From the NCBI GenBank assembly GCA_019635275.1, contig JAHBZV010000027.1:1-42130 (forward strand): a DNA stretch of 42,130 nucleotides. Reading direction: 5' to 3'. Positions within the stretch are counted from its first letter, which is position 1. Each line of letters starts with the position of its first letter. A program made the position numbers and the translations under genes. The notes beneath the pieces were generated by a model. The model worked only from the letters and a program-made list of their open reading frames with translations. It was not told the origin of the DNA and searched no databases. This document shows positions 1 to 42,130 of this stretch, piece by piece. The DNA comes from Burkholderiaceae bacterium. Lineage in GTDB: Bacteria > Pseudomonadota > Gammaproteobacteria > Burkholderiales > Burkholderiaceae_E.

Positions 1-857
1 AGGATCACGTTGAAGAACGAGCGGTTCATCGCCTTGCACATGATGTACGAGAGGATCGCGCCCGACGAACCGACCAGCGAGCCGGCGATGATCAGCATGC
101 TGTTGTTCAGCGAGAAGCCGATGCCGGCGGCCGCCCAGCCCGAGTAGCTGTTGAGCATCGACACCACCACCGGCATGTCGGCGCCGCCGATCGGGATGAT
201 GATCAGCACGCCGAGCACGAAGGCGAGCAGCGTCATGATCCAGAACGGCGTCCACTGCTGCGTGGCGAAGAACCACAGGCCGAAGCCGAGCATCGCGATC
301 GCGAGCACGAGGTTCAGCAGGTGCTGGCCTGGGAAGACCACCGGCGCGCCCTGGAACAGCCTGAACTTGTACTTGCCCGACAGCTTGCCGAAGGCGATCA
401 CCGAGCCCGAGAACGTGATCGCGCCGACGAAGGTGCCGATGAAGAGCTCGAGCCGGTTGCCCATCGGGATCGGCTGGCCGTGCTCGACGATGTTGAACGC
501 CCACGGCTCGGCCACCGCCGCGATCGCGATGAAGACCGCCGCCAGGCCGATCATCGAGTGCATGAACGCGACCAGCTCGGGCATCTTGGTCATCTCGACC
601 CGTTTGGCCATGATCGTGCCGGCCGTGCCGCCAACGGCCACGCCGAGCACGACCCAGCCCAGGCCGAGCGCGCCGGCGCCGCCGGTGAGCTTGATGATCA
701 ACGCGATCGTGGTCAGCACCGCGATCGCCATGCCGACCATGCCGAAGGTGTTGCCGATGCGCGAGGTGGTCGGATGCGACAGGCCCTTCAGTGCCTGGAT
801 GAAGCACACCGATGCCACCAGGTACAGCAGGACCACGACGTTCAGGCTCAGGCTCAT
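1..857 (-). CDS. pntB: NAD(P) transhydrogenase subunit beta, PntB (3' end cut by window)
   Basis: Beta subunit of the proton-translocating transhydrogenase, which uses the proton gradient to reduce NADP+ with NADH. About 285 residues from the N-terminus are visible. They are almost entirely hydrophobic, as expected for the membrane domain that precedes the C-terminal NADP-binding domain, which lies beyond position 1. Recognisable PntB segments include a conserved SHPTTSRIGN stretch near residue 35 and an IIPIGGADMPVVVSMLNSYS stretch, then GFSLNNSMLI and GSSGAILSYIMCKAMNRS near the cut edge. The ATG overlaps the stop of the upstream small gene as ATGA (854-857), so translation is probably coupled. 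Last visible gene of the pnt operon. Confidence 0.96.
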   Translation of the reverse strand, partial: MSLSLNVVVLLYLVASVCFIQALKGLSHPTTSRIGNTFGMVGMAIAVLTTIALIIKLTGGAGALGLGWVVLGVAVGGTAGTIMAKRVEMTKMPELVAFMHSMIGLAAVFIAIAAVAEPWAFNIVEHGQPIPMGNRLELFIGTFVGAITFSGSVIAFGKLSGKYKFRLFQGAPVVFPGQHLLNLVLAIAMLGFGLWFFATQQWTPFWIMTLLAFVLGVLIIIPIGGADMPVVVSMLNSYSGWAAAGIGFSLNNSMLIIAGSLVGSSGAILSYIMCKAMNRSFFNVI

Positions 858-1105
858 TTGGCGTCTCCGCGCTCGTCGGCGGCGCCGCTCGCGCGCCCGC
901 CCATCTTCGAGAAATCCAGCTCGCCGCGGATCCAGCCGCGGCGCTCGGCGAACTTCGCCGCCGGGAACACCACCAGCGCGGCGAAGACCGCGACGATCAG
1001 CGTGCGGCCGAGCCCGGGCTCGGCGTAGCGCTCGGCGACCAGTGCGCCCACGCCGATTGCGGCCACCGTGAGCAGCAGCAGGACGACGAAACCGTTGCGC
1101 GTCAT
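854..1105 (-). CDS. Small two-helix membrane protein inserted in the pnt operon
   Basis: An 83-residue protein of no family I recognise. Two hydrophobic segments (about residues 5-24 and 34-52) suggest a hairpin in the inner membrane. A polar, charged tail follows, ending in GDAK. It overlaps pntAb upstream and pntB downstream by 4 nt each (ATGA at both joints), so all three are probably translated together. Because pntAb supplies transmembrane helices of the alpha side and pntB those of the beta side, this peptide may be an accessory or assembly subunit of the transhydrogenase; that is inference. The two exact overlaps and the membrane character argue that it is a real gene. Confidence 0.75.
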   Translation of the reverse strand: MTRNGFVVLLLLTVAAIGVGALVAERYAEPGLGRTLIVAVFAALVVFPAAKFAERRGWIRGELDFSKMGGRASGAADERGDAK

Positions 1106-1419
1106 GAATGCGCTCCCGTCTTCGCCTTCGGCTCCTTCTTCTTGAACATCTCGAGCATGCGCCGCGTGACGAGGAAGCCCCCGAACACGTTGACCGCCGC
1201 CAGCGCCACCGCCGCCACGCCCATGAACTTGCCCAGCGGGGTCTCGGTCAGCGCGGCAGCGAGCATCGCGCCGACGATGACGATCGCCGAGATCGCGTTG
1301 GTGACCGCCATCAGCGGCGTGTGCAGCGCGGGCGTCACGTTCCAGACGACGTGGTAGCCGACGTAGATCGCCAGCACGAAGATGATCAGGTTGATGACGG
1401 TGGGCGAGATCGCTTCCAT
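1102..1419 (-). CDS. pntAb: NAD(P) transhydrogenase subunit alpha2, PntAb
   Basis: Membrane part of the split alpha subunit, 105 residues. It is the separate equivalent of the C-terminal transmembrane region of one-piece PntA in E. coli. The motif [27 protein letters not shown]-type region is represented here by [17 protein letters not shown] (about residues 25-41), followed by helices to about residue 90 and a basic tail (KKKEPKAK). It lies 31 nt downstream of pntAa and overlaps the next small gene by ATGA. A three-gene transhydrogenase (Aa, Ab, B) is the form known from Rhodospirillum and many proteobacteria. Confidence 0.95.
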   Translation of the reverse strand: [105 protein letters not shown]

Positions 1420-1450
1420 GTCGATGCTCCGGTGATGCTGGGGGGCCGCC

Positions 1451-2566
1451 TCAGGCGCGCAGCAGTTGGCCGTCGCGGCACATCAGGCAGGCCTTGACGA
1501 TGTCGTCTTCCAGGTCGATCGTCAGCGTGCCGTCCTTGGCGACGATCAGCTTCAGGAAATCGAGCACGTTGCGTGCGTAGAGCGCCGACGCGTCGGCGCC
1601 CACCCTGGCGGGGAGGTTGGTCTCGCCGACCAGCGTCACGCCATGCTTGACGACCGTCTTGCCGGCCTCGGACAGCGGGCAGTTGCCGCCTTGCTCGACG
1701 GCGAGGTCGACGATGACCGAACCGGGCTTCATCGACTTCACCATCTCTTCGGTGACCAGCACCGGTGCGCGCCGGCCGGGGATCAGCGCGGTCGTGATGA
1801 CGACGTCGGCCTGGCGGATGCGCTCGGCGACCGCCGCGGCCTGCCGCTTCATCCAGCTCTCGGGCATCGGCCGGGCGTAGCCGCCGACGCCCTGCGCGAC
1901 CTCGCGCTCCTCGTCGGTCTCGAACGGCACGTCGATGAACTTCGCGCCCAGCGACTCGATCTGCTCCTTCACGGCCGGGCGCACGTCGGAGGCCTCGATG
2001 ACCGCGCCCAGGCGCTTGGCGGTCGCGATCGCCTGCAGGCCTGCGACGCCGGCACCCAGGATGACCACGCGCGCGGCCTTCACCGTTCCGGCCGCAGTCA
2101 TCAGCATCGGGAAGAAGCGCTGGTAGGCGTTGGCGGCCATCATCACGGCCTTGTAGCCGGCGATGTTGGCCTGCGAGGACAGTACGTCCATGCTCTGCGC
2201 GCGAGTCGTCCGGGGCGCGGCCTCGAGCGCGAATGCGGTGAGGCCGGCGTCGGCCAGTCGCTGCAGCCCCTCGCGGTCGAACGGGTCGAGCATGCCGACC
2301 AGCACCGCGCCGCGGTGCATCGACCCGAGCTCGGCCGCCGACGGCGCGCGCACCTTCAGCACCGTGTCGGCGCCCAGCGCGTCGGCGGCGCTGCCGATCG
2401 ATGCACCGGCCGCCGCATACGCGTCGTCGGTCTGGCTGGCGGCGAGCCCCGCGCCGGCCTGGACGACGATCTGGTGCCCGGCCGCTGCGAGCTTCTTGAC
2501 GGTTTCCGCCGTCGCGGCGACCCGGGTCTCGCCCGGGCGGCTCTCCGCAGGAACGCCGATGCGCAT
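1451..2566 (-). CDS. pntAa: NAD(P) transhydrogenase subunit alpha1, PntAa
   Basis: Soluble NAD(H)-binding subunit (domain I) of the transhydrogenase, 371 residues. It starts with the typical MRIGVPAES and carries an alanine-dehydrogenase/PntA N-terminal domain, then a Rossmann fold with the glycine motif GAGVAG (about residue 175) followed by an acidic residue (EASDVR) that favours NAD over NADP. A second conserved stretch, VITTALIPGRRAPVL, is near residue 260. The start at 2566 was preferred to an upstream in-frame codon because the family begins here and a GGAG-type ribosome site precedes it. First gene of the pnt operon. Confidence 0.96.
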   Translation of the reverse strand: MRIGVPAESRPGETRVAATAETVKKLAAAGHQIVVQAGAGLAASQTDDAYAAAGASIGSAADALGADTVLKVRAPSAAELGSMHRGAVLVGMLDPFDREGLQRLADAGLTAFALEAAPRTTRAQSMDVLSSQANIAGYKAVMMAANAYQRFFPMLMTAAGTVKAARVVILGAGVAGLQAIATAKRLGAVIEASDVRPAVKEQIESLGAKFIDVPFETDEEREVAQGVGGYARPMPESWMKRQAAAVAERIRQADVVITTALIPGRRAPVLVTEEMVKSMKPGSVIVDLAVEQGGNCPLSEAGKTVVKHGVTLVGETNLPARVGADASALYARNVLDFLKLIVAKDGTLTIDLEDDIVKACLMCRDGQLLRA

Positions 2567-2605
2567 GCTCCTACCCCCGAATTCTCGTCGAATCACGAAC
2601 CGGCG

Positions 2606-2614
2606 TTTATATCA
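2606..2614 (-). promoter_or_regulatory. Probable extended -10 promoter of the pnt operon
   Basis: On the minus strand this reads TGATATAAA, a TGn extended -10 with a good hexamer. It lies about 40 nt upstream of the pntAa start, in the divergent gap to nudJ. No convincing -35 was seen, which is acceptable for an extended -10. Called by eye only. Confidence 0.4.
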
Positions 2615-2697
2615 CGTTACAGCGACCCGAATCGCGTCGCCGGGTGCTCCAGTATCATGGCGTGTCGCGGCATGGCAGCGAGGTCGCAACGAAGCCG

Positions 2698-3180
2698 ATG
2701 AGCTACTGGAAACCGAACACCACGGTCGCTGCGGTGATCGAGCGCGACGGCAGGTTCCTGATGGTCGAGGAGACCACGCGCGAAGGCGCCCGGATCAACC
2801 AGCCGGCCGGCCACCTCGATCCCGGCGAGTCGCTGCTGCAGGCGGTCGCGCGCGAGGCGCTCGAAGAGACCGCCTGGCGGGTCGAGCCGGTGGCCGGCGT
2901 GGGCATCTACATGGCCCGCTACCGGCACGAGGCCAGCGGGACCGACGTCACCTACCTGCGCTTCGCCTTCGCCTGCCGCGCGCTCGCCGAACAGCCCGGT
3001 CGCGCGCTCGACGACGGAATCCTTCGCGCGCTCTGGCTCGACGCCGACGAGATCCGGGCGTGCCGGGACGTGCATCGCAGCCCGCTCGTCATGCAGACAG
3101 TCGACGACTACCTGGCCGGCAAGCGCTTCGCCCTGGACCTGATCCACACGAACCCGAACTGCCTGTCCATCGATGTCTGA
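2698..3180 (+). CDS. nudJ: Nudix hydrolase, NudJ-like phosphatase
   Basis: A 160-residue Nudix protein resembling E. coli NudJ (hydroxymethylpyrimidine pyrophosphate / nucleoside di- and triphosphate phosphatase). The shared N-terminus is [11 protein letters not shown], and the [11 protein letters not shown] segment holds the start of the Nudix box (about residues 38-60). The box has the key acidic residues (RE at 52-53, EE at 56-57), but the late glycine of the consensus is Ala59. The ATG at 2698 gives the usual family length; an upstream in-frame start would add 18 non-conserved residues. The 3' end overlaps mnmA by 8 nt, the same gene pair as in E. coli. Confidence 0.88.
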
Positions 3181-4327
3181 CGCCGCCGCCTCGCCCGTCG
3201 ATCGCGCCGCCGCGCCCCCCGAACGCGACGGCGCCGGCGAGCGCGTCGTCGTCGGCATGTCGGGTGGCGTCGACTCGGCGGTCTCGGCCTGGCTGCTCAA
3301 GCAGCGCGGCTTCGAGGTCGTCGGCCTGTTCATGAAGAACTGGGAGGACGACGACGACGGCGAGTATTGCTCGACGCGCCAGGACCTGATCGACGCGGCG
3401 AGCGCGGCCGACGTGATCGGCGTGGACCTCGAGGCGGTGAACTTCTCGGCCGAGTACCGCGACCGCGTGTTCGCCGAGTTCCTGCGCGAGTACTCGGCGG
3501 GCCGCACGCCGAATCCCGACGTGCTGTGCAACGCGGAGATCAAGTTCAAGGCATTCCTCGACCACGCGATGGCGCTCGGGGCGACGCGGATCGCCACCGG
3601 CCACTACGCGCAGTTGCGCCGTTGCGTCGACGACGGCGGCGAGCGCTTCGAGCTGCTGCGCGGCGTCGATCCCGACAAGGACCAGACCTACTTCCTGCAC
3701 CGGCTGAACCAGGCGCAGCTCGCGCGCACGATCTTTCCGGTCGGACACCTGTACAAGCGCGAGGTCCGCGAGATCGCGCGGCGCATCGGCCTGCCCAACG
3801 CGGCGAAGAAGGACTCGACCGGCATCTGCTTCATCGGCGAGCGGCCGTTCCGCGAGTTCCTGAACCGCTACCTGCCGACGCAGCACGGCCCGATCGAGAC
3901 CGAGGAGGGCGCCGTGATCGGCGAACACGTCGGGCTCGCCTTCTACACGCTGGGGCAGCGCAAGGGGATCGGCATCGGCGGCACGCGCAGCGGCAGCGGC
4001 GAACCGTGGTTCGTCGCGCGCAAGGACCTTCCGCGCAACGCGCTCACCGTGGTCCAGGGGCACGATCACCCGTGGCTGATGTCGCGGCACCTCGCCGCCG
4101 AGCAGGCGCACTGGATCGCCGGCGCGCCGCCGCACGACGACGGGCGGCTCGGCGCCAAGACGCGCTACCGCCAGCGCGACGCACACTGCGCGCTGCGCGT
4201 CGTCTCGCCGTCGGCGTTCGAGCTCGACTTCGACGAGCCGCAGTGGGCGGTGACGCCGGGCCAGAGTGCGGTGCTCTACCGCGGCGAGGTCTGCCTGGGC
4301 GGCGGCATCATCGGGGGAGCACGGTGA
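3173..4327 (+). CDS. mnmA: tRNA-specific 2-thiouridylase MnmA
   Basis: Adenylates and thiolates U34 of tRNAs for Lys, Glu and Gln, using sulfur relayed by the Tus system or IscS. The 384-residue protein has the PP-loop SGGVDS at 30-35 and the two catalytic cysteines, Cys119 in [12 protein letters not shown] and Cys219 in [12 protein letters not shown]-terminal beta-barrel region follows, including [11 protein letters not shown]. The first ~23 residues are an Ala/Pro-rich extension compared with E. coli. The ATG lies inside the end of nudJ, and the stop overlaps the GTG of the next gene (GTGA), so nudJ, mnmA and the lipoprotein gene look like one transcript. Confidence 0.97.
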
Positions 4328-5367
4328 GGCGCGGAGCCGGATCTCGGGCCCTCGGCCCGGCGGCGCGCCTGGTCGCGCTGGCGCTGGCCCTGTCGCTCGC
4401 GGGCTGCAGCGTGTCGATCGGGATCGGCGTCGGCGACGACGCGATGATCGACACCGGCACGGCGCCCACCGCAGCGGCGAGCGGCTTCGACACACTGGTG
4501 GCGCTGGCCGGCCCGGGAGTCGGCATCGTCGACGACCCGCTGCGCGTGCCGGTCGGGGAGCACCCGCGCCGCGCGCTGGCGCCGGGCAGCTTCGACTGGA
4601 TCGAGATCGCGGCGCCGCTGCGCGCCGCGGCGACACCGGTGTCGGGTGGGCGCTATTCGTCGCTGCAGACGCTCGCCTGCGATTCCGGTTCGGTGCAGCT
4701 GCGCGCGGTGTTCGCGAACAGCGCGGCGTTCTCGGTCGGCGACACGATCGAGCTCGACACCACCGGCTGCCGGTTCGGCAGCGTGCGCTTCACCGGCACC
4801 ATGGCGATGAGCGTCGGCTCGGCGTCGGGCTATCCGGGGCTGAGCGCCGCCTGGAGCGCGCGGATCACGATCGACTATACGGCGTGGCGGACCGAGACCA
4901 CGACGCTGCCCGCGCAGGCGCGCGTCGTGACGGGCCGCGCGGTGCTCGACGGCCAGCGGCTCGATGCGTTGAACGCGATCGTCGAGTTCGACAGCGCCCA
5001 GCTGTCGATCGATCCGGTGGTCTCGGGCGTGGCGCGGGCTCGGCAGTCGGTGGAGCTGCTGACGCTGCGCCTCGTGGACGGGCCGTCCGACGACACGGTC
5101 GGCATCGACTTCGAGCTTGCCGACGGTCGCTTCGCCGGCACCGATCTCGCCCGCCTGCGGGCGCGCAGCCACGGCGTGGTCACGCTGCCGGGACCGGTAC
5201 CTGCCTACCCGCTGGACATCCTGCTGGTGAGCGCGCCCGACGACTCGGCGGTCTACGCCGATGCGATCGATGCCACGAAGATCCGGCTGGACCTCGACCG
5301 TTTCCTGGACGGCGTGATCGACGCCACGCTGTCGACGTCGTGGAGCAGCCTGCGCGGGCTGATCTGA
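4324..5367 (+). CDS. Putative outer-membrane lipoprotein of unknown function
   Basis: A 347-residue protein starting with GTG at 4324, inside the mnmA stop codon (GTGA). The N-terminus is basic (RRGAGSR), followed by a hydrophobic core and the lipobox LAGC with the lipidated cysteine at residue 28. Serine at +2 predicts outer-membrane sorting. The mature part is rich in short alternating polar/hydrophobic strands and looks mostly beta. It has two further cysteines (in TLACDSG and TTGCRFG) about 30 residues apart that could form a disulfide. I do not recognise a family. It occupies part of the place that hflD holds between mnmA and purB in enterobacteria but bears no resemblance to HflD. Confidence 0.82.
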
Positions 5368-5427
5368 GGCGCCTTTGCTCGTGCAAGCCGACACACGCGT
5401 CCAGGCGAACCGGACCGGGGACGGCGC

Positions 5428-6036
5428 TCAGCGCGGCGTGGTGTCGATGAAGCTCTGGCGCGCGAACAGCTTGTCGGCGTGGCGCGCGAGGTTCGAGAAC
5501 TGCGCACGCCAGCCGAGCTGCGGGAAGCGGAAGTCGAGGTAGCCGAGCGCGCAGCCGACCGCGATGTCGGCCAGCGAGTACTTGCCGTCGGCGCACCAGG
5601 GCTTGTCGCCGAGCCCGGTGGACATCGCCTGCAGCGCGGATTCGACCTTGCCCATCTGGCGCGCGATCCACGACGGGCTGCGCTGCGCGTCGGTGCGCTG
5701 CGTCTGCTCCATCCGCATCAGCAGCGCGGCGTCGAGCAGGCCGTCGCCGAGCGCCTCCCAGGTCTTGACCTCGACGCGCGATCGGCCGTTGGGCGGCACC
5801 AGCCGGTGTACCGGCGTCAGGTTGTCGAGGTACTCGACGATCACGCGCGAGTCGAACACGGCTCCGCCGTCGTCCATGATCAGGCACGGCACCTTGCCGA
5901 GCGGATTGGACTGGGTGATGTTGGAGGTCGGGGAGAAGACATCGTCCAGTTCGTACTGGTAGTCGATCTTCTTTTCCGCCATCACGATGCGCACCTTGCG
6001 CACGTAGGGGCTGGAATTCGAACCGATGAGCTTCAT
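5428..6036 (-). CDS. Glutathione S-transferase family protein (YibF-like)
   Basis: A 202-residue GST. The thioredoxin-like N-terminal domain begins MKLIGSNSSPYVRKV, with the active-site serine region SSPYVRK and the cis-proline/glutathione-binding GKVPCL near residue 50. DSRVIVEYLD follows, and then an all-helical C-terminal domain. The pattern, including SLADIAVGCALGYLDFR near residue 160, resembles E. coli YibF. The ATG at 6036 was chosen because the GST fold begins there; an upstream in-frame start would add 12 unrelated residues. It is transcribed toward the lipoprotein gene and away from purB. The substrate is unknown. Confidence 0.9.
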   Translation of the reverse strand: MKLIGSNSSPYVRKVRIVMAEKKIDYQYELDDVFSPTSNITQSNPLGKVPCLIMDDGGAVFDSRVIVEYLDNLTPVHRLVPPNGRSRVEVKTWEALGDGLLDAALLMRMEQTQRTDAQRSPSWIARQMGKVESALQAMSTGLGDKPWCADGKYSLADIAVGCALGYLDFRFPQLGWRAQFSNLARHADKLFARQSFIDTTPR

Positions 6037-6058
6037 CTGGCCCCGCGGAGTTGTTTGA

Positions 6059-7507
<1,449 letters not shown>

Positions 7508-7614
7508 ACCCGACCGCGGTGAAGGGCGAATCAGGCGTGCGCAACGCCGGATGCGGCAGTCTTTGCGGCCGCGGCACGTAGGGTGGCCGCGATCCACGCA
7601 GAGGAACCCATTCA

Positions 7615-8073
7615 ATGATCGGAAGGACCGGAATCGCATTGGGCGCCGCGGCGCTCGTCGCGGGCATGACGCTCGCCGCCCCGGCGATGGCTCAGTTCGC
7701 CAAGCCCGAAGATGCCATCAAGTACCGGCAGGCAGCGTTCACCGTGATGGCCAACCACATGGGCCGGCTCGCGGCGATGGCCAAGGGCGAGCGGCCGTTC
7801 GACGCGGCGGCGGCGCAACACTCGGCGCGGATCATCGACACGATGGCCAAGTTGCCGTGGGAGGCGTTCGTTCCGGGTTCGGACAAGGGCAAGACCGGCG
7901 CGAAGCCCGAACTGTTCCAGAACCTGGCCGACGTGAAGACGTTGTCCGAGCGCCTGAACGGCGAGACCGGGAAGCTGGTCAATGCGGCTGGCGATCTCGA
8001 CGCGCTGCGCAAGCAGGTGGGTGCGACCGGCGCGGCCTGCAAGGCCTGTCACGACAAGTACCGGGAGATGTAG
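7615..8073 (+). CDS. Cytochrome c' (class II c-type cytochrome)
   Basis: A periplasmic haem protein of 152 residues. A signal peptide (IGRTGIALGAAALVAG then APAMA) is cleaved before QFAKPED. The mature part is a four-helix bundle with the single haem site CKACH at 142-146 near the C-terminus, the hallmark of class II cytochromes c. Family members bind NO and CO and are linked to nitrosative-stress protection or electron transfer. An AGAGGA ribosome site precedes the ATG. It faces a cytochrome b561 gene 42 nt away on the other strand, a common pairing in Burkholderiales. Confidence 0.93.
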   Translation: MIGRTGIALGAAALVAGMTLAAPAMAQFAKPEDAIKYRQAAFTVMANHMGRLAAMAKGERPFDAAAAQHSARIIDTMAKLPWEAFVPGSDKGKTGAKPELFQNLADVKTLSERLNGETGKLVNAAGDLDALRKQVGATGAACKACHDKYREM

Positions 8074-8115
8074 CGGACGCACCGCGTGGCGCGCGTCAGC
8101 GCGCCGCGCGGCGGG

Positions 8116-8808
8116 TCAGGCGAGCCGCGTGACGATCCCCCAGACCGCGACGGCGCTCAGGCCGAGCAGCGCCAGCGCGAGCACGCGTTCGCGCGCGCCG
8201 TCGGCGGCCGGCTCGGGGGAAGGCTGGCCCGCGACTGTCGCGACCGACTTGTCCCCGTCGATCATCGCGCGCACCAGCGGCTCCTTGCGCACGCGCCCAT
8301 ACCAGGCGATCGCCGCCAGGTGCAGCACGATCAGCGCCAGGACCACGAAGCGATTGACCTTGTGCACCCGGGTCAGCAGCGCGCTGGTCGCGTTGGACAC
8401 CTGGGCCTTCAGCGGCCCATCCCACATGATGTCGTCGGTCGCGAACAGCCCGGTGACGGCCTGCAGCGCGAGCGCGGCGAGCATCGCGTAGACCGAGAAC
8501 GCGCCGACGGGATTGTGGCCCGCCCGCGCGGAGCGGGCACCGCGCAGCCACGCGATCGCCGCCACAGGGTTCGGCGGAAAACTGGCGAAGCGCGCGTAGC
8601 GCGGCCCCGCGAAGCCCCAGAGCAGGCGGAACAGCAGCAGTGCCAGGATTGCGTAGCCGAAGCGGAAGTGCCATCCGACCGCATTGCCGCCGAGGTTCAC
8701 CGAGACCAGCGAACCGACGATGCAGGCAACCAGCAGCCAGTGAAAGAGCCGCGTGGGAAGGTCCCAGACGCGGATGCGGCGAGGCGCCGCAGGCCCGGCC
8801 GGCGTCAC
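8116..8808 (-). CDS. Cytochrome b561 / Ni-Fe hydrogenase-type b cytochrome
   Basis: A 230-residue di-haem membrane cytochrome. It opens with RIRVWDLPTRLFHWLLVACI, whose histidine is a haem ligand. Further membrane helices follow, with histidines at NAVGWHFRFG, ARAGHNPVGAFS and VLALIVLHLAAIAWYG. It should carry electrons between the quinone pool and a periplasmic acceptor, plausibly the adjacent cytochrome c'. The start is a GTG at 8808 overlapping the secF stop (GTGA). It may therefore be read through from the sec operon, although it has no export role. Confidence 0.88.
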   Translation of the reverse strand: MTPAGPAAPRRIRVWDLPTRLFHWLLVACIVGSLVSVNLGGNAVGWHFRFGYAILALLLFRLLWGFAGPRYARFASFPPNPVAAIAWLRGARSARAGHNPVGAFSVYAMLAALALQAVTGLFATDDIMWDGPLKAQVSNATSALLTRVHKVNRFVVLALIVLHLAAIAWYGRVRKEPLVRAMIDGDKSVATVAGQPSPEPAADGARERVLALALLGLSAVAVWGIVTRLA

Positions 8809-9749
8809 GGCAGCTCCGGCTGGCCCTCGTCCTTCTTCTTCGTCGGCTTGACGAGGTCTTCGCGCTTGACGCCCAGCCACATGGCGATCGCTGCTGCGAC
8901 GAACACGGACGAGTAGATGCCGAACAGGATGCCGATCGTCAGCGCGACCGCGAAGTAGTGCAGCGTCGGCCCACCGAAGATCAGCATCGACAGGACCATG
9001 ATCTGCGTCGAGCCGTGCGTGATGATCGTGCGCGAGATCGTGCTGGTGATCGCCTTGTCGATGATCTCCCGCGTGCCGGCCTTGCGGATCTTGCGGAAGT
9101 ATTCGCGGATCCGGTCGAAGATGACCACCGACTCGTTGACCGAGTAGCCGAGCACCGCGAGCACCGCCGCGAGCACCGACAGCGAGAACTCCCACTGGAA
9201 CGCAGCGAAGAAGCCGAGGATGATCACCACGTCGTGAAGGTTGGCGATGATCGCCGCGACCGCGAATTTCCACTCGAAGCGGATCGCCAGGTAGACGATG
9301 ATGCCGACGATCACGAACAGCAGCGCCATCGCGCCGTCCGTGAACAGCTCCTTGCCGACCTGCGGGCCGACGAACTCGACGCGCCTGAGTTGCGCGCTCG
9401 CGTCGGCCGCCTTCAGCGCCGCCATCACCTGCTCGCTCTGGGCGGCCGAGGTCTGGCCGGCCGCCTCGCGCAGCGGCAAGCGGATCATCACGTCGTGCGA
9501 GGTGCCGAAGTTCTGCACCTGCACGTCGGCGTAGCCGAGCGAGCCGACCGTGGTGCGGATCTTCTCGAGGTCGGCGCTCTGCGCGTAGTTGACCTCCATC
9601 ACCGTGCCGCCGGTGAATTCGATCGACAGGTGCAGCCCGCGCGTGGCGAGGAAGAACACCGCCAGCAGGAAGGTGATGACCGAGATCGCGTTCAGCACCA
9701 GCGCGTGGCGCATGAACGGGATGTCGCGCTTGATCCGGAAGAATTCCAT
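8805..9749 (-). CDS. secF: Protein translocase subunit SecF
   Basis: A 314-residue RND-type membrane protein that works with SecD and YajC to drive late steps of Sec export with the proton gradient. It has a first transmembrane helix near residue 20, a periplasmic domain with EFTGGTVMEV and five C-terminal helices. The signature stretches GYSVNESVVIFDRIRE and TISRTIITHG are present. It ends in a lysine-rich cytoplasmic tail. It is separated from secD by 24 nt and its stop overlaps the cytochrome b561 start. Confidence 0.97.
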   Translation of the reverse strand: MEFFRIKRDIPFMRHALVLNAISVITFLLAVFFLATRGLHLSIEFTGGTVMEVNYAQSADLEKIRTTVGSLGYADVQVQNFGTSHDVMIRLPLREAAGQTSAAQSEQVMAALKAADASAQLRRVEFVGPQVGKELFTDGAMALLFVIVGIIVYLAIRFEWKFAVAAIIANLHDVVIILGFFAAFQWEFSLSVLAAVLAVLGYSVNESVVIFDRIREYFRKIRKAGTREIIDKAITSTISRTIITHGSTQIMVLSMLIFGGPTLHYFAVALTIGILFGIYSSVFVAAAIAMWLGVKREDLVKPTKKKDEGQPELP

Positions 9750-9773
9750 CGTTCCTGTCCGTCTGCGTGCGCG

Positions 9774-11636
9774 TCAGGCCGCGGTGTCGGGCTTCCAGAT
9801 CTGCCCGATCGAGATCTTCGTGAGCTTGCGCTGGCGCCCGTACCAGAGGTTCACCAGGCCGCGCGAGAAGAACACTGCCGAGAACATCGACGTGAGCAGC
9901 CCCAGCACGTGGACGACGGCGAACCCGCGCACCGGCCCCGAGCCGAACACCAGCAGCGCCACGCCGGCGATCAGCGAGGTGACGTTGGAGTCGAGGATCG
10001 TGGCCCAGGCGCGTTCGTAGCCCGCGGCGATCGCCGCCTGCGGCGTGGCGCCGTTGCGCAACTCTTCGCGGATGCGCTCGTTGATCAGCACGTTGGCGTC
10101 GATCGCCATGCCGAGCGTGAGCGCGATGGCCGCGATGCCGGGCAGCGTCAGCGTGGCCTGCAGCAGCGACAGCAGCGCGATGAGGAGCAGCACGTTGACC
10201 GCCAGCGAGATCGACGAGACCACGCCGAACAGCATGTAGTACAGGCTCATGAAGATCGCGATCGCGATGAAGCCCCACAGTGTCGAGTGGAAGCCCTTGG
10301 CGATGTTCTCGGCGCCCAGGCTCGGGCCGATGGTGCGTTCCTCGATGATCTCCATCGGCGCGGCGAGCGACCCGGCGCGCAGCAGCAGCGCGGTGTCGCT
10401 GGCTTCCTGCGTGGTCATGCGGCCGGAAATCTGCACGCGCCCGCCGGCGATCTCGGAGCGGATCACCGGCGCAGTGACCACCTCGCCCTTGCCGCGCTCG
10501 ATCAGCAGGATCGCCATGCGCCGCCCGATGTTCTCGCGCGTCACGTCGCGGAAGATCCGTGCGCCCTTGGCGTCGAGGTTCAGGTGAACGGCAGGCTCGT
10601 GGGTCTGCGGGTCGAAACCGGGCTGCGCGTCGTTGAGGTTCTCGCCGGTGAGGATGACCTGCTTGCGCACGAGAATCGGCTGGCCGTCGCGCTCGGTGTA
10701 GCGCTCGCAGTTGAACGGCACCGTGCCGGCTGCCAGCGCGGCGACTTCGTCGGGCGATTCGCAGACCATGCGCACCTCGAGGGTGGCGGTGCGGCCCAGG
10801 ATGTCCTTGGCCTTGGCGGTGTCCTGGACGCCCGGCAACTGCACGACGACGCGGTCGAGGCCTTGCTGCTGGACGACCGGCTCGGCGACGCCGAGCTCGT
10901 TGATGCGGTTGCTCAGCGTCGTGATGTTCTGGCGGATCGCGTTTTCCTGGATGCGTTGCGCAGCCTGCGGGCGGAAGGTGGCGACGAGCTTCAGGTCGGC
11001 CCCCTCGGTCGCTTCGACCAGCGCGAGGTCGGGCACCGTGTCGGCGATGGCCGCGCGGGCCCGCTCGCGCGTCTCGGGGTCGCGGAAGCGGATCTCGATC
11101 GCGTCGCCCGCGCGGACGATCCCCGCGTGGCGCAGGTTGCGGTCGCGCATCAGCGTGCGCAGGTCGCCGGCGGTGCCGTCGATCCGCTTCGACAGCGCCT
11201 GCTTCATGTCGACCTGGAGCAGGAAGTGCACGCCGCCGCGCAGGTCCAGGCCGAGGTACATCGGCAGCGCGCGCAGGCTGGTGAGCCAGTTGGGCGAATT
11301 CGACAGCAGGTTCAGCGCGACGATCCAGCTCGGGTCGGCGGGATCGGGGTTCAGCGCCTTGGCCAGCGCATCCTTCGCGCGCAGTTGCGTGTCGGTGTCG
11401 CGGAAGCGCGCCTTGACCGAGTTGCCGTCGAAGAACAGGCCGGTGTTCGCGATGCCGGCCCCGTTGAGCACCGATTCGACGCGCCCGAGCATCGCGGGCT
11501 CGACTTTCAGCGTCGCCTTGCCGCTCGACACCTGGACGGCAGGGGCCTCGCCGAAGAAGTTCGGCAGCGTGTACAGCAGGCCAAAGACCAGCGCTATCGC
11601 GATGATCGCGTACTTCCAGACCGGATAACGATTCAT
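9774..11636 (-). CDS. secD: Protein translocase subunit SecD
   Basis: The large partner of SecF, 620 residues. It starts MNRYPVWKYAIIAIALVFG (first membrane helix). A long periplasmic region (about 30-450) includes LGLDLRGGVHFLLQVD, the conserved D/E motif of the family. Five C-terminal helices follow with ALTLGMAIDANVLINERIREE. The length is close to the E. coli enzyme. It lies between yajC (47-nt gap) and secF. Confidence 0.98.
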   Translation of the reverse strand: MNRYPVWKYAIIAIALVFGLLYTLPNFFGEAPAVQVSSGKATLKVEPAMLGRVESVLNGAGIANTGLFFDGNSVKARFRDTDTQLRAKDALAKALNPDPADPSWIVALNLLSNSPNWLTSLRALPMYLGLDLRGGVHFLLQVDMKQALSKRIDGTAGDLRTLMRDRNLRHAGIVRAGDAIEIRFRDPETRERARAAIADTVPDLALVEATEGADLKLVATFRPQAAQRIQENAIRQNITTLSNRINELGVAEPVVQQQGLDRVVVQLPGVQDTAKAKDILGRTATLEVRMVCESPDEVAALAAGTVPFNCERYTERDGQPILVRKQVILTGENLNDAQPGFDPQTHEPAVHLNLDAKGARIFRDVTRENIGRRMAILLIERGKGEVVTAPVIRSEIAGGRVQISGRMTTQEASDTALLLRAGSLAAPMEIIEERTIGPSLGAENIAKGFHSTLWGFIAIAIFMSLYYMLFGVVSSISLAVNVLLLIALLSLLQATLTLPGIAAIALTLGMAIDANVLINERIREELRNGATPQAAIAAGYERAWATILDSNVTSLIAGVALLVFGSGPVRGFAVVHVLGLLTSMFSAVFFSRGLVNLWYGRQRKLTKISIGQIWKPDTAA

Positions 11637-11683
11637 TCGGCTGCCTGGTTGGGGCGCCCTCGGGCCCGCACGGATTGCCCTGC

Positions 11684-12031
11684 TCAGATCGCCTTGATCG
11701 TGCCGTTCGGCAGCAGCGTCTGCACCGCGGCCTTCTGGAACGTCATCTCGATCGCCGAATCGCCGCCTTTCGAGTCAGGGGCGCGCGCGACCTCGATCGT
11801 GACGTAGCTCTCGGCGACCTTCGTGATCCGCCCGACCAGGCCGCCCGAGGTGACGACCTCGTCGCCCTTCTTCAGCGCCTCGAGCATCGTCTTGTGCTCC
11901 TTGGCGCGCTTCATCTGCGGGCGGATCATCAGGAAGTACAGCACGACGAACATCAGGATGATCGGCAGGAAGCCGATGATCTGCTGCTCGGTGCCGCCCG
12001 CGGCCTGGGCGTATGCGCTGGAAATGAACAC
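11684..12031 (-). CDS. yajC: Preprotein translocase subunit YajC
   Basis: A 115-residue single-span membrane protein of the SecDF-YajC complex. It starts at GTG 12031, preceded by a GGGAG-type ribosome site. Residues 1-10 (FISSAYAQA) lead into one helix (IIGFLPIILMFVVLYFLMIRPQ), the basic KRAKEHK, and the conserved GDEVVTSGGLVGRI cytoplasmic motif. First gene of the yajC-secD-secF transcript, with its own promoter just upstream. Confidence 0.95.
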   Translation of the reverse strand: MFISSAYAQAAGGTEQQIIGFLPIILMFVVLYFLMIRPQMKRAKEHKTMLEALKKGDEVVTSGGLVGRITKVAESYVTIEVARAPDSKGGDSAIEMTFQKAAVQTLLPNGTIKAI

Positions 12032-12058
12032 GGAGGGGTCTCCCTTGAACGACCGGGG

Positions 12059-12067
12059 ATTATAGCA
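12059..12067 (-). promoter_or_regulatory. Extended -10 promoter of yajC-secDF
   Basis: On the minus strand this reads TGCTATAAT, a perfect -10 hexamer with the TGn extension, 27 nt before the yajC GTG. It shows that the sec genes need not depend on tgt transcription. It is the strongest sigma70-type hexamer noted in the window. Confidence 0.65.
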
Positions 12068-12185
12068 ACCGTGACTTCGCTCACGTCGGCAGGCTTGCCG
12101 GCGCCGCCCTCGTGCGCTGGCCGCGGGCCCGCGCCGCGAGGTCGGGCGCCTGCAAGTGCCTGATATGGCAGGCAGGTGCGCGCCC

Positions 12186-12202
12186 TGGCACGCTCGTTGC
12201 AT
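12186..12202 (+). promoter_or_regulatory. Sigma54 (-24/-12) promoter, plus strand, no gene downstream
   Basis: TGGCACG-N4-TTGCAT matches the published sigma54 core TGGCACG-N4-TTGCW at every fixed base. It points toward the intrinsic terminator at 12231-12258, not toward a coding gene; tgt beyond it is on the opposite strand. With GC of the -12 element at 12199-12200, the start site should be about 12212. A TGCC-N6-GGCA inverted repeat lies just upstream (about 12160-12174). An activator site further upstream was not identified. Confidence 0.55.
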
Positions 12203-12211
12203 ACATCGTCG

Positions 12212-12258
12212 CGATAGCAGCCAGGGATCAGGGCCCGCGTTCGCGGGCCCCTTTTTTT
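12212..12258 (+). ncRNA. Candidate sigma54-dependent small RNA (about 47 nt)
   Basis: Inferred transcript between the sigma54 promoter and the T-run of the terminator. It would have a short single-stranded 5' part containing CCAGGGATCAGGG (purine-rich, with one CsrA/RsmA-like AGGGA) and a 3' terminator hairpin, the usual layout of Hfq-type sRNAs, although it is very short. It has no open frame. The boundaries are predictions. A longer plus-strand RNA starting nearer yajC and ending at the same terminator is the alternative. Confidence 0.35.
12231..12258 (+). terminator. Rho-independent terminator, plus strand
   Basis: Perfect stem GGGCCCGC / GCGGGCCC with a GTTC loop (12231-12250), followed by CTTTTTTT. 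It is the only run of five or more T that I noticed in this GC-rich window. The orientation is plus, so it cannot end tgt or yajC, which are both on the minus strand. It implies a plus-strand transcript arising in the yajC-tgt gap. Confidence 0.82.
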
Positions 12259-12291
12259 GTCCGGCCGGCAGCGGCGCCCCGGCGCCGGACC

Positions 12292-14485
<2,194 letters not shown>

Positions 14486-14493
14486 GGCGCGTC

Positions 14494-14499
14494 ATTCTA
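14494..14499 (-). promoter_or_regulatory. Possible -10 element of queA
   Basis: On the minus strand this reads TAGAAT, 8 nt before the queA ATG. If used, the queA mRNA would have almost no leader, which fits the absence of a ribosome site. No -35 was recognised. Confidence 0.3.
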
Positions 14500-14568
14500 G
14501 GACGTGCAAAGATGCACCGTTCGCGGCCGACGGCGGCCGCGGGTGGCGGCCGATGCGGAGGAGCCCCC

Positions 14569-15783
14569 ATGCTGTTCTCGATCCAGGGCATCGTCGACTC
14601 GCTCGGGGCGCGACCCGGCATCCCGTTCGAGGTCGCACTGCCGGATGGCTCGCGCCTGCGCACCGGCGACGGCGAGCCGCGCTTCACGATCGCGTTTCAC
14701 TCCGAGGCGGCGCTGCTCAGGGGGTTCACGCGCGGGCACATCGGCCTGCTCGAGGCCTTCTTCGACGGCGAGATCGACGTCGACGGCGACCTGCACGCGC
14801 TGTTCGCGGCCGGCATGATGAGCGACATCGGCCAGCAGGTGCGCACGGTGGCGAAGGTCGAGAACGACCTGCTCGAGTGGCGCCGGTCGAACCGCACGCC
14901 GGCGCAGGCGAAGGCCAACGCACGTGCCCACTACGGTCTCGGCGAGCCGTTCTACCGGCTCTGGCTCGACGATCCGTTGAAGATGTACACCTGCGGCTAC
15001 TGGCCCGAGGGCACGACGTCGCTCGAACAGGCCCAGCGCAACAAGATCGACCACGTCTGCCGCAAGATCCGGTTGTCGCGCGGCGAGCGCTTCGTCGACA
15101 TCGGCTGCGGGTTCGGCGGGTTCATGTTCCGGGCGCTCGAGACCACCGGCGCCACCGGTGTCGGCGTCAACACCACGACCGAGCAGGTGGACTGGCTGCG
15201 GGGCGAGATCGCGCGGCGTGGCCTGCAGGCGCAGCTGTCGGTGCGCGAGGCCGACTTTCGCGACGTCGACGGTCAGTACGATAAGGTGGTGTCGATCGGC
15301 GTACTCGAGCACGCCGGCCGGGACCAGCTTGCCGACGTGGTGCGCGCGCACGCCGACTTCCTCAAGCCCGGCGGCCTGGGCATGCTGCACTTCATCGGCC
15401 ACGTCGGGCGCTACGACACCGAGCTGTTCATCCGCAAGCACGTGTTCCCGGGCGGGTGGATCCCGAGCCTTGCCGACGTGATCGTCGAGATGGAGCGCTG
15501 CGGGCTCGAGGTGGTCGACGTCGAGAACCTGAGGCGCCACTATGCGCCCACGCTCGACGCCTGGGCCGAGCGCTTCGAGCGCCAGTGGGAGGCGATCCGC
15601 GCGCTCGACCCCGGGCGCTTCGACGAGCGCTTCCGCCGGATCTGGCTCACCTACCTGATCGGTTGCGCGGAGATGTTCCGCTCGCCGGCCGGCTATACGC
15701 ACCTGTTCCAGATCGTCTTCAGCAAGGGCAACGTCACCGACGCCAGCTATCCGATGGGCCGTGGGTTCCTCCATGCAGGCTGA
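14569..15783 (+). CDS. CFA-synthase-family fatty acid methyltransferase
   Basis: A 404-residue SAM-dependent methyltransferase of the cyclopropane-fatty-acid synthase family, acting on double bonds of phospholipid acyl chains. The SAM motif is VDIGCGFGGF near 176-185. Residues equivalent to the E. coli Cfa bicarbonate/active site are kept: Cys142 (YTCGYW), Glu247 (GVLEHAG), His274 (LHFIG) and Tyr325 (RRHYAPTL). The ATG at 14569 follows GCGGAGGAG. The stop overlaps a DHCR24-like flavoprotein gene. That pairing is the TmsB/TmsA (BfaB/BfaA) arrangement described for 10-methyl fatty acids in actinobacteria, so the product may be a methylene or methyl branch and not a cyclopropane. The last point is inference. 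Confidence 0.88.
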   Translation: MLFSIQGIVDSLGARPGIPFEVALPDGSRLRTGDGEPRFTIAFHSEAALLRGFTRGHIGLLEAFFDGEIDVDGDLHALFAAGMMSDIGQQVRTVAKVENDLLEWRRSNRTPAQAKANARAHYGLGEPFYRLWLDDPLKMYTCGYWPEGTTSLEQAQRNKIDHVCRKIRLSRGERFVDIGCGFGGFMFRALETTGATGVGVNTTTEQVDWLRGEIARRGLQAQLSVREADFRDVDGQYDKVVSIGVLEHAGRDQLADVVRAHADFLKPGGLGMLHFIGHVGRYDTELFIRKHVFPGGWIPSLADVIVEMERCGLEVVDVENLRRHYAPTLDAWAERFERQWEAIRALDPGRFDERFRRIWLTYLIGCAEMFRSPAGYTHLFQIVFSKGNVTDASYPMGRGFLHAG

Positions 15784-17158
15784 GCCGCGGCCGGTGCTCG
15801 AAGACGACGCAACGCGCCACGCGGCGGCGCAGCACGCGGCCCGCCGTGCGCAACTCGTCGAGGCGCTGCGATCGGGGGGCAACGCTCCGCTCGGGCTCGC
15901 GCGCAGCACGTCCAACCTGTTCCGCGATCGCGCCGAGAGCCCCAAGCACCGGCTCGACCTGCGCGAGTTCCGGCACGTGCTCGGCATCGATACCGCCCGC
16001 GGCTGGGTCGACGTCGAGGGCTCGACGCGCTACGAGGACCTCGTCGACGCCACGCTGTCGCATGGCGTGATGCCCGCGGTCGTGCCGCAGCTCAGGACGA
16101 TCACCGTCGGCGGCGCGGCGGCGGGGGTCGGCATCGAGGCGACCTCGTTCCGCCAGGGCCTGGTGCACGACACGCTGCTGGAACTCGACGTGCTGCTGCC
16201 CGACGGCCGCATCGTGAGTTGCGCGCCGGACAACGAGCACCGCGACCTGTTCTTCGGATTCCCCAATTCGTACGGCACGCTGGGCTATGCGTTGCGTCTG
16301 CGATTGCGCTCGATGCCGGTGCGGCGCGCGGTGCGCGTCGAGCATCGCCGGCACGGCGACCCGGACGCGTTCTTCGCCGACCTCGCGCAGCAGTGCGCGG
16401 GCCCCGCCGACTTCGTCGACGGCGTCGTGTTCGGTCCCGGCGAGCAGGTGCTCAGCGTCGCGCGATTCGTCGACGACGCGCCCTGGCTCAGCGACTACAC
16501 GTTCGAGAAGATCTACTATCGCTCGCTGCGCAGCCGCGAGATCGACTACCTGAGCGCGCGAGATTACCTGTGGCGCTGGGACACCGACTGGTTCTGGTGC
16601 TCGAAGAACGTCTACGCGCAGAATCCGCTGGTGCGTCGACTGCTCGGGCGCAAGCGCCTGAATTCGCGCTTCTACACGCGCGTCATGCGCTGGAACGCGC
16701 GCTGGGGGCTCACGCGGCGACTCGCGCGGCTGCGCGGGCGCTTCACCGAGTCGGTGATCCAGGACGTCGACATCCCGCTGGCGCGGGCCGCGGAGTTCCT
16801 CGCGTTCCTTCTGCGCGAGATCGGCATCCTGCCGGCCTGGGTCTGCCCGATCCGGCCCGCCGACGCGTCGGCCCGGTTCACGCTCTACCCGCTGGAACCG
16901 GGCGTGCCCTACGTGAACTTCGGCTTCTGGGACGTGGTCGAAAGCGCCGGCCAGCACGGGCCCGGGCACTTCAACCGGCTCGTCGAGCGCGAGGTGATGC
17001 GCCTGGGCGGCATCAAGTCGCTGTACTCGGACAGTTTCTTCACGCGCGAGGAATTCGCGCGCGCCTACCGGATGGACGAATACGCCGCGCTGAAGGCGAA
17101 GTACGACCCGCAGGGGCGCGCGCTGGGGCTCTACGAAAAATGCGTGCTGCGCGGCTGA
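15773..17158 (+). CDS. DHCR24/TmsA-like FAD-dependent oxidoreductase
   Basis: A 461-residue FAD-binding (PCMH-type) protein. The flavin domain (about 40-185) contains GSTRYEDLVDATLSHG, TVGGAAAGVGIEATS and SYGTLGYALRLRL, a pattern close to sterol delta24-reductase (DHCR24) and to TmsA/BfaA, which reduce a side-chain double bond with NADPH. It probably reduces the methylene group made by the upstream methyltransferase to a methyl branch; oxidation of a methylated chain is the alternative. The ATG at 15773 lies inside the methyltransferase gene; a GTG at 15761 in frame is possible. The 3' end overlaps the PAP2 gene by 19 nt. No signal peptide, so it is cytoplasmic, perhaps membrane-associated. 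Confidence 0.82.
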   Translation: MQAEPRPVLEDDATRHAAAQHAARRAQLVEALRSGGNAPLGLARSTSNLFRDRAESPKHRLDLREFRHVLGIDTARGWVDVEGSTRYEDLVDATLSHGVMPAVVPQLRTITVGGAAAGVGIEATSFRQGLVHDTLLELDVLLPDGRIVSCAPDNEHRDLFFGFPNSYGTLGYALRLRLRSMPVRRAVRVEHRRHGDPDAFFADLAQQCAGPADFVDGVVFGPGEQVLSVARFVDDAPWLSDYTFEKIYYRSLRSREIDYLSARDYLWRWDTDWFWCSKNVYAQNPLVRRLLGRKRLNSRFYTRVMRWNARWGLTRRLARLRGRFTESVIQDVDIPLARAAEFLAFLLREIGILPAWVCPIRPADASARFTLYPLEPGVPYVNFGFWDVVESAGQHGPGHFNRLVEREVMRLGGIKSLYSDSFFTREEFARAYRMDEYAALKAKYDPQGRALGLYEKCVLRG

Positions 17159-17772
17159 GCGCGCCCGTCGTCGCGGCCGCCGCGATCGCCGTCTTCGCCG
17201 CGCTCGCACTCGACGTCGCGCTGGGCGGTCCGGTGTCGGCCATCGATCGGGTGGTGTCGGAATGGTTTCGCGGGGATCAGGGGTCGGCCGCGATGCGCGC
17301 CCTCGCCCTGGTGTCGGCGATCCACTCGCCGCGCGCGATCGCCGGGGCGACCGTCGTCCTGGTGGCGCTGCTGCTCTGGAGGCGCGACGCTCGCGCCGTG
17401 GCGCTGGTGCTCGCCGCAGTGCCCTGCGGCGCCGCGCTGAACTGGCTGCTCAAGCAAAGCTTCGGGCGGCCGCGGCCGGACGCCGGCGAGGGCGGGTTCG
17501 GGCCGGCCGACTTCGCTTTCCCGAGCGGCCACGCAGCCAATTCGACGCTGCTGTATGGAAGCCTCGTGCTGCTCGTGCTGCGCAGGCTCGAAGGCAGCGC
17601 GGCACGTGCCGGCGTCGCCGCCGTCGCCTGCGCGATGGTCGCACTGGTGGGCGTCAGCCGCGTCGCGTTGCGCGCCCACTATCCGAGCGACGTGCTCGCC
17701 GCGATCGCCGAGGGTGTCGCGTGGCTGGCACTGTGCGCCTCGGCGCTCCGCCCGACGGCTGAACGACGCTAG
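17140..17772 (+). CDS. PAP2-family membrane phosphatase
   Basis: A 210-residue integral membrane protein with all three PAP2 motifs: KQSFGRPRP (KX6RP), PSGHAAN and SRVALRAHYPSD (SRX5H). The fold has about six helices. Family members remove phosphate from lipids such as phosphatidic acid or undecaprenyl pyrophosphate, with the active site on the periplasmic face. The ATG at 17140 sits inside the preceding flavoprotein gene (19-nt overlap), which makes it the third gene of the lipid-modification operon. That context favours a phospholipid-related substrate. The exact substrate cannot be read from the sequence. Confidence 0.88.
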   Translation: MRAARLSAPVVAAAAIAVFAALALDVALGGPVSAIDRVVSEWFRGDQGSAAMRALALVSAIHSPRAIAGATVVLVALLLWRRDARAVALVLAAVPCGAALNWLLKQSFGRPRPDAGEGGFGPADFAFPSGHAANSTLLYGSLVLLVLRRLEGSAARAGVAAVACAMVALVGVSRVALRAHYPSDVLAAIAEGVAWLALCASALRPTAERR

Positions 17773-17805
17773 CCGCGGGTCGTCGTGCGACCGCGTGCAG
17801 CCGGT

Positions 17806-17834
17806 TTGCCCGCGATGGGGCGATTGCACATAAT
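17806..17834 (+). promoter_or_regulatory. Sigma70 promoter of tRNA-Leu
   Basis: TTGCCC (17806-17811), a 17-bp spacer and CATAAT (17829-17834), followed by a GC-rich discriminator as is usual for stable-RNA promoters under stringent control. The predicted start is about 29 nt before the mature tRNA. Confidence 0.55.
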
Positions 17835-17869
17835 GCGGGTCCGTCCCGGGGCCGACCCGGACGGCCGTG

Positions 17870-17956
17870 GCCGGAGTGGTGGAACTGGTAGACGCGCCGG
17901 ACTCAAAATCCGGTGCCCGAAAGGGCGTGCGGGTTCGATTCCCGCCTCCGGCACCA
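17870..17956 (+). tRNA. tRNA-Leu (CAA)
   Basis: An 87-nt class II tRNA with encoded CCA. The acceptor stem is GCCGGAG paired with CTCCGGC. The D-arm contains TGGTAGACGC, and the anticodon stem CCGGA/TCCGG encloses the loop CTCAAAA, giving anticodon CAA (reads UUG). The variable arm is long (GTGCCCGAAAGGGCGT region) and the T-loop is GGTTCGATTCC. All features match bacterial leucine tRNAs. Confidence 0.97.
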
Positions 17957-18019
17957 AACAACCCGCGGCGACACGCGGGCCACCGGCCCGGGCGCCGCCG
18001 CGTTCTGGCTGCCTGACGC

Positions 18020-18271
18020 TCAGCCGGGCTTCTTGCCCGCGTGCGCACGCTTGGCCTTGCTCGCCTTCGTCGCCTTGTGCGCCTGGACGCGCTTGCGCTC
18101 CTGGGTCTGCTTCGCGGCGGGCGTCGCGGGAGTGGCCGGCGTCGCTGCGCTGGCGGGTGCGGCCGGCGCGGCGGGAGCCGCCGGCGCAGCCGGAGTCGCC
18201 GGGGCGGCCGCCTGCGCGAATGCGCCCGTCGAGAACGCAGCCGCGACGATGGCGGCGAGAAGCTTGTTCAT
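18020..18271 (-). CDS. Small secreted Ala/Pro-rich basic protein
   Basis: An 83-residue protein. The signal peptide MNKLLAAIVAAAFSTGAFA is followed by a low-complexity stretch of AAP/ATP repeats (about 20-52) and a lysine/arginine-rich tail (about 55-83, KATKASKAKRAHAGKK). An AAGGA ribosome site precedes the ATG. Short exported proteins of this composition are frequent in Burkholderiales, and their function is unknown. The basic tail could bind nucleic acid, phospholipid or anionic polymer. It is downstream of, and opposite to, the tRNA. Confidence 0.7.
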   Translation of the reverse strand: MNKLLAAIVAAAFSTGAFAQAAAPATPAAPAAPAAPAAPASAATPATPATPAAKQTQERKRVQAHKATKASKAKRAHAGKKPG

Positions 18272-18398
18272 GTCTTGTCCTTTCGACCTTGTGCATGAGC
18301 CGATCGCTCACGCAGCCAAGAACGCGCGACCCGGGGCGGTGGTTGACGGCCGACGCCGGCGAGGCGCGGCGACGGTCGCGAGAACGCCCGGGGCGGGC

Positions 18399-18407
18399 TG
18401 CTAAGCT
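18399..18407 (+). promoter_or_regulatory. Possible extended -10 promoter of the K+/H+ antiporter gene
   Basis: TGCTAAGCT lies 9 nt before the ATG at 18417. No ribosome site is visible between the two, so transcription from here would give a nearly leaderless mRNA. Confidence 0.35.
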
Positions 18408-18416
18408 TCGCGAACC

Positions 18417-20126
18417 ATGGCGTTCGTCAACAACCTGCTGCTGATCGGGGCGCTGCTGATGTTCGCCGGCATCATGCTGGGCGCCTTCTCGTCCCGGCTG
18501 GGGGTGCCGTTCCTGCTGGTGTTCCTGGTGGTCGGCATGCTGGCCGGCGAGGGCGGCATCGGCGGCATCCGGTACGACGACTACGGCACGGCCTTCTTCG
18601 TCGGCAACCTGGCACTGGCGATCATCCTGCTCGACGGCGGGCTGCGCACCAAGCTCAGTACCTTCCGGGTGGCTCTGCGCCCGTCGCTCGTGCTGGCGAC
18701 GGTCGGGGTGGCGCTGACGGCGCTGGCGGTCGGCCTGTTCGCCGCCTGGGTGCTGGCCATCGACTGGCGCCTCGGGCTCCTGCTCGGGGCGATCGTCGGA
18801 TCGACCGACGCGGCGGCGGTGTTCGCGATGCTGAAGTCGAGCGGCACGCGGCTGAACGAGCGGGTGGCCAACACGCTCGAGATCGAGTCCGGCGTCAACG
18901 ATCCGATGGCGATCGCGCTGACCACCGTGCTGATCGAGCTGCTGATGACCCCCGGCGAGGCGAGGGGGCTGGCGATGGTCGGCGAGCTCGTGCTCCAGTT
19001 CGGGCTGGGCACCGTGCTGGGCATCGGCCTGGGGCGAGGATTGGCCTGGGCGATGCAGCGCGCGTCGCTCGGCGAGGGGCTGGGGGCCCTGCTGCTGTGC
19101 TCGGGCGGCGTGGCTGCGTTCGCGCTGGTCAACGCGCTGGGCGGCAGCGGCTTCATCGCGGTCTACCTGGTCGGGCTGGTGGTCGGCAACCGCACGCGCC
19201 GTGCCGGGGAGAACCTGTTGCGCGCAATGGACGGCATGGCGTGGCTGGCGCAGTCGAGCATGTTCCTGCTGCTCGGCTTGCTGGTATCGCCCGGCGCGAT
19301 CCCGGGCATCCTGCCGGCGGCGGCGGCGATCTCGGCGTTCCTGATGTTCGCAGCGCGCCCGGCGGCGGTCTGGCTGTGTCTGCTGCCGTTCCGGTTCGCC
19401 GGACGCGAGGTGGCGTTCATCGGCTGGATGGGGCTGCGCGGCGCGGTACCGATCGTGCTGGCGATGTTTCCGATGCTCGCCGGCGTGCCCGGCTCGGGGA
19501 CGCTGTTCAACGTGGCATTCGTGGTCGTGCTGGCCTCGTTGCTGTTCCAGGGCACCTCGGTTGCCTTTGCCGCGCGGCGTTTCGGCGTGGGCCTTCCGCC
19601 GCGCGACGAGCCGGTCGTGCGGCCGACGCTGTCCGACGACAAGCTGGCGGTGGTCGAGTTTCCGGTCGGCGAGCGCGCGCCGCTGCTCGGCGTGATGCTG
19701 CGCACGCTGCTGCTACCCGAGGGCGTCGGCGTGCTGTCGGTGATCCGCGGGGGGGAGCCGCTGGACCAGGACGCAGCCGGCGCGCTGCGGCCCGGCGACG
19801 TCGTGATGCTGCTGGCGCCGGACCAGCACGTCGACCACCTGTCGGAGATGTTCGCGCGGATCGACGTCGCGTCGCGGCGCAAGTACTACGGCGACTTCGT
19901 GCTGGAGGGCAGCGCGTCGTTCGCCGACGTCTGCGCCGCCTACGGGTGCGAGCCGCCCGCCGAGCTGTCGGGCATGACGCTGGACGAGGCGATGCGCAGG
20001 CGCGCACCGCGCATCGTCGAGGGCGACGCCGTGCAGATTTCGCGGTTGCTGCTGGTGGCCCGCGAGGTGGAGGGCGGCCGCGTGGTCAAGGTCGGCCTGA
20101 AGCTGGAGCGCGCGCCCGGGCGCTGA
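18417..20126 (+). CDS. cvrA: Potassium/proton antiporter, CvrA/NhaP2 type
   Basis: A 569-residue CPA1-type antiporter. About 12 membrane helices (residues ~5-390) include LDGGLRTKL and the ion-pathway segments GSTDAAAVFAML and ESGVNDPMAIALT with the paired acidic residues. The cytoplasmic part has an RCK_C (TrkA-C) domain (about 400-480: GERAPLLGVMLRTL to LRPGDVVMLLAPDQ), then a CorC/HlyC-like transporter-associated domain to the C-terminus. This domain order is that of NhaP2/CvrA, which exports K+ and protects against low osmolarity or K+ overload. It stands as a single gene. Confidence 0.92.
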   Translation: MAFVNNLLLIGALLMFAGIMLGAFSSRLGVPFLLVFLVVGMLAGEGGIGGIRYDDYGTAFFVGNLALAIILLDGGLRTKLSTFRVALRPSLVLATVGVALTALAVGLFAAWVLAIDWRLGLLLGAIVGSTDAAAVFAMLKSSGTRLNERVANTLEIESGVNDPMAIALTTVLIELLMTPGEARGLAMVGELVLQFGLGTVLGIGLGRGLAWAMQRASLGEGLGALLLCSGGVAAFALVNALGGSGFIAVYLVGLVVGNRTRRAGENLLRAMDGMAWLAQSSMFLLLGLLVSPGAIPGILPAAAAISAFLMFAARPAAVWLCLLPFRFAGREVAFIGWMGLRGAVPIVLAMFPMLAGVPGSGTLFNVAFVVVLASLLFQGTSVAFAARRFGVGLPPRDEPVVRPTLSDDKLAVVEFPVGERAPLLGVMLRTLLLPEGVGVLSVIRGGEPLDQDAAGALRPGDVVMLLAPDQHVDHLSEMFARIDVASRRKYYGDFVLEGSASFADVCAAYGCEPPAELSGMTLDEAMRRRAPRIVEGDAVQISRLLLVAREVEGGRVVKVGLKLERAPGR

Positions 20127-20254
20127 GCGCCGCCGGCCACGCGCGGCACGATCCGGGCCTCGCACGTCGGGCGCGGCCAACGGCCGGCCTCGTTCCCGGG
20201 GCGCGGCGCTACACTACCCGGCGCAATCCGCCATCCGTGCCCGCCGGAGCCAAC

Positions 20255-21430
20255 ATGGACCTGAACTACTCGGCCGAAGAGCTCGCCTTCCGCGACGAGG
20301 TGCGCGGCTGGCTCGACGCGAACATCCCCGCCGACCTGCGCGACAAGGTGCTCGAGTATCGCGAGCTGTCCAAGGACGACCTGGTCCGCTGGCACAAGAT
20401 CCTCGCGAAGAAGGGCTGGGTCGCGCCGTCCTGGCCGAAGGAATGGGGCGGCACCGACTGGTCGCCGGTCGAGCGCTACATCTTCGAGGAAGAGTACGCA
20501 TACGCCGGAGCGCCGCCGATCGCGCCGTTCGGCCCGACGATGTGCGCGTCGGTGCTGCTGCAGTTCGGCACCGAGGCGCAGAAGCAACGCTTCCTGCCGC
20601 GCATCTACCACTGCGACGACTTCTGGTGCCAGGGCTACTCGGAGCCGGGCTCGGGTTCCGACCTCGCTTCGCTGAAGACGCGTGCCGAGCGCCGCGGCGA
20701 CCACTACGTCGTCAACGGCCAGAAGATCTGGACCACGCTCGGCCACTACGGCGACTGGATCTTCTGCCTGGTGCGCACCGACAGCTCGTCGAAGAAGCAG
20801 GAAGGCATCAGCTTCCTGCTGATCGACATGAAGACGCCCGGCATCACGGTGCGGCCGCTGATCCTGCTCGACGAGGGCCACGAGGTCAACGAGGTGTTCT
20901 TCGACGACGTGAAGGTGCCCGTCGAGAACCTGGTCCACGAGGAGGGCAAGGGCTGGACCGTGGCCAAGTACCTGCTCGGACACGAGCGGCTGAACACCGG
21001 GCGCATCGGCGCATCCAAGCGCGAGATGGCGAAGCTCAAGGAGATCGCCGCGCGCACCATGAAGGACGGCCGGCCGCTGCTCGACGATCCGCGCTTTCGC
21101 GACAAGGTCTCGCGCGTCGAGATCGAGCTGATGGCGCTCGAGATCACCAACCTGCGCTTCGTCGACGAGATGCGGCGCACCGGTCGGATCGGCGCCGAGG
21201 TGTCGATGCTGAAGATCCGGGGCACCGAGATCCAGCAGGCGATCACCGAGCTGCTGATGCAGGTCGCGGGGCCGCTCGCGCAGTCGTTCAGGCCGGTCGA
21301 CTACGAGGGCTTCGACGGCTTCACCGCATCGATCGCGCCGCGCTACTTCAACTTCCGGAAGACCTCGATCTACGCGGGCTCCAACGAGATCCAGCGCAAC
21401 ATCATCGCCAAGGCGGCCCTCGGCCTCTGA
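20255..21430 (+). CDS. pimC: Acyl-CoA dehydrogenase, pimeloyl-CoA dehydrogenase large-subunit type
   Basis: A 391-residue flavoprotein subunit that begins MDLNYSAEELAFRDEVRGWL like PimC of Rhodopseudomonas. It has WPKEWGG, the FAD-contact stretch CQGYSEPGSGSDLASLKT, and the C-terminal SIYAGSNEIQRNIIAK. In that last motif the catalytic glutamate position of medium-chain enzymes (YEGT) is Ala374, so the base must come from elsewhere or from the partner. The next gene, 16 nt on, encodes the second subunit, suggesting an alpha2beta2 enzyme. Pimeloyl-CoA is the substrate of the named family, but a different CoA ester is possible here. Confidence 0.85.
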   Translation: MDLNYSAEELAFRDEVRGWLDANIPADLRDKVLEYRELSKDDLVRWHKILAKKGWVAPSWPKEWGGTDWSPVERYIFEEEYAYAGAPPIAPFGPTMCASVLLQFGTEAQKQRFLPRIYHCDDFWCQGYSEPGSGSDLASLKTRAERRGDHYVVNGQKIWTTLGHYGDWIFCLVRTDSSSKKQEGISFLLIDMKTPGITVRPLILLDEGHEVNEVFFDDVKVPVENLVHEEGKGWTVAKYLLGHERLNTGRIGASKREMAKLKEIAARTMKDGRPLLDDPRFRDKVSRVEIELMALEITNLRFVDEMRRTGRIGAEVSMLKIRGTEIQQAITELLMQVAGPLAQSFRPVDYEGFDGFTASIAPRYFNFRKTSIYAGSNEIQRNIIAKAALGL

Positions 21431-21446
21431 ACCGGACGCGCAGACC

Positions 21447-22595
21447 ATGGACTTCCAGTACACCGAAGAGCAGCAGCTGCTGGCCGACAGCGTCCGGCGG
21501 CTGGTCGACAAGCGCTACGATTTCGAGTCGCGCAAGGGCATCGTCGCGTCGCCGGCCGGGCACAGCGCCGAGGCCTGGTCCGAGCTGGCCGGACTCGGGC
21601 TGCTGTCGCTGCCGTTCGCCGAAGCCGACGGCGGCTTCGGCGGCGGCGCCGTCGACCTGATCGCGACGATGGAAGCGATCGGCGAGGGGCTCGTCGTCGA
21701 GCCGTTCCTGTCCACGCTCGCGCCGGCCGGCCGGCTGGTGGCCCGCTGCGGCAGCGACGCGCAGCGCGCCGCGCTGCTGCCGGCGGTCATCGACGGATCG
21801 CTCAGGCTCGCGTTCGCGCATGGCGAGCGCGGCTCCCGCTACACGCTGTCGCAGGTCGAGGCCCGCGCGACCAAGGCCGGCGACGGCTGGGTCCTCGACG
21901 GCGAGAAGGCGGTCGTGCTGCACGCGCCGATGGCGGACCGCCTCGTCGTGTCGGCGCGCAGCGCAGGCGCGGCCGGCGACGCGTCGGGGATCAGCCTGTT
22001 CGTCGTGGACGCGAAGGCGGCCGGGCTCGCGATGAAGACCTTCCGCACCGTCGACAACCTGCGCGCGGCCGACCTGGTGATGAAGGGCGTGAAGCTGCCG
22101 CCCGATGCGCTGCTGGGCGAGGCCGGCGCCGCGTTGCCTGCGATCGAGGAGGCGGTCGACTTCGCGACGGTGCTGCTGTGCGCCGAAGGTGTCGGCGCGA
22201 TGCGCTACGCGAACCAGGCGACGCTCGAATACCTTAAGACGCGCAAGCAGTTCGGCGTGCCGATCGGCTCGTTCCAGGCGCTGCAGCACCGGATGGTCGA
22301 CATGACGATCAGCGCCGAGCAGGCGCGCTCGATCACCTATCTCGCCTGCGCGAAGGTCGACGCGGCGGCGCGCGGCAGCGTCGACGCGGCCGAGCGGCGC
22401 CGCGTCGTCTCGGCGGCGAAGGTCAAGGTGGCCGACGCGGCGCGCCACGTAGGCCAGGAGGCGATCCAGCTGCACGGCGGCATGGGCATGACGCAGGAAA
22501 TGAAGGTGGCGCACACCTTCAAGCGGTTGACGATGATCGCGCAGCAGTTCGGCGACGCCGAGCATCACCTGGAGCGGTTCGCGGCGGCGGGTTGA
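21447..22595 (+). CDS. pimD: Acyl-CoA dehydrogenase, pimeloyl-CoA dehydrogenase small-subunit type
   Basis: A 382-residue acyl-CoA dehydrogenase-fold protein, the likely partner of the upstream gene. It begins MDFQYTEEQQLLADSVRRLV and ends soon after VGQEAIQLHGGMGMTQEMKVAHTFKRL; the usual YEGT region is absent. The SEPGSGSD segment of the large subunit is replaced by FAHGERGSRYTLSQV, so flavin contacts differ between the two. Division of flavin and catalytic sites between unequal subunits is established for the mycobacterial FadE heterotetramers. It faces the ars operon, whose last gene ends 20 nt away on the opposite strand. Confidence 0.85.
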   Translation: MDFQYTEEQQLLADSVRRLVDKRYDFESRKGIVASPAGHSAEAWSELAGLGLLSLPFAEADGGFGGGAVDLIATMEAIGEGLVVEPFLSTLAPAGRLVARCGSDAQRAALLPAVIDGSLRLAFAHGERGSRYTLSQVEARATKAGDGWVLDGEKAVVLHAPMADRLVVSARSAGAAGDASGISLFVVDAKAAGLAMKTFRTVDNLRAADLVMKGVKLPPDALLGEAGAALPAIEEAVDFATVLLCAEGVGAMRYANQATLEYLKTRKQFGVPIGSFQALQHRMVDMTISAEQARSITYLACAKVDAAARGSVDAAERRRVVSAAKVKVADAARHVGQEAIQLHGGMGMTQEMKVAHTFKRLTMIAQQFGDAEHHLERFAAAG

Positions 22596-22615
22596 GGCCG
22601 TGTCCGGCCGGTGCG

Positions 22616-23644
22616 TCAGGCGCCGGTCGCGCGATACCAGTGCCGCGTCCGGTTGGCGATCGCCACCAGCGACAGCATCACCGGCACCTCGACCAGCACG
22701 CCGACCACCGTCGCCAGGGCGGCGCCCGATTGCAGGCCGAACAGCGAGATCGCCACCGCCACGGCCAGCTCGAAGAAGTTCGAGGTGCCGATCAGGCAGG
22801 CGGGCGCGGCGATCTCGTGCGGAAGGCGCAGCCAGCGCGCGCCGATCGCGCTGATGAAGAAGATCCCGTACGACTGGATGACCAGCGGCACCGCGATCAG
22901 GGCGATCACCATCGGTTGCTCGATGAGCGTGCGCGCCTGGAAGCCGAACAGCAGCACGACGGTGGCGATCAGTCCGACGACCGACCACGGCTTGAGCGCC
23001 GCGACGCCGCGCGCGAGCCGCTGCGTGCCGCCCGCGGCGAGCCACAGCTGCCTCGTGACCACGCCCGCGACCAGCGGCAGCACGACGTAGAGCACGGTGG
23101 AGAGCAACAGCGTCTCCCACGGAACCGCGACCTTCGTGACCCCGAGCAGGAATGCGGCGATCGGCGCGAACGCGAACACCATGATCAGGTCGTTGACCGA
23201 CACCTGCACCAGCGTGTAGTTGGGGTCGCCCTTCGTCAGCTGGCTCCAGACGAATACCATCGCGGTGCACGGCGCGACGCCCAGCAGGATCATTCCCGCG
23301 ATGTACTCGCTGGCCGACTGCGGATCGACCCATGGCGCGAAGACGTGCTGGAAGAACAGGACGCCGAGTCCGGCCATCGTGAACGGCTTGATCAACCAGT
23401 TGACGACCAGGGTCAGGACGAGGCCCCGCGGCCGCCTGCCGACGTGCTTCACGGCGGCGAAGTCGACCTGGATCATCATCGGGTAGATCATCACCCAGAT
23501 GAAGACGGCGACCACCAGGTTGACGTGCGCGATTTCGAGCCCGGCGATCGCCTGGAACAGGCCGGGCGCGACCAGCCCGACCCCCACGCCTGCGACGATG
23601 CCCAGCGCGACCCAGACGGTGAGGTAGCGTTCGAAGAGGCCCAT
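22616..23644 (-). CDS. arsB: Arsenite efflux transporter, ACR3 family
   Basis: A 342-residue protein with ten membrane helices that exports As(III). ACR3 signatures include [16 protein letters not shown], the cysteine-containing [23 protein letters not shown] (conserved Cys needed for arsenite transport) and [18 protein letters not shown]. It is of ACR3 type and not related to the ArsB pump, although the name arsB is often used. It is the last gene of arsR-arsC-ACR3 and lies 30 nt after arsC. Confidence 0.95.
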
Positions 23645-23674
23645 GAACGGCGTTCCTGTGATGTCCGTGGAGAT

Positions 23675-24190
23675 TCAGCTGCGTCCGATTTCGGCGAGCG
23701 CAGCCTGCAGCGCGCGCCGATCCATCTGCTCGAGGGGTAGCGCGAGCAGCTGCAATGCGCGGTACCCGATTGCCTGTCGGGTCAACTCGAACGCGCGTCG
23801 TCTTCCGTCGTCGCCGCCTTCGGCGTTCGACGGATCGGGATAGCCCCAGTGAACCCTCGCAGGCGGTTCGCCGCGGCCGCCGGTGAACACCGGGCATGGC
23901 TCGGCGGCAGCGCTGTCGCAGACCGTGATCACGATCGACAGCGGCGGCGCGTCGGGGGTGGCGAACTCGTCCCAGCTCTTGCTGCGGCACCCACGCGCGT
24001 CGATGCCGGCCCGCTGCAGCGCCTCGAGCGCGAACGGGTTGATCTGCCCGCTCGGGGCGCTGCCCGCGCTGAATGCCTCGACGGGGCGGCCCAGCTTGCG
24101 CGCCCAGTGGTTCAGCATCGCCTCGGCCAGCACGCTGCGAGCCGAATTGTGGGTGCACAGCACCAGGACGTTGAGGAAGCGTTCGCTCAC
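23675..24190 (-). CDS. arsC: Arsenate reductase, low-molecular-weight phosphatase type
   Basis: A 171-residue LMW-PTP-fold enzyme that reduces arsenate to arsenite for export by ACR3. It has the CX5R loop CTHNSAR (Cys12-Arg18) and a second redox pair in VCDSAAAEPCP (Cys91, Cys99), the arrangement of thioredoxin-linked ArsC from Gram-positives and many proteobacteria. WGYPDPSN holds the DP general-acid motif. It sits between arsR and the ACR3 gene. Confidence 0.94.
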   Translation of the reverse strand: MSERFLNVLVLCTHNSARSVLAEAMLNHWARKLGRPVEAFSAGSAPSGQINPFALEALQRAGIDARGCRSKSWDEFATPDAPPLSIVITVCDSAAAEPCPVFTGGRGEPPARVHWGYPDPSNAEGGDDGRRRAFELTRQAIGYRALQLLALPLEQMDRRALQAALAEIGRS

Positions 24191-24239
24191 GCCGGCCTCG
24201 CCAGCGTCGGGACGTGCAATCGTGTCATCGGAGGTTTCT

Positions 24240-24563
24240 TCACGTCTTGCAGGCGACTGCGGCCGGCTCGAGGCAGGGTTCGCCCTGGCAGCAATGGGCC
24301 GTCAGGTAGCCGAGCAGATCGTTCATCTGCACGAATTCGGCGCGGTAGATCAGGTGCCGGCCGCTGCGCTCCTGGCTGACCAGGCCGGCCTGCATCAGTT
24401 CCTTCAAGTGGAACGACAATGTCGCGGCCGGCAACCCCAGCAATTCGGCGATCGCGCCCGGGGTCAGCCCCTGCGGGCCGGCCACGACCAGTGCGCGGAA
24501 TACCTGCAGCCGGGATGCCTGGGCGAGGGCGGCGAGCGCCTTGACTGCGTGGGTGTCGTCCAT
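24240..24563 (-). CDS. arsR: Arsenical-resistance repressor, ArsR family
   Basis: A 107-residue winged-helix repressor of the ars operon. The recognition helix region is LGLPAATLSFHLKELMQAGLV (about 42-62) and the wing is RSGRHLIYRA. Unlike plasmid R773 ArsR (CVCDLC in helix 4), the cysteines are at the C-terminus: Cys91, Cys92, Cys97 and Cys105. This resembles the As(III) site of the Acidithiobacillus ferrooxidans repressor. The ATG at 24563 was chosen over an upstream in-frame codon because it gives the normal family N-terminus. Its promoter and operator should lie in the AT-rich 24575-24625 stretch, but no clean palindrome was found. Confidence 0.93.
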   Translation of the reverse strand: MDDTHAVKALAALAQASRLQVFRALVVAGPQGLTPGAIAELLGLPAATLSFHLKELMQAGLVSQERSGRHLIYRAEFVQMNDLLGYLTAHCCQGEPCLEPAAVACKT

Positions 24564-24660
24564 CTGCAGGATCCTGAAGGAGAGATATTTCAATGTTATT
24601 ACAACTATGGAAACAATTGCCGAAAGCCCCGTCCGAGCCGGGCCGCCGGCGGACGCCGCG

Positions 24661-24694
24661 TCGTCACGAAATCGTCATCGAGCCGTCGTAACGT
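24661..24694 (+). promoter_or_regulatory. Pho box and -10 of the pst operon
   Basis: Direct repeats TCGTCAC and TCGTCAT separated by GAAA (24661-24678), then exactly 10 bp, then TAACGT (24689-24694) as -10. This is the geometry of PhoB-activated promoters, in which the Pho box replaces the -35. It predicts induction of pstSCAB-phoU under phosphate limitation. The phoB promoter at 31355-31388 has the same layout. Confidence 0.75.
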
Positions 24695-24729
24695 GTGCAG
24701 GTCTCCTCAGCCAGACAGGAACCCACGGA

Positions 24730-25773
24730 ATGAAACTCACGACTCGTCTTCTCGCCTCCGGTGCCCTCGCGCTCGGCCTCGCCTCGGCCCAGGCCGCAGA
24801 GATCACCGGCGCCGGGGCGACCTTCCCGGCCCCGGTCTACGCCAAGTGGGCGGAAGCCTACAAGGCGGCCACCGGCCACAGCGTCAACTACCAGGCGATC
24901 GGCTCGGGCGGCGGCATCAAGCAGATCAATGCCAAGACCGTCGACTTCGGTGCCTCCGACGACCCGCTGAAAGGCCCGGACCTCGACAAGAACGGCCTGC
25001 TGCAGTTCCCGGCCGTGATCGGCGGCATCGTCGCGGTGGTCAACCTGCCGGGTGTGCAGCCGGGCCAGATGAAACTGACCGGCGAAGTGCTCGCCGACAT
25101 CTACCGCGGCGCGGTCACGAAGTGGGACGACGCGAAGATCGTCGCGCTGAATCCGGGGGTCAAATTGCCGTCTTCCGCGATCACGCTGGTCTACCGCTCG
25201 GATTCGTCGGGCACGACGGCCGGCTTCACCGACTACCTGGCGCAGGTCTCCGGGGCGTTCAAGTCGGAGATCGGCGCCGGCAAGACGGTCGACTGGAAGG
25301 CCGGCGTCGGCGGCAAGGGGAACGCGGGTGTCGCGGCGAACGTCACGAAGATCGCCGGTGCGATCGGCTACGTCGAATACGCGTACGCCAAGCAGAACAG
25401 CATGACGCACACGGCGATGGTCAATCGCGACGGCAAGACGGTGCAGCCGGACGACAAGACCTTCGCGTCGGCCGCGGCCAATGCGAACTGGAATGGCGCC
25501 CCCGGCTTCGGCGTCAACCTGAACAACCAGCCCGGCGACCAGGCCTGGCCGATGACCTCGGCGAGCTTCATCCTGATGCACAAGACCGCCGAGAAGCCGG
25601 CGCGTTCGCTCGAAGCGCTGAAGTTCTTCCAGTGGGCGCTGAACAAGGGCCAGAACCTGGCGCTGGAGCTAGACTACGTCCCGTTGCCGGCAGCGGTCGT
25701 CAAGCAGATCGAGGCGTCGTGGAAGGACATCCGCGACGCGTCGGGCAAGCCGGTGGCGACCCTGGCTCACTGA
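24730..25773 (+). CDS. pstS: Phosphate-binding protein PstS
   Basis: The periplasmic receptor of the high-affinity phosphate ABC transporter, 347 residues. The signal peptide is cleaved after ASAQA. Phosphate contacts are in [30 protein letters not shown] and [15 protein letters not shown] (about residue 157), all diagnostic. The start at 24730 gives a normal signal peptide and has an AGGA ribosome site; longer in-frame extensions run through the Pho box and are not coding. First gene of pstSCAB-phoU, followed by a strong hairpin. Confidence 0.97.
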
Positions 25774-25794
25774 GCGGCGCCTGCGATCCGGAGC

Positions 25795-25817
25795 GGCGGG
25801 GCGCCTGGCGCCCCGCC
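25795..25817 (+). terminator. Intra-operon hairpin between pstS and pstC (attenuator or mRNA stabiliser)
   Basis: A perfect 10-bp stem (GGCGGGGCGC / GCGCCCCGCC) with a CTG loop, followed by the weak T-tract GTCTCGTTTA. A structure in this place after a binding-protein gene typically allows partial termination or protects the 3' end, so that pstS exceeds the permease genes. The poor T-run suggests incomplete termination. Confidence 0.6.
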
Positions 25818-25843
25818 GTCTCGTTTACGGAATCGCAGTCCTG

Positions 25844-26869
25844 ATGAAGCCACCGATGGGTGCAACGGTCGAAACAGCCGACGCGGTGTCGTCGGGCGGC
25901 ACGGCGGCGTCGTCCGGCGGCTCGGTCGCGCGGGCGCAGCAGGCCCTCGCGACGCGGGTGCGCCGCTTCGCCGCGCAGGACCGCGTCTTCTTTGCGGTGA
26001 CCTTCTCGTTCGCGGCGCTCGTCCTCGCGGGCCTGATGGGAATCCTGGTCGCGCTGGTGATCCAGGCGTGGCCGGCTCTGCGCGAGTTCGGGCCGGCCTT
26101 CTTCTACGGCACCCGGTGGAGCCCGACCGACGACGTGTTCGGCGCCGTGATCGCGGTCTACGGCACGCTGACCACGTCCGCGATCGCGCTGCTGATCGGC
26201 GTGCCGATCAGCTTCGGCATCGCGGTGTTCCTCACCGAAATGTGCCCGACCTGGCTCAAGCGGCCGCTCGGTACCGCGATCGAACTGCTCGCGGGCATCC
26301 CGTCGATCATCTACGGGTTCTGGGGATTGTTCGTCCTGGCCCCCTTGCTGCAGGACCACGTTCAGCCGCTGCTGGCCGGCACGGGGCTGCCGTGGTTCGC
26401 CGGGCCGCCGCTGGGCATCGGGATCTTCACCGCGGGCGTCGTGCTGGCGCTGATGGTGATCCCGTTCATTGCGTCGGTGATGCGCGACGTGTTCGAGACC
26501 GTGCCGCCGGTGCTGAAGGAGTCGGCCTACGGGCTGGGCTGCACGACCTGGGAAGTGGTGCGCCACATCGTGCTGCCGTACACGCGCGTGGGCGTGATCG
26601 GCGGCGTGATGCTCGGCCTGGGCCGCGCGCTCGGGGAGACGATGGCGGTCACCTTCGTGATCGGCAACGCCAACCGGCTGGCCGGGAGCCTGTTCGCGCC
26701 GGGCAACTCGATCGCTTCGACGCTGGCCAACGAGTTCGCCGAGGCCGATCCGGTCCTGCACATTCCTGCGCTGTTCGCGCTCGGCCTGCTGCTGTTCGTG
26801 ATCACCTTCGTCGTGCTGGCGATCGCGAAGTGGCTCACGCAGCGCGGCGTGGCGCGCACCGGCGCCTGA
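25844..26869 (+). CDS. pstC: Phosphate ABC transporter permease PstC
   Basis: A 341-residue inner-membrane permease. A variable, Ser/Gly/Ala-rich cytoplasmic N-terminus (about 1-45) precedes the first helix ([22 protein letters not shown]). The PstC signature [24 protein letters not shown] follows, then the EAA-loop region [22 protein letters not shown] and [18 protein letters not shown]. It forms the membrane channel with PstA, and the gene ends 7 nt before pstA. Confidence 0.96.
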
Positions 26870-26876
26870 GGTCGGC

Positions 26877-27725
26877 ATGGCGATCACCCTTTACCGACGT
26901 CGCAAGATCGGCAACGCGCTGGGGCTGGCCCTGTCGGCGGCGTCGATGGCGCTCGGGCTCGCGGCGCTGCTGTGGATCCTGTTCACGCTGTTCTGGAACG
27001 GGCTGTCGGCGTTCAGCGTCGACTTCTTCGTTCGCTCGACGCCGGCGCCCGGGACCGAGGACGGCGGCCTCGCCAACGCGATCGTCGGCAGCCTGATGAT
27101 GGTGGGTGCGGCGACGTTCGTCTCGACGCCGATCGGCATCCTGGCCGGCATCTACCTGGCCGAGTTCGGCGCGCGCTCGAAGTTCGCGTCGGCGACCCGA
27201 TTCGTCACCGACATCATGCTGTCGGCGCCGTCGATCGTGATCGGGCTGTTCGTCTACGCGATCGCGGTCGCGACGGTCAAGCACTTCTCCGGCTGGGCCG
27301 GGACGCTCGCGCTCAGCCTGATCGCGGTGCCGGTGGTCGTTCGCACCACCGAGAACATGCTCGCGCTGGTGCCGGGCAGCCTGCGCGAGGCGGCGTTCGC
27401 GCTCGGCGCGCCGCGCTGGAAGGTGAGTCTCGCGGTGACGCTTCGCGCGGTTCGAGGCGGCGTGCTCACCGGCGTGCTGCTGGCGGTCGCGCGGATCATC
27501 GGCGAAACGGCGCCCTTGCTGTTCACCGCGCTGAACAACCAGTTCTTCAGCGCCGACATGGGCCGTCCGATGGCGAACCTGCCGGTGGTGATCTACAACT
27601 TCGCGATGAGCCCCTACGAGAACTGGCAGAAGCTCGCCTGGGGCGGCGCCGCGCTGATCGCGCTGATCGTGCTGGGCATCAACGTGCTCGCCAGGGTGGC
27701 GTTCCGCGACAAGTTGCGCACCTGA
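26877..27725 (+). CDS. pstA: Phosphate ABC transporter permease PstA
   Basis: The second membrane subunit, 282 residues with six helices. Conserved parts are [30 protein letters not shown], the cytoplasmic EAA loop [22 protein letters not shown], and [15 protein letters not shown]. It is coupled to pstC by a 7-nt gap and lies 19 nt before pstB. Confidence 0.97.
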
Positions 27726-27744
27726 GCCCGAACGGAAAGACCGA

Positions 27745-28524
27745 ATGAACTCCGCTCCCCAGACCGTTCCCGCGCCCGTCATCGAGGTCAGGAACCTGTC
27801 GTTCTTCTACGGAAAGTTCCAGGGCCTGACCGAGGTGTCGCTCGACATCGCGCGCAACCGCGTCACCGCCTTCATCGGGCCCTCTGGGTGCGGCAAGTCG
27901 ACGCTGCTGCGCACGTTCAACCGGATGTTCGACCTCTATCCGAACCAGCGCGCAGTCGGCGAGATCCGCTTCAATGGCCGCAACATCCTCGACCCGTCGC
28001 AGGACGTGAACCTGCTGCGCGCGAAGGTGGGAATGGTGTTCCAGAAGCCGACGCCGTTCCCGATGACGATCTTCGAGAACATCGCGTTCGGGGTGCGCCT
28101 GTACGAGAGCCTGGCGGGCGACGCGATGCAGGAGCGCGTCGAGTGGGCGCTTCGCAAGGCCGCGCTGTGGGAGGAGGTCAGGGACAAGCTCGACCAGAGC
28201 GGGCTGAGCCTGTCGGGCGGCCAGCAGCAACGGCTGTGCATCGCGCGTATGGTCGCGGTCAAGCCCGAGGTGCTGCTCCTCGACGAGCCGACCAGCGCGC
28301 TCGACCCGATCTCGACCGCGAAGGTCGAGGAGCTCGTCAACGAGCTCAAGGACGAATACACGATCGCCATCGTCACGCACAACATGCAGCAGGCGGCCAG
28401 GATCTCCGACTACACTGCCTACATGTACCTGGGCGAGCTGGTCGAGTTCGGCCGCACCGACGAGATCTTCATCAAGCCGAGGAAGAAGGCGACCGAGGAC
28501 TACATCACCGGCCGGTTCGGCTGA
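27745..28524 (+). CDS. pstB: Phosphate ABC transporter ATP-binding protein PstB
   Basis: A 259-residue ATPase that energises PstSCA and, with PhoU, relays the phosphate signal to PhoR. It shows Walker [10 protein letters not shown] (about residue 48), the Q-loop [17 protein letters not shown], signature [13 protein letters not shown], Walker [13 protein letters not shown] and the H-loop [19 protein letters not shown]. It is full length and typical, and ends 21 nt before phoU. Confidence 0.98.
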
Positions 28525-28545
28525 CGCACCGAGCGAGCGAGACAC

Positions 28546-29244
28546 ATGCTGCAGGAACACACCCACCGCCAGTTCGACACCGACATCGACGTGCTGCGCA
28601 GCGCTGTGACGATGATGGGCGGCCTGGTCGAGCGTCAGCTCGTGCGCGCGATCGACGCGGTGCGGCTGCGCGACCTCGACCTCGTCGCGCAGGTGCTCGC
28701 CGACGAGCAGAAGGTCAACCAGTTGCAGGTCGAGTCCGACCTGCGCTGCAACCAGACGATCGCCCGGCGCCAGCCGATCGCGATCGACCTGCGCGAGATC
28801 ATCGCGGTCATCCACACGATCAACGACCTCGAGCGCATCGGCGACGAGGCGAAGAAGATCGCGCTGAAGGCCCGCGTGCTGCACCTGGCCGAGTCGCCGA
28901 TCGCGATGGACCGCATCGAGCAGATGTCGTCGCTGGTCCGCGGCATGCTCGATTCGGCGATCGACGCATTCGTGCGCCACGACACGACGGTCGCCGGCGT
29001 GCTCGGCCAGCGCGACGACGAGGTCGATGCGCTGCGCGACGCGCTGATCGAGGAGCTGGTGGCGACGATGTCGTCGCACCCGGAGACGGTGTCACCGTGC
29101 CTGGCGCTGATCTTCGTCGTGCAGTCGATCGAGCGCGCGGGCGATCACGCGAAGAACATCGCCGAGTACGTGGTCAACGTGGTCGAGGGAATCGACCTGC
29201 GTCACGCGAGCCCGGCCGACAGCGGCGGCCCGCCCGCGTCCTGA
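28546..29244 (+). CDS. phoU: Phosphate signalling protein PhoU
   Basis: A 232-residue, all-helical protein made of two similar three-helix bundles. Its metal-binding motifs are NDLERIGDEAKKIA (about residue 91) and SIERAGDHAKNIAEY (about residue 191). With PstSCAB it keeps PhoR inactive when phosphate is plentiful. It is the last gene of the pst operon. Its 3' end overlaps the 3' end of phoR on the other strand by 43 nt; the overlapped part codes for the non-conserved tail ASPADSGGPPAS. Confidence 0.97.
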   Translation: MLQEHTHRQFDTDIDVLRSAVTMMGGLVERQLVRAIDAVRLRDLDLVAQVLADEQKVNQLQVESDLRCNQTIARRQPIAIDLREIIAVIHTINDLERIGDEAKKIALKARVLHLAESPIAMDRIEQMSSLVRGMLDSAIDAFVRHDTTVAGVLGQRDDEVDALRDALIEELVATMSSHPETVSPCLALIFVVQSIERAGDHAKNIAEYVVNVVEGIDLRHASPADSGGPPAS

Positions 29245-30632
29245 GCGGCGTTGCCGCCTGCGCCGGCCGGCGGCGCCCCAACCGTGCCTGAGCGGGCCGC
29301 GGCGTCCGCGGAGGCCTGCGTGTCGGCGCCCGCGGCGCGCGGCGACGCCGGGTCGGCGAGCAGGCGCGCGGCCGGCAGGCACAGCGTGAAGGTGCTGCCG
29401 CGGCCCGGCGCGCTCTCGAACTCCAGCCGGCCCTGGTGCCGGTGCATGATCCGCTTGACGATCGCCAGGCCGAGCCCGGTGCCGCCGCTGGCGCGCGAGC
29501 GGCCGCGGTCGACGCGGTAGAAGCGCTCGGTGAGCCTCGACAGGTGCTCGGGCGCAATGCCGATGCCGGTGTCTCGTACCGAGATGCGCCCCTCGTTGTC
29601 CTGCACCCGCCACGTCATCGAGATCCGGCCGCCGTCGGGCGTGTAGCGGATCGCGTTGGTCAGCAGGTTGCGTATCGCGCTCTCGAGTTCGCCCGGCGCG
29701 GCCATCACGCGGCGCGGGCCGTCGAGTGCGAGGCCGAACTGGTGGCGCTCGCGCGACAGCGCGCGCGCCTCGTCGAGCAGCGCCTCGAGCAGCCGCTGCA
29801 GGTCGACCTGCTCCTCCTCCAGCTCGTCGGCGCCGCTCTCGAGCGACGACAGCATCAGCAGGTCGTCGACCAGCCTCTGCATGGTCTGGCTCTGCTTGAG
29901 GATCGAGCCGAGGTACTCGCGGCGCGCGGCCTCGTCGAGCTCGAGCGTGAGCAGCGTCTCGGCAAAGCCGGCGATGACCGTGATCGGCGTGCGGATCTCG
30001 TGCGAGACGTTGGCCACGAAGTCGCTGCGCATCGCGTCGAGCTTGGCCTGGTTGGTCACGTCGCGGGTGATCAGCAGCTTCTGGTCGCCTTGCGCGCGGT
30101 GCAGCCGGAGCTCGTGGGTGCGGCCCGGATGGCGCGGCAGCTGCACGCGCATCGTGCTGCCCGACTCGTTGGCTTCGAGGAAGCGTGCGAACTCGGGCTG
30201 GCGGATGAAGTGGTGGATCGGCCGGCGGGTGCCGAAGATGCCGTGCAGGCTCTCGGCCGCCTCGTTGGCCCACAGCACGTGGTCGTAGCGGTCGAGGACG
30301 ACCAGGCCGTCGGGCAGCCGGTCGACCGCCGCGTGGATGCGCTCGAGCTCCGAGCCGAGCTCGTTGCGCGTGTCGGTCTCCTGGCGCACGAAGCGCGCCA
30401 GCCGCGTCACGATCGGCCGCCACGGACCGATGCCGGCCGGCAGCGCGCGATTGCGCGGCAGCGACGACCAGTGGTGCAGCCGAACCAGGTACAACGACTG
30501 CACGACCGCGTAGGCGACGAAGACGGTGGCGAACCACCAGATCGCGAACGTCTGCGAGACGTACAGGTCGAGCCCGGCGCCGATGGCGACGACCAGGGCG
30601 ATGGCGGCGAGGCTGCGCAGGAACAGGCTCAA
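29202..30632 (-). CDS. phoR: Phosphate-regulon sensor histidine kinase PhoR
   Basis: A 476-residue sensor kinase. Two N-terminal helices (about 5-48) lack a large periplasmic domain, as in PhoR. A PAS domain (about 100-195, LPDGLVVLDRYDHVLWANEAA) leads to the HisKA box VSHEIRTPITVIAGF with phosphoacceptor His211 and a HATPase domain (N-box LLTNAIRYTP, G-boxes DTGIGIAPEH and GGTGLGLAIVK). The start is a TTG at 30632; no ATG or GTG lies between phoB and it. A long Ala/Gly/Pro-rich tail (about 410-476) runs antisense into phoU. It follows phoB by 29 nt. Confidence 0.94.
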   Translation of the reverse strand: MSLFLRSLAAIALVVAIGAGLDLYVSQTFAIWWFATVFVAYAVVQSLYLVRLHHWSSLPRNRALPAGIGPWRPIVTRLARFVRQETDTRNELGSELERIHAAVDRLPDGLVVLDRYDHVLWANEAAESLHGIFGTRRPIHHFIRQPEFARFLEANESGSTMRVQLPRHPGRTHELRLHRAQGDQKLLITRDVTNQAKLDAMRSDFVANVSHEIRTPITVIAGFAETLLTLELDEAARREYLGSILKQSQTMQRLVDDLLMLSSLESGADELEEEQVDLQRLLEALLDEARALSRERHQFGLALDGPRRVMAAPGELESAIRNLLTNAIRYTPDGGRISMTWRVQDNEGRISVRDTGIGIAPEHLSRLTERFYRVDRGRSRASGGTGLGLAIVKRIMHRHQGRLEFESAPGRGSTFTLCLPAARLLADPASPRAAGADTQASADAAARSGTVGAPPAGAGGNAAQDAGGPPLSAGLA

Positions 30633-30661
30633 GGGGACTGTCTCGACGGCGTTTGCGGGAC

Positions 30662-31348
30662 TCAGCGGGGCAGGAAGCGGTACCCCCCACCGCGCACGGT
30701 CTCGATCAGCCGGTCGTGGCCCCCCGGCGACAGCGCCAGACGAAGGCGACGGATGTGGACGTCGACCGTGCGCTCCTCAATATACACGTGATCCCCCCAG
30801 ACATTGTCGAGCAGCCGCGTGCGCGAGAGCACGCGATCGGGGTTCCTCATGAAGAAATGCAGCAGCCGGAACTCGGTGGGGCTCAACTCGAGCGTGCGCT
30901 CGCCGGCGTAGACGCGGAAGGTCGCGGGCTCGAGCCGCAGGCCGGCGATCTCGATCGGGTCCTCCGAGGCCTCGGGCGAGGCGCGGCGCAGCAGCGCGCG
31001 CACGCGCGCCAGCAATTCGCGCGGCGAGAACGGCTTGGTGACGTAGTCGTCGGCGCCCACGTCGAAGCCCTGCAGCTTGTCGCCCTCCTGCGCGCGGGCG
31101 GTCAGCATGACGATCGGCAGCTTCGCGGTACGCGTCTCGGCGCGCAGCTTCCTGGCGAACTCGATGCCCGACTGGCCGGGGAGCATCCAGTCGAGCAGCA
31201 CCAGGTCGGGCAGCCCGGCGTCGAGCTGGATGCGGGCGGCTTCGGCGGTCTCGGCTTCGCTCACCGTGTAGCCGGCGTGGCGGAGGTTCACCGCGATCAG
31301 CTCGCGGATGGCCGGCTCGTCCTCGACGATCAGGATCTTGGCGTTCAC
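30662..31348 (-). CDS. phoB: Phosphate-regulon response regulator PhoB
   Basis: A 228-residue OmpR-family regulator. The receiver domain has the phosphoacceptor Asp53 (LVLLDWMLPGQSG), the switch residues TA (MLTARAQ) and Lys in DDYVTKPFSPREL. The winged-helix DNA-binding domain (about 130-228) contains LSPTEFRLLHFF and ERTVDVHIRRLR. The start is a GTG at 31348; an in-frame TAA at 31358-31360 rules out any earlier start. There is no ribosome site, and its promoter -10 is only 6 nt away, so the mRNA is probably leaderless. Confidence 0.97.
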   Translation of the reverse strand: MNAKILIVEDEPAIRELIAVNLRHAGYTVSEAETAEAARIQLDAGLPDLVLLDWMLPGQSGIEFARKLRAETRTAKLPIVMLTARAQEGDKLQGFDVGADDYVTKPFSPRELLARVRALLRRASPEASEDPIEIAGLRLEPATFRVYAGERTLELSPTEFRLLHFFMRNPDRVLSRTRLLDNVWGDHVYIEERTVDVHIRRLRLALSPGGHDRLIETVRGGGYRFLPR

Positions 31349-31354
31349 GGCGCC

Positions 31355-31388
31355 AGATTATGACTCGGGTGTGACGCAGCCGTGACAG
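31355..31388 (-). promoter_or_regulatory. Pho box and -10 of phoBR
   Basis: On the minus strand: CTGTCAC, GGCT, GCGTCAC (31388-31371), a 10-bp spacer, then TAATCT (31360-31355). The match to the CTGTCAT repeat consensus is closer than at pstS. It implies that PhoB activates its own gene. Transcription should start at about the GTG start codon itself. Confidence 0.78.
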
Positions 31389-31427
31389 CGGCGTGGCCGT
31401 GAGGCCGGGAACGATCGGGCGAGCGGC

Positions 31428-31994
31428 TCAGCGCGGCGCGTCGCGCCACCGATAGCGGCGCAGCGGCGTCGACCCCGCATCGGAGCATCCGAGTGCGAGC
31501 GTCCAGCTGCCCGACTCGATCGGCAGCGCGTCGGCAAAGGTGTCCAACGGGCGGCGCGCGTCGCGCCGCGCGCCGCGCACCAGCGTCGCGTGCAGGTGCA
31601 GCGCGCGCTCGTCGAAGGCGATGCCCGCGTCGCGCAGCCGCTGCTGCAGCTGCGCGGCGAGCTGCGCGGGCCAGGCGGGACGGCTCGAGTCGGCGTCGTC
31701 GGTTTCGGGTGCACCCCGCGGGCTTGCCGGCCCCGCCCAGAGCAGCCCGCGGCCGAAGGTTCCCAACCGCGTCAGCGGCATCGCCGGCCAGCGCGGCGCG
31801 AGGCCGTCGAGCAGGGATGCCAGCGTCGCCTCGTCCTCGAGCGGCCGCTCGCCGACGAAGACCAGCGTGAGGTGGACGTCGCCGGGCGCCAGCGGACGCC
31901 CGCCCAGGCCCTCGGCGAGGCGCGCGGCGAGCGCACCGAGGCTCCGTGCCGCGCCGGCATCGGGGCGCAGCGCATAGAAGTAGCGCGCCTTCAC
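31428..31994 (-). CDS. thpR: RNA 2',3'-cyclic phosphodiesterase ThpR
   Basis: A 188-residue member of the 2H phosphoesterase family (LigT, formerly '2'-5' RNA ligase'). Both active-site motifs are present: HLTL near residue 41 (DVHLTLVFVG) and HATL near residue 134 (LHLHATLVRG). The linker between the two halves holds a polar insert (about 92-108, PRGAPETDDADSSRP) not typical of the E. coli protein. It hydrolyses 2',3'-cyclic phosphate ends. It lies 79 nt before phoB in the same direction, but the Pho promoter between them separates their control. Confidence 0.9.
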   Translation of the reverse strand: MKARYFYALRPDAGAARSLGALAARLAEGLGGRPLAPGDVHLTLVFVGERPLEDEATLASLLDGLAPRWPAMPLTRLGTFGRGLLWAGPASPRGAPETDDADSSRPAWPAQLAAQLQQRLRDAGIAFDERALHLHATLVRGARRDARRPLDTFADALPIESGSWTLALGCSDAGSTPLRRYRWRDAPR

Positions 31995-32028
31995 GGGTAC
32001 CTGCCGCGCGGGGCCGCCCCGGCGTGCC

Positions 32029-33462
32029 TCAGGCAGGCGGGGCGCGGCCGTAGACGTCGTCGAAGCGCACGATGTCGTCTTCGCCGAGATAGTCGCCGCA
32101 CTGCACCTCGATCATCACCAGCTCGACGACGCCGGGGTTCTCGAGCCGATGCTTCGAGCCGATCGGGATGTAGGTGGACTCGTTGGCGGAGACCAGGAAC
32201 GTGCGCTCGTCGCAGCTCACCTTCGCGGTGCCCGAGACCACGATCCAGTGCTCGCTGCGGTGGTGGTGCATCTGAAGCGACAGCGCCTGCTTCGGCTTGA
32301 CCTCGATGCGCTTGATCTTGAAGCGGGGGCCCTCCTGGAGCACCGTGTACGTGCCCCAGGGCCGCGCGACGGTGCGGTGCAGCCGCGCCGCCTCGTGTCC
32401 CTTCGACTTCAGTCGCCCGACGATCTCCTTGACCTGCTGGCTCGCGTCCTTGCTGGCGACCAGCAGCGCGTCGGGCGTGTCGACCACCAGCAGGTTCTCC
32501 ACCCCCACCGCCGCGACCAGCCGGTCCTCGCTCTGGATGTGCGTGTTCTTCGAGCCGACCAGCATCGTCTCGCCGAGCGTGGTGTTGCCGTCGGCGTCGG
32601 GCTCGAGCTGTTCGGACACGGCCTTCCAGGAACCGATGTCGCTCCAGTTGAAGCGCGACGGCAGCACGACGACGCCGTCGGCCTTCTCCATCACCGCGTA
32701 GTCGATCGAGATGCTCGGGCAGGCGGCGAAGGCTTCGGCGGCGATCGGCAGCTTCTGGTCGGTGGCCGCCGCGCGGCTCGCTTCCCACGCGTCGCGCGCG
32801 GCCGCGAACACCGCGGGCGCGTGCGCCTGGAGCGCGTCGAGGATCGTCTTCGCGCCGAAGCAGAACATGCCGCTGTTCCAGACGAAGTTGCCGGCGGCGA
32901 GGAATTGCATCGCGCGCGCCGCGTCGGGCTTCTCGACGAAGCGGCGCACCTTCAGCGCGGCCCCCGGCAACGCGTCGCCGGTTTCGATATAGCCGAAGCC
33001 CGTCTCCGGCGCCGTCGGGCGGATGCCGAACAGCACGATCGCGCCGCCCTCGGCGAGCTCGGCGGCCTGCCGCGCGCTCTCCTGGAACGCGGTCTCGTCG
33101 GGGATCAGGTGGTCGGCCGGCAGGACGAGCATCGTCGCGCCGGGATCGATCGACTGCGCCCACAGTGCCGCCATCGCGATCGCCGGGGCGGTGTTGCGCC
33201 CGACGGGCTCGAGCAGCTGCACGATCCGGTGGCCTTCGGCGGCCGGCAGCGTGTCGATTTCCTCGCGGGTCTTGAAGAAGTACTCGGCGTTGGTGACGAT
33301 CGCCGCCAGGTGCCCGTCGGCCAGCGGCAGCGAGCGCCTGAGCGTGCGCTGCAGCAGGCTCAACTCGCCACCCAGCTTCATGAACGGCTTCGGAAACGCC
33401 TCGCGCGACACCGGCCAGAGCCGCGTGCCGGCGCCGCCCGAAAGGATGACGGGAATCAGCAT
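32029..33462 (-). CDS. manC: Mannose-1-phosphate guanylyltransferase / mannose-6-phosphate isomerase
   Basis: A 477-residue two-domain enzyme of GDP-mannose synthesis (ManC/AlgA/XanB type). The N-terminal nucleotidyltransferase starts with LIPVILSGGAGTRLWPVSRE and has the FVEKPD motif near residue 172. A C-terminal cupin domain (about 365-465) contains RPWGTYTVL and QMHHHRSEHWIVVSGTA, the metal-binding histidines of the isomerase. No other mannan or exopolysaccharide genes are visible, so the GDP-mannose use is not shown here. It is divergent from galE. Confidence 0.96.
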   Translation of the reverse strand: MLIPVILSGGAGTRLWPVSREAFPKPFMKLGGELSLLQRTLRRSLPLADGHLAAIVTNAEYFFKTREEIDTLPAAEGHRIVQLLEPVGRNTAPAIAMAALWAQSIDPGATMLVLPADHLIPDETAFQESARQAAELAEGGAIVLFGIRPTAPETGFGYIETGDALPGAALKVRRFVEKPDAARAMQFLAAGNFVWNSGMFCFGAKTILDALQAHAPAVFAAARDAWEASRAAATDQKLPIAAEAFAACPSISIDYAVMEKADGVVVLPSRFNWSDIGSWKAVSEQLEPDADGNTTLGETMLVGSKNTHIQSEDRLVAAVGVENLLVVDTPDALLVASKDASQQVKEIVGRLKSKGHEAARLHRTVARPWGTYTVLQEGPRFKIKRIEVKPKQALSLQMHHHRSEHWIVVSGTAKVSCDERTFLVSANESTYIPIGSKHRLENPGVVELVMIEVQCGDYLGEDDIVRFDDVYGRAPPA

Positions 33463-33574
33463 GATGGGAGACGACCGACGCTAGTCTGCATCCCGAGGAT
33501 TGTACGGCTCGCACCGGGCGGGCATGCGACACTCCGCACATTCAGGCCTCGATGACGGCGACGGAGGGCGGATC

Positions 33575-34606
33575 TTGGGCGACGGGGGGCGGCGGGTGCT
33601 GGTGACCGGGGGCGCGGGCTACATCGGCTCGCACACGGTGGTCGAATTGCTGCAGGCAGGCTGGGATGTCGTGGTGCTCGACAACCTCTGCAACGCCAGC
33701 GCCGAGTCGCTGCGCCGCGTCGAGCGGATCACCGGGCGCGAGGTGCCGCTGGCGCGCGCCGACGTCCGCGACGAGGCGGCGCTCGCGGCGCTGTTGCGCT
33801 CGAAGCGCTTCGATGCGGCGATCCACTTCGCCGGGCTGAAGTCGGTCGGCGAGTCGGTCGCGCGACCGCTCGAGTACTACGACAACAACGTGTCCGGCAC
33901 CGTGACGCTGCTGCGCGCGATGGCCGCGGCCGGCGTGCGCCGAATCGTGTTCAGTTCGTCGGCGACCGTCTACGGCGACCCCGAGCGGGTACCGATCGCC
34001 GAGGACGCGCGCACGGGCCCGACCAACCCGTATGGCCGCACCAAGCTGATGATCGAGCAGGTGCTGGACGATCTCGCGCTGGCGGACGCCGGGTGGTCGA
34101 TCGGCATCCTGCGCTACTTCAACCCCGTCGGCGCGCACGAGAGCGGGCTGATCGGCGAGGATCCGCGCGGCGTGCCGAACAACCTGATGCCGTTCGTGAG
34201 CCAGGTCGCGGTGGGGCGCCTGCCGCAACTGTCGGTGTTCGGCGGCGACTGGCCGACGCCCGACGGCACCGGGGTGCGCGACTACATTCACGTGGTCGAC
34301 CTGGCGCGCGGCCACCTGGCGGCGCTAGACCGCGTGTTCGCGGCTTCCGGCGCGTTCACCGTCAACCTGGGCACCGGCACCGGCTATTCGGTGCTCGAAC
34401 TGGTGCGCGCGTTCGAGCAGGCGAGCGGCCGCAAGGTGCCGTACCGGATCGTCGATCGCCGCCCCGGCGACATCGCCGCGTGCTACGCCGATCCGTCGGC
34501 GGCCGCGTCGCTCCTCGGTTGGCGCGCCACGCTCGGGCTCGAGCGCATGTGCGCCGACGCGTGGCGCTGGCAGCAGGGCAACCCGCAGGGTTTCGGCGAG
34601 GCTTAG
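33575..34606 (+). CDS. galE: UDP-glucose 4-epimerase
   Basis: An NAD-dependent short-chain-dehydrogenase-type epimerase interconverting UDP-glucose and UDP-galactose, 343 residues from the chosen start. It has VTGGAGYIGSHTV, the serine motif FSSSATVYGDP, the catalytic YGRTK, and the GalE-specific RYFNPVGAHESG. The start was placed at TTG 33575 because GGAGG lies 7 nt upstream and the length then matches E. coli GalE. An ATG at 33524 would add 17 residues with no family match. It ends before the large palindromic gap. Confidence 0.92.
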   Translation: MGDGGRRVLVTGGAGYIGSHTVVELLQAGWDVVVLDNLCNASAESLRRVERITGREVPLARADVRDEAALAALLRSKRFDAAIHFAGLKSVGESVARPLEYYDNNVSGTVTLLRAMAAAGVRRIVFSSSATVYGDPERVPIAEDARTGPTNPYGRTKLMIEQVLDDLALADAGWSIGILRYFNPVGAHESGLIGEDPRGVPNNLMPFVSQVAVGRLPQLSVFGGDWPTPDGTGVRDYIHVVDLARGHLAALDRVFAASGAFTVNLGTGTGYSVLELVRAFEQASGRKVPYRIVDRRPGDIAACYADPSAAASLLGWRATLGLERMCADAWRWQQGNPQGFGEA

Positions 34607-34643
34607 CGGCGACGCTGCTCGCGCGCGCGGAAGGTCTGCGCGT

Positions 34644-34924
34644 GCAAATGCGCGGGCGAAGGGCCGACTGGCGGTGGGGCGCTGTTGGCCACTGGCGCGC
34701 CGGGTGCTTGCCCCCGCTTCGCGGGGGTGCCCTGCGATGCTCGGAGCGCCGGCCTGCGCGGCGAAACTCGCTGCGCGAGCTCCGCTCAGACAATCGCCGC
34801 GAGTCAGAGGAACGATGCGCGCTTCGCGCGCAGGCCGGCGCTCCTGCGCTTCTCGGCTGCGCACAAGGCGCGCCAGTGGCCAACAGCGCCCCACCGCCAG
34901 TCGGCCCTTCGCCCGCGCATTTGC
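34644..34924. repeat. 281-bp nested palindrome with perfect 58-bp inverted arms
   Basis: Arm 34644-34701 and arm 34867-34924 are exact reverse complements over 58 bp, with mismatches immediately outside and inside. The 165-bp centre holds a second, shorter inverted repeat and three short hairpins: CCCCCGC-TTC-GCGGGGG (34711-34727), CTCGC-TGC-GCGAG near 34768, and GCGCGC-TTC-GCGCGC near 34820. It fills most of the 455-bp gap between the convergent galE and panC, the only gap over 300 bp without a gene. Open frames across it are by-products of the symmetry. No flanking target duplication and no T-run were seen. A non-autonomous mobile repeat or a structured transcription barrier are both possible. 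Confidence 0.9.
34743..34844. repeat. Inner inverted repeat of the galE-panC palindrome
   Basis: 18-bp exact arms, 34743-34760 and 34827-34844 (GGAGCGCCGGCCTGCGCG and its complement), extendable with one indel. They lie inside the 58-bp arms but are not centred identically, so the element is two nested repeats and not one decayed perfect palindrome. Confidence 0.75.
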
Positions 34925-34939
34925 CGATACCGTCGTGGT

Positions 34940-35002
34940 GCTCGTGGGCACCGTCGGAAGTCTCGCGGCGTTCGTGGGCAGCGCTCGGAGCGTTCGTGAG
35001 CA
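34940..35002 (+). repeat. Three degenerate copies of an 11-bp repeat
   Basis: GCTCGTGGGCA (34940-34950), GTTCGTGGGCA (34970-34980) and GTTCGTGAGCA (34992-35002), spaced 30 and 22 bp, just right of the large palindrome. Too short to assign a role. They may be part of the same element. Confidence 0.4.
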
Positions 35003-35061
35003 GTGACCCCGTCTACGCTCCGAGCGCCACCGACGTTGAATGAGCGGCAGGCAGCCGCGCC

Positions 35062-35907
35062 TCAGAATTCGAGGTTGTCGATCAGTCGCGTCGTGCCGAG
35101 CCGTGCGGCGCCGAGCGCGACCAGCGTGCCGGGGGCGGCGAGGTCGGCGGCCTGCGGGGGCGCGAGGTCGGCGCGGCGGCGCACCGCCAGGTAATCGGGC
35201 TTCCAGCCGCGGGCCTGGAGATCTGCGGCGGCCTGGCGCTCGGCGTCGGCGAGCGCCTGTGGCGATCCGGCTTGCGCCGCGCGCTGCGCGAGCGCCTGCA
35301 GCACGCGCGCGAGTGCCGGCGCCTCGGCGCGCTCGGCGGCGCCCAGGTAGCCGTTTCGCGACGACATCGCGAGCCCGTCGGCCTCGCGCATCGTCGCGCC
35401 GGGCACGATCGTGATCGGCAGGTTGAACTGCTCGACCATCCGGCGCACCACCATCAGCTGCTGGTAGTCCTTCATGCCGAACACCGCTGCGGCCGGCTGA
35501 ACACAGCCGAACAGCTTGAGCACGACCGTGGCCACGCCCTCGAAGAAGCCGGGGCGGAACTCGCCTTCGAGGATGTCGCCCAGCCCGCGAGGGGTGCTCA
35601 CCCTGAACGCTTGCTCGACCGGGTAGAGCTCGCGCTCGTCGGGTGCGAACAGCAGGTCGCAGTCGACCGAGCGCAACTTGTCGCAGTCGGCCTCGAACGT
35701 GCGCGGATAGCTGGCGAAGTCTTCGTGCGGCGCGAACTGCAGCCGGTTCACGAAGATGCTCGCCACCAGGGGCCGCCCCACAGCCTTGCCCAGCCGCATC
35801 AGCGACAGGTGGCCTTCGTGCAGGTTGCCCATCGTCGGGACGAAGGCGGCGCTGCGGGTCGCCCCGAGGGCGGCGCGCAAGTCGCTGACGGTGCGGACGA
35901 TCTGCAT
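35062..35907 (-). CDS. panC: Pantothenate synthetase
   Basis: Joins pantoate and beta-alanine with ATP in coenzyme A synthesis. The 281-residue protein has [16 protein letters not shown] with the HIGH-type motif (HEGH), the [18 protein letters not shown] pantoate-binding stretch, [15 protein letters not shown], and the KMSKS-equivalent SSRNGYL. It is the last gene of the minus-strand chain, 6 nt after the deoxynucleoside kinase. Its partner panB is not in the window. Confidence 0.97.
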
Positions 35908-35913
35908 GGCGGG

Positions 35914-36579
35914 TCACTCCCCGATGCTGAAGAAGCTGCGCCGGCCGCGCATCTCGCCCAGCTGGCGCACCAGCGTCGCGAAGTCCTCGTCGCGCTCGAT
36001 CGGGTTCAGGTGCTCGGTGTTCACGATCAGCAGCGGCGCGGCATCGAAGTGGTGAAAGTAGCGACTGTACGCGTCGGCGAGCGCGCGCATGTAGGCGTCG
36101 GAAATCCCGGCCTCCATCGGCAGGCCGCGCTCGAGCACGCGCCGCACCAGCGTGTCGGGCTGCGCCTGCAGGTAGATGACCAGGTCGGGCTGCGGCGCCT
36201 GCGGGCGCAGGCTGTCGAAGATCTGCTGGTACAGCCTGAGTTCGTCGTCGTCCAGCGTCAGTCGCGCGAACAGCGGATCCTTGTCGAGCAGGAAGTCGCC
36301 GACCATCGCCTGCGAGAAGAGGTCCTGCTGCGCAAGGTCGCGCAACTGGTTGACGCGCTGGAACAGGAAGAAGAGCTGCGTGGGCAGCGCAAAGCGGCGG
36401 CTGTCGCGATAGAACCGCTCGAGAAACGGATTGCCCGACGGGTCTTCGAGCACCGGCTGCGCCCCGAAGCGCTCTGCCAGCTTGCGCGCGAGCGAAGTCT
36501 TGCCGGCGCCGATCGGTCCTTCGACGACGATGTGCCGGTACTTCGCGAACGGGGACGTCAGGGTGGTCGCGGTGCTCAT
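35914..36579 (-). CDS. Deoxynucleoside kinase (deoxyadenosine/deoxyguanosine kinase family)
   Basis: A 221-residue P-loop kinase that phosphorylates deoxynucleosides in salvage. It has VVEGPIGAGKTSLARKL (Walker A, about 15-31), the DPSGNPFLERFYRD substrate region (E near residue 41), FFLFQRVNQL and the lid LERGLPMEAGISDAYMRAL with arginine. The ATG at 36579 overlaps the stop of the DUF486 gene (ATGA). The exact nucleoside preference cannot be read off. Confidence 0.9.
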   Translation of the reverse strand: MSTATTLTSPFAKYRHIVVEGPIGAGKTSLARKLAERFGAQPVLEDPSGNPFLERFYRDSRRFALPTQLFFLFQRVNQLRDLAQQDLFSQAMVGDFLLDKDPLFARLTLDDDELRLYQQIFDSLRPQAPQPDLVIYLQAQPDTLVRRVLERGLPMEAGISDAYMRALADAYSRYFHHFDAAPLLIVNTEHLNPIERDEDFATLVRQLGEMRGRRSFFSIGE

Positions 36580-36923
36580 GAGCGGAAGATGAAGTAGACG
36601 GCGCCGAGCATGCACAGCGCGGCCCACAGGTAGTCGAGCTTGATGGGCTGGTTCATGTAGAAGACTGCGAAGGGAACGAACACCGACAACGTGATCACTT
36701 CCTGGACGATCTTGAGTTGCGGCAGCGTGAAGTAGCCGTATCCGATGCGGTTGGCCGGCACCTGCAGCAGGTACTCGAACAGCGCGATGCCCCAGCTCGC
36801 CACCGCCGCGAACCACCACGGGCGGGTGGCGAGGTCTTTCAGGTGCGCGTACCAGGCCACCGTCATGAAGACGTTGGAGGCGGCCAGCAGGAGCACCGTC
36901 TGCAGCGGAACCGGCAGGTTCAT
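36576..36923 (-). CDS. DUF486 / DMT-superfamily small membrane protein
   Basis: A 115-residue protein with four predicted helices (about 7-25, 37-55, 73-91 and 96-113). It contains the typical DUF486 segments SNVFMTVAWYAHLK, ANRIGYGYFTLPQLKIVQEVITL and FAVFYMNQPIKLDYLWA. The family belongs to the drug/metabolite transporter superfamily, but no transport substrate is established. ATGA overlaps join it to folK upstream and to the kinase downstream, so it is embedded in the operon. Confidence 0.88.
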   Translation of the reverse strand: MNLPVPLQTVLLLAASNVFMTVAWYAHLKDLATRPWWFAAVASWGIALFEYLLQVPANRIGYGYFTLPQLKIVQEVITLSVFVPFAVFYMNQPIKLDYLWAALCMLGAVYFIFRS

Positions 36924-37441
36924 CGCGCGGCTCCGGCCGGCGCGCGCCGGGGCAGGGCGCCGACGCGCTCGATGCGCTGGCCCGCGCAGCCGGCGAGCAG
37001 GTCCGCGACGCGGCCGCGACCGGGCACGACGAGTCCCGCGTCGAGCTCGGCGAGTGGCGCCAGCACGAACGCGCGCAGGTGCATCCGCGGATGCGGCAGC
37101 GTCAGCGATGGCGAATCGACGCGCAGCGGGCCCGTCGCGTCGGACGCGAGCAGCAGGTCGAGGTCGAGCGTGCGCGGCGCGTTGCGCCAGGGGCGCAGGC
37201 GCCCCTCGGCGGCCTCGATCGCGAGCAGCCGCTCGAGCAGCGCCGCCGGCGACAGCGTGGTCTCGACCTCGGCGACCGCGTTGAAGAAGTCGGGCCCCTG
37301 CGCCTCGACCGGCTCGCTGCGGTACAGCGACGAGACGCGCTCGATCCGTGTCGCGGCCAGCGAGTCGATGGCATCGAGTGCCCGCCCGATCGACGCGGCG
37401 GCGTCGCCGAGGTTGGCGCCGAGGCCGATCCAGGCGCGCAT
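36920..37441 (-). CDS. folK: 2-amino-4-hydroxy-6-hydroxymethyldihydropteridine pyrophosphokinase
   Basis: Transfers pyrophosphate from ATP to the pterin in folate synthesis. The 173-residue protein begins MRAWIGLGANLGD and has SSLYRSEPVEAQGPDFFNAV and the signature RTLDLDLLLAS followed by LTLPHPRMHLRAFVLAPL. An alternative GTG at 37453, overlapping the pcnB stop as GTGA, would add four residues. The 3' end overlaps the DUF486 start by ATGA. Confidence 0.95.
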   Translation of the reverse strand: MRAWIGLGANLGDAAASIGRALDAIDSLAATRIERVSSLYRSEPVEAQGPDFFNAVAEVETTLSPAALLERLLAIEAAEGRLRPWRNAPRTLDLDLLLASDATGPLRVDSPSLTLPHPRMHLRAFVLAPLAELDAGLVVPGRGRVADLLAGCAGQRIERVGALPRRAPAGAAR

Positions 37442-37449
37442 CGCGGTGC

Positions 37450-38883
37450 TCACGCCGGGGGTTTCGGCTCGGCCGGCGGCGCCTGCGCCCCGGCCGGCGT
37501 TTCCGTCCCTGCCCGCGGTTCGGCGGCCTCGCCGTCTGCCGCGCCTTCGCGCGGGCCGCCGCGCCGGCTGCCGCTGCGCCGGCGCCGCTTCTTCGCGGCA
37601 CCGCCCGCGGGCTTCGGCGCACGCGCCAGCATCGCCTCGCGCTCGTCGGTGTCGGCGGCGGCGAACGCGCTCCACCAGTCGCCCAGTTCGGCCGGCGCCT
37701 CGCCGGACTGGCAGCGCAACTGCAGGAAATCGTAGGCGGCGCGGAACCGGGGGTGCGCAACCAGCGTATGCGGCGAGCGGCCCGTGCGACGTTCGAAGCG
37801 CGCCTGCATCATCCAGATCTCGCGCATGTCGGCGATGAAGCGGCGCTGGATCGCGATCCGTTCGGCCTGCTCGTCGAGCACCGAATCGATCGCGGCCGAC
37901 AGCGCCGGGATGGAGTGCTCGCCGCGCGCGACGCCGGCCTGCCAGCGCATGCGCACCGGCTGCCACAACAGCGAGGCGAACAGGAACCCCGGCGACGTCG
38001 TCTTGTCGGCGCGCACCCGCGCGTCGGTGGCCGCCAGCGCCGCCGTGACGAAGCGCTCGTCGTCGGGCTGCTCGAGGATCAGGTCGAGCATCGGCAGCAG
38101 GCCGTGGTGCAGGCCCTCGCGGCGCAGCTCCTGGAGGCAGGCCATCGCGTGGCCCGACAGCAGCAGCTTGAGCATCTCGTCGAACAGCCTCGCCGCCGGC
38201 ACGTTGTGGACGAGGTCGGCGAGCTCGCGGATCGGGGTGCGCGTCTTGGGCTCGACCTTGAAGCCGAGCTTGGCAGTGAAGCGCGCCACGCGCAGCATCC
38301 GCACCGGGTCCTCGCGGAAGCGCGAGGTCGGGTCGCCGATCATGCGCAGCGTCTTGTGCTCGAGGTCGCGCACGCCGTTGTGGTAGTCGAGAATCGTGTC
38401 GGCGACCGGGTCGTAGTACAGCGCGTTGATCGTGAAGTCGCGCCGCGCGGCGTCCTCGGCCTGCGTGCCCCAGACGTTGTCGCGCAGCACGCGCCCGTGC
38501 TCGTCGGTCTCGGCGGCGTCCTGGATCGCGCGGAAGGTCGAGACCTCGATCGTCTCGCGGCCAAACATCACGTGGACGATCTGGAAGCGCCTGCCGATGA
38601 TGCGCGAGCGCCTGAACAGCGCTCGCACCTGGTCGGGCGTCGCGTCGGTGGCGACGTCGAAGTCCTTCGGCTTCAGGCCGAGCATCAGGTCGCGTACGCC
38701 GCCGCCGACCACGTAGGCCTTGAACCCCGCCTGCTGCAGCCCCTGGCAGGTGCGCATCGCCGCGTCCGAGACGTCCTCGATGTGGACCCCGTGCTCCGAT
38801 CCGCGATACGACTTCGGCTTGTTGCGAACCGCGGCGCGCGGCGCCTTGCGGTTCAGGATGCGGTCGATCAGCTTCTTGATCAT
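37450..38883 (-). CDS. pcnB: Poly(A) polymerase I
   Basis: Adds 3' poly(A) tails that promote RNA decay. The 477-residue protein has the nucleotidyltransferase core YVVGGGVRDLMLGLKPKDFDVAT (acidic pair DFD near residue 75). The stretches distinguishing it from CCA-adding enzymes, RIIGRRFQIVHVMFG and IEVSTFR, are present. The C-terminal ~60 residues are low-complexity, first basic (KKRRRRSGSRRG) and then Ala/Pro/Glu-rich. The ATG overlaps the stop of the HAD gene (ATGA). Confidence 0.95.
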   Translation of the reverse strand: MIKKLIDRILNRKAPRAAVRNKPKSYRGSEHGVHIEDVSDAAMRTCQGLQQAGFKAYVVGGGVRDLMLGLKPKDFDVATDATPDQVRALFRRSRIIGRRFQIVHVMFGRETIEVSTFRAIQDAAETDEHGRVLRDNVWGTQAEDAARRDFTINALYYDPVADTILDYHNGVRDLEHKTLRMIGDPTSRFREDPVRMLRVARFTAKLGFKVEPKTRTPIRELADLVHNVPAARLFDEMLKLLLSGHAMACLQELRREGLHHGLLPMLDLILEQPDDERFVTAALAATDARVRADKTTSPGFLFASLLWQPVRMRWQAGVARGEHSIPALSAAIDSVLDEQAERIAIQRRFIADMREIWMMQARFERRTGRSPHTLVAHPRFRAAYDFLQLRCQSGEAPAELGDWWSAFAAADTDEREAMLARAPKPAGGAAKKRRRRSGSRRGGPREGAADGEAAEPRAGTETPAGAQAPPAEPKPPA

Positions 38884-39593
38884 TCGAACAGCCTGATGAC
38901 CGGCCAGCCGCGCTCGCCGGCAAGGGCGGTCAGCCGCGGGTCGGGATTGGTGGCGACCGGATCGGTGACGCGCTCGAGCAGCGGCATGTCGTTGACCGAG
39001 TCGCTGTAGAAGAACGAGCGGGCGAAGCCCGCCCAGTCCCGCCCCAGCGACGCGAGCCACTCGTCCGTGCGCCGCACCTTGCCTTCGCGGAACGACGGCG
39101 TGCCGCGCGGGCGCCCGGTGTAGCGGTCGTCGAGCAACTCGATGCCCGTGGCGATCAGGTGCTCGACGCCGAAGGCGCGGGCGATCGGCGCCGTGACGAA
39201 CTCGTTGGTCGCGGTGACGATTGCGCACAGGTCGCCGCGGATGCGATGGCGGTCGACCAGCGCGCGCGCCGACGGCCGGATCGCCGGGGCAATCACCTCG
39301 TCCATGAACTGCCGGTGCCAGGCGTCGAGCTGGCTGCGCGGGTGCGCGGCCAGCGGTGCGAGCTGGAACGCCAGGAATTCGTGGATGTCGAGGGTGCCGG
39401 CGTGGTATTGCTCGAAGAACAGGTCATTGCGCCGCTCGTACTCGGCGCCGTCGACGACACCCAGGCGGATCAGGAAGCGCGCCCACTCGTAGTCGCTGTC
39501 GATCGGCAGCAGCGTGTAGTCGAGGTCGAACAGCGCCAGCGTGGGGCCCGTCGGCTGTGCCGGAGGGGAGCTCGGAGTTTCGCTCGGGTGCAT
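38880..39593 (-). CDS. HAD-IB family phosphatase (SerB-like)
   Basis: A 237-residue haloacid-dehalogenase-type hydrolase. It has motif I DLDYT (nucleophile Asp23, general acid Asp25), motif II IVTATN, and motif IV YSDSVNDMPLLE. A helical cap domain lies between motifs I and II (about 30-115), as in subclass IB. Substrates of this subgroup include phosphoserine and histidinol phosphate; here it is unknown. It starts 4 nt after the hda stop and overlaps pcnB, an order common in Burkholderiales. Confidence 0.9.
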   Translation of the reverse strand: MHPSETPSSPPAQPTGPTLALFDLDYTLLPIDSDYEWARFLIRLGVVDGAEYERRNDLFFEQYHAGTLDIHEFLAFQLAPLAAHPRSQLDAWHRQFMDEVIAPAIRPSARALVDRHRIRGDLCAIVTATNEFVTAPIARAFGVEHLIATGIELLDDRYTGRPRGTPSFREGKVRRTDEWLASLGRDWAGFARSFFYSDSVNDMPLLERVTDPVATNPDPRLTALAGERGWPVIRLFE

Positions 39594-39597
39594 GGTG

Positions 39598-40308
39598 TCA
39601 GCCGGATTTTATCAGCGCGCCGGCGGCATCCAGTTCGCGCAGCAGCGGCAGCGTGATCGCGCGCTTGCGCTCGAAGGCGTGACGGTCGAGTGCATCGAAC
39701 AGCCGCAGCAGCGCTCGGATGTCGCGCGAGGTGTGCCCGATCAGCCACGGCACGACGTCGGAGGAGATCGCCACGCCGCGCTCGGCGGCCACGCGATTGA
39801 GCACCGCCGCCTTCTCGTCGTCGCTGAGCAGCTGCAGCCGGTAGACCAGGCCGGAGCCCAGCCGCGTGCGCAGGTCGTCGCGCAGCGCCAGCGCCAGCGG
39901 CGGTTGCGCGCCAGCGGCGACCACGGCGAGGCCCGGCTGCGCGCGCGCGTGGTTGATCAGCTGGAACACGCGTTGCTGGCGCTCGTCGTCGAGCCGGTCG
40001 CAGTCGTCGATGGCCACGATGGTCGTCGCCTGCGGCGCCGCAGGTTCGCCCGGCGCGAGGGCGACGGCCGAGAACGCGTCGGGCGGCGAGTCGGGGCCCA
40101 GCACGCGCGGCGCGCCGACCAGTGCCTGAAGCAGGTGGCTCTTGCCGCAGCCGGGCTCGCCCCACAGGTAGATCAGCCTGGCGCCGGACAGCCCCGCGCC
40201 CTCGCGCATCAGGCGCAGTTGCGCGAGCACCTCGCCGTTGCGGCCCACCACGAAGTTCTCGAGCGACGGCGCCTCGATGCGATGCAGGTCGAGCGGCAAC
40301 TGGTACAT
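39598..40308 (-). CDS. hda: DnaA regulatory inactivator Hda
   Basis: An AAA+ protein that, with the DNA-loaded sliding clamp, stimulates ATP hydrolysis by DnaA to prevent re-initiation. The 236 residues from ATG 40308 begin MYQLPLDL, a clamp-binding QLPLDL motif at the very N-terminus as in known Hda. Walker A is GEPGCGKSHLL, Walker B-type TIVAIDDCDRL, with TSRDIRALLRLFDALDRHAF near the C-terminus. A GTG at 40365 in frame would add 19 residues and overlap the permease stop. The shorter form fits the usual length. Confidence 0.9.
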   Translation of the reverse strand: MYQLPLDLHRIEAPSLENFVVGRNGEVLAQLRLMREGAGLSGARLIYLWGEPGCGKSHLLQALVGAPRVLGPDSPPDAFSAVALAPGEPAAPQATTIVAIDDCDRLDDERQQRVFQLINHARAQPGLAVVAAGAQPPLALALRDDLRTRLGSGLVYRLQLLSDDEKAAVLNRVAAERGVAISSDVVPWLIGHTSRDIRALLRLFDALDRHAFERKRAITLPLLRELDAAGALIKSG

Positions 40309-40357
40309 GCCGCCCGTTGCGCCGGCATCGGGTGCGCTGGGCGCGCCGGAGGTCACC

Positions 40358-41425
40358 TTAGCCACGATGGTAGAACTCGCTCGCTCTCCAGGCCGCCAGC
40401 AGCCGCCGCAGCCCGACCGCCGTCACCGCCGCCAGCGGCAGTGCGAGCAGCACGCCGACGAAGCCGAACAGCGACCCGAAGGCCAGCAGCGCGAAGATCA
40501 CCGCCACCGGGTGCAAGCCGATGCGCTCGCCGACCAGCCGCGGCGTGAGCCAGGTGCTCTCGACCACTTGCGCGACGCCGTAGATCGAGGCCACCCAGAC
40601 CGCGCCGGCCAGCGGGCCGAGCTGCAGCATGCCGGCGACCAGCGCGAACACGAAGCCGGTGGCGAACCCGATGTACGGAATGAAGATCAGCAGGCCGCTC
40701 AGCACGCCGATCGGCAGCCACAGCTCGAAGCCGGCGACCAGCAGCCCGATCGAGAACCAGACCGCCAGCGACAGCATGACCAGCAGCTGCCCGCGCAGGT
40801 ACTGGCCGAGCAGCGTGTCGGTCTCGTCGAGCACCTCGTCGATCGGGCGCACCCAGCGCGGCGGGATCAGCGTGCGCGAGCGCGCCACCAGTTCCGGCCA
40901 GTCGGTGAGCAGGTAGAACAGCACCACCGGCACCAGGAACAACGTTCCGAGCACCTGCAGCGCCGCGCCCCAGCCGGAGCGCGCGTAGCCCAGCAGCGTC
41001 GCGAACCAGTCCTCGCCGCTGTCGGCGAGCTGGCCGGCCAGCCACTCGCGCAGCGACGCGACGTCGAGCTTCAGGCTGAGCCCGAGGGTCTGGTTCAGCC
41101 ACGGCAGCAGCCGCTCCGAAATCGACGCGGCGAGCGCCGGGAACTGGCGGCGGATCAGCGCGATCTCCTGCTGGGTGATCGGCACCAGGATCAGCAGGAT
41201 CGCCAGCAGCGCCAGCAGCGCGACCAGGATTACCCCCAGCGCCGCCGGCGTGCGCGGGATGCCGCGCGCCTGCAGCCAGCGTACGCCGGGCGCCAGCACG
41301 TAGGCGAGGATCGCGGCCGCGACGAAGGGCGTGAGGATCGGGCCGAGCGCGACCAGCGCCCACACCAGCAGTGCGGCGACCACGGTCCACAGCGCGGTCT
41401 GGCGCTGGCGGGCAGTCAGGGGCAT
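40358..41425 (-). CDS. AI-2E/PerM family membrane transporter
   Basis: A 355-residue polytopic membrane protein of the AI-2E exporter/PerM family. N-terminal helices (ALWTVVAALLVWALVALGPIL and PAALGVILVALLALLAILLILVP) are followed by a soluble segment (about 105-190). The family core is PYIGFATGFVFALVAGM, and AQVVESTWLTPRLVGERIGLHP lies near the end. The ATG at 41425 was selected as the usual family start; a longer frame reaches the purM promoter area. It is the first gene of the eight-gene minus-strand chain and divergent from purM. The transported substrate is unknown. Confidence 0.9.
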   Translation of the reverse strand: MPLTARQRQTALWTVVAALLVWALVALGPILTPFVAAAILAYVLAPGVRWLQARGIPRTPAALGVILVALLALLAILLILVPITQQEIALIRRQFPALAASISERLLPWLNQTLGLSLKLDVASLREWLAGQLADSGEDWFATLLGYARSGWGAALQVLGTLFLVPVVLFYLLTDWPELVARSRTLIPPRWVRPIDEVLDETDTLLGQYLRGQLLVMLSLAVWFSIGLLVAGFELWLPIGVLSGLLIFIPYIGFATGFVFALVAGMLQLGPLAGAVWVASIYGVAQVVESTWLTPRLVGERIGLHPVAVIFALLAFGSLFGFVGVLLALPLAAVTAVGLRRLLAAWRASEFYHRG

Positions 41426-41496
41426 GTTCGGAGAACCGTCTTTCCGGGCGGTTGAGAGGCGCGCCGCAGGGCCCTCGGGCGCCTGCGCCGACCGGC

Positions 41497-41502
41497 TACA
41501 AT
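41497..41502 (+). promoter_or_regulatory. Probable -10 element of purM
   Basis: TACAAT (5 of 6 to TATAAT) in the divergent permease-purM gap, giving a leader of about 90 nt before the purM ATG. No good -35 was recognised. No PurR-like palindrome was found by eye in the leader. Confidence 0.4.
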
Positions 41503-41597
41503 CGCATCGATGACGAGGCGGTGGCGGCCCGGCCGGGCGCGTCCAGACCGTCATTCTATCGGCCGCCGCCGGCGTGCCATCCACGGATCGGGTCGCC

Positions 41598-42130
41598 ATG
41601 GGCTCCACGCTGTCAGGCTCTTCGCTTTCTTACCGGGACGCCGGCGTCGACATCGACGCGGGCGACGCGCTGGTCGACCGCATCAAGCCCCTGGCGCGCC
41701 GCACGATGCGCGACGGGGTGCTGGCCGGCATCGGCGGATTCGGCGCGTTGTTCGAGGTGCCGAAGCGCTACCGCGAGCCGGTGCTGGTGTCGGGCACCGA
41801 CGGCGTCGGCACCAAGCTCAAGCTCGCCTTCGCGCTGGACGGGCACGACACCGTCGGTATCGACCTGGTCGCGATGAGCGTCAACGACATCCTGGTGCAG
41901 GGCGCCGAGCCGCTGTTCTTCCTCGACTACTTCGCCTGCGGCAAGCTCGACGTCGAGGTCGCCGCGCGCGTCGTCGGCGGCATCGCGCGCGGTTGCGAGC
42001 AGGCCGGTTGCGCGCTGATCGGCGGCGAGACGGCCGAGATGCCCGACATGTATCCGGCCGGCGAGTACGACCTGGCCGGCTTCGCCGTCGGCGCCGTCGA
42101 GAAGTCGGCGATCATCGACGGCTCGCGCGT
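41598..42130 (+). CDS. purM: Phosphoribosylformylglycinamidine cyclo-ligase (3' end cut by window)
   Basis: The AIR synthetase of purine biosynthesis. 177 residues from the N-terminus are visible. They include [29 protein letters not shown], the ATP-binding [43 protein letters not shown] and [13 protein letters not shown], all diagnostic. The frame is open to the right edge. It is divergent from the permease-hda operon, the arrangement usual in Burkholderiales. Confidence 0.97.

Follow-up and report, generated by a model that had tools for sequence, protein, structure and literature searches.

A candidate sigma54-dependent small RNA gene in the yajC-tgt gap of a betaproteobacterium related to Lautropia

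Results

A likely sigma54-driven small RNA gene between yajC and tgt

We identified a candidate small RNA (sRNA) gene in the gap between yajC and tgt, two housekeeping genes, in the genome of a betaproteobacterium related to Lautropia. The DNA analyzed, hereafter the window, is a stretch of 42,130 nucleotides with 70% G+C, in which the minus-strand gene order around the gap is queA-tgt-yajC-secD-secF. Judging from the sequence and its comparison with relatives, we consider it reasonably probable that the gap carries a small intergenic RNA gene that depends on sigma54, IHF and an activator, and whose product pairs with target mRNAs through a short tail. That the RNA is driven by sigma54 is likely, and a lineage-specific sRNA with this dependence, acting through its tail, is the most likely reading of the module as a whole. 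The features of the gap and its borders are as follows.

11687-12034, minus strand: yajC (PF02699)
12059-12067, minus strand: extended -10 type promoter for yajC, TGCTATAAT, read from the sequence
12071-12084, strand not given: possible activator site, a GTGA-N6-TCAC dyad (by eye, weak)
12153-12165, minus strand: IHF-like site CAAGTGCCTGATA (plus-strand letters), a match to the IHF consensus
12186-12200, plus strand: sigma54 -24/-12 promoter core TGGCAC-N5-TTGC, 10 of 10 fixed bases
12212-12258, plus strand: predicted small RNA of about 47 nt, for which the -12 position suggests a start at 12212 or 12213
12218-12229, plus strand: conserved 12-nt tail CAGCCAGGGATC just before the stem, identical at 12 of 12 positions in three genomes
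12231-12258, plus strand: intrinsic terminator with a perfect G+C stem and a T-run
from 12292, minus strand: tgt (PF01702)

The plus strand reads TGGCACG CTCG TTGCAT at 12186-12202, with a spacing of ten bases from GG to GC. An earlier note on this DNA had claimed that every fixed base of the sigma54 -24/-12 core is matched, and this is indeed so; the exact match that it had put at 11 bases comprises ten. Its expectation that chance would yield such a match well under once per window also agrees with our estimate, as a Markov-1 null predicts 0.033 exact TGGCAC-N5-TTGC sites per strand in 42 kb. When up to one mismatch is allowed, sites are no more frequent than chance predicts, both in the window (three found, 2.95 expected) and genome-wide (33 + 19, compared with 38 + 38 in the reversed control), and the weight therefore lies in the exact match and its context. 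The host's own genome contains five exact TGGCAC-N5-TTGCW sites: three precede an apparent start codon by 76-97 bases, one seemingly lies within a coding frame (frames judged by eye), and the remaining one is the yajC-tgt site. The combination of an exact core with a perfect-stem terminator at most 100 nt downstream is expected about 3e-5 to 3e-4 times per window, by arithmetic from the individual rates. The sigma54 gene rpoN (PF04552) was detected in 18/18 genus genomes, scoring 212.4 bits in the own genome. Two or more sigma54 matches were found in nine of these 18 genomes.

The gene calls place both yajC and tgt on the minus strand and the promoter and terminator on the plus strand, as the earlier note had it. 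The predicted start is set about twelve bases downstream of the -12 C, and a direct reading of 12212-12256 found no ATG, GTG or TTG start. Downstream, beyond a stretch that lacks a coding frame, the reported perfect GC stem with seven T is present at 12231-12258: GGGCCCGCG (12231-12239) pairs with CGCGGGCCC (12242-12250), followed by C12251 and seven T at 12252-12258. Perfect-stem terminators (at least 7) number two on the plus strand of the window and none on the minus strand, with 0.22 expected per strand; by a looser definition, two were found in 9000-16000, where 2.0 are expected. Of 200 shuffles of 12212-12261, 197 fold less well than the segment itself (z -2.85), an effect due mostly to the terminator stem, and part of the tail is predicted to pair weakly with the U-tract. 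The site thus combines the sequence features of an intrinsically terminated sRNA gene, namely a stand-alone promoter, a noncoding body, and a G+C stem with a U-run.

Conservation of the module within the genus

We searched for yajC in 61 genomes and found it in 58. Thirty loci were fetched, among them 16 from the 18 genus genomes, and 400 bases of each of these 16 loci were scanned for the module. The IHF-like element, the promoter, and the 12-nt tail with the terminator co-occur in three of the 16, those of the own genome (G000), Lautropia sp. SCN 69-89 (G014) and Burkholderiales bacterium 70-64 (G002). Adjacency of yajC and tgt was seen at 11 genus loci, comprising these three whole-module carriers, one relic and seven loci without the module.

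The earlier note had proposed aligning the yajC-tgt gap of related genomes, and had named loss of the -24 GG and -12 GC in relatives that keep the terminator as evidence against its reading. In the alignment, promoter and terminator are kept together in all three terminator-bearing genus genomes, and the opposite of such a loss is seen, with the GG and the GC retained in 3/3. The 47-nt body of the note is wrong in detail and not conserved as a unit: it measures about 47 nt in two carriers and about 114 in G002, where about 65 nt extra lie between promoter and tail. Similarly, the stretch AGGGATCAGGG that the note had singled out reads AGGGATCGGGG in G002. The tail is identical in the three carriers though the preceding G002 sequence does not align, and the stem pairs are preserved across all three. 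The conserved part of the predicted RNA is therefore the 12-nt tail plus the terminator, and the -24/-12 bases are also shared by the three genomes.

The core scores 10, 10 and 9 of 10 in the carriers, the G002 core being TGGCATGCCGCTTGC. For a quantitative comparison, we divided 12086-12291 into elements (IHF-like dyad, promoter, tail, and stem) and the rest, with element borders drawn after viewing the alignment. So delimited, 71/71 element positions are unchanged in G014, including 16/16 of the promoter at 12186-12201, compared with 109/135 of the rest (Fisher p about 9e-6). For G002, 57/71 element positions and 82/135 of the rest are kept (p about 0.005); this difference is carried by the tail and stem (31/34), and the promoter (11/16) and IHF-like dyad (15/21) are not clearly above background. 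Covariation says little here, because there are only three sequences and two of them are close; yajC is 98% identical between two of the three carriers.

The yajC-tgt gap of G006 (L003) contains the promoter with 2/15 changes, the tail and terminator are gone, and the IHF-like element is not recognizable. We regard this locus as an apparent relic of the sRNA gene. The seven module-free genus gaps, of 58 to 158 bases, show no visible trace of it. Since seven of the 11 genus genomes with adjacent yajC and tgt lack the module, it is dispensable. In G017 (L007), where tgt is not adjacent, a 9/10 sigma54-like site, GGGCACGCGGTTTGC, lies 58 bases upstream of yajC, but the IHF-like element, the tail and a run of five T are all absent from the gap, and we did not count this genome as a carrier. 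The site, which could be another remnant or a chance occurrence, differs from the window promoter at 4/15 letters, as many as the G002 promoter does. A tree of tgt and yajC, with 2/12 inner branches well supported, is too unresolved to place G002 relative to the other carriers.

An IHF-like site and the upstream region

The sequence CAAGTGCCTGATA is the reverse complement of the IHF consensus WATCARNNNNTTR and lies within an imperfect dyad at 12152-12179. Its start is 33 bases upstream of the -24 element, in a position where IHF sites are frequent at sigma54 promoters. It is the only match to the consensus in the 42-kb window; 0.07 are expected and 7/100 shuffles have one, a figure that flatters the site because the motif was chosen after the element had been seen to be conserved. 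The site is a consensus match in the own genome and in G014; in G002, the first 11 bases are identical, yet the site is not a consensus match. A site for IHF or another bending protein between activator site and promoter is frequent at sigma54 promoters, though not universal. The IHF-like site, which the earlier note had missed, adds support to its sigma54 reading.

Dyads are present upstream of the promoter, none of them assignable to an activator. One, GTGA-N6-TCAC, lies ~135 bases upstream of the predicted RNA start and reads, by eye, GTGACTTCGCTCAC in the own genome, GTGACTTTGCTCAC in G014 and, imperfectly, GTGAAAACGTGCAC in G002. It is a possible activator site and could equally belong to yajC.

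Searches for further copies and the case for a fortuitous promoter

No further copy of the module was found in the 18 genus and 74 family genomes, the 399 order genomes or a GTDB-wide pattern scan. The genus and family genomes were searched with a 20-nt tail-plus-stem pattern allowing up to two mismatches. Beyond the three carriers, this gave 16 matches, of which none has a sigma54 site of at least 9/10 within 200 bases upstream and one (L047) has a five-T run within 40 bases downstream. Scanning GTDB with an exact pattern, a scan outside which the own genome may fall, returned five matches: G014, G002 and three others with no sigma54 site of at least 8/10 within 200 bases. BLAST of the longer G002 form against the 74 family genomes recovered G014 (2e-9) and G000 (2e-7) and then nothing below 3e-4, with matches of some kind at E <= 0.1 in 51/74 genomes.

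In the order genomes, a covariance model built on the last 47 nt gave 76.5 bits for the window RNA and no more than 35.1 for any other match; G014 and G002 are absent from its matches, presumably lying outside the 399-genome sample. The next-best matches are terminators without a sigma54 site, and the stem type is ordinary in the order. This bears on the alternative that the sigma54 match is fortuitous and that the terminator keeps stray plus-strand transcripts from extending, in antisense, into tgt and queA, the region being conserved for that purpose or for yajC regulation. Stems of this kind with T-runs are common terminators in the order: the model finds a match at E <= 0.01 in 102/399 genomes, and the 29 other matches that were assigned loci all lack a sigma54 site of at least 9/10 in the 200 bases upstream. 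In addition, near-matches to the core occur at the chance rate noted above, and the G002 promoter is no closer to that of the window than the stray G017 site is. What speaks against coincidence is that an exact core and the window's only IHF-consensus site stand in fitting order and spacing and are both unchanged in G014, that the -24 GG and -12 GC persist in the three genomes with the terminator, and that in G006, where the terminator was lost, the promoter shows 2/15 changes and the IHF-like element is not recognizable. On balance, we hold a fortuitous promoter to be unlikely, if a chance worth reckoning with.

Antisense control of yajC

We regard as distinctly improbable an alternative in which the sigma54-controlled RNA acts in cis, as an antisense to a tgt-yajC-secD-secF read-through mRNA, uncoupling tgt from yajC by pairing or by polymerase collision. 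The geometry would suit such a role, the candidate RNA being convergent with tgt and wholly within the tgt-yajC gap, where our scan found no minus-strand terminator. However, yajC need not rely on read-through: it probably has its own promoter inside the gap, since the ATTATA of the apparent extended -10 promoter is kept in most of the relatives' gaps printed. Furthermore, an antisense RNA could act whatever its sequence, whereas here the tail stays the same across three genomes and the body does not.

PrsR, PEP-CTERM genes and other readings of the promoter

It would be surprising if the candidate RNA belonged to the regulon through which PrsK/PrsR and sigma54 control PEP-CTERM proteins and exopolysaccharide. 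The own genome does have PrsR (726.5 bits; 33 matches to the PrsR model in all, lone receiver domains among them) as well as apparent PEP-CTERM genes preceded by sigma54-like promoters, some of them accompanied by IHF-consensus sites, and an 11-mer, CAAGTGCCTGA, occurs four times in the genome: in the yajC-tgt gap, before the sigma54 site of a flippase gene, and twice in apparent coding frames. However, this shared 11-mer is better read as an IHF-type site. We rejected PrsR as an unlikely activator because TTTACA and TTACA (short words, not Haft's full motif) are absent within 120 bases upstream of the yajC-tgt promoter and because G014, which is 95% complete and has the RNA gene, shows no PrsR above the cut-off (best 391.7 versus 502.6 bits). 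Both G000 and G002 have it over the cut-off. Across the genus, PrsR (TIGR02915 over cut-off) is found in 11/18 genomes.

Haft 2006 (PMC1569441) describes PEP-CTERM upstream regions in which a sigma54 -24/-12 element is combined with motif 1, containing TTTACA and located on average 62.8 bases upstream. The yajC-tgt site resembles the regions described there in combining -24/-12 with an upstream element, and differs in that motif 1 is missing and no protein follows.

We compared six of the genome's sigma54-like promoters that precede apparent PEP-CTERM or exopolysaccharide genes. Three of them (L066, L079, L108) have an IHF-consensus site beginning 19-42 bases upstream, and L080, L084 and L105 lack one; the 9/10 sites L113 and L120, seemingly inside reading frames, were left out of this comparison. 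The other exact sigma54 sites, L062 and L064, have no IHF-consensus site within 120 bases. Among 19 PEP-CTERM loci examined, the PEP motif was not found in three (L112, L114, L118), and most of the others have no 9/10 site. Sigma54-like promoters precede apparent PEP-CTERM genes at L066, L079, L084, L105 and L108, with TTTACA (L066, L084, L105) or TTACA (L079) 57-90 bases upstream, which fits the Haft 2006 motif. At L080 (G000:C75 near 61086-61167), a polysaccharide flippase gene (PF13440) is preceded, at a distance of 98 bases, by a sigma54 site with the complete ten-base core and a CAAGTGCCTGATC element, and the TTTACA word is absent.

Hardly credible, finally, is that another promoter gives rise to a longer RNA whose CCCTGGC (12183-12189) and GCCAGGG (12220-12226) pair, making the sigma54-like bases part of a stem: this 7-bp inverted repeat is perfect in G000 and, by eye, G002, but CGCTGGC in G014 breaks one of the seven pairs, uncompensated, and a scan of 9000-16000 found no sigma70-type promoter (0.2 expected), upstream of the site or elsewhere.

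Proposed mechanism and candidate targets

For the sigma54-dependent sRNA that we favor, the arrangement of elements suggests the following course of events. Sigma54 RNA polymerase would wait at 12186-12200, with the DNA bent by IHF at 12153-12165, and a particular signal would lead an enhancer-binding activator at a more distant upstream site to open the promoter. The product would be a short RNA consisting of the tail and the terminator hairpin with its U-tail, a form that would suit Hfq. Outside the hairpin, conservation is confined to the tail, CAGCCAGGGAUC, which would then pair with target mRNAs. That it is kept in three sequences while the preceding body varies suggests that the tail is the working part, pairing in trans. 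A more specific proposal, which we advance tentatively, is a minimal sigma54/IHF sRNA family in one Burkholderiaceae genus, built of two modules, with a 12-nt pairing tail on a terminator hairpin and a free length between promoter and tail, which would evolve separately.

We searched the three carriers for the tail complement GATCCCTGGCTG with up to one mismatch and obtained 20, 29 and 35 matches, self included, compared with 5, 4 and 5 for a reversed control; the excess may stem from codon use, because the sites viewed appear for the most part to be coding. Among 27 inspected of the 81 off-locus tail-complementary sites, we found no convincing target. Two of the 27 sites, each from G014, are no more than 40 bases away from a start codon that has a ribosome-binding-like stretch, but they too make weak candidates.

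If transcribed, the RNA would be among the shortest intrinsically terminated sRNAs and a natural test of the minimal RNA for Hfq-type regulation. Its patchy presence beside the same neighbors (three carriers, one relic and seven loci without it, of 11) would trace the gain, length change and loss of an sRNA.

Comparison with known systems

To our knowledge, few sigma54-controlled sRNAs are known in betaproteobacteria. NrsZ and CrcZ of Pseudomonas are sigma54-dependent sRNAs under NtrC and CbrB, respectively. The candidate shares with them its predicted sigma54 dependence; unlike it, they are gammaproteobacterial, longer, and have another mode of action. In promoter plan, the closest known system is the enterobacterial sRNA GlmY, at which IHF assists, and whose RNA is far longer and has other partners. 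The likeness lies in a sigma54 promoter before an sRNA gene, with help from IHF predicted and an upstream activator site possible in the yajC-tgt gap, and the differences in genomic location and in the far shorter predicted RNA of this gap. GlmY is described as having a sigma54 promoter and upstream activator sites, with QseF/GlrR as the activator (PMC6075780).

Among short betaproteobacterial sRNAs with an intrinsic terminator, PMC10117139 and PMC11722255 describe NcS25 of Burkholderia, with no sigma54 motif and beside a porin gene, and S17 of Bordetella, with a sigma-A promoter beside coq7. Both are linked to sigma54 through a target or neighbor. Going by these descriptions, the candidate differs from them in promoter and location. 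Neither a sigma54-dependent Burkholderiales sRNA nor one at yajC-tgt appeared among the matches listed from the open-access literature.

No Rfam family reached its gathering score at the yajC-tgt site. The top plus-strand resemblance is to MmgR/suhB (RF00519) of alphaproteobacteria, which likewise has a short tail, a GGGCC stem and a U-run. Membership was rejected, at 15.8 bits compared with a gathering score of 41, and the 5' part of the aligned segment falls inside the promoter.

Another perfect-stem terminator in the window

An 11-bp perfect-stem terminator lies on the plus strand of the window at 25794-25818, flanked by a phosphate-binding-type gene (PBP_like_2) at 24541-25773 and, at 25844-26869, a gene for a transport permease. 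It may act as an attenuator within a pst-like operon. On the strand opposite to this terminator, 29202-31348 encodes a pair consisting of a histidine kinase and a response regulator.
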